64,000 nucleotides of DNA from Anisakis pegreffii. Lineage: Eukaryota; Nematoda; Chromadorea; Rhabditida; Anisakidae. Shown here in pieces: positions 1 to 64,000 of the stretch. The translations under genes were made by a program, and so were the position numbers. Numbering within the stretch: position 1 is the stretch's first letter; each line of letters opens with the position of its first letter. The DNA is taken from contig JAPYMA010002875.1 in the NCBI GenBank assembly GCA_035041965.1, positions 1 to 64,000 of the forward strand, given 5' to 3'. The notes under the pieces were generated by a model. The model had not been told where the DNA came from and made no database searches. It worked only from the letters and a program-made list of their open reading frames with translations.

Positions 1-2932
1 TTATTTTCTAATTCCTTGAATGACACTCAGTTTTTGTGACTTCATTTGCTTGCTATACGGTAGCATTCAGCTGTATCAACTTAGCTGATTAAAATTACTC
101 CTGAATATATTTACCAAATTTTAAGATCCCATATGGGACGCTTTCAAGAATCTTACGTACTATTTAGCATGTTCTCATTTCTAATATTTCTCTGTTGCTA
201 ATAATCGCGTATTTGATGATAATAATTTTTGTCGTGACGCAATGTGCTCCGACCATTATAACAATCCGAATTCCTAACAGCGTTTGCAGCCATTCACCAA
301 AATAAAAACATTTTTTACTGTACTCAGCCGAAGAGTGGTGCACCAAGATTGTTTAGCACCGAGATTTAGCTCTGAAAACTAGACTGCAAACACTTTAAAA
401 TTCCCTTCACTCCGTTTCCACTAACTCAGCATGGAACACTCTCTTGGTAAACCACTTTGCGAAAAATTCTACAATGTGAGCACGAAATCCAAAATTCTCA
501 TGTTGCTTCATCAAAAAAGGACGGCCTGTTCGTTGAATAATCCGGTTGTTGGATTGTTGTGATGCTAACGGAATATTGAATCCATCCGCTCGTCTCCTCC
601 ACCTCTTCGTCTCGAACCACGTCCACTGATATTGCAGATACTTCTTATTACTTCGCTCGTTCTCTGAAAATATTCACCTCATTATTTCGATTTCATATTA
701 CGCGTATCCTGCTAATGGAACTAACTACTTCAACGAACAACCTCACCCCTCCCTCAAAAAGTTCACGAAGTTCTATGAAAAAAATTTACCAAGCACACAT
801 GTAGTTTAGGAATGATCATGCACACACCCACTTGCGTGACATTGAACGTGACATTCCATGATTCAAATCCATTCCAAAATGTGAGAGAGTGTATAAAGTC
901 AAGAGAGTACCAGGCAGTGTCTCTGTTTCGAAATTTCATGTGACAGTTTCACAGACGAGAGTGTGCATGATATCGAGAGAGCATTTCGAAAATGTTCCTT
1001 TAGACTAGATGGAATGCGAGAGTTATCAGCACGAAATTTTACAGTAATCTGATCATTAAATGATATCGTTTGAACTGATTACATGTCCTCATTATCACTG
1101 AATGTTCAAAATGCCTCTTGAACGAATATCTTGGACGTGGAAATATATCGTGAACATTGATAAAACATATGAGTTGATATGGAACGATGGTATAACATCA
1201 GTTACTGCTTTCTCTAGGAGATGCAGTTAATCATGTATGAATGAAATCTACTGATATCCCATAAATACTGTGATGATGAATATAAACCAAAAACACTCGG
1301 ATCTTTCTATCAGTGCTTTCTATCAGTTGTTCAAAAAGCACTGTGTCTGAAATGTGACATTAACCGTAACTGCATTGAACCACATTTAATGAACTGAGCC
1401 GCAGCATGCAAACAGGAACGTTGAAGCAGGATGATAGATGACAGATTCAGATGTTCATCTGAATGAATACATTATATGATAACGTGTGCAATTTGCATTA
1501 ATTTCAGCAATGGTCAGGAATGCAGATCGTTGCGAATAATGTTAATATTTGAAATACGTTTAAAATTTGAAACAGTATATTATGTGATTCGTTTTATTCA
1601 GCCTGTTTATAATGGGTGGTTTTTTCTGATGCATTAAATGGCGTAAAGAGGTGGGATAATGTCGTGCAGTCATAATATCATTGAGATGGCTAATATATTC
1701 AACTAACCCCACAATTTCTGACATTACCAAATTAGCACTCATCACGATCAGAAATTCTGAGGAACATTAAAAACTGATGAAAATTTGTATTGAATATTGC
1801 AATATCCGCTATGGAGGAAATGCTCATAGTAGGGAAAAGTAAGTTCAGTGCAGTGATTCATTCCATTTTAATTAAACGATTTTATGTGGTACGAAAGTAA
1901 TTCAGCTTAGGAGTCAGTTCAGGCAAAATTTTTAATGCAGTCTTCGATATTGCTGGTGACATCACTCAACCGTTTGTTCAGTGTAACAGTCCTATGAATT
2001 TCCATGTGGATACCCGATGATTGCTCATTGTTCTTCTATGAAAACAAGCGCAATAGATGTTTTTAATATATCCGATAGGCGGATTATTTCGAAGTACGCT
2101 TCGAAGATCGGTTATGCCAGATGAGAATGAAACTGAAATCACGGGTGTGCCGATTCTTTAAGGGAACTGCCAATAAAACATAAATGATTCATCCTTTTCA
2201 CAATTGCATCTCCATTAATTGGGTTTTGATCTTGGCAGTACATGCGGAAAATGCTTTGCAGTGGAACGAATGAGAACTCAGAGTGAGAACTTTCAAGTCG
2301 AATCGCAATTTACTCATTCAAAAAATTTCTGAACTTCAATATTAGGACATTATTTGTGAATTAGATTGCAAAATTCATCGCTGATTTTGACTCACCATTG
2401 AGATCACATTGACTGAAGAGGCCATCAGTATTGTTGATTCTTACGCTGAAGTGCTGCAGGCAGTAACGGCACTACACATAACAATGAGCAGTTTTCATCG
2501 CTGCTCTTGTTACAGTTGCCTCTCAGTGCATGAAAGGATCACTCAACAAGCCGAATTCATTGCTTGAAATCACACTTGATCAGAAAGACTCGTTCCTTAT
2601 TTGATAACTAGTCGTCACATCACATCAATGTTCTTTTTTTTTCACGCTCTCTGAGTTTTCTTATTGATATTTAAATTCACTCAATCCTCTCTACTCTTCG
2701 CATTTATCTATCCCACTTTTTTTGCAAACTATCTCATTGAATCAACAACGAAAAAAACAAAAATTTCACTTTGCATTTCAGTGAAAAAAGTCGCATTTCA
2801 CTATGGAATTTTAGTGAAAATTTCAGAGTTTCACTCTCAATTTTGATCAAACCAATTGAATGTCAAGCGGATTTGCATTTCCCTTAATCGAGCCGTCCAG
2901 ACGGCAGTTCACAGTGCGATCGGTGATTCCAT
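1..2932. other. Region with no recognisable gene
   Basis: No convincing exon is seen on either strand; open frames are short and lack flanking splice signals. Bases 333-346 (GAGTGGTGCACCAA) match the right end of the hairpin element described at 4246-4351 and may be a solo fragment of that family. Confidence 0.5.
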
Positions 2933-3926
2933 TCACAACGGCAATCCACTGAATGATTTCATCACTTCGGCACTGCATTCAGCCACCAAATCAGCGCTAC
3001 AACACGAGTTCGGTGCTTCCGATGCGCAAACCGCTATAACCCCAAACAGCGAGCCCTGCAAATGTGGCAGCAGATGGATGACACGTTTCATTATTGGTTT
3101 CATGCTTTGTTCCCTTTCGTCTGTACTCACTCTGCGCCCATGAAAACGCTTCATTCCTTCCGCAATCTTATCTCGGATCGCTTTGTATTGCTCACGAGAT
3201 CGATACCCTCGCCAAAACGCCTTCAAACATGCACAATTATCAAAACAATCTCAGATTTAAACTCTAGATCGCACTTTTTTAAAACCTGTATACCTGTATC
3301 ATCGTAACGACTTTTGTTTTCCTTTCTAGGTCTTTTCGAGATTTCAGCTCCTTGTAAGCACATCGCGCAAAATAACCTCTTACGATACTCTGCAAAAAAA
3401 TTGTTCGAATCAACAAATTGTTAGCAAATTAACTAGATCAAATGAACTACAATTTATCATAACAACTAAAGAAATCGAACGAACAATTCTCATCCTGACT
3501 ACTCTTCCAATTTGAATCGCACGCATACTCTGAAATCTTCCAACTCGTTCCCAAATCGCATCAAATCTTCTACCTGAATCACAACTGCGGCTGCTTTCGA
3601 TCTTTCCAAATCTCTCAGTACCTTCAGTTCTCGGAACGCACGTCGTGCCAAGTAACCTTGACTAACACTCTAAAACTATATGCTATTTATTATAGCTCCC
3701 ACCGACTTCATCAATAAAATATTATCACTCATAGACTCCGTTCTCTTGTTTACTAAATTCTTTTTATACTTGGATTCAGTAAAATAACAAATGAACAAAA
3801 ATATTAATTCATATTCAACACAATTTTACCTGCATGACGATAGCTGCCCTTACATTTTCTTCCATTTCCTTTTCAGCTCTTAGCGGTCTACAAGCGCAAT
3901 GTGCAAAATAACCGCGTGCATAACTC
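2933..3926 (-). CDS. IQ-motif (calmodulin-binding) repeat protein, 3' part
   Basis: Minus-strand exons, read 5' to 3', are 3926-3830, 3669-3574, 3389-3294, 3220-3131 and, tentatively, 3055-2933 (stop TGA at 2933). The first four each carry one IQ motif with cores such as RGYFAR, QGYLARRAF and WRGYRSREQY. In the first three the exon border falls inside the motif: each exon ends ...VIQ or ..VMQ and the next begins S-x-x-x-G-Y. The second and third are exactly 96 bp (32 codons, phase 0). The first has the same 32 codons plus one base, so its acceptor is less certain. Acceptors are TTTTAG or TTTGCAG; the fourth exon ends at a strong GTGAGT donor. IQ motifs bind calmodulin or myosin light chains. 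The 5' end, which would identify the protein (myosin-like, ASPM-like or other), was not found upstream. The last 41 codons are not family-like. Confidence 0.6.
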
Positions 3927-4245
3927 CTAAAACAATACAAACGAACTACTAAAATCAACATCAGTAAAACAATGTAAATGAGGACCCCGAGGACGCAGTC
4001 GCCTTGAAAAATGTCAAAGACGGGGATTGAAAACCGATCACGGGTCACTGAAATCCCCGTTTCTCGCAACTCACTAATCATGCGAATTTTTTGAACTGCG
4101 CAATCAAATACCTCTGTTGTGAAGACCGTTATTCTAACTTATGTCTGTGCTTGCTATTATTTCAGTTTTTTCTTGGGACTGCTATGAGCCAAAACGCATA
4201 AAAGATTAGATAAGCCGAATCATAACCTGGCTCAGGCTCACAACA

Positions 4246-4351
4246 TTAATGCTATTGGTACACCACTCGATTTCGAGCGAAACTTTCCTTTCTATTCCCC
4301 TTCGCGGAGGAAAGTTTTGCTCGGAACCGAGTGATGTACCAACAGCATAAA
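4246..4351. mobile_element. Hairpin MITE, family A (copy 1)
   Basis: The two halves are imperfect inverted copies of each other. The left arm starts TTAATGCTATTGGTACACCA and the right arm is its near complement, ending in TACCAACAGCATAAA. The inner arms share GAGC..AAACTTTCC. There is no coding capacity. A second copy lies at 62592-62671 and a solo end at 333-346, so this is a dispersed fold-back family. No clear target duplication is visible. Confidence 0.6.
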
Positions 4352-4679
4352 GGATTAGTAAGTGAAATTCTTGAGAAATTGGGGCATGAATTAGAAATTT
4401 ATTTATTTCGGTTTGCTTGCTTCAATTCAAGCTTTGACCTAACACCACATGAATAGAGGGTTGTTGGGAAATTTTTGTTCCTGAGAATTTACTTTTCTTG
4501 ACGATTCAACTTGCGGTCATTTAATCAGCATTATCAGTCAGGCAAGATGAAATATCACTTATTCAAAGCGACTGATTATCGCTACCCTCCAACTGAAGTA
4601 GATTACGCGGGTAAATACGAGAATGCAAAAGATGAATCAGTTGAGGTCACTTATATATTTGATTAAACGGACATTAATT

Positions 4680-4935
4680 ATTTTCGTTGATTTTTCAGTT
4701 TTCTGTTTGGCAGTGACTGTTTCGCTATTTCACTGCTAACGAAGCTGCTTTTTTCAGTAGCGCGATAACGCGCTGCTTCTTTCAAACAGCGGATGTTTGT
4801 AGTGATAATTCCGCTGCAATGATGTTTTAGCGGCCGGCGTAAAGTAGCGATAACTAGCGCCACTTTCTTTTGTTAGCATTTCAGCGAACTACTTCTCTGG
4901 AGACTTCCGCTGATTCGCTACTTTTCATCAGAAAG
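4680..4935. repeat. Dispersed repeat rich in TAGCG / GCTAAC words
   Basis: Repeated short words (CGCTATTTC, GCTAACGAAG, AGTAGCGATAA, TTAGCGG) on both strands resemble sequences at 6370-6564, 16790-17030 and 43938-44065. The last of these is a demonstrable hAT-like MITE, so this is probably a decayed relative. An open frame across it is treated as a repeat artefact. Confidence 0.4.
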
Positions 4936-6107
4936 GGAATGCTTATTTTTTCCAACATCAAGATATTCGAACATTAGCATTAATTTTCTATATTGTTGTA
5001 CGCTGTTCACAGATCTTCTAAAGTTTCTAATAAAATTTTCGCAGTTCTAAAGTTTCTGTTCCTAATATTGATAGTCTCTCCTGTTATTCGGATATGTTGT
5101 TGAATTTTCTACATTGCATCTTGACGATGAAACGTGTATATTCTCTTCGAACATTCTTAACGACAACAATGCAGCTTTTATCACCGTATGGATCAGGGAA
5201 GACCAAAGAGAAGAGTATATTCTAAGATGTGTGTATTTAAGTTACATACTTTGCTTACTGATAGTAGGAATTGGGTATTAAAGATGAACGTTCTCGATGC
5301 GAGTGGTGCATTGACATATATACAGTATTGATGTAGCCCAGTGGTCTTTGATAGAATGATTGCTTTTCCGTTCATTTCGAAGATAATTCCTTAAACGAAA
5401 AGCAATGAAAAAAAAAACGTTTGCATTGCATCTTCGTTTATTGCGTTTATTGCATCTTCCTTCTTAATGAGTAATTGAACTTGTTATTAGATTTCATTTT
5501 TTGGCGCTGAAGAATGTTTTTTTTTATTGCTTTTCGTTTTTGATTGCGGAGGTTCATATTGTTTCTACAATGGATGAATAAATTTCTAAGAATACTTGTT
5601 TCATTCCAGAAAAGTAATTTCTTTCACGCCACTGAGTTCCCGACATTATACATAGAAATTGTAAGTTTTTGTATCAGGAGGGGGAGGGGGAGTGGTAACG
5701 GCAGCGTGCCAGATCATCGGAATGGGTTATGGAGCACCCGAGCGTGAGAACCACTAGTCCTTTGTCTTAATCAGATACCCAATCTTGCTACGACCAAAGT
5801 ACAACATTAGCAATTGATATCCGATCAAGAAAGCCACATTGGAAGGGGAAAAACAGCTTATTCATTGTAAAGTATTTCCTCAGTTTGGCTGCAATTATTT
5901 TTTCTAAATCGTAAGAAATTGGGCAGTTTAGTAAGATGAGATGGTGGTTTTACGAAATCATTTTAGAATCATTTCAACATATAGATGTAGTGATCGCTGC
6001 ATTCGATCATAAAGACACTGAGCTAGATGATACAGTAAAATCCAAACGACTGGAATTTCAGAAGATTTGCTCATCCGGTTGATGTTAGTAAAAGGGGATG
6101 AGAAGTT

Positions 6108-6564
6108 GTGATGTGGGCACTTTCCAATTGATTGCTTTTCATTTTGAATTTTGTTGTCATCGCTTGGTTACTTTTTCGTTTTTGAAGTTCGTTTCGATTA
6201 TTGAGTGGTGCTTATTTCGATTATTATTGGAACGATAATCTACTGTTGAATGATTCCGTGAAAATTTTCCACTTTTTAATGGCGTAATCAGATTTTTCCC
6301 GGAGAAATAAGCAATGCAATTGCAAATTTTGAAGGAAAATTTGGAATTAGTAATAAGCGATAGCATTTATCAGACTAATTTTTGCTAAATAGTGTTTTAA
6401 CGAACAAATTTGCTACTTTTTCGGGATAGTGGCAATTTAGCGAAAAATATTCACTACTTATTCGTCAGCGCAATCTGTAGCGGATTACTTTTAGGGGAAC
6501 AAAATCATTTTTTCAGCGATTTAGTGGAGCTGCACTTTTCCGCTAACATGCCAATCACTGCTGT
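6108..6564. mobile_element. Possible hAT-like MITE of the TAGCG family
   Basis: The right end, read inward on the minus strand, is CAGTGATTGGCATGTTAGCG. The left end carries a similar TGTGATGTGGGCACTTTCC. A related end (CAATGATGGGCACACTAACG on the minus strand) occurs near 17034. The interior is AT-rich with no gene. No exact target duplication was found, so the borders are approximate. Confidence 0.35.
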
Positions 6565-8808
6565 TTGATAATGACTTGAATAATAAATGGATGTTCTGAA
6601 CGTCACGCATCTTTCGCTGACGTTACTTGGATACCGAATAACATAATTGAACAAAAACGAGATTTATTGACGTAATGTTCAGTTCGATTCATTTAGAAAA
6701 ATATCACATCGAACAATGTTCATCGTACTGCTTCTTAAGCATCCTGTTCGAAATGTGTTTTATATTGTGACTGGTGATACAACTTTAGTTATTTTTTCAG
6801 TGTTAGCATTTTGGCTTTCTTTGTCTTTTTGAGATTGGATTATTTTGGTGTTGCAGTGAGTTTTGATTGAGAAAGGTTTACATGGATACAAATGACTACT
6901 TCACATAGATACTCTTTGAAATGGGATCACACTACATTATTGCCATTAACGATGTTACTTGACAAGAAATTATAAAATGAATTTGCACTATGACGAAGAA
7001 TATTCGCTATGTGCATGAATGATTGCTGATTCTATATTTTACACTAGGATTTTTCGACCACCAGTCGGAATTCAACAATTGATAGTAAGGATGAAATGTT
7101 GAGCGAAACCACCGTCTTAAAAACTTGTCTTAAGTGTCCTAGGAGATAAGTTGTTTTTGGTGCAAATCACTCGAATTTTGCAATGTCGCATAGCGATGCA
7201 TTCACCACTCCAACTTTTAGTGTAGATAGTTCAGGTGCAATTTCATTGATTCCATTTTATTTTTCTGTTTGCAAATCGTAGTCGATTTTCTTCTGTTCGA
7301 TCGTGGTGCATCCGTTTGTTTACGATATAGTTCATGCTTCAAGAAATCAAATGTTTCAGTGCGAGTATTGACCACAATTTATGCCACATGAGTTAGATCG
7401 ATTTGAATAAATTTGAAGAAGTGTTGACAATAAATTTCGTGGACCAAACATCGATTCTCATTATTGAACTGATCTTATTTGCTTACGGAATAAATTCTGA
7501 CGTCGAATAATGATGAGTGATATCATTTCGAAAAGCGTTGGCAATGAAATCAAGGAATGGTGACGTTGAGTGCATGTCATAATCCATGTTTGTTGCACAA
7601 TACATAACTTTCGGCAGTAAACGACAGACATATTGACACGTGATGGACGAATCGAAGAAGCCTTGTAGTTCTCGTAGAAAAAGCTTTGATTGAGCAACTG
7701 AGAGTAGAAATTGAAATCCAATATGCGAGTATGCGACTATCTTCGAATGCACATTATTTCACACGAATTTTACCGAAATGAATTATTTCAGTACAAAGTG
7801 AAAGCATACACGTTGCCTTATAATTACTAAAACTATTTCTGTGAAAGCATCTGATTCTTTAATGCCATCATTTGTTTGAATTTTGTCAGCTGACATCATT
7901 AAAGAGACTCGATATGCATAAAAAACTTAAACTGAAATAAACTTGACTGAATTATTGCTTATCTTCTTGATTTTCACGGTGCCTTTTCGTGAGTTCTGTT
8001 TATGACCACAAATTATCCTCGTATTGATATCGACCTGTTTTCATGTTGGTATCGTTTATCAAACAATTCACTAATGAAGCTAGCACTGACTGCCACGGAT
8101 TGCCGATAAAGAAGTCATTTCAAAATTGCTATGATTGGAAGTATCGCAATTATCGTACAGAAAATTATGATTGCTCAATTTTTATACAAAACTGAAAATG
8201 AGTAAAATAGTGACGTTTTTGGTTGGTGAACAGATTCGATGGATGAAGATATCGTTATGTGGATATTCATTCTATTTTTAGTTCATTCAGTGAAACACAA
8301 GCACAGTTTTTAGTTCAATCGTAACGTTGACCAGTTAAACGATTATGGCTGTTAAACAATGGCTCAATGACGTCAATGTTGAAACGATTTTTACTTCGAG
8401 TGGTTTCCTGATTTTAAAATCCTCGTTTAAAATGAACGCTCAAACTTTTAATGCTTAAAAAGTGTAGATCGTGTTCTCTTCTTCAGCAAAGTAAACCCTA
8501 CGCCTCTCACTCAGTTGATTCATTGAGAGTAACGCAAAAACAGAATTGAATCGAAGTCGACTTGGTGATGTGGTTGCCATTTTTCAGCAGTTTAGAGTGA
8601 CACGAACCCCTCGAGAATTGCATCTGAGGTTAAAGTTATGGATTTCAATTAGCTTGTTGCATGTTCCTAATGAATTTAGTTTACACATAAAAGTATCCTG
8701 TATTCCAATGTTTATTCGTTGATATTCCTTCACTTCAATGTTTTGATTGTTTTAACTGCTGCTTTTTTCGAATTCTTGTGATCAACAGGTCTGATAGTGA
8801 ACGTTGAG

Positions 8809-9106
8809 ATCAGATGAATGTTGTGCATCAGAGGAAAAGAAGCACACATATACTTTACATCGATTTTGCAGTAAAAATCGCCGTCATATTGATCCGCGAA
8901 CAAAATCCTGTAAACCAAAAACGGAAGTTTTCAATCCAGCTCCAAGTGAAGGTTTCAATTCATTATCTTCTTCCGAAGGTTGCGATCATGCAACAATCCT
9001 TTCTTCAGTAGATGCGAGATGGTTTTCCATGAAAACAAAAAGTCACAGTCGCAATAAACGCCAAATGATTGAATCTGTTGCCTATATCACTGATTCGGAG
9101 GAGTGA
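8809..9106 (+). CDS. Unassigned C-terminal exon, about 99 codons
   Basis: An open frame ends at TGA 9104-9106 and has coding-like composition: Cys, Lys and Ser rich, with clusters such as RSDECCASEEKK, SSSEGCD and NKRQMIES. A possible acceptor (GTTGAG) precedes base 8809. No ATG lies near its start, so it would be the last exon of a gene whose upstream exons could not be found between 6.6 and 8.8 kb. No family is recognised. It could also be a chance open frame. Confidence 0.3.
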
Positions 9107-9869
9107 ACTAAATTAAGAGAGAGTGGTGCAAGTCGGTTGCATTGTATATCCTGTTGCATAAAAACAGTGCTTTGCTGTTACTGTGTCGAAACCTTTTCCA
9201 GATATAAGGGTATTCCAGCAATATTTTGCTCCCATTTCACTCTCATTTTTATAAGTTTCGCGTCAATTTTAATTAGAATTTTTAAACTGATTGAATATTT
9301 TCAGTCAGGTTGAAAATGCCTTTATTCATCTAGCAATAAGCTGATTAATCAATATTAGCACATACAATAACTGTGATGTTATTCAGCCTCATTTCGTTTA
9401 TTCCAAGTTCTTCTAAAATCCTGAAACATTTGAAGATGATTAATAGAACGTTGAATTCTCCATGTGATATACAATATCCGACCTGGCTAACATGTGTCTG
9501 AAATTCAACAGTTCGAACGGAACTAAACTAAGCTTAAGCTTAATAAATAAATAGTTGAAATAAAAAAATAAATAATCGTAGGTTAAAATCCAGGCTGAGA
9601 CTGAGCTTAGCCCTAGTCTTACGTTCACATTTGCATTCGAGCTCCAGCCACTTTTCCATAATCAGCACTGTTCCAAACTACTTTTCGACATTTTTGAGCG
9701 ACCTGAATGTTTTCCTGTTTATAAATGTTAATCAAGAACTGTAAATTCGATGCGCTATTCGACGAATTCAGACATAAGGAGAAACCCCTGAATGCAATAA
9801 TTCCTTTTGCAATGAATGAAATTCATTCATTTTTGTCGCTTATTTTGTGAACAGAAACCTTATCACAAC

Positions 9870-11133
9870 TAGGGTTTGCACGGGATCCCGGGATCACAGT
9901 TCTGATTCCGATCCCGAGATTTAAGTATTGAAAATCCCAGGATTTCGGGATTTCATAAAACAGGTCAATTTTTGTGAAGTTTGATAGTATGGCCATTAAT
10001 TTATATGAAGCAAGCCTTAATCATTCCCATCAAATTTATATGCAGTTATCTTTGCTGTTTGCCCCTATCATTGATGTTCAGCTAATTGTAAGGAAATAGA
10101 CGCAATTCGGACGGATGACATGATCAACGACAGCTCGATGAACTTTTACGTATGATTTCATTGAAGATTCAACTGATTATTCTCCTCTTCACTGGTTTAT
10201 ATCACCCTCATCTGAATGTATTTCTATGTAATAGACTAACACAGATAATCACATTTCCTAATAAAAACCAAGAGCAACAAAGTTCAATGAAATTTTGAGT
10301 CGTTTCCTCCCACAAAATTTGTTCGGCTTCAATATTCCATCTGTTAATTCAACTGCATGTTCCAAAGACTGCAAGTCTTTTTACTTCGCTATTTGGAAAT
10401 GTTTTCATCCGATCGAAATGTCCTTAAGTTCTCACTGAGTTCACTCATAGTGAGAGTTCATTACCGAAGTGAGCAAAGTTGTTCCAAGCTTGAATATCAA
10501 GTACATTTGCATGATTTTTGATCGAAATTATCAAAAATGTAAGTGCTCGATGGTTCGATGAAAATCCATTGCGGATATTTTTTTACCTTTTTAGATAAAC
10601 TTCGAACTTTTGATTACTTCGAAATTCAAATATAGTGCATGCGGTGCATTTCTTCCGCAAAAAGTCGAAATTTCCGAAACGGCAGAATTCAGCTGACATT
10701 AATACTGAGAGAAAATGGACTTGAAACATTGCAAATAAGTGTTTGAGAATCAAGAATTTCATATTCACATGCAAGTGTACTGTTATTAGCTTAGACCCGA
10801 GATGACAAGATGCCTTAGCATAGAATATGCAGTATGCCTTTGCGGCATGATCATTAGCATCATTATATGAAATATTAATTTGAAATTGAGTACTTAGTTC
10901 CTTGGATTTGTTCAATAATTTGTTGAATTAGCTCCTTTCTGGTTAATAATGAACATATTGGTTCGAAAAAATGTGTTTAAACATATCCCGCAATGATATT
11001 TCAATAATTGTTCGATCCCGGGATTATCCCGGGATCAAAAATCGATCCCGGGATTATCCCGGGATCAAAAATCGATCCCGGGATTAAATCCCGATCCCGG
11101 GATTGAAAAAATGTCGGGATTTTGCAAACCCTA
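9870..11133. mobile_element. Non-autonomous hAT-superfamily transposon, 1,264 bp
   Basis: The element begins TAGGGTTTGCA and ends with the exact complement TGCAAACCCTA. It is flanked on both sides by the same 8 bp, ATCACAAC (9862-9869 and 11134-11141). Eight-base duplications and ends of this type are diagnostic of hAT elements. Inside each terminus lie repeated palindromes ATCCCGGGAT (9888-9955 and 11013-11105), which probably serve as sub-terminal transposase-binding sites (inference). No transposase is present; the longest open frame (10583-10915, minus) shows no hAT features. A hAT transposase encoded elsewhere would have mobilised it. Confidence 0.85.
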
Positions 11134-11812
11134 ATCACAACATCATAATCGCTGTCAATAGGAGTTAGAGAAACGAAACGCGAAATTCCATCAAAGCCAG
11201 CTGAAATGAAAAGCTGCAGGAACGTTGCCATGTATTAATAAGCACTTAATATTAATACTTGAAATGAAACGGATTTCTTGGGTAGGCGATTATGTGATTA
11301 GGCAGCGTCTTAAGCACCCAGTCAGCGATACTTATGAGCATTTTATTTAATGTGAATTTTTTTGATCGGTCAAAGGAAAGACGATTATAATATGCGCCAA
11401 TAAATGACTGAATGGGATTGTACGGGATTGTTGTTTGGACAATGAGCGGTTGGTTCGCTGCTCCTCTATGACAGCCATCGGCAATCCCCGGCCCGCAGGC
11501 CAAAATTGGTCCGTCTTCAGTAATATTTGGTCCGCCAGATGAAATTGGGAATTTTTTGGTAATGAGTGAAAAAAGAAAAGAAAAAAATGTTTTGAATTAT
11601 TTAGTTATTTAGTCACTACCTTGAAAACTTTCGAAATAGAATTTCCTAATAGACGGATAATATATACGTTGGCTCGTCAGTCAGTTGCGTGGAAAAATTT
11701 TGGTCCGAAGCAAAACTCACTTGCCGCTGGATGCTCTATGCGATCGACAAAATGTTCGTCATCGTTGCGATTGTTTAATAGATTAGTATTCGGCTGTATT
11801 TAATGATGCAAG

Positions 11813-12160
11813 TTATCTATGGCAACGGGCATTCTTTATTGTTTGCTTGTGGAATACTTGATACACCGATCGTTATGTATCTACCCTGTCACATTAATTG
11901 TTTATTACTGATACCGGAATATTACTGGTTTACTACTGTTGTCTGTGGTTGGACGAATGTTCAGTCGATCAGTCGGAATCTATTTTCGGGATCCTTCTGG
12001 GTCCCTCTCCCTAGAAATCCTTGGGCGATATGGGAGAGTATCTCAAAACCTCTGTGCTTGCCAAATCAATAATCTAAGTTAGAATTTCATGAAGATAGAT
12101 AATTCACAACGCTATTGTCGTTAGCTGCTCGGAAAAAAAAGAATGCCAAGGAAGGAAGAA
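11813..12160 (+). repeat. Dispersed repeat B (copy 1)
   Basis: This shares extended similarity, in the same orientation, with 41043-41400. Landmarks are GGCAACGGGCATT, CGATCGTTATG, ATATGGGAGAGTA, GCCAAATCAATAATC and TTTCATGAAG, in the same order at similar spacing. Ends and class are unknown. Two short open frames inside (11621-11803 and 11803-12072) are not considered genes. Confidence 0.55.
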
Positions 12161-13184
12161 TGTGATATTAGTGATGTTGGTGATAATCGAGAGGCCTAAA
12201 CTCGTAATGAATTGGATTTGCTGGTTGAATAAATAAGTAAATGAAATGACTGAATTAGGGGGGAAGGGAGTTGTATGCTGTCGAGATAAGCGCTCACATA
12301 TTGCTATCTCAGTAGTGGGCGGGCTTCAGCGAACTGAGCGAGTAAGACGCTTATTAATCGCTTATAATGTGGTGTTCATCGAATGGCAGTAATTACGTTT
12401 CAATAATTTGATTTGGACGAAGCGTCGATTCGCTTTGTTCGTAGTCATGAAAATTTGTATTATAGTTTGAATCGACTGCGTGGAGAGAGCAGCATTGATG
12501 AGAGAAATCTGATAAATTGAGGGAAATCTGATAAATTATTGCATATGGTTACAAGCAGAAACACTGAGTTGCTGCGGATCTGTGTTACCGTCCGTTTTAT
12601 GAAATTCGTTCATTTGTGACTGGTCTTTTTCAATTGTTTTCAGCTTTTCGTTGATGTCACATCGTTTAATAGTTCTAAGATAACGAGTTGATAAATATTT
12701 TTATTGCATCTCAGAACCGTATAATTTTTGATTGAGTTCATGTCAAATTCACGAAGAAGACCCGATTCATGCTAAATGTTGCCTCATCTGAAATTAGACA
12801 CAATTCTGACATTTTGCTTGACCGTAAAGGAGGCTGAAAATTCGAAATTAAGTGACATTTGATGAATTTTTTCAAAGGTAGTTCTTAATCCGGTAAATTA
12901 AAATGAATTTTTCCACAAATTTTTGCGTTGCTCAATTTGATTGATGCAACGTGTTCAGCTAGGAAATATGTCTGTGATCATTGCCCAGACCAAGGAATTT
13001 CAACATAATTGATTGAAAGTGAACGCTTTACAACGTAATTAAGCATCGATCGTGCGTGAATAACGTAGCTGATTGCATCAAACGTTCATCTATTATCTCC
13101 CTAAATCGCCGCAATTTCAATGAAAGAATCTTCTTGCCCATAGATTATTGTAATGGGTTGCATTCGGCAATACGAGAAGCGTCA

Positions 13185-15570
13185 ATGAATATTCACCGTA
13201 AGGTTAGTGTTAGTATGAGTGATAGCGCAACGCATTTCATCGCACACCGCTCGTCCTACGATGACAACGCACATGCACCAAGTATTCTGTTCAGTGCTGA
13301 GGATCGACATCTCCTTTTGAACGGTTGGAAACGGTAAGTTTTCAAAACTTCATACCTCTCCGTCATCTAATGTTCTGTATCTGATTGTGAACAATGTAAT
13401 AATTTTGACACATTTACAAGATAATCTTCATTTTAGAAGTTGCAGTGTTGACCGTGACTGTTCCCATGATAACCTACAACGAGTTCCAAACGGGCACTGA
13501 AATTACAAGTTTTTTATATTCGCTTCACAAGGGACTGATGAATCAATTACTTTGCTGCATTTGATTTGTAGTAGGCGCATAAAAGCCACATTTTGGCAAA
13601 ACAAAATTGCATATTTATAAGGCGTCGTTTTGAACGATTAGAATGTACCAGAAATAAGTAATCTTCGAACGGTTAAGGGAAGAAATTGTCTGGTTTTTTG
13701 AATTGGACAACAAGGTAATCAGTGTGGATTGGAACAATTTTAAAAAGTGAGAATACTACTTTAAAGAGCAGTGACGCATAAAGATGTTGGTGGTGAGTTA
13801 TTAACACGACTTCTGAATAGTGGAGACTCTCAACTATATCTTCTCTTACGAACTCGGAGTGAACCGTACTGCCCCGCTAAGGAAGCGACGATCGAAGTCC
13901 AAGCGTATAACCTTCGGAGACACTGCCCTCGAGCCACAAAAATCGCTGATTCTATGACCAAATTTCTTGGCGAGGTTAACGAAACATTTGTTGTTAAAGT
14001 TAAACGTCTACAAACAATCCAAGATTGGACTTTCGTAACTTTCAATGATGGCTGTATTCCAAAAATCTTGTTTGAACTCCAAATAATCGTAGCATTGCCA
14101 AGGTCTAGATATTCGTCGTTATGTTTCGTTTACGGTGAATTTGCTCTCGAACATATTTCCTGATGACGAGATTCGCGGTAAACAAATATTAAGATGCTCC
14201 CCTCGGAAACTGTGTGATTAGCGATACAAAAAGGATCAGGTCCTAAAAGGTACACCTCAGCAGTTGGGAAGTGAATCACTAAGAACGAAAGGAACGAATG
14301 AGATATGCATTCACAATAGCACTTCCATCAAATCTGAGGAAGTATAACAATTCTCTCGTGTCTCGTTCGCGAGTGATTTGCAAATAAAAAAAGCCTGTAG
14401 ACAAGTATCTCAGTTTTTTCTTCATTCTGCACAATCCTATTGGAATTATTCGATTTGTCAGAGTCTAAACATGCGGATCAAATTGAAAACAAGGAGCGTG
14501 AATCAAATTGAATACCTCAATGCACATTTATCGATTCTCTTGACATTGACTGTACCGAAGATTGTATATCACTCACTGCGCTACGATCAGCGAACGAACT
14601 GAATTAGAGAGGACTGCATAAAGTGATCGCAAGAAATATGTGACAAATAAGAAAAAATTATTCTTCAGGTGATGGATGCGATTGCTAGTGAGCATTTTTC
14701 AGAGGAGAACGTATCGGAAATGTGTTGGCGATTAGGAGCATTGCATCATCAGAAGAGAGTATGGCTGCAAGATTGGAATTGGATACATTTTCACAAAGCT
14801 TTTATTGAAACAGTTATGTATTCCGATAAGCACTATCAAGGTTATTCAGCTCGTTCATTCAAAGTTGAATATAAAATGAGTCGAATATCGAATGCTTGAA
14901 ATTTTTGAAAATAATGAATTTTGATCAGCGATCTGATCACGAAACAATTAAAACCTCTTTTAAAATTGTTATATTTAAAGTAAAAAAAAGCCTTTTGAAG
15001 GGTATAGATCATGCAGCGATACGGCTGAGTTGAAAAAGAGATACAGTTTTACATTACGCAGAGACAGTCATCACTGCATAAAACGTATTCAATATGAAGA
15101 GATTTTATGGTTTAAACTGAGTCATTTTCTCGTCAAACACATCAAGCAAGGATTCTTCGAGGTTAGATATGAATATACTCATGAGTGTCTACAATCGACG
15201 TTCTATTTAAGAAGAAGTTAGACTATTCCAAAATTTTGCACTATTAAATTGCAAAGCAAGTTCGTGAAATTTTTGCAAGATTGTTTGGATATCTAAAGAA
15301 GAAGTCATTAACAAGTTAAATGTGACAGCGATTGCTGAACAAATATGAACAATTCTGTTTCAGGAAGCAATGCATTCATCATTGAACGATTCATCAAAAG
15401 AACGAGACAATGATGATGGTTCTACAGAAACGCCCTCCGTCACTGATTCATTACAAACACATTCATTTGATGACAGCATCATGAATGATGATGAGGAAAT
15501 TTGTTTAGACAGTTGTGTCGAATTTGATTGGAGACTGAAATTTCCGAAACGTTTAACTGCGGATCTTTAA
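13185..15570 (+). CDS. Divergent nematode globin
   Basis: Five exons join in phase: 13185-13333, 13767-13974, 14669-14840, 15100-15161 and 15364-15570 (stop TAA), about 265 residues. The A helix shows AEDRHLLLNGWKR with the conserved Trp. B/C are in GGELLTRLLNSGDSQLYLLL. E is in NLRRHCPRATKIADSMTKFL, with His at about the E7 position. F is in EMCWRLGALHHQKR, where LG..H supplies the proximal haem His. H is in WFKLSHFLVKHIKQGF. After the fold comes an acidic, Ser/Thr/Asp-rich tail of about 69 residues. The usual CD1 Phe is not obvious; Tyr/Leu occupy that stretch. Globins bind haem and oxygen or act in redox sensing; the role here cannot be predicted. The start is uncertain: the frame stays open upstream to about 13056, and another ATG lies at 13215. 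Confidence 0.75.
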
Positions 15571-17277
15571 CGTATACTGTTCAGTTGGTATAACATAAAA
15601 CTGGTTTGAAGTCAACTTTAAATGATTAAATTCAATATTCAGTCAAGACAAGATTGTTTGTGTCAGAAATGATCACAGGAACAGAATGTATTGATCCTGA
15701 CGAATGCTCAACTCATTTCGATACAATGAAAGACCTGTGAATTCCATTGGACCTAGCTAATTCTGTTGGGAATTAATTAACAAATTGTAGTTTGAAACTA
15801 ATAGAGTTGAATGGCGGAAATGAAAATTCAGTTTGTAATACAATACGAAAAGCTAACGAAGCAGAAAAGGAGATATAATGTATTGTGAAATCAACTTGAA
15901 GATACGTGTGAACTGTGATGCATTCGGACTAGATAAGTCAGGAATAACTTGCTTCCATAATTGGTTTCCATAATCATCATTGATTCAGGTTCAGTCAAAT
16001 AGGTGATTTCACTTGACAAACGTAAACCCTTTCAGCTGTTGAACACTATTCTTCATCGGCCATTGGTAGCAGCTGATATTGATGATTGACTTTCTATACT
16101 GTTTAATTGACTTATCACTGCTACTTGGACTATGAATGTCTCATTATGATCTTTTCAACAAGGTCTTTGCGAAACATGTCAGTTGATCGAATTCGTTATC
16201 GTAAAATAAACATAAGATAGAGACCAACGTATATTTTTATTGAGGTACAACGAAACGTCGTGAAATGATGAAAAATTTTATTGCTAAAAGCGTTATCATT
16301 ACATTGCGTGATTGCAATAAAAAACAGTCGAAGTGACAGCAAGGGATTAACATTCAACACGAGCACAAAAAATTATTTTCATTAATGACCTGATTCACGG
16401 AAAAAACAGTGAACATTAAACAGTTCGTTGAATTGTAGGCTTGAAGAAAATTATGAAGTTATTTTCATATTCCCTTCAATTGATAAAACTCGTGAAAGCG
16501 AATAATTTGAACGACGGTGAATACAATTACATTGCGTGACACACCTTTTACCGCATAACTGCTGCTGAAAAAAAATGGAAGATTGATAGTTACTCTTTCG
16601 AAACAGCAATTCGAAACACCAGCTGGAAGAATAAGTGCAATGCTGGAAGGAAAGCTTAAACTTATGTAATGAAGTGGTGATAAATTTCAGCGTGAATTTC
16701 TAGCTGACGTGAAATAATTTCATAAATCTAACGGAAATTCGTTTGCAGAAACCCATGATTTCATATCTCCTCCATAAACCACAACTTAAAAACCTGCTAT
16801 CGCGCTAACGTGCTAAAAGTTGCTGTTAGGTATACACTAATGTGACAGAAATAAGCAAGGCAAATCGCCTCGGTTATTATTATCACCGTAAGCACCCGAA
16901 AAGTGCCTTGAGGCTGTCATTAATACCTGTGCTGAGACTACTGCGTGATTGCGACTGTTTGGATTGATGTGCACGTTTTCAGCGGATCAGCGATTAGTGC
17001 GCTAACTTTTTTCGTTAGTGTGCCCATCATTGGTTTCCAGCTAATTCTATCACACAAATTTTGTTTATTGTCTCAATAATGTATTGTTAATTGAATTTCT
17101 TCTTTGTGTGTCTAAATTGCTGTGATAGGTGATTTTTTATTGAGGTTTGAGGTGAAATTCAGCGGTGATCGTCAAGTGAAGACGAATTCAATTGGGGTGA
17201 ATATTCATTAAAAATATTCCAAAGTCAAACATCACCTCTAATTTGAACAGAGTGTTACTTGAAACACTCAGTCTGAC
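15571..17277. other. Intergenic, repeat-containing
   Basis: No gene is seen. Bases 16790-17035 contain TAGCG/GCTAAC words and an end (CAATGATGGGCACACTAACG on the minus strand) related to the hAT-like MITE family at 6108-6564. Confidence 0.4.
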
Positions 17278-17458
17278 GAGGAAAGGTCACGAAGTTACCC
17301 CCGCCTTTCGGAATGAGACATATATCATATTGTAGGGCTCATGTAGCTGATCATGGATATGCAAAATATTTTGAAATGGACAAAGGGACGCGAGTTATGG
17401 CGCGAAAAAAGTTCTTAGCGTATTGAAGTGAGGTTCTAAATTTCTTTCGGTCATCGGC

Positions 17459-17525
17459 GGTCTGGCACGGTGGATAGTGCGCCAGCATCGAGTATGAGTG
17501 CCCGGTGGTTCTCCCCACGCTCGCG
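17459..17525 (+). other. tRNA-like (pol III promoter-like) segment in the fold-back arm
   Basis: TGGCACGGTGGATAGTG resembles a tRNA A box with D-loop, and CCGGTGGTTCTCCCC, about 35 bases on, resembles a B box with T-loop. The mirror copy is at 18358-18424 on the opposite strand. A good acceptor stem and canonical TTCGA are not seen, so this is more like the head of a tRNA-derived SINE than a functional tRNA gene. Confidence 0.3.
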
Positions 17526-17643
17526 AAACTTTTTTCTCCTGGTTGGCTTTGAAAACAAGTTGTGATAAATCAACTACTACTGGTGATGTCTCTATACCAA
17601 TTTTTTGAAAACTGTTCTATTCTGTTTTTTCGAGCTCATTATT

Positions 17644-18045
17644 ATGGAACGGTTTTCCACGTCTACTGTGGTCGTTTTACTGTGCGAGAAGTTCGGTGTT
17701 GGAGATGCCTCTTCGGCAACCAGAGCGGAGAAGAAAATGGCGCAAAAACTAGCCGATATTATTATGCGGCATACGAAGGGTAATGAGTTGAAGATGGAGG
17801 AAGATGAAGAAATTTGCAATGAGAGTGAGGATAAAGGTGAATCGTCGGAGAATATAGATGATGGTGTCCTCGTTGTTCCGGATAAAGTTGCTTTCAGCAA
17901 CGGTAAACTCATTAGCGCATCGGATGTTCATCGCGCAATTGATTTCTGCCGCTCAACGAGTGATGAACACAGACCACTTTCTTCGATGCTCACAATGTCC
18001 AGATTTATCAGCAATAAAAGTGATATGAAACGGCCACACTTTTGA
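17644..18045 (+). CDS. Hypothetical protein inside the inverted-repeat element
   Basis: An ATG-initiated 133-residue frame runs from the left arm's inner border to TGA at 18043-18045. It has a hydrophobic start (STVVVLLCEKFGV), a Lys/Ala-rich helix (TRAEKKMAQKLADIIMRH), an acidic middle (MEEDEEICNESEDKGESSE) and a polar end with SASDVHRAIDFCRS. Codon use and composition look coding. No family is recognised. It fills most of the spacer of a mobile-looking element, so it may be a remnant of an element protein or a captured host exon. No splice partners were identified. Confidence 0.4.
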   Translation: MERFSTSTVVVLLCEKFGVGDASSATRAEKKMAQKLADIIMRHTKGNELKMEEDEEICNESEDKGESSENIDDGVLVVPDKVAFSNGKLISASDVHRAIDFCRSTSDEHRPLSSMLTMSRFISNKSDMKRPHF

Positions 18046-18599
18046 AGGGAAACAAACATGCATCAATAATGATCTTTGCCCAATGGTGGTGTTAATTTTG
18101 ATTATCGTTGCTCTCGATTTCTCGGTAGTAGTAATTAGTGATGTCTCTATTCCAATTAAACTTTTCTATTCCTGTTCTGTTCCATGAAGTGTTCGTAAAT
18201 GAGGAAGGAACAGTTTGGAACAAAATAGAGCCGTTTTCGAGCTCAAAAAAACCGAATAGAACAGTTTTAAAAAAATTGGTATACAGACATCACTAGTAGC
18301 AGTTGATTTATCACAACTTTTTTTTCAAAGCCAACCAGGAGAAAAAAGTTTCGCGAGCGTGGGGAGAACCACCGGGCACTCATACTCGATGCTGGCGCAC
18401 TATCCACAGTGCCAGACCGCCGATGACCGAAAGAAATTTAGAACCTCACTTCAATACACTAAAAACCTTTTTCGCGCCATAACTCGCATCCCCCTTGTCA
18501 TTGCAAAAATTTTTTGCATTTCCATGATCAGCTACATTAGCCCTGCAATATGATATATGTCTCATTCCGAAAGGCTTGAGTAACTTCGTGACCTTTCCT

Positions 18600-19540
18600 A
18601 GTGAGTCAATTGTTATTCTTGACTCTAGCAATTGTTATCGTTCTTGAATATCTCGGCCGTTAACAAGTTAATTTGAGGCACTGTTATTGTAAATCACGGT
18701 CTACCGCCGATATTATTCTCTAAGGCATATTGTAGACTATTCCTCGGCAGAACGGTAATCGTCACGTCGGATATCATCCGCACGATTCTGGATCAACCAT
18801 TCTCAACATCACGACGCAGTGACAATTTGTTGGTGGTTCACTTGTTATGACTATTGTAGCAGTTACTAGCATAATTGTTCATAGGTGTTTCTGTTGTGTG
18901 CAATTGTTTTAGTAAGATATGTGAGATAATTTGTCCATCAATTCTTGAATTATTGTGGAAGTGTTTTCTTGTTGCTTGCTTCGTGTTTTCATTATTTGTG
19001 GTTTGTTGTTATCAATAAAATCACTGAATACGAGGCTGTCATCGTGACATTCTTGTTCAAGTCAACGGATTATTCGAACCGGAATATCAGATTTCTATCT
19101 TTTTGTCGTAAATTTTACGCCAGAATGAGACCGCAGTCAATTAAGATCACGATTCTGCCCCCCCTCCCCCTTTGCCCCTAGAATGCTGTTTACCAGCTTC
19201 AGTTGAAAAGGCTAGTTTGATTAGATACTTTTTTAAAAATCTACTCACTTTAATATTACAGCGGCAGTTGAACTTCAACAAGCTCCGAAGTACGGTCGAT
19301 GATAATGGGCTGAAAATCATCTCATTCTATTAGTAATAAACAATTGCTGAATATTTTTGCGAGCCTCCAAATTATTTGGCACTCTGTTCTTGAATACTTA
19401 TCAGTTTGCGTAAGCGCTAGTTTTCCGAGATCTATATAAACATCAACAGATTTTTATGCGTAAATGAATGCTGAAAATTTTATAGTTATTCTCTGCTCAA
19501 AGCTTCAAAACGTGAATACTCTTCAAACTTGATTCGCTAT
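18600..19540. other. Intergenic
   Basis: No exon with supporting splice signals is seen. It lies downstream of the 3' end of the minus-strand repeat gene and may include its 3' UTR. Confidence 0.4.
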
Positions 19541-22500
19541 TCATTTTTTAGACACAATGTGAAAGTTCTTATACCGTTCCAAGAATTTCAAATTCATTGA
19601 TAAATTAAACAAATTATCAGGGACCAAATTCGAACTTCTTTTCAAAGACCTGACAATGAGCAAACAATGAACAGATGATGGACGGACCTTGCGGGATTTG
19701 GATTGATATCGCTGCAACTTTTTATTGCGATGAATCTTCCGAGCTATTCGTTCAGCTTGGTATTCTTTGTCATATGCAGCATGAGCCTCGGGTTCGCTGT
19801 ATGAATATTTTTGTGACTGTGAACAGCTTCGTGACTGCTGATCTCGTTGTTTTCTCATCGTAGTCCACTTATCACGCTTCATTTTGAACCGTGGTTGATT
19901 TTTAGTTGTCATTTGCGGGGCACTTTGTGAAACCCGAATTTGATGTGAATGTCTTTTGTTTTTGTGTTTCGTTCGTGGCTGAGAGCAAATAATCGTTTTT
20001 TCATTTCGTTTCAGTCGTCCGTGCTGCTCATTTCCACTTGCCGCATTCACTGTGGGGTGCGAAGTTTTTGATTCATTCGACGACTGCTTTTCATTATGAC
20101 TTCGACATTCAAGTTCAATTGCAGTCTGCATCGTCTGTGACGTCTTCCTATTTTGTTTAGGATGTCGATTTGCATTACTTTTATTGGTCATTTTCGGCGA
20201 ACCCTTCGTGATCTCCATTAATTTTGCTCCATCCCTTGACTGCTTTTGATCTCGTTTATGTCTAATTTGTTTCGTTCCATCGGACCACTTCTCTCGTTCA
20301 GGATGGCGTTGAGGCGATTTTTGCTTTTGACTGTGCCCGATTAATTGCGTTGACTGCGTCACTCGAGTGTTGTCATGAAACTGAAAAAAAGAATCATGAA
20401 AATTTTCGCCGACGAACTAAAAATTCGAAGTGTACAACTTGTAATATTCGAATGAAAGCAACAACTGTTCCGGTCACTCAAAAATATTTAGCGTTCAAAT
20501 TACATCTCTTCAAGCCTCATTCTCGAACATGACATGAGCAAGATTCAACCATCGGTAACCGAGTAATATTATAAAGATAGTAAGTTAACGATTTCATTAA
20601 CTCACATGTTTTGATTGATATCGTTCTGGGAGAGCATTATGTTGATTCTGCAACATCTTTTTTAGAGGTATTTGTGACGTCAGCATCATTTTTGCATTCT
20701 TTTCTGGAGGGTTCCATAACCGACTTCGGCCCTCTAATGGAACAAAATTTTGCTTTGAGTAGAATCGCAACGGTTTCTGCTTTGCTGTGCAATACACACG
20801 ACCCAAATTTACACTATATGGTGCCGTTAAATATCTTTGTCCCCCTCTTATCATTTCCAGAGCAGCTTGTATGATCGGAACGAGATTACGATTTTTCTGT
20901 TCCGCTCCTATTTCTGTTCTGTTTTGTTTGGACATATCCAGAGCAGTTTGCAGTAACCGTACCAGCCTTGAATATTCTTGTTGTAGGCTTGATAGCTCCG
21001 CGTTTCGTCTTGTCATGTCCAGTGCCCTCTGCAACAGTTCCGTCACCTTCGAGAGCTGCTCCGGTTGTGGGGATTGGTTACTTGCTTTGGTGACTTCCAA
21101 TGCCATTTGTAACAACTCTGCCAATTTACTACTTTGTGGTATTATTTCCGGTTGTTGGTTTTGCCTTGTCATTTCCAGAGCAGCTTGTAATAATAGTGCC
21201 ACATACGGATTTCCCCGAAAGATCTCTTGCGACTCCTTTTGTCGTGTCATTTCTAGGGCAGCTTGCAACATTCGTGCCAGTTCAACTCCACTCCGCCACC
21301 CTGACGATTCTTGATTTCTTTTTACGATTTCCATGTGAGCCACCGACCTCTGCCTAGCAATGGGATTTTTTTGTAATTGTCTAGACTCAGAGGTTTGGTT
21401 TGTTCGCCCTGAAGCCACGCTCAGTATCGGCATACTTTCCTCCTGCCATTTGTGTATGAATTGCGGTACAGTTGATAGGTTGTTTGGTAGTTCCGTTCTA
21501 CCTTGCATCTAAAAATCAATGATCAATTAAATCAGAACACATTGTTTAACCCGAACATGTTTACTTTAATGGACTTTCTAATGATTTATAGATCTGGATA
21601 TAGTTCTAGTCACATGATTCTGTGGCAAAAAATTAGTTAATTCGGTGAACTGGCGTTTCATAGCCATGATTAGAGAAGCATTATGCACGTGAGGTGATTC
21701 GTGATCGAAAATTGTTTCTGATCAATCAACATTCTGTTGTAATTAGTGAGCAGTTTACAAGCGGTCTAGAAAAGTTACGTCATAACGTTGTAGATAGTCA
21801 TTCATTTGTTGGTACTGTGAATTTTGCTTCGGGGGTGTTGCAGGTTGCACACATGGTTTTGTCATTTCCAACATCTGTAATGTGATTCATTACTCATCAT
21901 TTTTTCATATCTCTTCAGTAAAAACTGGGCATAGTCTGTGACAAAAATGCATTTTGTTCTACTTAATTTCCTCTCGTCGTTTCAAGCTTTGAACATAGGG
22001 TTTGGTTGTTTATTTTGTCTGTGTGTTATCATTTCAAGCGCATTTTGCAATGTGCTTACCGCGTTCCCACTGTTTGATGACGTTCGTCGAAGCTGACTCT
22101 GTTTTGTCACATTCAGTGCAGCTTTTAGCATTTTCACGACTTCCTTAGCATGCTCTGGTTCAATTAGATCATGGTTTTGCCTCCTTGTCATTTTCAATGC
22201 GCTCTGTAACATCTCTCTTAATCTTGCGTTTGCTAACAGTCCTTGCTCATTATTCCGTTGTGTTGCTTCCGGCTCAGTTTGCGATGTGTTTACCATCCTT
22301 GCATTTTGCAGGAGTTCGTTATTGCGTTGGTCCTGTTTGGTCATTTCCAGAGCATTCTGTATGATCGGCACAAGCTTTGAACTTTGTTGCATTTTTCTTC
22401 GATTTTCGTTTTGTCTTAGCATTTCCGGTGCTGCACAAAGCATTGCGGCATGATTCTGAATGTCCTGTAATCGATCTTGCTCCGCGTTTCGTCTTTTCAT

Positions 22501-25500
22501 GTCCAGTGCCCTCTGCAACAGCTCCGTCACCTTCGAGAGCTGTTCCGGTTGTGGAGATTGGTTACATGCTTTGGTGACTTCCAATGCCATTTGTAACAAC
22601 TCTGCCAATTTACTACTTTGTGGTATTATTTCCGGTTGTTGGTTTTGTCTTGTCATTTCCAGAGCAGCTTGTATGATCGGAACGAGATTGCGATTTTTCT
22701 GTTCCAATCCTATTTCTGTTCTGTTTTGTTTGGACATATCCAGAGCAGTTTGCAGTAACCGTACCAGCCTTGAATATTCTTGTTGTAGGCTTGATAGCTC
22801 CGCGTTTCGTCTTGTCATGTCCAGTGCCCTCTGCAACAGCTCCGTCACCTTCGAGAGCTGTTCCGGTTGTGGAGATTGGTTACTTGCTTTGGTGACTTCC
22901 AATGCCATTTGTAACAACTCTGCCAATTTACTACTTTGTGGTATTATTTCCGGTTGTTGGTTTTGTCTTGTCATTTCCAGAGCAGCTTGTATGATCGGAA
23001 CGAGATTGCGATTTTTCTGTTCCAATCCTATTTCTGTTCTGTTTTGTTTGGACATATCCAGAGCAGTTTGCAGTAACCGTACCAGCCTTGAATATTCTTG
23101 TTGTAGGCTTGATAGCTCCGCGTTTCGTCTTGTCATGTCCAGTGCATTCTGCAACAGCTCCGTCACCTTCGAGAGCTGCTCCGGTTGTGGGGATTGGTTA
23201 CTTGCTTTGGTGACTTCCAATGCCATTTGTAACAACTCTGCCAATTTACTACTTTGTGGTATTATTTCCGGTTGTTGGTTTTGTCTTGTCATTTCCAGAG
23301 CAGCTTGTATGATCGGAACGAGATTGCGATTTTTCTGTTCCAATCCTATTTCTGTTCTGTTTTGTTTGGACATATCCAGAGCAGTTTGCAGTAACCGTAC
23401 CAGCCTTGAATATTCTTGTTGTAGGCTTGATAGCTCCGCGTTTCGTCTTGTCATGTCCAGTGCATTCTGCAACAGCTCCGTCACCTTCGAGAGCTGCTCC
23501 GGTTGTGGGGATTGGTTACTTGCTTTGGTGACTTCCAATGCCATTTGTAACAACTCTGCCAATTTACTACTTTGTGGTATTATTTCCGGTTGTTGGTTTT
23601 GTCTTGTCATTTCCAGAGCAGCTTGTATGATCGGAACGAGATTGCGATTTTTCTGTTCCAATCCTATTTCTGTTCTGTTTTGTTTGGACATATCCAGAGC
23701 AGTTTGCAGTAACCGTACCAGCCTTGAATATTCTTGTTGTAGGCTTGATAGCTCCGCGTTTCGTCTTGTCATGTCCAGTGCATTCTGCAACAGCTCCGTC
23801 ACCTTCGAGAGCTGCTCCGGTTGTGGGGATTGGTTACTTGCTTTGGTGACTTCCAATGCCATTTGTAACAACTCTGCCAATTTACTACTTTGTGGTATTA
23901 TTTCCGGTTGTTGGTTTTGTCTTGTCATTTCCAGAGCAGCTTGTATGATCGGAACGAGATTGCGATTTTTCTGTTCCAATCCTATTTCTGTTCTGTTTTG
24001 TTTGGACATATCCAGAGCAGTTTGCAGTAACCGTACCAGCCTTGAATATTCTTGTTGTAGGCTTGATAGCTCCGCGTTTCGTCTTGTCATGTCCAGTGCA
24101 TTCTGCAACAGCTCCGTCACCTTCGAGAGCTGCTCCGGTTGTGGGGATTGGTTACTTGCTTTGGTGACTTCCAATGCCATTTGTAACAACTCTGCCAATT
24201 TACTACTTTGTGGTATTATTTCCGGTTGTTGGTTTTGTCTTGTCATTTCCAGAGCAGCTTGTATGATCGGAACGAGATTGCGATTTTTCTGTTCCAATCC
24301 TATTTCTGTTCTGTTTTGTTTGGACATATCCAGAGCAGTTTGCAGTAACCGTACCAGCCTTGAATATTCTTGTTGTAGGCTTGATAGCTCCGCGTTTCGT
24401 CTTGTCATGTCCAGTGCATTCTGCAACAGCTCCGTCACCTTCGAGAGCTGCTCCGGTTGTGGGGATTGGTTACTTGCTTTGGTGACTTCCAATGCCATTT
24501 GTAACAACTCTGCCAATTTACTACTTTGTGGTATTATTTCCGGTTGTTGGTTTTGTCTTGTCATTTCCAGAGCAGCTTGTATGATCGGAACGAGATTGCG
24601 ATTTTTCTGTTCCAATCCTATTTCTGTTCTGTTTTGTTTGGACATATCCAGAGCAGTTTGCAGTAACCGTACCAGCCTTGAATATTCTTGTTGTAGGCTT
24701 GATAGCTCCGCGTTTCGTCTTGTCATGTCCAGTGCATTCTGCAACAGCTCCGTCACCTTCGAGAGCTGCTCCGGTTGTGGGGATTGGTTACTTGCTTTGG
24801 TGACTTCCAATGCCATTTGTAACAACTCTGCCAATTTACTACTTTGTGGTATTATTTCCGGTTGTTGGTTTTGTCTTGTCATTTCCAGAGCAGCTTGTAT
24901 GATCGGAACGAGATTGCGATTTTTCTGTTCCAATCCTATTTCTGTTCTGTTTTGTTTGGACATATCCAGAGCAGTTTGCAGTAACCGTACCAGCCTTGAA
25001 TATTCTTGTTGTAGGCTTGATAGCTCCGCGTTTCGTCTTGTCATGTCCAGTGCATTCTGCAACAGCTCCGTCACCTTCGAGAGCTGCTCCGGTTGTGGGG
25101 ATTGGTTACTTGCTTTGGTGACTTCCAATGCCATTTGTAACAACTCTGCCAATTTACTACTTTGTGGTATTATTTCCGGTTGTTGGTTTTGTCTTGTCAT
25201 TTCCAGAGCAGCTTGTATGATCGGAACGAGATTGCGATTTTTCTGTTCCAATCCTATTTCTGTTCTGTTTTGTTTGGACATATCCAGAGCAGTTTGCAGT
25301 AACCGTACCAGCCTTGAATATTCTTGTTGTAGGCTTGATAGCTCCGCGTTTCGTCTTGTCATGTCCAGTGCATTCTGCAACAGCTCCGTCACCTTCGAGA
25401 GCTGCTCCGGTTGTGGGGATTGGTTACTTGCTTTGGTGACTTCCAATGCCATTTGTAACAACTCTGCCAATTTACTACTTTGTGGTATTATTTCCGGTTG

Positions 25501-28500
25501 TTGGTTTTGTCTTGTCATTTCCAGAGCAGCTTGTATGATCGGAACGAGATTGCGATTTTTCTGTTCCAATCCTATTTCTGTTCTGTTTTGTTTGGACATA
25601 TCCAGAGCAGTTTGCAGTAACCGTACCAGCCTTGAATATTCTTGTTGTAGGCTTGATAGCTCCGCGTTTCGTCTTGTCATGTCCAGTGCATTCTGCAACA
25701 GCTCCGTCACCTTCGAGAGCTGCTCCGGTTGTGGGGATTGGTTACTTGCTTTGGTGACTTCCAATGCCATTTGTAACAACTCTGCCAATTTACTACTTTG
25801 TGGTATTATTTCCGGTTGTTGGTTTTGTCTTGTCATTTCCAGAGCAGCTTGTATGATCGGAACGAGATTGCGATTTTTCTGTTCCAATCCTATTTCTGTT
25901 CTGTTTTGTTTGGACATATCCAGAGCAGTTTGCAGTAACCGTACCAGCCTTGAATATTCTTGTTGTAGGCTTGATAGCTCCGCGTTTCGTCTTGTCATGT
26001 CCAGTGCATTCTGCAACAGCTCCGTCACCTTCGAGAGCTGCTCCGGTTGTGGGGATTGGTTACTTGCTTTGGTGACTTCCAATGCCATTTGTAACAACTC
26101 TGCCAATTTACTACTTTGTGGTATTATTTCCGGTTGTTGGTTTTGTCTTGTCATTTCCAGAGCAGCTTGTATGATCGGAACGAGATTGCGATTTTTCTGT
26201 TCCAATCCTATTTCTGTTCTGTTTTGTTTGGACATATCCAGAGCAGTTTGCAGTAACCGTACCAGCCTTGAATATTCTTGTTGTAGGCTTGATAGCTCCG
26301 CGTTTCGTCTTGTCATGTCCAGTGCATTCTGCAACAGCTCCGTCACCTTCGAGAGCTGCTCCGGTTGTGGGGATTGGTTACTTGCTTTGGTGACTTCCAA
26401 TGCCATTTGTAACAACTCTGCCAATTTACTACTTTGTGGTATTATTTCCGGTTGTTGGTTTTGTCTTGTCATTTCCAGAGCAGCTTGTATGATCGGAACG
26501 AGATTGCGATTTTTCTGTTCCAATCCTATTTCTGTTCTGTTTTGTTTGGACATATCCAGAGCAGTTTGCAGTAACCGTACCAGCCTTGAATATTCTTGTT
26601 GTAGGCTTGATAGCTCCGCGTTTCGTCTTGTCATGTCCAGTGCATTCTGCAACAGCTCCGTCACCTTCGAGAGCTGCTCCGGTTGTGGGGATTGGTTACT
26701 TGCTTTGGTGACTTCCAATGCCATTTGTAACAACTCTGCCAATTTACTACTTTGTGGTATTATTTCCGGTTGTTGGTTTTGTCTTGTCATTTCCAGAGCA
26801 GCTTGTATGATCGGAACGAGATTGCGATTTTTCTGTTCCAATCCTATTTCTGTTCTGTTTTGTTTGGACATATCCAGAGCAGTTTGCAGTAACCGTACCA
26901 GCCTTGAATATTCTTGTTGTAGGCTTGATAGCTCCGCGTTTCGTCTTGTCATGTCCAGTGCATTCTGCAACAGCTCCGTCACCTTCGAGAGCTGCTCCGG
27001 TTGTGGGGATTGGTTACTTGCTTTGGTGACTTCCAATGCCATTTGTAACAACTCTGCCAATTTACTACTTTGTGGTATTATTTCCGGTTGTTGGTTTTGT
27101 CTTGTCATTTCCAGAGCAGCTTGTATGATCGGAACGAGATTGCGATTTTTCTGTTCCAATCCTATTTCTGTTCTGTTTTGTTTGGACATATCCAGAGCAG
27201 TTTGCAGTAACCGTACCAGCCTTGAATATTCTTGTTGTAGGCTTGATAGCTCCGCGTTTCGTCTTGTCATGTCCAGTGCATTCTGCAACAGCTCCGTCAC
27301 CTTCGAGAGCTGCTCCGGTTGTGGGGATTGGTTACTTGCTTTGGTGACTTCCAATGCCATTTGTAACAACTCTGCCAATTTACTACTTTGTGGTATTATT
27401 TCCGGTTGTTGGTTTTGTCTTGTCATTTCCAGAGCAGCTTGTATGATCGGAACGAGATTGCGATTTTTCTGTTCCAATCCTATTTCTGTTCTGTTTTGTT
27501 TGGACATATCCAGAGCAGTTTGCAGTAACCGTACCAGCCTTGAATATTCTTGTTGTAGGCTTGATAGCTCCGCGTTTCGTCTTGTCATGTCCAGTGCATT
27601 CTGCAACAGCTCCGTCACCTTCGAGAGCTGCTCCGGTTGTGGGGATTGGTTACTTGCTTTGGTGACTTCCAATGCCATTTGTAACAACTCTGCCAATTTA
27701 CTACTTTGTGGTATTATTTCCGGTTGTTGGTTTTGTCTTGTCATTTCCAGAGCAGCTTGTATGATCGGAACGAGATTGCGATTTTTCTGTTCCAATCCTA
27801 TTTCTGTTCTGTTTTGTTTGGACATATCCAGAGCAGTTTGCAGTAACCGTACCAGCCTTGAATATTCTTGTTGTAGGCTTGATAGCTCCGCGTTTCGTCT
27901 TGTCATGTCCAGTGCATTCTGCAACAGCTCCGTCACCTTCGAGAGCTGCTCCGGTTGTGGGGATTGGTTACTTGCTTTGGTGACTTCCAATGCCATTTGT
28001 AACAACTCTGCCAATTTACTACTTTGTGGTATTATTTCCGGTTGTTGGTTTTGTCTTGTCATTTCCAGAGCAGCTTGTATGATCGGAACGAGATTGCGAT
28101 TTTTCTGTTCCAATCCTATTTCTGTTCTGTTTTGTTTGGACATATCCAGAGCAGTTTGCAGTAACCGTACCAGCCTTGAATATTCTTGTTGTAGGCTTGA
28201 TAGCTCCGCGTTTCGTCTTGTCATGTCCAGTGCATTCTGCAACAGCTCCGTCACCTTCGAGAGCTGCTCCGGTTGTGGGGATTGGTTACTTGCTTTGGTG
28301 ACTTCCAATGCCATTTGTAACAACTCTGCCAATTTACTACTTTGTGGTATTATTTCCGGTTGTTGGTTTTGTCTTGTCATTTCCAGAGCAGCTTGTATGA
28401 TCGGAACGAGATTGCGATTTTTCTGTTCCAATCCTATTTCTGTTCTGTTTTGTTTGGACATATCCAGAGCAGTTTGCAGTAACCGTACCAGCCTTGAATA

Positions 28501-30832
28501 TTCTTGTTGTAGGCTTGATAGCTCCGCGTTTCGTCTTGTCATGTCCAGTGCATTCTGCAACAGCTCCGTCACCTTCGAGAGCTGCTCCGGTTGTGGGGAT
28601 TGGTTACTTGCTTTGGTGACTTCCAATGCCATTTGTAACAACTCTGCCAATTTACTACTTTGTGGTATTATTTCCGGTTGTTGGTTTTGTCTTGTCATTT
28701 CCAGAGCAGCTTGTATGATCGGAACGAGATTGCGATTTTTCTGTTCCAATCCTATTTCTGTTCTGTTTTGTTTGGACATATCCAGAGCAGTTTGCAGTAA
28801 CCGTACCAGCCTTGAATATTCTTGTTGTAGGCTTGATAGCTCCGCGTTTCGTCTTGTCATGTCCAGTGCATTCTGCAACAGCTCCGTCACCTTCGAGAGC
28901 TGCTCCGGTTGTGGGGATTGGTTACTTGCTTTGGTGACTTCCAATGCCATTTGTAACAACTCTGCCAATTTACTACTTTGTGGTATTATTTCCGGTTGTT
29001 GGTTTTGTCTTGTCATTTCCAGAGCAGCTTGTATGATCGGAACGAGATTGCGATTTTTCTGTTCCAATCCTATTTCTGTTCTGTTTTGTTTGGACATATC
29101 CAGAGCAGTTTGCAGTAACCGTACCAGCCTTGAATATTCTTGTTGTAGGCTTGATAGCTCCGCGTTTCGTCTTGTCATGTCCAGTGCATTCTGCAACAGC
29201 TCCGTCACCTTCGACAGCTGCTCCGGTTGTGGGGATTGGTTACTTGCTTTGGTGACTTCCAATGCCATTTGTAACAACTCTGCCAATTTACTACTTTGTG
29301 GTATTATTTCCGGTTGTTGGTTTTGTCTTGTCATTTCCAGAGCAGCATGCAGTGTCGACTGTAGATTGTTTTCTTGTATTTCTCTTTTTATCTCTTGTTG
29401 TTTTGTCAGGCTGAATTCTGCTTTCCCTGTCGATCCCAAATTCGATTCCTCTTGTGTTGTTGTTTTCATATCCTTGTGTTTTGTCTTTTCAAGATCAGTT
29501 TGTAGCGTCTTTATTTGTTCTTCGTTTCGCCGTGTAAAATTTTCTTGTGGTTGATTTTTATCGGTTTTTAACTTCGCTTTTTGCTGTATATTCATCGTTT
29601 TTGTACTCCTTCGGGTTCGTATCATGTCCTGGTTTTTATTTTCTGATTTTAATTCAGTTTGCGATGTTATCGAATCCGGTTCTTTATGTTCACTTGTATC
29701 TATCAGTGCCTAAAAGTGGTAATTTTATGATGGTTTTGAAAGCTGGCAGAATTCTGCAATAAGCTCATGCTGAGTCAAGAACCTGTTCACTTCGTAATTC
29801 ATCTAATCTATCAACCCATTGGTTCCCTGTCCCACTCAAGACGTTTTTATCTTTATTTTTTTCGATTTCATGACTCGTAATTCAGAAAAAGTCGAAACTT
29901 CTTTGCAAAGGTCAAGTCAATATTCCTGCTTTTAGATATTACTCACTTTTTGAATTTGATCATTGCTTTGTTCATTGACTTTTGATTTGTTGACTTTCAC
30001 TTGTTTTGGTTTTGCGATGAATGCTTTGTATACCCACTGCAAATCTATTGTTTCAAACGTCAACAAATCTCAACTTCACAATTCATTCAATACAAAATGC
30101 AGTTAATAATTTACAAGATACGCATCCACTTAGTGTATCGTCGAGAAAATTACTGCTGACCTTCGACTTTCTTGCACGAGGATTTGTTGAATTTCTCGTT
30201 CTGTCTATTTTCTGCAAATTTCAATCTTGGCTCTTTCCAATGCTTGGTTATTATCGATGTTATGAAAAATTATCTAAACTAAATTTAATGCTAAGTGGTA
30301 TATTATTCAATCAATTTCTGTCTGTAAGTCTTCATGTATGGCAGCACCACAATAAGCACATATCAAGCGAATGCTGGGATTAGTCGACGAGAGTGATGCA
30401 GATTTTTATGGAGAATTTAAAATCATCGTAGTAATCCTTCTGCGTTTTGCAAACGTTTTAGGTGAAGACATAGGAACCATCTGCCCTCAGTGGGACATTC
30501 TATTTGTTGGTGGAACGATTGATCAATATAAATATTTAGTGGATGAATTGCTCATTAATGGCGACAGACACCTCAAAGTTGAATTTTTTTGTTGTGTCCT
30601 GCTTTGTTTTTCAAATATTTCGTGGATTTTAAACGCTTCACTGATTTCAGATATGAGAAGTGAGGAATGACTGGATAGCATTTGAATGGTTACCGTTGTT
30701 ATATCATGCAAAACGTTGATATCTTTCTTTCCTTTTGCTATTAACCCACCTCCAGGTAAAACCTCCTGCAATGCTTTATTTCATCACATTGAAAAGATCA
30801 TTTATAGAGTGGAGACTTACAGCCTGCGACAT
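19541..30832 (-). CDS. Giant LLQxALxMT-repeat protein
   Basis: Exons in the 5' to 3' direction are 30211-30122, 30036-29947, 29709-22060, 21874-21779, 21508-20606 and 20380-19541 (stop TGA). All junctions are phase 0 with good signals (donors GTGAGT, GTAAGC, GTAACT; acceptors TTTGCAG, TTTTAG, TTTTTTTCAG), giving at least 3,222 residues. A possible first exon encodes MSQA (30832-30821) and joins in phase to 30765, but the link from there to 30211 is unresolved. The 7.65-kb exon is almost wholly 106-residue units. Each unit has four related 26/27-residue motifs of the form [LI]-[LI]-Q-x-A-L-[ED]-[MV]-[TS]-[RK], and looser single motifs flank the array. The N-terminus is Lys/Gln rich; the last exon is very basic (Lys, Arg, Gln, His, Ser). 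No signal peptide, membrane segment or catalytic motif is visible. It is probably a helical scaffold or filament protein; its function is unknown. Retaining the intron after 22060 would instead end the protein at TGA 21982. Confidence 0.65.
20859..21176 (-). repeat. Extra 318-bp unit in a separate downstream exon
   Basis: One complete unit, nearly identical in DNA to the array, sits in exon 21508-20606, separated from the array exon by two introns and a 96-bp exon. It carries the Arg variant and one Leu-to-Ala change (TCCGCTCC for TCCAATCC). It is flanked by older, diverged single motifs (ARMLQAALEMTRQ, IIQAALEMIRGGQ). Confidence 0.9.
22661..29338 (-). repeat. Tandem array, 21 units of 318 bp, inside one exon
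   Basis: The landmark AGAGCAGCTTGTATGATCGG recurs every 318 bp, and 29339-22661 is exactly 21 periods. Partial units flank it on both sides (about 22480-22660 and from 29339). Internal units look identical by eye. Differences concentrate in the edge units: the two nearest 22.5-23.1 kb have GCCCTCTGC instead of GCATTCTGC (Arg for Asn), and the unit nearest 29.2 kb has a synonymous TCGACAGC change. The period is a multiple of three, so copy-number change keeps the frame. Because one unit lacks stops in an antisense frame, the opposite strand is also open for 2,364 codons. Confidence 0.95.
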
Positions 30833-31320
30833 TCATATTCTAGCTGATGTCATTTCCTCGCATACGATTCTCCTCATTACAATCACCTATAGTCAGTATT
30901 CCTTGAATCCCAATGCGGAAGAAGAGAACATCTTTTTGATTGTTTTTTTTTTGTCGAAAACTATTTTTGCTGATTTCACTTAAGAGGTCACTTTTCTTGA
31001 TCCTCGCACGACTGAAATTTTAGTTTTTGAGCGGATCTCACTGGCCCGGCTTTGTCCATTTCACTGTGTATTCGTAATATGAAAATTATCGACGAAATTG
31101 CAACACACGCTGTTTGCAAATGTTATCGAATATTTGAAAATGAAGATAAGCAGAAACATCATTCCGTTATCCAGCTTCCGGCTGGCCATGCATCGTAGGG
31201 CGGCAACACGATGGAGCAGCTGGGGATAACTTTCGCAGTCAACTGCTCGTAACACCACATAGGTTCTGGTGCTTGATGTGTTTGTGCAGTGTTTAGTCGT
31301 ATTTGACGGAATGTCGTCAA
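30833..31320. other. Upstream region of the repeat gene
   Basis: This would contain the promoter of the minus-strand repeat gene if MSQA at 30832 is the start. No TATA-like or other element can be assigned. Confidence 0.3.
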
Positions 31321-31330
31321 GTGGTGAAAT

Positions 31331-31960
31331 TAATGAACGTTTTTAGAAGACAGCGATGAGGATAATGCTGATGAGGGCGGTCGGTGATTATGTTCAATCA
31401 GACGATGAAGTGGATGAAATTCTATTTGATCCAGTATAATGTGCTGGTTATGAGCTAGTTGATATTATGCTTCAAGGTGTACGTACCTAAGGCAAATGCT
31501 GCTGCTTTATGCACTTAGAAATCAAAAGATGATGCGGACAGCTGGTTTGCATAGAGCGTGAATTTACTGTGAGTCTAGAGAGGAGTACTCAATTTGATCA
31601 AGGAAAAACCTGACTTGAAATGCTTTGCAGTTGGCAATGTTGACTTAATCGGCTGTTTCAATCGTTTCGAATAAAGTGCTCACAAAAGACACCAATGACT
31701 GCTGCCGAAGCTAAGAAGTTGATTGGAACTGCCATTCTCACCGGTATTCATAAATCAGAGTCGGTTGCATAAGTGTGGGATATGAGGATTCCAAATTGTT
31801 CTATTGTTGCACAAAAATGAAACAATTCATCAGGATTTATGCATTCACAACGAAGCATTGTCGAGATATCGCTTCCAAGTATTTCATATGTATGCTACGA
31901 TTTTTTTTCTTATATATCGCAACAAGACGAATGCATGGGTCGTCACACATAATGTTTTTG
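31331..31960 (+). pseudogene. piggyBac-like transposase remnant
   Basis: Frame fragments on the plus strand recall piggyBac (DDE_Tnp_1_7) proteins. There is an acidic head (EDSDEDNADEGG, near 31350). Near 31700 comes KKLIGTAILTGIHKSESVA, followed by a stop and then VWDMR, matching the family's I-G-x-x-I-L-x-G-x-x-K-S...W block. Near 31830, in another frame, there is an N-E-x-x-x-R-Y-R-F stretch like the M-S-x-x-R-F block. Several stops and frame changes show it is dead. No terminal repeats or TTAA duplication were located. The assignment rests on short motifs only. Confidence 0.4.
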
Positions 31961-33930
31961 TAATGTTTTTCTTTTGGAATGTTTTTGAAATTGTAATTTT
32001 CAGCAGGATTTTTTTTACTCAGTTCTATCTTTCACTTCGTCTCATCCACTATTTTGTTTTCTCTGAATTGCATTCATTTTCATCAATTTGAAGCAAATAA
32101 GCGTATAAGCGTGACCACTAACACTTCCTCTGTGACTTCATCTGCGGATAATCAAGCAATGATAGGAATAAAATAAAGAATGTTTTTGTTGTTCAAGGAA
32201 TGTTTATAATGAGCAAATCATTATGGCATCTCAAAAGTGCATATCATATTTCTCGTGCTGAATATTCCAATGATGTACTGTTTGGGATTTTTGCTGATAA
32301 ATTTGTTTCTGATTTTTCAGTTATATTGAGAGTGTTGTTTGTATTGTATATTATGTTACTTTGTCTTTTTCATTCCTATTGCCTAGTCACGAATGAGTTT
32401 AAGAGCCAAAACTATTTTTCACGCTTCGCACTATGGCAGTGACTTGCAGTGTAAATGTTCCATCAGGATTTGGGTTTTTTTTTTGTTAGTTTGCTATGCT
32501 TGTAACGTTTTGGTTTAATTATGACTGGTATTTCAATGTTTTGAAAATTTTAAACTCACATTGCAATCCAATGTGAATTATGATAACGTCAGCATAATGA
32601 AATTAGGTATTCATTGTGTTGATGTTACTGTCTTGAACAAAGTTAGAATGTGCCCGAATTACTAAAGAGCGACAATTAATTTTGTTCTATAGGCTTAAAA
32701 ACACCTTAATAATGATGTGGTTATAGCCGAATCTAGGAGATCCAGTTCGTCCCAATGCCGTAGAATGTTCTAATTTGCGCGCATGGTCCGTAAGGAAAAC
32801 TTCTTTTTCTCCGGTTGATATGAAGGAATGAACGGAGGCACAAAACCTCGGATCTGTGGCTACAATATTCATGAAGTTATGAAGGGTTGAAAGCTGGCGC
32901 AGGTCCTCTCAGGTCCGTTACTCGTGCGAAGGTTAGCGACAAACAGGATTAATGAAATAAAATGCAACAGATTTCTTCACATACCGCCAAAAAATCAAAT
33001 TTTATTGGCCCATTTACATTTTGAACCTGAAAATGAATCGTTCAACCGAATCAAATGCATTTGTTTGTTTCCGCATATATTTTATCTATTTATTCCAGCA
33101 AAGTTTAGAGATTTTGGAAGAGTTTTTTTTTGAGCATTTATTGCTAGCTATTTGGTGTTCATTAGAACCGAACATGAACTGAACTTATGTTTTAACTAAA
33201 AATCTTAATGGAAACTGCAAATTCGCTTCTCTGATCATGCATTTTCACACCCCTAATAGCACATATTCCATATTACTGCTAGCTATAATAAGCTGACCTC
33301 ATAACGACTGCTGTGGTGGAGACTTGGTAATCGAAAGCGAGCAGAACTTTTTCGCTGAAAACATTTTATCGTAATATCGAAACTAGAATCACCATTTCTT
33401 TTCAATCACGATAATTTTGATGAAACGCGAGGCGATTTTGTTCAGAATATTCAGCTGATATCTGTATCTCACGATATCTGTATCTTGTCAGTAGCGTTGA
33501 AAACTTGCAATGAAGAGTGCTGTTTACTTTAGTTTGTGAAGGCCTTTTCTTGGCATGAATTGTTAATATTATTCATGAAGTCGTTTGTTCGACACGATGC
33601 TTACATGCAATGGTATTTGATTCAAACGTCACATACAATCGACTTAAAAGTTCATCATTGAAAATAAACTAAATAAACAAACGAAACGCAAATGAGAGAA
33701 CTCTAGACAACTATCAGCTTTCTCACAGTGTTATCAGACGTCGCAAGCATTCCAAAATTAGCAATACCGACGACCACACAGTGTGAAAAGAATTGATGGA
33801 ATGACAGCCAAGCAGATTTCAGGTCTGCGGAAGGAATATGTTTGCATATAAAGATAGAATCATGCAAAAACCACATCGAAATTGCAAATTTTTTAATCAG
33901 CGAGTTGTTAGGTTAGTTTTTCTGCAGAAG
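31961..33930. other. Intergenic, no gene seen
   Basis: AT-rich, with only short open frames without splice context (32200-32442, 32924-33133). No repeat family is recognised. Confidence 0.4.
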
Positions 33931-34206
33931 TCATGCTGATCTGCTAGAAAATGCGAACGCTGTTTCTTTCCGATAGGATAGGAAAATATTCTTGCTACGG
34001 CTTGAGTAGGAGTCGTCGAGAATAATTGAGTTTTGTGAGACGTTCTGTGATGTAATAACATTCGATCGATTCCTTCGAAAGCGATGCAGTACGATCAAAA
34101 TAAATACTTCCAAGCGAAGTTTAAGTTTGGAATATTCACTGATTGAATTGCAATCAGTACTGAATACAATCAAGCTTGCATGATCTACTCCGCTATCCAC
34201 ACGCAA
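33931..34206 (-). CDS. Hypothetical terminal exon
   Basis: An open frame of about 90 codons ends at TGA 33931 and remains open to about 34240. It has a hydrophobic stretch (LEVFILIVLHRF) followed by RRNRSN and a Ser/Asn-rich tail (SQNVSQNSIILDDSYSSRS). This could be a membrane segment with a cytoplasmic tail. No upstream exon could be joined and no family is recognised, so it may be a chance frame. Confidence 0.25.
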   Translation of the reverse strand: MRVDSGVDHASLIVFSTDCNSISEYSKLKLRLEVFILIVLHRFRRNRSNVITSQNVSQNSIILDDSYSSRSKNIFLSYRKETAFAFSSRSA

Positions 34207-34365
34207 AATAACAGAAGAACTTTCCTTATTGCTAACTAATCGACGTTCTCACATGAAAAAGAGTCGGCTCTGAACGGTCGACTTCATTTATTTATTATGT
34301 GGTTCGCTTTTATGTTAACATTGATGCAGTGATCTTAAAATTCATGAAAGCTTATAACTGGACAG

Positions 34366-35416
34366 GTGGAGGAGAAAGGCACTCACGATGCTTCAAGCCC
34401 CCGAAAATGGTATAATGGAAATGTTGCAATACGTCAACAGTATGCAGATGATTCGGATGTAATTCAACTTCAACTGCCTGTTTCAAGCTCATACCGGTTT
34501 GGGAATATGCTTAGACTTGAACTAAGGCTCGTGCTTGATTTAGGCTCAAACTTAAGCTAACACTGAGCTGAATTGATCCAGGAGATTTTTACAGCTTGTC
34601 GTAGTTCCCTAGTTATACATTATTCTCGGAATGTCAACAGATCAGAATATTCTAGTTTTTGCTGAAGGTTTCTTATACCTGATGATTTTATTCACTAATG
34701 AAAGCACATGGAATTGGATAGAATAACGAAAAGAAAATGATTAGTGAATGGTGAAATGTATATGTATCGAGGTTATGACGGGATTCGTACAAGATCGATT
34801 GCAACTAATCTATAGAACAGTGTGCAGAATGTGGTTACTATGCAAATTTTGTTATTTTTTGTGATTCTTCGGGGAATTTTTTCGAAACTATCGGGGTAAA
34901 ACCAGAATATTTCAAGATGCAAATACAGTCACAAAGTAATTCTTGTTACAGATTATAGAACCTTCCGCATTTTGGTAATGACTGAGCTGAAATTGGATCC
35001 ATTGCCACGTTTCTGCCGTTTATCGGTCCATTGCGATAGTGGAGTTTTGTTCATCAATGTACGCCACAATGAATCAGCGAGGAGTCGTTGAATTGTCATT
35101 ACGAGATATCGATCAGCAAAGTGTTTCGACAGACGTGATATCTGTTTTGAGAGAAGATTTAGTGTTAAAAGATATCAATACTTTTGCAGCTCTCATTCAA
35201 CATATTTGCTCTTACAGTTTCTTTTGAATTTACCAATGCAATTTGGCAGCAGAATAAAGCCCCGTTATTATCGAATGATAAAGTATTATGTATCAGCGTA
35301 ATGAATTTGAGTTCAAAACGTCTCCTAATTGAAAACAGTCTAGTAAAGTGTCGTATGGCTCACTTCGTAAACACATCAGTGGGCTCGATCAATTTAAGTT
35401 ATCATTTGCTTTGTTG
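34366..35416 (+). CDS. Hypothetical gene, exon structure unresolved
   Basis: Several coding-like segments lie in order on the plus strand. Segment one begins at 34366 after an acceptor (GGACAG) and ends at a GTAATT donor near 34460 (GTHDASSPRKWYNGNVAIRQ). Segment two is 34951-35060 (YRTFRILVMTELKLDPLPRF). Segment three is 35040-35225 (GVVELSLRDIDQQ, VISVLREDLVLKDINTF). Segment four is 35218-35416, after TCTTACAG (NKAPLLSNDKVLCISVMNL), ending in a stop. Segments two and three overlap in different frames, so either one is spurious or there is an indel. No family is recognised. It converges on the BTB gene, whose stop lies 55 bp further on. Confidence 0.35.
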
Positions 35417-35470
35417 ATTGACTGCTAAGTAAATGATATGTAAGGGATCAGACTTAACTTTATCAGTGAA

Positions 35471-37452
35471 TTATACCTCGAGTTTATCATCGTCGTTCAG
35501 ATGATCATATCTGATTAATTCAAATAAACAATTTGGATTGCTTCGCTTTTTTGAGTTGAAAAAATAGTGTGTCACAACATGGAAGACATCCATTTCGTTA
35601 CCAACAGGCAGATCATCGCACGAAATGAGTGCTCGGAATGCATTTAGATCCAGTTGCAAAATTCGTCCGCTTACGAGAAGCTGAAATGAGAAATTATCAC
35701 TGCAGTTTTTTGCATCATACTTATCATTGTTAGACTTATTTTACTATGCATTTAATGCACGTTCAGAAGCGTTCGCTGCATCGATGTGTTCATAAATTTG
35801 AATAATTCTGAACAAGTCAGCTTTATCGTTGCTTTTAACTTCCTTCTATGAACATTACAAAGAACTATACTTTTCGGAAATTTTTAATGGCGTTTCTCAA
35901 TATAATTTGCTTGGTCCGATGTGAAACATCAGCGTAGTCACCGAAAACGATGTTAAGGCACTGTGGAAGAATAATGGTATTTGATGATTGCTGCGCTGAA
36001 TAAGTTTCGAGTGTGTTTGTAAGCGATGGTATCTGTAACGTTCAAAGCGTGACATTCGCGGTGTGACTGTTGAGAATACAGTTCGTTCAAATAAGATTTA
36101 TCAATTGGCCGCACATCAGAATCATTGAATCAGTATTTCGATCAAAACACCGCCAAAAATTTTTATCTGAACTTCAAAATAAAACTCTTTCAAGAGGTTT
36201 TTTTTTTCAAAATTCGAAATCATCATATGGATCGAATGTATTATATTAAGCCTCCTTTTTAGAGGCTGAGTGATTCTGATCAAATGATGAGAATAGAGCA
36301 TAATGAAAGATTGGAACCTGGAGAATGCGTGCGATGGCAAGCAATTGTGGTAACTGACGAAACGATAATTCAATAGTGCCACAATAAAGGAAGTGAAATA
36401 CTTCACGAACTAATTCTACATCAAAGCACGTTACATCGATTGTGAATGGCATTCGACAGCAATTGACAAGAGCGTGTCGAAAATAGTTTGAATGTGCTAT
36501 TGCCACTTCAGCGTCTATCAGCATCATCGTTCCATCACATAACTAAAAACAACTTCCCGTTCTCAGATATTCTGGTGCAACACTCTGTTTCTTCAACGTT
36601 TTGTTTCAGTAATTAAGCAGGGAGTGGTCTCGAATAGCAGTGGAAGAAGCGTTGAGATGGAGTTGATTTTAGAAGAGTTTTTGGTGATTCAATTCGTTTT
36701 GCTTGATTTATGCAATTTGTGATCTTCTTTTCGTCACCTCCGCTATCACTCAAATATTCGTCTTTAGAACTTACAATTGCATATCTGTGATTGCAAGCTG
36801 TGTCCACAAATTGTTTCTGCGACTAAGTGAAAATTAGCTAAAATATATGAAAAGAACCAAACATACCTTAGCAACTACATCCATCCCAACCGTTCTCTCG
36901 TTCAACCTGTCATCATACAACGTCTCTCCAACCTACAATCAAATCAAGCTTTCACTGTAATAGAAAGTGGAATTTATCCACTTTACTGCTGGCTAAATTC
37001 AATTTGAATCTGAATCGATCATTATATCCATCATTTTCAAAAGGCTGCTTAAGTTTTTTGACTGTTGCGAGGATTTTACGGAAAAAAATCATAATACAGT
37101 ACCTTGGCATGATGTCTCAATAACTGTTCTTTATTGGGAATCCACTTGAACACTGTATCATCAGCAACTGTTTGTCATGAAAATGGAAGTATTAAACAGT
37201 TTGGAAACTCGAAACGGTTTTGAAAAGAATTTTTTCTTGATTATTTTCACAACTTGACTGATCACTTTCTGAGTATCAATCATTTCAGTATGTCTGTATC
37301 AATAAAAATATCTCATAATTAAAAATCGTACAAAAATTCAGCGGAAAAAAAACAGTGCCATATGAATTCCGACATCAATCCACAAACCTACCGGTTGCCA
37401 TCAGTGATCCAAATTCAAATGTTATTAACACGAAGCATCCGAAATTTTTCAT
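35471..37452 (-). CDS. BTB-BACK domain protein without kelch repeats
   Basis: Exons in the 5' to 3' direction are 37452-37392, 37167-37103, 36932-36867, 36816-36775, 36542-36318, (36066-36040, tentative 9-codon exon), 35960-35871 and 35680-35471 (stop TAA). Phases match at every join. The BTB domain is recognisable from LCDGTMMLIDAEVAIAHSNY through FDVELVREVFHFLYCGTIEL to QLLAIARILQ. BACK follows in CLNIVFGDYADVSHRTKQII and LDLNAFRALISCDDLPVGNE, then VFHVVTHYF. BTB-BACK proteins usually bring substrates to Cullin-3 ubiquitin ligases. No kelch or other C-terminal domain follows, so the protein ends after BACK at about 260 residues, unless GTATAA at 35476 is a donor to an unseen exon. The N-terminal exons do not resemble any family; the segment joining BTB and BACK is unusually short. 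Confidence 0.65.
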
Positions 37453-37963
37453 TCGAGATAAAATTCCAATTCAATTAATGAAGATTGAAATAATGATTAT
37501 GTAAACATCTGGAGGAATGAAATGAAGATGCTGATAGTCAAACCGAAATTTAAATTGAACTGAGAGGCAATTTAAACTGAAAAACTCAAAGTTTCACTGG
37601 TATTCGGACAAACTGATAAGAAGAATGCAAAAAATGAAGAAATTTGAAAGCTACAAATGGTTAGTACTGATGTGAGAAGTTCATTCCAGTGATGTTCAAG
37701 TGCGTTCGTCATGAGCGGTTAGTTGGTTTGTGGTCTTGCTAATCTGATGGCCGAAACAGAAGATTGATCCCTTCTGTATTGGTTGTATGGCAGTGGATGA
37801 GATCGATGAATTCCGAAGACAGAATTTAGTTCGAACCAAATGTCTCTTTTAGTGGTTGGAATGAATGAATATGAGTGATAACTGCTATGAAATCAGTCCC
37901 AAATTCGCATTTGAAATCTGTCCGAGGTAACAAAAAATATCCAGTTATTTCTTGTCGGTTGAA

Positions 37964-39602
37964 ATGCAGATTGGACCTGTGTTTTCAGGCGTTCTAAATA
38001 CTGTGTTATTTACTTGGATTTGCACAAAAATGTTGCAGTCCGTTGATTCGAATTATTGTTATTCTGGTTTGATGAATCACACAATTATCAATGGAATAAC
38101 AATTGCGAGAAAGCCCGCAATATGGGAGCAAGTAGAATGCGATAAAGGAAGTTCGTATTGCGTTAAAGTTCGCATTTCAAAAAGTAATCGGAATTTTATT
38201 TATTGTTATATTGATCTTTCGTAATTCATTATCGACGATGAGATTGATTTCTTCAACTAATAACAAGTGTTCCATTTTGTGGAATTTTGGAGCGTGTTGA
38301 CTCAAAGATTTTTTGATTTGTGAACAAAATATGAAGCACAGAGCTTCATACATTCTAATATCATTCAGAGTATGACTTTTCTAAACGAATAACCATAGTT
38401 TACATATTGGTGCAATTAGTTTGCTGATTTGAAACAGCCAATAAAAGAGGTTCATAATGAAGCTATGATCAATAGCCATGAAGTTGAAAACAATTGATGA
38501 GAAGCATGATAATGATAATGTGCGTTTAGAGAGCAAGGATTCGAGGAATGTAATCGAGTATGAATCAAAAGGATGCAATGGATTGATCTCACCGTACAAT
38601 TGTAGAATTGGAGTGCGTTATTGAAATAAATTAAGTAAATGAAGAATTGCGACAGTCTATGTCATGGTTTAGTAGTGACTTTAGTGACTTAAATTTTTAG
38701 TAGTGACTTAAATCGCAAACTTTGGAATGATTACTGTCAACTGAATCGGAAAGAATTTAGTTACTCTTCACAAATTTAGTTACTCTTCAAGGGTTAACCA
38801 TCCATCACAAATGGATGGTTAACCCTTGAATCAAGGACTTCTTCGCAACTCCTTCTTTGACAGTCGAGGTTATTAGGGAGGTGTAGGACATCGTGGTCTG
38901 AGCAATCGAATCTGAGCATGCTGGAGACTTGAAAATGATACTTTGTGATAAAAAATATAGTGCAGCAATGTAATGGATGATCGAATTTTGATGGACTCTG
39001 TGCTAAAAATTAGTTCGCCTTTTACTGAGAGGAAGAGGGTGATAACTACTGAATGAGATACTTCCGCTCACTCGCATATAAGCTTCTCTCATTGATTTTT
39101 TCCACCCAAATTTAAGCTTTTTGATAGGTGGAATGCAAATTTCGCAAAATATGGATGCACTTGATATGGCATTATCGATCTGTGAGAGATCAGTTGTTTG
39201 GAGATGTTCGTAGTTATGTGAACTCGTTTTTGCAATGAGCTGGATTATTTTTCTACAGATAGTCCGTTGATATCATTTGCATGAATAACTTTTATTAAGT
39301 TGCGGATGTGTGTTGAATCTTTCGTTTCGTGATGAACTTTTCTACGTGGCTGATACTCAAGAATGTTTCATTTTGAAGTCGTCACTGAAATTTAAGTTGT
39401 GGAAAACGAGTTTTACTTTCAGGGAAGTGGATGTAGGGAAACAATGTATCGCTTTGGTGCATTTGGTGCAGTCGCTGGAATATTGTGTTGTTGTGAATCT
39501 CGTTTATGCAACAAATGTCAACCAATTTTTCATTCTTATCACAATCTCATCATCACTCTTCTCTCGATCATGATCATCGTCACAAATCAACTTCTCAGAT
39601 GA
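37964..39602 (+). CDS. Ly6/three-finger (LU) domain GPI-anchored protein
   Basis: The first exon starts at ATG 37964. A hydrophobic leader (VLNTVLFTWICTKML) is followed by the first Cys of an LU domain (NYCYSG) and by CDKGSSYCVKVRI. It ends at a GTAATC donor near 38190. The last exon, 39422-39602 (after TTTCAG; stop TGA), gives GSGCRETMYRFGAFGAVAGI and then CCCESRLCN, the hallmark CC...LCN ending of Ly6 domains. A hydrophobic C-terminus (HNLIITLLSIMIIVTNQLL), typical of a GPI-attachment signal, closes the protein. The two exons do not join in phase, so a small exon between 38195 and 39420 is missing. Nematode relatives (ODR-2/HOT type) act on neuronal or other cell surfaces. The ligand is unknown. 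Confidence 0.65.
38786..38830. repeat. Perfect 20-bp hairpin in the Ly6 intron
   Basis: TTCAAGGGTTAACCATCCAT, then CACAA, then the exact complement. Just upstream, a roughly 20-bp stretch (CACAAATTTAGTTACTCTT) is tandemly repeated. Confidence 0.95.
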
Positions 39603-41042
39603 TCGAGCTGGATCTTAAGTTGTCGAAGAATAACTCGAGATTCTGAAATAGCAAGTTTGGTTTGAAAGAACACGCTGCTGAATTCTTTTTGGAGTAGACT
39701 GAAGATCTGAAAATTGTAGAATAAACCTGCAGAACCATGCTAGTAAGCCTTAATTATTCATTATTTGTTGTTTGTTTAAGAAAAAGTAAATATGTCCATA
39801 TATCTTGAGATTTTTGAATGAAGTAATGTTCTGAATTGTTGTATCGCTAATGTAATTTAAAATATCTGCACTATGATTATTGTTCATCTTTTGTATCATC
39901 ATTATCATTGCTACTATTATGTTCGGAATTGTTCATTTATATGTTCGGAATTGTTACTGTTGATTCAACTTGAAACGTCCTCTCCTTCATTGTTGTCATT
40001 AATGTAAATAATGTGAATCGGCATTATTATCCTCGTCAATATTACCACTGCAATCGCCCATCAGCGAACATTTTTGATGGCCTATTCGATGACAAATTTA
40101 CGTAACCTTCAATAGAAGACTCCATGCCTCAGTTAAGTGTTTATCATCAGACCCTATCGTTACTTCCACAGTGTTACGCTTCTCAGTTTATTTCCTTACC
40201 TCTGAATGAAATTTCTCTTGCATTTCCCAGCATTGCAGGCAATACATGTGGTTTCATGTTAAACGAATGGTGTTTGTTGATAATGTTATGGCAATGTAAC
40301 TATCTTTTTTATAAAGTAACATCCTTTGAATTAATAAACCATCATGAGTTGGGCCTTGAACTGGAAGGGTGTCAAATATGCTGAATTGAAGAGCAACTGT
40401 ATAAATATATTACTTTTTTTCAAATGAGCAAGTAAAGCTATGAACATTCATCAACAACGTTCATCAACAATATATATTAAATTTGAACATAAATGACACC
40501 ACAGAAATTGTTCTAATGTTCATAAGAGACATTCGAGTTGCAATTACTCCAATTTCTATGATCAATCATAACAGTCGGATCAAATTTCGACCTGCGAACT
40601 CTGATTTCTAGAGATTGAGTATTACATGCATGTCGGTCTTAAACCGTTTAAAGCCTGAATGATTTTTTTAAAACATTTCTTCGCAGTGCCCACTTTTTCG
40701 CTCTCCAGCATCAGGCGCCTCCAAATTGACGAAAACGCCCTCGAGGGGAACGCTAACGCGTGCAGTTGAATATCACTGTAAATGAGATATCTCTGAAAAA
40801 TTAGCCACAGCAAATAGATGCACCTCATAGCACGAAGAAATAAAGTTTAATAATTCAGATTACTGTTCATTTTGCTGTCGTATGAATATTTCTATTCTCA
40901 AATTTGAGCACATTTCCACTTGAAAAACGTTCAAAAAAATGAACGATGAAAGTAATGACAAAAAATAATAAAAAACTGATGAATTCGTGACTTCTTGTTG
41001 ATGGGTTAACTTTACTAATTAATACCAAAAATGATTGATTAT
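39603..41042. other. Intergenic, no gene seen
   Basis: AT-rich with short open frames only. A minus-strand frame at 40622-40828 looks slightly coding but has no partner exons. Confidence 0.4.
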
Positions 41043-41400
41043 TTACGGCAACAGGCATTTATTAGCGCTTGGTTGAGGAATGTTTAACTTGTCGATCATC
41101 GTTATGAATCTTCTTGGTTAAAATTGGTTAGAATCGTTTGATACCGAAAGAGTATTACCTTTGCACTGTTGGTTGTTTCATGCAACTTCTCTTAACGATC
41201 ATTGGGCGATCAAACTTATTGTATTTTCGTGCTGATTTTGAGACTCTCTCCCTTGAAGTCGTCGTTGGGTAATATGGGAGAGTAGCCCAACGCCCCTGTC
41301 CTCGCCAAATCAATAATCGAAGCTAAACTTTCATGAAGCTGCATAATTTCTTACAGTAATATGGTTAGCTGCGTGGAAAGAAGGAAGGGAATAGAAAGGC
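41043..41400 (+). repeat. Dispersed repeat B (copy 2)
   Basis: Same order of landmarks as at 11813-12160: GGCAACAGGCATT, CGATCATCGTTATGAATCT, ATATGGGAGAGTAG, GCCAAATCAATAATCGAAG and TTTCATGAAGCTGCATAAT. The copies have diverged by many substitutions, so the family is old. Confidence 0.55.
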
Positions 41401-42084
41401 ACACGGGTTAGATCGGCAGACGCAAAATGTTTGAAAAATAAGATGTAAGATTGAAAAACAGAGACACTCTGACACATTGTTCTGCTCATTCGTCAATGAA
41501 GACTATTGCAAACTATTCTCTAGTATTTATTGCAGAAAAAAATTGGATACGTTGAATTTGAATAAAATTTAGGGCGAATGCATTCAATCGTCAAGACAGC
41601 TCGCTAAATGATCTCGCTCTGAAGGTTACCGTCATTTTCAGCAAACTGAACATTTTGAATTTGCATTCCAGTCATGGGCCACGTCATTAGAAGAGTACAA
41701 TTTTTAAATTTTCCGAGTATGTTCAAAATAGAAAATACGCGGCATCAACTAGCCAAGTATCACTGTTTGATTCATTGCAATAGATAATGGTTGTTTCAGG
41801 GGCGTTGCTATCAATGGTTAGAATTTCTTTTAGTAAACAACGTTTGGGTTCTGAAGGAATCAGGGAAGGTTTTGAGTACCACTTCGATGTTTCGTCAATT
41901 GTTGGTAACATCGACCACATTGTTGCTAATTTAGCGAGATGTGAAGAAGTTTTTTTTTTGAGGGTTATCTGTTGCAGAACTAGTGCATGAAACTAAATGA
42001 ATGAATTTATATCACGAAGAGCTCGGAGAATTTTTTCGAGAAAATATCTGACGCGCTTCAAATATTGTGAATTGATGTTTGCAG

Positions 42085-44957
42085 ATGTTTCACTGGAATT
42101 CACGGAACGCATTATTGTTTAAAAGATTATTATTTGTCGTGATATTGGCTGATGTGAAAGCATTTCGTCAGCAGCCAAGTGCAGATTTTGAGAAGGACGT
42201 GATAACCGAAATAGATGGATCATCACTGCTTGCAACACGCGGCGATCTTCTTAAAGAGCATTCCCTTGTCAAGCCTTATGAAGGTTCATGAACTACATCA
42301 CAACATCACTGAACTGATAAAAAAGATAGTTGTATTGCTGGATTGCATGGTCTCGAGCAAAAGATCTTACATGCGTGTTTGATCATCTGAGTCATCATTG
42401 TGAGTCCCTGCAGTTTGGTGTGCGCATTAATATTCCTTAGGGGTGTAGGTCTGAGCGCCGTTGAGAATAGAACGGTCGAGGCAGACTGACAAGGTTAGAA
42501 TTTGGGATTTAAAAATACGACTGAGTGGTAGAATTCGGTAGTTGTGATATCGTATTTGGTGGACACCTCAGATGTTCAGGAAGTGAAACAGAGGGAGGAT
42601 AGAAGCAGTAGACAAGATTGACTTTCACCAAATATTTGTGGTTGATGGGTATGCAGCCCAGTTTTGTTCGAGTCATAATGTGTAATGAAAAAATTAGGAT
42701 CAGCATGGCTCATGGCCGGCTTTGCACTAATCTCCAATCAGTTCGTTCGACTTACCCCCGACCATCCTGATCGAATGGGTGCAGTAGCTGATGTTATGGT
42801 TCGTTTATCCAGTGCATTATTATTGTAATCCTTACTAAAACCTTGAACTTGATAAGAAATCAGAACAAGAAACCATAAGCACACTGACTTGAGTCAGTTT
42901 TGCTCGAAAGTTCATGGCTGATTATCTTTTGAAAAGAATCAAGTGTTGCGATCAAAATCTTAATGTTGAGTGATGAGTCACTTGAGTTCTTTCAGCTGAA
43001 TTCCCAAAAGATATTTTGTGAAGGTCACATCCAAACTCATCCTTCCTCTTTTCTTTAAGAATCTGTTTGTAATAGTGATGTTCGAAGTTATGTTTCAAGC
43101 CATTCAATTACCGATCCTGGGAAGTGGAGTTGACGTTGAAGATCTACAGTCCCGATCTGCATAAACCTGGTGATGGAATGGCGTTTTGGTATGTCAACGA
43201 GATTGACAGACAAGGACGAGCGTTTGGCTTTCCAGATCTTTTTCGTGGTTTGGGATTGTTCATTGACACGAAAAAGCATGACTTCACCGACGCGAATGTG
43301 TGATCTTTTCAGTGAATTCATCCCATCATTGGCTTACATTCAAGCATTCATCAGCCCATAAAATCATTATGTTCTTGTCCGGAAATCCATCTGTCATCTG
43401 GCATAGCTTGAACAAAAGATGCGTGAGCAAAAATCGTGTCACGCGTAAATGATGACTTGAAAAATGTTGCCTCTTATTAAATAAGATTCCTAAAGCGAAT
43501 GCTTGCTTCTCAAATTAGGGAATTCTCAAAAAAGAGTCCAGAAAACAGCTGCTTTCCTCATAAATTATCTGATTTACAGCATAAACATCCATTCATATCG
43601 GCAACAGTCAATAACGGCAGTATGCAATACGTTCACGATGCATTAGGAACGCATTTGCAACTTGGTGGTGAAAATGGTGGTTGTTATGCATCGTTGTACG
43701 GTGATCAGTACGACCCATCGAAAATTCTGATACGTTATGCTGAACGCACTCTATCGGTAATTTCGTTTTGCATTGCTTGAAAGATATTCTTTCTGACTAA
43801 GTTAAAACACTGTTAATTGAGAAATATCACATGTATCCTTAATAGAAATATGCAGGATGAACACCTTTCACTGTGAATTCTGTGCCTGACTAGTGGGAAG
43901 CGGGAGCATGCTTTAAGGAAGATGCGACAGAAAATAGCAGAGGTGGATAATAGCGCACTATTCGCTCACTTTTGCTAACTAGCAAAAATTAACGAAATAG
44001 CTATTCTGCTAACTTTCGCTACTTGGCGAAAATTAGTAGAATAGCGGAATTTTTGCTCACCTCTGGAAAATAGATCAGACGAGAGAAGTTACTTTTTGTA
44101 AAAGTAATGAGAAATATGTTAAGGTATTCGTAGCGGAACCTGGCGAAAGTAATTGGAGGTTGTGTATGGAATCTGAAGGAGTTATCTTGCCTCGGGGTTA
44201 TCACTTCGCTGTTTCTGCGTCAACCGGGATGAAAACTTCTGGTCAATATTTCATTATGTTAATTATTTTTGCTGATTCCGGCAAATAAGCAACAAGTGAG
44301 CTATTCAGCAGTCTCACAGCCTTAAAAATGAGTGAGTACGGTAATGGTACTAACCGATTAACCAAAATTTCCTTAGTTGCCTCAGAATTATTTCTTAATT
44401 TTCGCGGTCATGCGTATTTTCTCGACCTCGTTCGAAGTACAACAAAAGACGCATTTGGATGTTTGATGCCGAAGATCCACTCTATTATTATGTATTGGAA
44501 AATCAACGTGAACGCATCCAGAATTTCGAGTTTTCTTGCAGTGGTAACTGAAGATATTCATGTTATAATGGATTATAGAATTTTTGCAGTACTTTTTAAT
44601 TTATCACCTCGCAACAGTGCCATCTTCAACTGCAAAATGAGTTTATTAATTTGAGTGATGGATTCATTAAAAGTGTTTGTGTTCATTCTTGCAGAAATTC
44701 ATGAAATCATTTCAATCCGTGTATTTGCGTTGGAATCGGTCAATAGTGAACAAGATTTTGAAGATGAACGAAATGTGATATTCGCCGATCAGATGGCACC
44801 CGAGCGTGTCTATGCTGGTGTATTCAAAAAAGAATTTGATTTCTTTGGAACAATTTTGATTTTTCTATTACCGATTGTTGTAATTGCGCTCATATTAACG
44901 TTCATATTTGTTCGAGTCGCGGACAGTGTGAGTGTTCGTTCGAAGCGATTGTTTTGA
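42085..44957 (+). CDS. ile-2: VIP36/LMAN2-type L-type lectin (cargo receptor)
   Basis: Six exons join in phase: 42085-42283, 42698-42798, 43100-43297, 43580-43756, 44124-44241 and 44695-44957 (stop TGA), 351 residues against about 356 for mammalian VIP36. A signal peptide (ALLFKRLLFVVILADVKA) precedes the lectin domain: EHSLVKPYEG, NQFVRLTPDHPDR, GDGMAFWYV, GLFIDT, PFISATVNNGSMQYVH and NWRLCMESEGVILPRGYHFA. A single membrane helix (GTILIFLLPIVVIALILTFI) and a short tail ending RSKRLF follow. Family members cycle between ER, intermediate compartment and Golgi and bind high-mannose glycans with calcium. The Asp of IDT, the Asn of VNNG and the following His are kept, but the family's G-D-L loop reads GMK and the residue after DT is Lys, so sugar binding may differ. 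TTTGCAG lies directly before the ATG, as for spliced-leader addition. Confidence 0.88.
43938..44065. mobile_element. 128-bp hAT-like MITE in a lectin-gene intron
   Basis: The ends are CAGAGGTGG and CTCACCTCTG, with the exact 8-bp duplication GAAAATAG on both sides (43930-43937 and 44066-44073). The interior is made of TAGCG, GCTAACTTTCGC and GCAAAAATT words on both strands, linking it to the repeats at 4680-4935, 6370-6564 and 16790-17030. Confidence 0.85.
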
Positions 44958-47329
44958 AATTATGAGGAATACTGATCGTGAGAATGCATTTTCCCGTCGA
45001 GTTTACCAAAATTCAAAGCACACAAACATTCCAGAGGGCAATACTTTAACCGTACCATTTCGAAGTCTGTAAAATGCTGCCATTAACATGCTAAAAAATC
45101 AGATATCCTTACAGTTGGAAGCGTTCCCTAACTATTGGTCGGAAAATCTTCACTTAATGTATGATCCAGTTTGTTTCGGAAAGGATCCAAGCACTGGTAT
45201 TTAGCGTATTTCGGATAAGGGACGCTTTAGAAAATGTTTTTTCAGCTCCAGTCATTGTCAATAAATACATAAATTTTCACTGGATAGAATGTATTCAGAG
45301 ATTTTTGAAATCTTTTTCAACGATTTTTGGTTTGAATTCATTCGAATTGTTTTCATGATTTTCTCTGTTGTTATGTGCATGTTCATTTTAAAAAATTCTT
45401 CCAAATCTGCGTACATTTCTTGAACGGATATTTTCTCTCTAAGTTCTCTGTTTTCTACATCATTCTTTTCAAGTTGGCTTCAAGAGAATGTTGGAAAAGG
45501 TTTCAGTATGGGGGTAAGGTCAGAGTTATATGATATGGTGCTCACCAAGTAATAGGATAGTTCAATAAAAGTATCGATATCTTGCTAATATTGCTATTGA
45601 ATGGAGCGAGAACAACAACAATAACGACTGACCTTAGAGCTATTTCTCGCTCAGTTTTGGACTAGATATATGGATGTAGTGTTATTTGTAAGCGCATAAA
45701 TATGACAGCTGATGCGCGTTTCCTGTGATGTGATAAATAACCTTTGCCAAATCACTCCTCAACATTTCCAAACATTTTCCAATCACTCAAAACACGATGA
45801 AGCTGTCTTGATATGATTTCGCACATTTTAAATTTATAGGCGAGACTGTGATTTATTTCAGTTGTTGTTCTCCATTGGAAGGTTTAATTGTTGTGAATCA
45901 ACGAATTCCCTTTGATTCATCGTCAACCGAGCTTTGGTGAGAGCTCGTTCAAGTGGAATTGAAATACTGATCATTTAAATGATGCATGCCAAAATCATAT
46001 GATTACGTTAACTCATAACGTTTTTTGCTCATTGGATTTTAAATTATGACGTGTGCATTTGTAACTAATAACGAGTTATCGAAAACTGTTAAGGAACTAC
46101 AGAAGGCCTGATGAGGCCATGGACTGCCAGATCAAAGTAAGAATACAAATAAGTGCGATATGGAAACGCCGAGCCAGTGCAAAAAAGAGCACTTCATGCG
46201 AACTGAGATGGCATTTCGCACTACAGACGTAATTTGTAGATGATTCAATTACTGCAGAGTAGGGTGCCCGATTCTTATTCGCGTCAATGGGGGGGGGTGG
46301 GTTTTCCACCCCTGCGACCGCATGTCAATGAAGAACGCAACAGAAGGGCTTGTGAACATGGGGATGTTGTCAATTTTAAGTTTAAATTATTTATCTTGTG
46401 AATGAAGTTGCAAAACTTACGGGCCGTTTTGATCGGATGCTGATGGAATTTACAAGTGGTAATTTAATTTAAGTCGAATGTAATCTAGGATCAAACAAAA
46501 TAAAATAATTGTAACACATTTATTTCTCAAACTAAAACATCATACCAAATGCAGTTTCAATGTGCGCATTTAATGTTCATTGTTGATTTTTGATTGTTGG
46601 TGACATTTACGAACATCTGTTGATTTCTAGCTTGATTAGTCTTGAATAAACATATAATTCAAAAAAATTTTGTTGGTTTTTCAGTTTTCTTTCGGTTCAA
46701 CCCAATCCTCCCAATATAATCGTTTACGCTCTATGAAATTACTGCATAATAAGCATTATAATAATTTGTTCGCGTATCAACAATAAAATATAGTTCAGAA
46801 ATATCCAGAAAAAAAATCTTACGTAAGATCGTGGAGGTGATCAGAGAACATTGGTAAGTAGGTAAAACAAAAATCCTGCCCTACATGACTAAAATTTAAC
46901 GGAAAAAAATACCGCTCATTATTCCAGTGTTCATGATCTGACCTTTAAGGATTACCATTGTCATTTGAGCGTAGGGAATGAAAGACTTCACTCCATCGTT
47001 GACGAGCTTACAAATCAGCTGCACAATATTACGATAGTTAAAACCTCTATCAACTATTTTTCAGGTGCGAAATTTCACTCTATTGCATATAAATTACCTT
47101 CATAAATTTTGTAAACTGTTTCAGCATTTTTACAATATGGCAACGTATTTGCATTCCTTTTTTGGTCTGGCGATTCTTGGCCCGGCCTGACGACTCTCGT
47201 CTCAACCCGACAGCTGAGCTCTGCTTTTCTATGCTTCTAGCTGTCAGAAGTGAACCGATAGTTTTGATGCGTAGTAGTGAGAAGTTGTTGAAGGATATGG
47301 AAAAAAGTATGCAACATTTCATTAATCCT
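44958..47329. other. Intergenic, no gene seen
   Basis: AT-rich. A G-run followed by TGGGTTTTCCACCCCTG near 46290 is the only notable local structure. Open frames (45161-45358; 46097-46309 minus) have no splice context. Confidence 0.4.
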
Positions 47330-47465
47330 AACCACAAATTGTTTACAACATTTTGATCACACTCATTGAACAATGAGTGTGATCAAAATAAATCCAAACC
47401 ACAAATTGTTTACAACATTTTGATCAAATTCATAAAACAACTTTGATCACATTCATTAAACAACT
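47330..47465. repeat. Two 67-bp tandem copies with a perfect hairpin
   Basis: AACCACAAATTGTTTACAAC..TTTTGATCA occurs at 47330-47359 and again at 47397-47426. TTGATCACATTCATTAAACAAC follows as a third partial copy. At 47350-47389, 19 bp (ATTTTGATCACACTCATTG) are followed by AA and the exact complement. The hairpin is therefore made from the repeat's own sequence. Confidence 0.9.
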
Positions 47466-47744
47466 ACTGTTGCTTTTCTACATCGTGTTTTTCTGCTTTC
47501 TGCTAGTCTCTCAATTAATTTCATTCTGTCCTGATTTTAATCATTCATTATTACTTAGTTACAAACTTTAAGCAGAGCTGCATGCCTATGCATCTTCACT
47601 TTTTGATAGATGCTCACATACGAGATTTAAAGCATACTCTCGTCGTGAATTTCTCATGCTCGCAACTGTGCCATAGAGTTCTTAACTTCAACAGTAGAAC
47701 TGCAACGTTTGACGTCAATGTTTGCAACCAAAATCGGTAGCCCA

Positions 47745-48384
47745 TCATGAATTTTTAAAGTGATCGCAATGAAACTGACGAATGTCATTAGCTAATCCTG
47801 TCCCACTGATTTGAAAAATTAGAATAGGAAAGTATCGAGGTATGGAAATAGCAAAACGTGTGAATATTAAGGTGGGAGATCGGAAAATCATCACTATGCT
47901 ACTCTTATAAGTATTGAATTGATAATGCTTAGCTCCACCAAAAATTAGTGCTTTCTCGTAAGGCTTCATCGCTTGCTGTTGCTTCATTAAGTTTCTTAAG
48001 GGATTATCCACCAAGTTTCCAACTTTCAGCTTGGCACTACGAGAATGTACCAAGTGAGTCTTGCACGTTTCAACAATTTCCTCCGATACGTTCCAACTTT
48101 GCTTTCATAATATTTTTTGCTGAGCTTCACCTTCCTTTTCCACTGTAAAATCTCTCATATCATTGGAAGGGTAATGAGTCAGTGGAGTTTTTAAGAGGTT
48201 ATAATCCGGGATTATCGATACTCGAACGACCATTTTGACCTCCGAATTCAGGCACCGTCAGATTGCTAACGAACTCTTGTAATAATCCATTCAGGCAATT
48301 TTCTTTGGCTGAGTTAAGCTGACTCGTAGTGAAGGATTCATCAAATGAGACTCTTCGTGTTGATGCATTATGTCGATTCAACAT
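47745..48384 (-). CDS. Hypothetical protein, about three exons
   Basis: The first exon starts at ATG 48384 (MLNRHNASTRRVSFDESFTT, LLQEF) and ends at GTTAGC or GTCAAA near 48240. An acceptor-like CTGCAG lies about 17 bases upstream of the ATG. A second segment (about 48100 to 47900) reads NVSEEIVETCKTHLVHSRSA and then NLMKQQQAMKPYEKALIFGG. A last exon begins after TCAAATCAG near 47810 (GTGLANDIRQFHCDHFKNS) and stops at 47745. The junction phases of the middle segment could not all be satisfied. No domain is recognised. The segments read as real coding sequence on composition, but the model is approximate. Confidence 0.4.
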
Positions 48385-50594
48385 GAACGATCAAAACAAT
48401 CTGCAGTGTGTGATTAATGAATGTACAACTATTGTGATAGTGATACATTTCACTAATATTCAAGCCATCAACAATTACAGATCATTAACAAAGTGTTTAG
48501 TATTCCACAACAGCTGTTACGCATTGTGTTGTTAACAATGCACGTTCAACTGTTCCAAACTATTTCATTTGTCCAGATTTTATCTTGGATTAACATCTCA
48601 TCCGATTTGATCCATCCTGCTTCGATCCAACAACTGATCTCTTTTTCAGTACCAGCGTTTCTAGTATAATATTATTTCTCCTTTCAGCATTGCTATACTA
48701 GCTTTCATATTGATTGTCTTAATCCTCGATCATTTTTAGAAAAAAACGCATCTGATTGTTTAGAATGCTCGAAGAAAATGATTTTAAAGCATTAATTTTA
48801 CGTAGATTTTTAAAAAAATTTTCATCAATCTTTAAATTTTTTTATTGTTTTTGAGAAAATGTCCTCGATGTTCAGTTAGCAAATATTCAGCGTATCTTTA
48901 ATCATTGCTCTAAGGAGCAATTAGATTATGATAATTTCCACTGCATTAGATCAGATAAGTGAAGTTTCATGGAACGGCTCCCGTGGTGTTATGCTGATAT
49001 TGTGGAATAATGATACCTCAAGGCTTAGTGTTGTGAATCTAGCACATAATCTGAAGGAATGTGGTTGGAATTTTTAGTCAAAATTGAATGTGAATGATTG
49101 ATTGTTGGTTACGGCAAGAACGGGAAAAAAGTATCTCAAGTTTGTGAACATTTTTCTCTTCGCTGTAGTTTTTATTCAGAATGTTTATTTTGCTGCAATC
49201 ATAGAATATTGCGTTCTTGAAGGATTATTGAATTATACATTTACATTTGAATGATTAGCATTTTTGTTGATTAATTTTGTTGAACAACGACGAGAACAAT
49301 GTTAATTGTTTGAAAGAAGACGTTTCAAATATTTTCGATACACAACTCTGTTATACTGTCAAATACCATGATTCAATCAACTTGTTTTAGTTCACAACGA
49401 ACAAGCACACAAATATTTCACTTTGAAAACTGAATCTAATGAGAACCATTTTGTTCAATAGTTTCACAATGCTTTAACAAAGCCCAGAAAACTTTCAAAT
49501 TCAAGGATTTTAATCAGCATTGGGCATGAATTTCATTATGCAGAATATAGAAGCACTCAAAGCATGTGCTATCGTTGCACAAGGGCCACTTTCGACTTTT
49601 CGAGTTCCCAAAGTTTCCGGTTATTTTTCAGGGAGCATTTAAAAAACATTGCTTTCACAAGTCCGAGTAAACGGTTCGTTCCGAATCAAAGCCTCGCGGC
49701 GTTTCCATTGTAATGACCTAATGGGAGATTTTTATTATAAAATACTTTCCAACGCTATAACTTAACACATCATTAGCAAGTTTTTAAGTTGCTTTGAATG
49801 AACGTGAAGCCCTTTGATAAAAAGGCATAATTGCTATTGAAAATTAGCCATCAAGTTGATGAGCATTAAATTCTATTTGCATACAATGAGTTTGTGATGT
49901 GTTTTGAATTATTGCCCGAATGTTAATCTAAAAGATGAAGACGATGGAACGAGTTATGCAGGCGACTGACTGCAAGTTGTTTCAGTTGCGATCAGCCGTT
50001 CGTTCCGTTAACAATTCCATTTCACTTCTTCTACTTAAACAAATGCCTCTTTTTCAGTACAGTTCCTAGCTGTTTCAGGTAGTTTTGCCGAGTAGTTCAT
50101 TTCAACGCCATTCAAGTTTATGCACTAAAGCAAACTAGTTTAGCAACTGAATGGGAATTTTCAGAAATGGACAGATGCAAACGCATTCATTAGGTATCAT
50201 ACACTCAGTTCAAACGTAATGAAACGGTACGAAATAATGAATGTCAACAGATAAAATTGCCCACCTTCCTACGAGTCTCATCAAAACGCTTCAAGCAATT
50301 TCGTATGTATGCTGATTGTAAATATGGTCAAAATGAATGCATATTCACAAATTTAACGCCGAATAATCAATGGATTTAATGCTGGCGAAAAAGATTTTGA
50401 ACTGATCGTTTGGGTGCATCGATATTCATAACACCAACGAGCTTTCTTCTGACGAAGAAGTGCAACCAACTATCTACTCTTAACTATTTTATGTTCTTTA
50501 TTTATTGTCTACGAATCAACAATCTTTGAGAATCACTTTCGCAATTAATGGATTTCAATAGTTGTTAATCATTGACTGACTCTTCTCTCGTTCA
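48385..50594. other. Intergenic, no gene seen
   Basis: Very AT-rich; no exon with signals and no repeat is recognised. Confidence 0.4.
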
Positions 50595-50843
50595 TCAAAC
50601 AATGCATCGACAGGTTTTAGAATCAAGCGTATCATAAGAATAATGAACGAACGAGCACAACTGTCGCATTGAATGCAATTGTTTTAATAAACAGTTTTTA
50701 TTTTCACTCCAATGCCGTTCACTGTTGTAATGGTGTTTATGAGGCATAAATTTGTTTTGATATTTTAACACTTCATAGAGAACGAATGCTACTGCAAGCA
50801 AACACATTTGTGTGCTACTTGCAACGATGGCTCGAATTTTATT
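50595..50843 (-). CDS. Possible Ctr-type copper transporter exon
   Basis: After an acceptor (TTGACAG, exon from 50843) the frame gives RAIVASSTQMCLLAVAFVLY followed by EVLKYQNKFM. This matches the end of the first membrane helix of Ctr copper transporters, where L-Y-E-x-L-K is a family hallmark. The frame then becomes polar (KHHYNSERHW) and could end at a GTGAAC donor near 50720, or run to a stop at 50595. The Met-rich N-terminus and the M-x-x-x-M/G-x-x-x-G helices were not found nearby, so this is a lone exon or a fragment. Confidence 0.3.
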   Translation of the reverse strand, partial: NKIRAIVASSTQMCLLAVAFVLYEVLKYQNKFMPHKHHYNSERHWSENKNCLLKQLHSMRQLCSFVHYSYDTLDSKTCRCIV

Positions 50844-50889
50844 CTGTCAACTTATTACACTATATAGCAAAAAAAAAAACGCAACAACG

Positions 50890-51300
50890 AGAAGTTCGTT
50901 TTCTGGAACGGTCCTTCGTACGTAGAATCCGAAAATGAACCCTTCTGCGCACGGTTTCTGTAAATGATCGCGAGAGACCTAAAAGTGATCAGGAAGCATG
51001 AATTTCACTGTACAGAAGAGTTGACTCTTCACTCTTACAAAAACTAAAGAGTATATTGCTCTCAAGAAATCTGACATGCAGAATATGAATTTTGATCTGG
51101 AGTTAGATTCCCTCTTCACGCACCAGTTCTCTATGAAAGGCAAGTAAGCGCTCGAAGTGTCAGCGCACGCAGAAACGTGCTCTACGCGAAAAAATGAAAG
51201 CAATGGCCGACGAATATGAGAGAGCTGAGGATGATGAAGAGAGTAGCATAAAAGAGTGGAGCACAAGAAGTGGGAGCTGACGATTTCTTGATCAGATGCA
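50890..51300 (+). pseudogene. Broken coding relic, family unknown
   Basis: Coding-like fragments on the plus strand are interrupted by stops and frame changes: NGPSYVESENEPFCARFL, MNFDLELDSLFTHQFSMKGK, and a basic/acidic stretch KRALREKMKAMADEYERAED. No splice signals connect them. They may be the remains of a retrotransposed gene or an element protein. An open frame on the other strand (50979-51362) is not supported. Confidence 0.25.
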
Positions 51301-52225
51301 AACATTATTTCCCGGCCGCAAATGTTATCGTAAACCTCAAAAATTTTAAATGAATCCCTCAAAAAATAAACGCTTCCTCGAACAGTGCTACAAGGATGGA
51401 TGCTTTGGAAAGACGGAATTCATTTCTTACATCAGTTTGCATACAAGCAACAAATTCTTCGACTTGTGAGAGGATGAAAAGTTCACATTTTTAGACAGTG
51501 AAATTTGTGCTCTTTGGCCGTTTCCCGGACTTTGACAGTCAGCTGCGAAAAAGCTGTACACAGCGGTGCAAAAAAAAAGTTCATTTCCGGGTTCTACGTT
51601 CAAAATTTTCCCAGAAAATGACTCTCTCATTTTTACGTAACTGTTTTTTGTCACAAACTGTAATTAACCACTGAGCATTGGTCTACATTAATCTTTTCAC
51701 GTATATTATATACGAAGAAAATTCTCTTCAAAAAACTGCCGATCTTCCAGAGCGCATCATTTACCTTGCATTTGATGATTCTAGAATGAGAAGTCGTATA
51801 TTATATATTTTTCCCTTCATAAACACGAAGGAAAAAGAGAATTAATTGTTCGAAGCGACATCAAAATTCCATTGATAGCAGATCACATTTTTCACTCTAT
51901 TCTTACCATTAAGTTGGAGCTGAATATGGAGCTGAAGTAAGCTTCGCTTCAAGCGCTTGACCGTTGAGTTTTCGAACAAATATAAGTTCTGATCGCTCTG
52001 GACAAACGGTGACACAAATATCTCAACTATTGTATATTCCATGGATTAGGAGTCTTCGCGCATGATTCACGTGCTCGTTTCATCAAGATTTGATTTTGAG
52101 AATGTGTTTCCAGAAATGTGGTAAATATATTCTGATTATGTCATTATTCAATCGAGTTCAACGAGATCATCGGTGAAAGTGACTGAACCCAATTGCTGAC
52201 TTATATCAACATCCAGTCAAAAGAA

Positions 52226-55200
52226 ATGGCTTTTTTGGCTGGTATGCATGATGGATCGGTTCGGATGAAGAGTCACACTTCGCCCAGGTCAACTGCCACC
52301 TCAGCACTGCTTGCTGAAGGCTATACTGAAGACGGACAACTGAGTCCATTCGACAGCATCAGGTATATTTTAACTTATTTCCTAGAGGAAGGCAGTTCCG
52401 ACGCAACAACTTTTCGCATAAAACTTTTGACTCTTGTAATAATTTTGGTTTAATTGAGTTCCATCGGCAGCACAGTAAATGCTTCCCTTCTGAAAAGTAA
52501 AACACTGCAGTTACGAACAACTCACCTATATTGGGTATAAGTCGACAGAAATAGGAACTTGTGGTCCTTTCACATCTTAACAGTTGTTCATTTTCTGAAT
52601 TATGGATGTGATGCAACATATAACCAGTGATGCCTAATCCGAAAAACTTAATCCATCTCTACCCTTCGAAATTACGGCCCCGGCTCTTGCTCCGGGATCT
52701 TAATTTTCGAAATTACAGCCCCAGCTCCAGCTCCCCTATCCCAAAAATTGCAGCTCTAGATCTAGCCTGGGCTCCGCGCTCCCAAATTATTGGCTCCGGC
52801 TTTGGATTTCCAAAATTCTGGCTCCGGCCCCGTGTTTTCAAAATTTTTTGCTCCGGCTCCGCACTCTTGAGAGTTTAACTCTGGCTCCGATTTTCATTTC
52901 TTAACTTTCTAATTCACCTGCTATCTGGCACCGAGTTCTTGAAAATTTTGGCTTCAACTGCGGCAATGACCCCGCACTTTTTCAGTCTTCGATCCGAAAT
53001 TTCCTCTGCTCCACTCTGGAACATCCCGGATCCGAAAAAAATTATCGTATAGGTCTTATTCCCGGCTACTGAACAATGCAGTGATATTTTTAAAGGTTGG
53101 GAGACAAGAAATTTTTTTGGCTCCGGAGAATGAGCATCAGTGCATACAACTGAGTGGAATGCAGAGAAGAAGGAATGAATAAACTGTAGTCAAAAGACCA
53201 AAAGAAGTAATGAAAAAACTAGCTCAGTGCGTAGATTTTGAGTAGTTTTCGAGGTTTGATACTTTGGTGTTTAGTTAACGCGAAATGTCAGCCACTGAAC
53301 CGCAAGCGATTTATTTACATGGTTAGCCAAATGTTGAAAACTTCCTGTTGCAGGTTAGAGTCTGTAGGTTTAGCAAGCAAAAAACATGTTCAAAAACATA
53401 GATAAATGAAATATGATATTCAAACAACAGTACAAAATCAACCAATGTATGTGTATGCTCCCTGCCATCAAAAATAGAGACGATGAGTTGTTGAGAATGT
53501 AAGCCTAAGCCATCTTTAATACTGCATGCAACTATCACCAATGAGCTGTACTGCTTTATTTGTAATTTCATCATTTTATGCATATATCTGTGTATCTGAG
53601 ATGGTATACAAACAGCTGTTAATGTGAATCAGTGTTCTAATCGCTTGAACGTCATTACTTTTCATCAATTCAGTTTCACGAAATATTTTTTATTCATACA
53701 TTTTTTAACAAACTTATCACCAAGTGATGCAAATGTCTCACTTATCAATGAGATTTTCTAATGTGTTCTCCGATGAATTAATTTTTTTCATATCAGCACT
53801 TCAATTCAAGTCGTCTTCAGCAAGCAAAACCTGCCACATTGAAATGCTGATTACACATGATATAAACGATAGATCTAGTGCTAAACTGCAATCAGATATT
53901 GTGAGCGAAGCGCTAAATGACTCTCAGTTGCTTATCAAAGATTTTATGGATCATATTAAGGCAAAAAAAGTTGATTAAGGAAGGTAGTGATGGTAAGACG
54001 ATAAGTGGTTCCTTACATTCTCGGCGAAAGAAAACTTCAGAAAGAAAACTTGAGGAATAGCTGGAAAGTATTGAATGAAACTGAAATTCCGAAATAATTT
54101 CTCAGTGGTTGGAGCAGAGAATCATTCAGTCATTACATGGTATCTAGTGATAAAGCATTGTTTATTGACAGCAGACAATAACGATATCGTTCGGCAATCA
54201 ATTTGACTGTAATGAGAGTGTGTGAAATTGATTATATGCACTTATTGCCTTTCAGCGAGTCTGATTTTTATGAGGTGAAATGTAGCCACTTTGAGTACGA
54301 TTGAGAAAATGAGGGAGAAACAAACCGATCAATGATCAGTGGAGGAAAGAAAGCAATTGCTTATCCGTTTCTTAATGAGCATCAGCTTAGTTGTCAGTGT
54401 GATGGGGAAAGGATTGATGCATTGCATCGTCTCATATTTTTAGAGATGAATTGCGCTGAAGTGATGTTGACGTGATAAACAAAGCTCATGTTACAGAACA
54501 TCATATAGTATGTACAGCATCAGTATAATATATGCGATCATCAGTTTGCAATGCATTTTAAAGATTATTATATCATATCATATCTTGAGAGCTTTATCAT
54601 CATCACAGATGGCCACTTTGTGTTACCGATTTGATTTTCACCAGAAAAAAAGCGCTTTAACAAAGAATAGTGTGAAAAAGTGACATAAATGATTCAGTTG
54701 TGCACTAAGCATTCTCATTCCCTTTGAACTGTTGCTGGATTAGACGAAGTTGCTCTCTTTTGATGTGCTCTGCTATCGCGTGCTATTCTTTTTCAACTTG
54801 AGCATTCTCTTCAACTTTTATTCCAACTTGCTGCTATTATTTTCAAATCGTCGCTATGAACATTCAATCGCTTCAGTGCGACTTTGCATATTTCTTGTTA
54901 CATGGCATAACAAGTTGAATCTTCGTTGAACCCATTTGAATATTGCTTCATTTAATCTTCAAACTACTACCAATCGCCACAATCTCGAAAGATATTACTG
55001 CTCTTCATTCGACCATATTCACAATCCGATTTCCACTACAACGATACTGCTCTAGAATGCTATAAAGTTACGACTTCTGTGAGAGCTTGTAAACTTTTTT
55101 GCAAACCATGTAATATGGCGCAAAGAATCTAATCGATACGAAATTTTCCGATCTGTTCCACTGATTTTATCGACTGTTGTGCCATCTTGATTATTTTCGT

Positions 55201-58200
55201 AGATCTATTTACATCTGAAAATGACTGCAATCGCTGCATGTCATAAATCACTCAAGTTGGTTATCATCACATTTATCTAACACCTATCGCAGAAAAATAT
55301 CTATTTGATAGTTTCCTGCCGATTACAATGGCCACAATTCTTCTTTAAATAATATCTGTTAACGTTAATCTTTTTAACGACATTTAATGCTGATGTTTCA
55401 ATGGTGTTTAATGCTGATGTTTACCAGTATTTAATGCTGGTGTTTTCACCATGAAGAAAGTCACTAAAACATCGAGTGAATCACTTCAATGAGAACTGAA
55501 TAAATCCACATTCATTCTCATTTCATTTATTATCTTCCATCACTGCAACATATTTCATTGCATAACCTTTCTCAACCATCACTTTTTGATACTCTGATTA
55601 GCAATGCCCCTTTCCCAAATAAGTTGCTCCACTTTTAATATATTCTGTTCTATTCTATTAGAATACAACAGAACACCTTCAGAATTTGGGGTGAGGGAAT
55701 AGAGCACTTCACATGATAGAGTAAGGCAGAACAGAAAGATTTCAGAATGTTGAGTTCGAAGTATGGGAAGTGAACAGAATAGAACAATTTAGAGGGAAAG
55801 CGGAACAGAACTACATCAAATTCTGGGATATCGAAATGGAATATGATAAAATAGGTTGTAAAAATAGAGTAGAACAGAACACCACAGAATTGATGAATGC
55901 GAGAACAGAACGGTTTGTCCGAATACTGGGACAGAGTCATCACTAATCTTAATTTTGTTTCATTGAACAATCTCCGAGTTCTTTTTTTTTTTCGAACGAT
56001 CCTTACTCTTCGCTCTTTGAATAGCCATGACAACCTATGAAATTCGACTTCATGAATGAAGTATGCACCCTGATAGATTATTCAAACCGTAAATGAAATC
56101 AGAAGATTTCGATCAGCGTAGATTGCATTCTGATGTGAATAAATCTCAAAGAGAAAAACAACTTTTACGTAAATTATTAGATATTTGCTAAAGTTAATGA
56201 TCTGTTTCACTATTTTCATAATCAAGCAGTCAATATTTCCAGGCGTCAGTCACAATACTCACTTGCCTCAACATTGGGTGCTCGATTATCGATTGCATCA
56301 GGTGCAAATTTAGATGATAATCATGTCATTGATGAGGTAAGATGCTTCTTTATATGATACCGCTAATCACACTAAGTTCAACTAACCGATTCTAAATGAC
56401 AAAGCATTTCATATAATTATACTGTAAACTGCATTCTGCTATGCTAAACCGCAATTTTTATTTATTTTTGAAGACAGTAAAAGTAGCTCGTTGTCAACCT
56501 GTTCACTAATATATTAATAAATGAATAGAGATATGAAGCTCAGTTTGAGCCCAAAAAGAACCTCATGTCGTGGGTTCATCTTAACAAGTAGTCATTTAAT
56601 GAGTAATAACTGATGTGAAAATCAGTGGTTGGATGTTTTCACGTCAATCGCATTAAACATAACAATAGAGCGATTTTCGAATGGTTCCGACTGTTTTGAA
56701 ACAACCATTCGTTTTTACGAGATATTCATAAAACTATCGAATATCTAGAGAGATAACTTTGAATCGCTTGTTGATCAGCGCCTCTCGAGCATATGCCGTC
56801 ACATGTCGTATGAAACAGCAAGTATATGGCTCATTGAAAATATCAATAGCCAATAAAGTGGAGAAGATGAATTCAGTGTTGTAATATGAGTGCTTTAGCA
56901 TTCTTTAGTTGTTGCACTTTCATGAAATTGATCTTAAGGTATTTTTTTCAAAAAAACCCTATGGATTATTCATTCTAAAATGTAACCTATGAACCGAACC
57001 TGCTGTCTCATTCCCAAGTGCAATGTACTTGTTCGTCGTGATACCGCTATTCGCAAGTCACTTTCAGATGCTTCATCGCATCGGAAGCCACCGCGGTAGC
57101 GTTCGAGTTGATCGCCCGAATATTCCACCTAGAAAACCTGATAGTTGGCTTGGAAAGGTATTTGTGGATGTTTGTTTCTGTAACAACTACTTCATATTGC
57201 AACCGCAATACTAATTCACTTCAGCTTTCTTCAAAGCACATCATGTGGATGTAGTTCGATGAACTTTGTAAAATTTCCATCATTTTTATCCTGTCAGTTG
57301 CACAATTTTAGTTCTTAAACAATATCTCACCGCCAAGCCCCCCCCCGCTCCCCTCATTATCATATTACACTTTGAGTGGTGCGAAAATAAATTATTACAC
57401 TTACGGAATAACTGAAAACTAATTTCAGGCGAAATATTATTATGATAAATTCAATCTGCGATATGTGGCGCCATTTGGACTATTGCTGGTTTATTCAATT
57501 GTTGGTGCATTTATTTTTTACTGGGTTGAATATGAAAATGAGCAAGAAATGCTGAGGTAAATCTTACTGAAGAACATTTCAAAAAGACCTTCTTATAACA
57601 CTTTTATTCAGTCATTGATTTTAATTCATGAAAATTCCAGTGTTCATCTTCCTGCAGTTTCGAATTTTCTAATGACCACGCTTTGAATATTTTGATATCT
57701 ATTCCTACAAAATTTCATAAAATTTACCTTTAAATATAAAAAATCAATTTCATCTGCTTACTTATGCTTTCAGTAAGTGCACATTACCGTGCCTTCAGTG
57801 GCACCAAATTAAGTTTTCATAAATTTCAAGCAGTTGTGCACAGAACTGTCACGCAATAATTTGTTGCAATCCGTTTTGAAACATCTCTTCCCTTAATTAT
57901 TACAATGAATGCAATTTTACAGACAAGAAGCACTAATACTCGAGCGATTGAGAAATGAAACATTCCATAGACTCAAAGAGGTTATAACTGATCGCATAAG
58001 GAGTGATCAAACAAAACTGTACAATTCCAGGTTGTGTGTGGTTCATTCTTGAAATGCTTCTCTTGAACTTATTTTTTTGCTCTATTTGAAAAACAAATGA
58101 ACTCCACCACACGCACATTTCATTATAAGGTTGATCGCTTAGAGCACCATGATTTGAATCGAGCACCATGGATCATTTTGATATGTTAATTCTGACGAAT

Positions 58201-61200
58201 ATGCGTTCTGCATCACTTCCTCATTTTTCAGTCGACATCATTTTGGGAATGCAGGATGACGGCAAATTAAAAATTGAAAAATGAAAACAGCTGCACACTG
58301 TTATCAACGATATAATTTATGTGATTTTGACATAGTAACAGAAACAGACGTTAAATTGAATGCAGTCGAATCGAATCAACATAGAGTGCTTTGTGTGTTG
58401 CAGAGATGTATTAGTATGGTATGAAAAGCAATTGGCTAAGTTGCATTTACCTGAAGGATTGGAGTGGGACATGTGGGGAGCACTTTTTTACGTTGGAACA
58501 CTTTTCACAACTATTGGTTTGCTTATGATTGTTAATCAGTTCTTGTTTCCTGTTGTTGTCAAAACCTTCGAAATGCTCTTCAATCCAACACCAGGAACTG
58601 TTTTGCCTTTTTAATGGATGGAAGTTGCCTCACCTCAAACAGAATCGAACTGCTGTTTGTCAACGCACGATTGCAAACGTTTCTATGATAAAGTTCACTT
58701 AAGATTTGAGAAATGACCGATACTTTTCAGACTGATGATATAATCCATATTTATCGGACACATTCGTATTTCATTGATCACGTTTTAGGCTACGGTAATA
58801 TAGCGCCACGAACGACGTTTGGTCAAGCATTGAGCATTATGTATGCGATAGTTGGAATCCCTCTTGTGTTAGCCATTCTGAATCAGTTCGGCAAAACGCT
58901 TACTAAATTTCTCAGTAGTCTCTGGATAAAGTGAGTTGCTTGACACAAATGTGACCTTACAGAATGAGATCTTTGAAATCGAATTCAACGGAAATATTGA
59001 TTGACATTTTAATTTTTATATTTTTCAACGATGTCAATCAAGTTGATGATTTCAACAAAATTTATGAAAGCCTGAAATATTTACAATCGTTTTCAAAGAG
59101 TTGTCTATCAAATTCTTCATATTTTGTCATAACATCCACTGAAAAAATTACCAGGTATCGCCAATGCATCAAGGCATTCACGAAACGCAAACGAATTGCA
59201 TCGAAAATGCGAACGAGTCGTATTTGGGGTGAACGTTTGCGTCAGAAACAAGATGAAAGGTAATATGAAACCAACCTTTCACAGCATTAAAAAACGGCCG
59301 ATAACATAATCGCTCAACAAGCTACTTGCACATTGTTGAACTTGATTTTCTCACCAGAAAATTCCAGCAAAAAAATTGTAAAGTGGTGATTACAAGTTTA
59401 TACGGACAGATCAGAAAAATTAGTGACTTCACGGAACTGATTATTCTGTTCTAGTATCACATTCTTATGAAATCAAAAACATAGCACTGTTAATTTGAAC
59501 TATTTGAGATTTGCAATCAGTTTGTCACCAAATTTTCACGAAATGCAGTTTGACAGTCCACCGAAAGCTGAACCATCGTATATTGAGACATTCGTTTTGT
59601 AACGAATGTGCACAAAAATGGATGGATGAATCTAATCAAAATTCATATTTCATTGAGCATTTCAAAAATCTCCGAAGATATCCTCCACCAAAATTTTTCT
59701 CGGACACAAATGATTAGTAGCATAAATGAAAGTTTTTGTTTTGTTTTGTTTGATTTGATCACTGAATGTTTTGTTCAAATAATCAACGCTGCCGAAGAAG
59801 TCGTTGATAGAGAATGCTCCTGAGCTGGGAATGTTGCTCGAGGAAATTATTTTTAGAGATTTGTTAACTGTGGAAGAAGGTGGTGTTGGAAATGTACCTC
59901 AAACGAATCACTCGCTTCTGAATAATCCGAACCTGGAAGACGATTTTTTGGACGACGAGTTACTGGAGAGCAGGTCATAGTTGCACATTCATATTCTCTA
60001 CTTGTACGCATCTGGAAGCATTTATGCAGAGAGAACATTCGAGTGAGCTTTCGAGGATGAGTTTCTGAATCTTAGCAGAGATCAGTGATAACGCAATGAA
60101 TAAACTCTGAAATATGAAGAGAGATTCGAATAATTTAGAACGATACCAGTATGGCTAGCGTTGTTTTTGTGTGTTGCGTGGATCTGTGCATGTGCAGGAT
60201 TGTTTTGCTTATGGGAAACAAGATGGTCGTATTTCACTTCGTTGTATTTCTTTTTTATATCACTTTCAACGATCGGTTTGGGTCAGTTTCTTCCACACTT
60301 TGCTGCTTATTCATCATTTCGTTATATTTTATCCTCTTCACTACTACAACGACGAGATCAGATGAATGCATGTGCATTTATGACTGAACATTTATGACAC
60401 AAAGAAAATTATCATAAATTCACGACTTCAGTGCAATCCATTGTATCACTTTCAGTAATCTGAGTCAAAAGATGTAAACAAATTTATCAGATTGAGCACA
60501 GAAATCGATGTGATACAAAACAGCACAATTCAACTACCGTTTTGCCTGCAATTGAAACGGGAACAATTTTTGCTCGATAGAATGGGATCAGTGATGGTGT
60601 GAATGTTGTGAGGTTGTTGAAGATTTACTGTTATAGGTGATGTTGTTCCTGATCATCCCCATATGTTAATTCTGATGTTTTGGTTGGTTATAATTGGCTT
60701 ATCAATTGTATCGATGCTCTTGAGTGTTATTCAAATCAAAATAGAAGAATGGCTTTATCATTTGATGATTCGGATGCGGGTGAGTCGAGTGCCTCTAATC
60801 AATTACAATTGGTGTTCTTATAATTCAGTAGTTCAACTGTTCGATAGCAGTGACTGAAATCCACTGAAAACACACTAGAAATTACACGATGAAGAGTATT
60901 TTCCTCAAAATCCGTTTATCATAGCAATTTTCTGACGATAAGTTATCCATTAACGTCAGATTTGTTTTGAAGGATGTTTTGAAATATACGAAACGGACTG
61001 ATCGCGGTGCTTTAGGTGGGCACAGAAAAGTTATAGATTCATTTTCTGATGGAACTGATTAAAGATGATCTATATGACGTATTATTTCGTAGAACGTCTT
61101 TGGTTTCATAAATTCATGCAAAATCTTATTTAAAATCTATTGCAATAAATCGAGTTGCTTACAGAAAGAATATCAACGCGCCTTGGCGAATGGGGATCCA

Positions 61201-64000
61201 GTTGAAAGACAAGCAATACTGAATAAACTGATGAAAAAAGAACCATGGTTCATGCGGAATATGGCACAGCATTTAATAAGCGAAAATCAGGCCGCAGAAC
61301 TCGATCATCAGGTTCCATCCAGAAGTCATCTTCTTGATTAAGAATTATGAGTTGATTCGTTTAAATAAACTATCGATCAAATAAGAACAAAAAAGACTAA
61401 ATTTCACGGCAAGTAAAAATTGACTGTGAAAGCTTGAACTTGATTTTTTGATAAAAAGATCAATGATCAAAAGCCAGTAACGCATGTGTTTATAATTCCT
61501 TTCACTTGCTCATAATCACTAACGATAAATCGCATCAAACTCATTCGAATGAGCTACTTTCAAGAATCGCGTTTTCGTTATTCGAATATTTCCGATCCTC
61601 AATCCAAAAACGAGAGCAGTGATTTGTGTGACATTAATCTGGATCAGACAGCAAAGAGGGATACATTTTAAGGATACATTTTTAAATGACTTTACATTAC
61701 GAATAACTTTCAACTATAATACCTCAAGGCGATACCCGCTGTAAAGATGGATTACACTGAAAATATTTTATGGTTTGAGTTTCTATTGCCAATCTAGGCG
61801 GAAACATTCGAACGTTCGGTTTGTCAAGTGAACAACAAAAATATTCAAACTGAACCACCAAACCTCATCGACAGTATCATTGAACAATCTGACAACGAAA
61901 CACAACTCAGTCAACAGCAACAGTTTAATGTACGGTACCCTTTCTTCTTTTTTATTCTCTATATTCGTGCAATTTGAAACAACTAAATGGGCATTTTAGT
62001 TCAGTTCAAAATCAGCAAAGCTCTTTTTGAACTGAACTAAAATGCCCATTTCTCCCACTCAATAAATAAGTTGAAAACCATGTCTCTGATGCGTCAGAAT
62101 TCATCAGCTCAGCAGAACGCTCCTTAAGAGAACGTTATATCAGTTTAATAAAAAATATCCTAGTAGCATCACTAATCGTGAACAGTATTCGCTTGATAAT
62201 GTTTCATATTGCCTATTTTTTGGACATTCACCAAAACCGGGCAAGAATTTTGATCATTTTCTGCTTTCTTTTGGTTCTGTCCCAGTGAAATGAGTTTTAA
62301 TGAGTCGTTCATTGCGCTGGTAAATGTTGTGCACCGGTAGAATTCTCATGCAAGCACCATTTAGAATATGTCCACAGATGCTGCAAGTCTTGCTAGTGAA
62401 TTGATAACGTCGCCACTGCAAGCCGATATGTCCACTCAGTGGTCAGTGAATACTGATATGAGGTTCGTGCATTCATTCATTTTCATAGCTCTGAAACTTT
62501 TGCAGTCAGTTTCGGCCTCGTTCAGCAATGTTTAACTCTCTCATCATCACGCATAATTAGATACAAGTCAAATCAAAGTAACATCAGTGACATTGGTACA
62601 GCACTCAGTTTTGAGGGAATTTTTTTTTTTTTTGAGGAAAGATTTTGCTCGAAACAGAGTGGTGCACCAATATCATTATCAGTTGACTACGAAGCATCAT
62701 TTCTCATTTCTCAAAGTTTCGGTGGCAATACGCGAGCGAGATTTTCATGCAAACATTCCATATTATAGTTACAAATAACGATGCTTTGAATCAGTTTTCT
62801 CTGAAGCAAATGATAGTTGTTCACTTACAGATCCGAGTCAAGAACGTTGGACATGCCCAGACTCGAAAGTGCTTTACCCGTCAGCAATATGATGTGGCAA
62901 TCGCAAGACACTCTCGAGTCATTTTCGGATGCAATTTCGGATGCAACTTCTCCATGTAAATCCATGTAAGACGATCGACATTCTTCTAATGAATCAATCT
63001 TTCAATCTCCCTCTGTTTTTCGCAAAATTACTATCGCTTCGAACCAATCAATCGAAAATTACAGTGAATTAATTCTCGCTTTCATATCCTCAAAATAAGA
63101 CTCTTAAAAATTGTGTCTTGCAGCATCGAGGCGGTTGATAGAAGTATGCAAGTATCGGCGATTTCGTGTCTTGACCGCAGTCAACAATTTGATCCGCTAC
63201 CCGCAAGTGTTTGCGGTGTACAAACCGATATCGCTCAATTCCAAGTTGACGAAATTATGCTCAGGCTTCATGAAATACAAGTATCATATGCATAACATTT
63301 CTTTTATTTCAAACTTAGATTGAACATTCCTTTCTGATTGATGAATTAACTGTGAAAATGATCTGACATCATTGAGGAGAAGTCTAAAAAAAAGCCGATG
63401 CTGATGGATCGAAGTATGGAGACATCATTACAACAGTTTGATGCAAAAGACGAGAGTGGTGAAGAGAACGATAAGACTGAGCAAATTTCGCAGTCAACTC
63501 AATACGATATTGCACCAGTTGTCGTTGTAAATGATATCTATATTTTGTTTTACAACACTGATCAAATTTCAAATCGCTCGAAACTTTTCTCTGCAACTGA
63601 TTTTTTCGTTCAAAACTAATCACTTAGTCTCATACATATAAACATTGACCCAATTTTTTTGAAAAAAAAAGTATATCTTTTGAATGTCGTTTGAATGGCT
63701 CTCATATATGAACATCTTTTGAATGGCTCTCATATTGCCACCAAATTTGTTTAGCAAAAATTATTGTTTCAGATTTATCTTATTCATTGTTTTATCAAAG
63801 TTTCCAAATGCTCAATTTAATTCACTCCAGCTGAAAGGACGTTCACTGATTGATTCAGAATGATTCGAGTTCACAACAAACACTCAGAAGATCATTCGTA
63901 ATCGTTCAGAATTTAAGGATATCTCGATAACAGCTGATCTGAACAGTCAAATGGTAGAAGAGGGTACCGAGACAGAGCAGAATGAGTGTTTGTTGAATCG
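52226..64000 (+). CDS. Two-pore-domain (TWK/K2P) potassium channel, incomplete at the right edge
   Basis: Exons: 52226-52362, 56243-56336, 57068-57157, 57429-57556, 57923-58030, 58404-58516, 58789-58930, 59155-59259, 59857-59973, 60139-60281, 60637-60779, 61165-61311, 61798-61934, 62108-62162, 62365-62462, 62831-62965, 63124-63280, 63377-63526 and 63918 onward. All are in phase; the last two acceptors are weak. M1 is VAPFGLLLVYSIVGAFIF. The cap helices carry an N-E-T glycosylation site. P1 has the filter TTIGYG, split by an intron after TTIG. M2 is ALSIMYAIVGIPLVLAIL. M3 is VWLALFLCVAWICACAGL. P2 has TIGLGD, split by an intron inside the last Gly. M4 is MLILMFWLVIIGLSIVSMLL. K2P dimers carry potassium leak current in neurons and muscle. 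The Ser/Gln/Asp-rich tail already exceeds 290 residues at the window edge. CATCCAG lies 10 bases before the ATG. If the exon ending 61311 is not spliced, a stop follows at 61341, giving a short-tailed isoform. Confidence 0.85.
52625..53142. mobile_element. hAT-like MITE with a GGCTCCGG minisatellite core
   Basis: The left end CAGTGATGCC and right end GCATCAGTG (complement CACTGATGC) lie between CATATAAC (52617-52624) and CATACAAC (53143-53150). These are 8-bp duplications differing at one base. The interior is a degenerate tandem repeat of roughly 30 bp, alternating GGCTCCGGCTCCG with CCAAAATT. It sits in the long first intron of the potassium-channel gene. The open frame at 52627-52878 is a product of the repeat. 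Confidence 0.75.
53819..53978 (+). CDS. Possible nested or alternative exon in the K2P intron
   Basis: After GTCTTCAG the frame reads KTCHIEMLITHDINDRSSAK, then SDIVSEALNDSQLLIKDFMD, and stops at 53978. Composition is coding-like. It ends in a stop, so it cannot be an internal channel exon. It may belong to a small nested gene whose other exons (perhaps the frame open from 53724) are unclear. No family is recognised. Confidence 0.25.
55596..55948. mobile_element. Possible MITE rich in TTCTGTTC/GAACAGAA words
   Basis: The left end GATTAGCAATGCCCCTTTCC and the minus-strand right end GATTAGTGATGACTCTGTCC are similar. The interior is full of GAACAGAATAGAAC-type words, also seen inside the inverted-repeat element at 17.6 and 18.2 kb (TTAGTGATGTCTCTATTCC). 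No target duplication is confirmed. Confidence 0.4.
61985..62051. repeat. Perfect 27-bp hairpin in a K2P intron
   Basis: The arms 61985-62011 and 62025-62051 are exact complements (starting AAATGGGCATTTTAGTTC) around a 13-base loop. It lies between the exons ending 61934 and starting 62108, so it will be present in the pre-mRNA as a strong stem. Confidence 0.95.
62592..62671. mobile_element. Hairpin MITE, family A (copy 2)
   Basis: The ends ATTGGTACAGCACTC and GAGTGGTGCACCAAT, with the inner GAGGAAAGATTTTGCTCGAAAC, match the family at 4246-4351. The loop has a 15-base T run. It lies in an intron near the 3' end of the channel gene. Confidence 0.6.

Follow-up and report, generated by a model that had tools for sequence, protein, structure and literature searches.

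A tandem array in a long open reading frame

The window we analyzed, a 64,000-nucleotide stretch of an Anisakis pegreffii contig, contains on its minus strand a single open frame of 2,575 codons (21982-29709), within which 318-bp units encoding 106 residues each are repeated in tandem. Tandem Repeats Finder placed this array at 22479-29346 (period 318, 21.6 copies, match 99%), and 19 of the 21 whole units have exactly the same bases, with unit 1 differing by one base and unit 21 by four. The frame opens 121 codons ahead of the array and continues through a tail of diverged copies. The features of the locus, including those of a proposed six-exon gene, are as follows:

30821..30832, minus strand: proposed exon 1, carrying the start ATG and encoding MSQA; donor under threshold
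30694..30765, minus strand: 24-codon proposed exon 2; both of its splice sites under thresholds
29947..30036, minus strand: 30-codon proposed exon 3, with both ends in phase 0; good donor, acceptor under threshold
21982..29709, minus strand: exon 4, the main open frame, with a 121-codon A-rich head, the 318-bp x 21.6 array and a diverged tail
22479..29346, minus strand: array of 106-residue (318-bp) units
28378..28695, minus strand: single unit taken as query, with four sub-motifs of 26 or 27 residues
21985..22500, minus strand: tail of diverged copies, mostly like sub-motif 1, which continues beyond the proposed donor of exon 4 as far as the stop
21982-21984, minus strand: TGA, stop codon of the exon-4 frame
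20606..21508, minus strand: exon 5, 301 codons, with one more near-identical unit and diverged copies
19541..20380, minus strand: exon 6, a basic C-terminal region of 279 residues (64 K+R versus 22 D+E)
22460..29554, plus strand: 2,364-codon antisense frame, also open, which we interpret as a side effect of the near identity of the units

We take the minus-strand frame to be protein-coding, given the excess of synonymous differences among ten distinct motif copies: in the sense frame, 153 of 312 one-base codon pairs were synonymous where 73.4 were expected, counting pairs that are not independent of one another. The sense frame also had the highest BLOSUM score of the six frames (1.77) and no stop, while the antisense frame ranked second (1.29, one stop) and also had more synonymous pairs than expected, though by less (112 of 292 versus 65.1), which we attribute to wobble positions that it has in common with the sense frame. 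On these BLOSUM, stop and synonymous counts, the antisense frame, which terminates near the array, is less likely to be a true gene. When the bases of the unit were shuffled, only 154 of 5,000 shuffles had any fully open frame.

The middle of the array is uniform and its edges are diverged, a pattern of the kind that unequal exchange or gene conversion leaves behind; the copy number itself is one that the assembler may have miscounted, as the units are identical. Of four stretches searched against the genome (122.66 Mb in 1,740 contigs, with the array on contig C1652), each matched this locus only: exon 5 at E up to 0.001 and, at E up to 1, the head of exon 4, the tail of the array and exon 6.

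The motif and its order of origin

An earlier note, made from the letters of this DNA, had described a 26/27-residue motif arranged in fours to make a 106-residue unit, and this two-level structure was upheld. The unit comprises four motifs, amphipathic in pattern and 26, 27, 27 and 26 residues long, whose relatedness is far beyond chance (summed pairwise BLOSUM of 236, where 20,000 residue shuffles never gave more than 43). The motif pattern occurs 92 times in the exon-4 frame, and the 91 spacings between copies comprise 47 of 26 residues, 43 of 27 and a lone one of 51, which is the site of a decayed copy. The same pattern finds six copies in exon 5, and a looser one finds a single copy in exon 6. 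The exon-4 frame also holds 43 LxxLL nuclear-receptor boxes, two per unit, a by-product of the helix pattern.

The diverged copies bear on how this structure arose. One possibility is that the tail is a decayed run of the four-motif unit, retaining the sub-motifs in 1-2-3-4 order. Alternatively, as the earlier note had proposed, the single motif may have come first, followed by the four-motif unit and then by its amplification. All three of the diverged single copies that the note had quoted are present, and we compared nine copies lying at the array edges or outside the array, two of which (h0 and b1) retain the array linker and so are array edges. Eight of the nine were closest to sub-motif 1 by BLOSUM and seven of the nine by DNA; one exception, "tail c", was compared in a window misplaced by about 9 residues and is disregarded. 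The decayed-unit explanation is unsupported by these counts. Given this likeness to sub-motif 1 and the absence of a 1-2-3-4 order, the sequences fit the order of motif, then unit, then amplification, with sub-motif 1 behaving as if it were nearest to the ancestor.

One gene or two

The six-exon model, in which all joins are of phase 0, predicts 3,188 codons and a protein of 364 kDa with a pI of 9.6 and no membrane-like stretch. We scored its splice sites against a consensus, using thresholds that we set ourselves, and two of the five donors (29947 and 20606) and two of the five acceptors (21508 and 20380) passed. One protein made from six exons and exceeding 3,000 residues, as previously claimed for this locus, is plausible, but it depends on splice sites that are partly weak, and the length is that of a model rather than an observation.

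Alternatively, the locus may comprise two genes, one that encodes about 2,633 residues and stops at the TGA at 21982-21984 and another that encodes about 580 from the ATG at 21508, a real possibility that in our judgment falls somewhat short of an even chance. The proposed donor of exon 4, with 22060 as the last exon base, cuts a recognizable motif copy that extends beyond it, in frame, up to the stop. In addition, the ATG of exon 5 lies directly behind a good acceptor, as at trans-spliced starts, and exon 5 could thus be the start of a separate trans-spliced gene. SL1 genes, which mark the host as a nematode, are present in the genome (at least 31 matches, 24 above the cut-off) and, in the one stretch examined, adjoin 5S rRNA genes in a 552-bp array. 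Against two genes, the exon-4 donor GCG|GTAAGC preserves phase 0, although it scores under the set threshold, and AATAAA is absent between 21480 and 22000, where we found instead the variants ATTAAA (21570), AATGAA (21891 and 21806) and TATAAA (21590). The two-gene model is compatible with every functional reading considered below.

Relatives, predicted fold and function

Within the tools used, neither one unit nor the flanking exons matched a known family, in line with the earlier note. In Pfam, the unit taken singly, the first 171 residues and exons 5 and 6 stayed under every cut-off, and no NCBIfam cut-off was passed by the three stretches scanned; NCBIfam hits such as RNA polymerase omega, with 38.9 bits under a cut-off of 98, were rejected. 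On the array, Pfam cut-offs were exceeded by sieve-element occlusion, catechol dioxygenase, TPR, Arm_PDR, UBA and AadA_C, all of which we rejected as sums of sub-threshold matches; for sieve-element occlusion, catechol dioxygenase and UBA, no single stretch was significant. A GRIP domain (PF01465) was rejected on the same grounds, as unrelated families sum likewise: one unit scored 13.2 bits against a cut-off of 24.4, a 405-residue stretch summed to 34.1 bits and the whole array to 99.6 bits, with no single stretch passing. This example calls for caution, in that profile scores summed across identical repeats reached an E of 8.5e-29 for a family unmatched by a single unit.

We also searched for relatives in a protein database, with exon 5 (6,477 candidates) and with residues 1-460 of exon 4 (the 7,979 candidates richest in common words) as queries, and found none at E 0.01, in searches whose length limits left out proteins of about 530-1,416 residues, whose word sensitivity was limited and whose nematode sampling was thin. 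As a control, the neighboring lectin found three proteins among 184 candidates (from Anisakis, Toxocara and C. japonica) and was 68% identical to the Anisakis protein, which points to that part of the tree; the database thus includes some nematode proteins. No relative was encoded in 103 pattern-matching stretches of bacterial and archaeal genomes or in 5 of viral contigs. Literature searches on the repeat, its kind and five motif strings, with subscription journals mostly outside their coverage, turned up no account of this protein.

AlphaFold2, run without an alignment, returned an all-helical model (pLDDT 61, low), in line with the helices suspected earlier, and all four sub-motifs have the hydrophobic moment of a helix. 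In this low-confidence model each unit forms helices of about 21 residues (sub-motif 2), about 46 (sub-motifs 3 and 4) and about 24 (sub-motif 1), and a four-helix match covers sub-motifs 4, 1 and 2 together with sub-motif 3 of the next unit, so that the 3-4 helix would be a strut between bundles. The model suggests a helix for every motif, bundles of four helices and a continuous helix joining neighboring bundles. We read the protein as a putative rod or scaffold that resembles spectrin and would have arisen independently of it, and we give a long intracellular rod or scaffold built of four-helix bundles only just less than an even chance. The scaffold or filament suggested in the earlier note was a reasonable proposal, sharpened here by the model to a chain of bundles; for the condensate-forming protein that it also suggested, Gln content is the sole support.

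Several known systems share parts of this arrangement. The spectrin repeat is a three-helix bundle with a continuous helix between repeats. Our unit resembles it in length (106 residues versus 105 positions in the Pfam model) and in its predicted helicity; the low-confidence model proposes a continuous inter-unit helix but groups the helices in fours, and each unit has four motif-helices rather than three. The spectrin profile (PF00435) was absent from the hits, at E up to 10, of the single unit, exons 5 and 6 and the first 171 residues, and the 60 matches in the genome are on other contigs, with none on C1652. Vinculin, alpha-catenin and talin likewise have linked helical bundles, as in the predicted arrangement; the best Foldseek E for them was 1.6e-3, obtained with the pLDDT 61 model and below significance, and they are not known to be composed of near-identical units.

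The best precedent that we found is ANC-1, the C. elegans nesprin orthologue, a giant protein whose homogenized helical repeats are near-identical at the DNA level and predicted to form helical bundles, and whose repeat number matters in vivo (PMC8139857). It differs in having six copies of a 903-residue repeat as well as CH and KASH domains, compared with about 21 copies of 106 residues here. Neither CH nor KASH was among the hits, at E up to 10, of exons 5 and 6 or of the first 171 residues (the gene's N-terminus is uncertain), and on the domains tested the locus is outside the ANC-1 family. We rate the protein as belonging with the giant homogenized helical-repeat proteins.

Rather than forming a strut, the units could stack as an alpha-solenoid superhelix of the TPR or HEAT type and serve as a binding platform, which we consider unlikely. 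One unit weakly matches a TPR profile (TPR_7, PF13176) at 14.6 bits, the sub-motif is similar to the second helix of a TPR, and the best PDB sequence matches are to designed helical repeat proteins. However, the TPR score is under its cut-off of 27.9 and the array reaches 64.1 by summation only, the period is 26/27 where that of TPR is 34, and the low-confidence model puts the helices in four-helix bundles. Less probable still is a low-complexity Gln-rich protein that becomes helical only on multimerization or on membranes, as a condensate, lipid-coating or cross-linked structural protein. The six-exon model is 13.1% Gln and 6.7% Asn, the linkers are of Pro/Gln and the confidence of the structure model is low, yet Leu is the commonest residue (13.9%), every sub-motif has its hydrophobic moment, and the diverged copies keep the motif.

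We regard as very improbable a secreted tandem polyprotein cleaved to single units, after the manner of the nematode polyprotein allergens (NPA), even though the host is a nematode, the near-identical tandem units are predicted helical and lie in a long exon, and NPA in this genome is also a higher-order repeat. NPA carry a secretion signal, and the model's N-terminus, itself uncertain, shows no hydrophobic stretch in its first 60 windows (at most 0.47). The 18 genome matches to the NPA profile (PF16469) are on contigs C1694 and C74 only, leaving the locus unmatched, and the unit has no Trp, Cys or Phe. PMC3079579 reports a long central helix common to two helical bundles in ABA-1A, a further likeness, and gives K/R-X-K/R-R as the inter-unit cleavage motif; the exon-4 frame holds a single one, at residue 31 ahead of the array, and the units hold none. 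Finally, a non-coding satellite or copy-number assembly artefact, for which the identity of units that an assembler can miscount and the open antisense frame might argue, is hardly credible given the rarity of open frames among shuffled units, the sense synonymous excess (though with a smaller one in antisense), a frame that spans the head and the tail, and a motif kept in diverged copies and in the exon-5 unit.

In the rod or scaffold that we favor, each unit would fold as a four-helix bundle, one continuous helix would link each bundle to the next, and copy number would set the length of the rod. The basic C-terminal part may anchor it by binding a membrane, a microtubule or nucleic acid as its anionic partner, and unequal exchange or gene conversion may maintain the likeness of the units. 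More tentatively, and on balance doubtfully, the protein could represent a new class of giant rod, a nematode-lineage invention from a single 26-residue amphipathic helix that re-invents the spectrin principle with four motifs per bundle, shared helices and a length given by copy number; such a rod would be a natural counterpart of the designed helical-repeat proteins. If our reading of the fold is true, the locus keeps the steps of diverged single motifs, four-motif unit and freshly homogenized array, and the origin of spectrin-like rods would be directly testable with short constructs.

Neighboring genes and repeats in the window

Features outside the main gene
11012-11109, short tandem repeat with the palindromic core ATCCCGGGAT
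17273-18605, nested inverted repeats with arms of 86-196 nt that are 87-93% complementary
43079-44285, plus strand, exons of an L-type lectin of the VIP36/ERGIC-53 type (PF03388)
58710-60854, plus strand, exons, probably from a two-pore-domain potassium channel (PF07885)

A protein-database search matched the lectin to a protein of Anisakis simplex at 68% identity. The exons on the lectin's 3' side probably belong to a two-pore-domain potassium channel; our Pfam profile search returned one PF07885 match at 58710-58931 (E 4e-10) and another, under the cut-off, at 60621-60854. A minus-strand frame at 2936-3250 gave a weak IQ-motif match, which at 11.7 bits was also under its cut-off of 20.3. The nested inverted repeats, which enclose a 152-codon open frame (17587-18045), resemble a pair of foldback or MITE-like elements.

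A repeat-like reading in proposed intron 4

Within proposed intron 4 of the main gene, directly behind a TTACAG, the minus strand at 21854-21874 reads MLEMTKP, which is similar to the gene's repeat motif. This reading is possibly a further exon, or else a decayed copy of the motif.

Arrays elsewhere in the genome

The genome's array of nematode polyprotein allergen (NPA) units (contig C1694, 130912-136925) itself looks two-level. Its profile scores recur with a period of about 1,212 bp, or three units, and two partial matches around 132.5-132.9 kb suggest a frame change within the array. Another stretch that we examined, L009, holds a 552-bp tandem array in which 5S rRNA and SL1 genes alternate.
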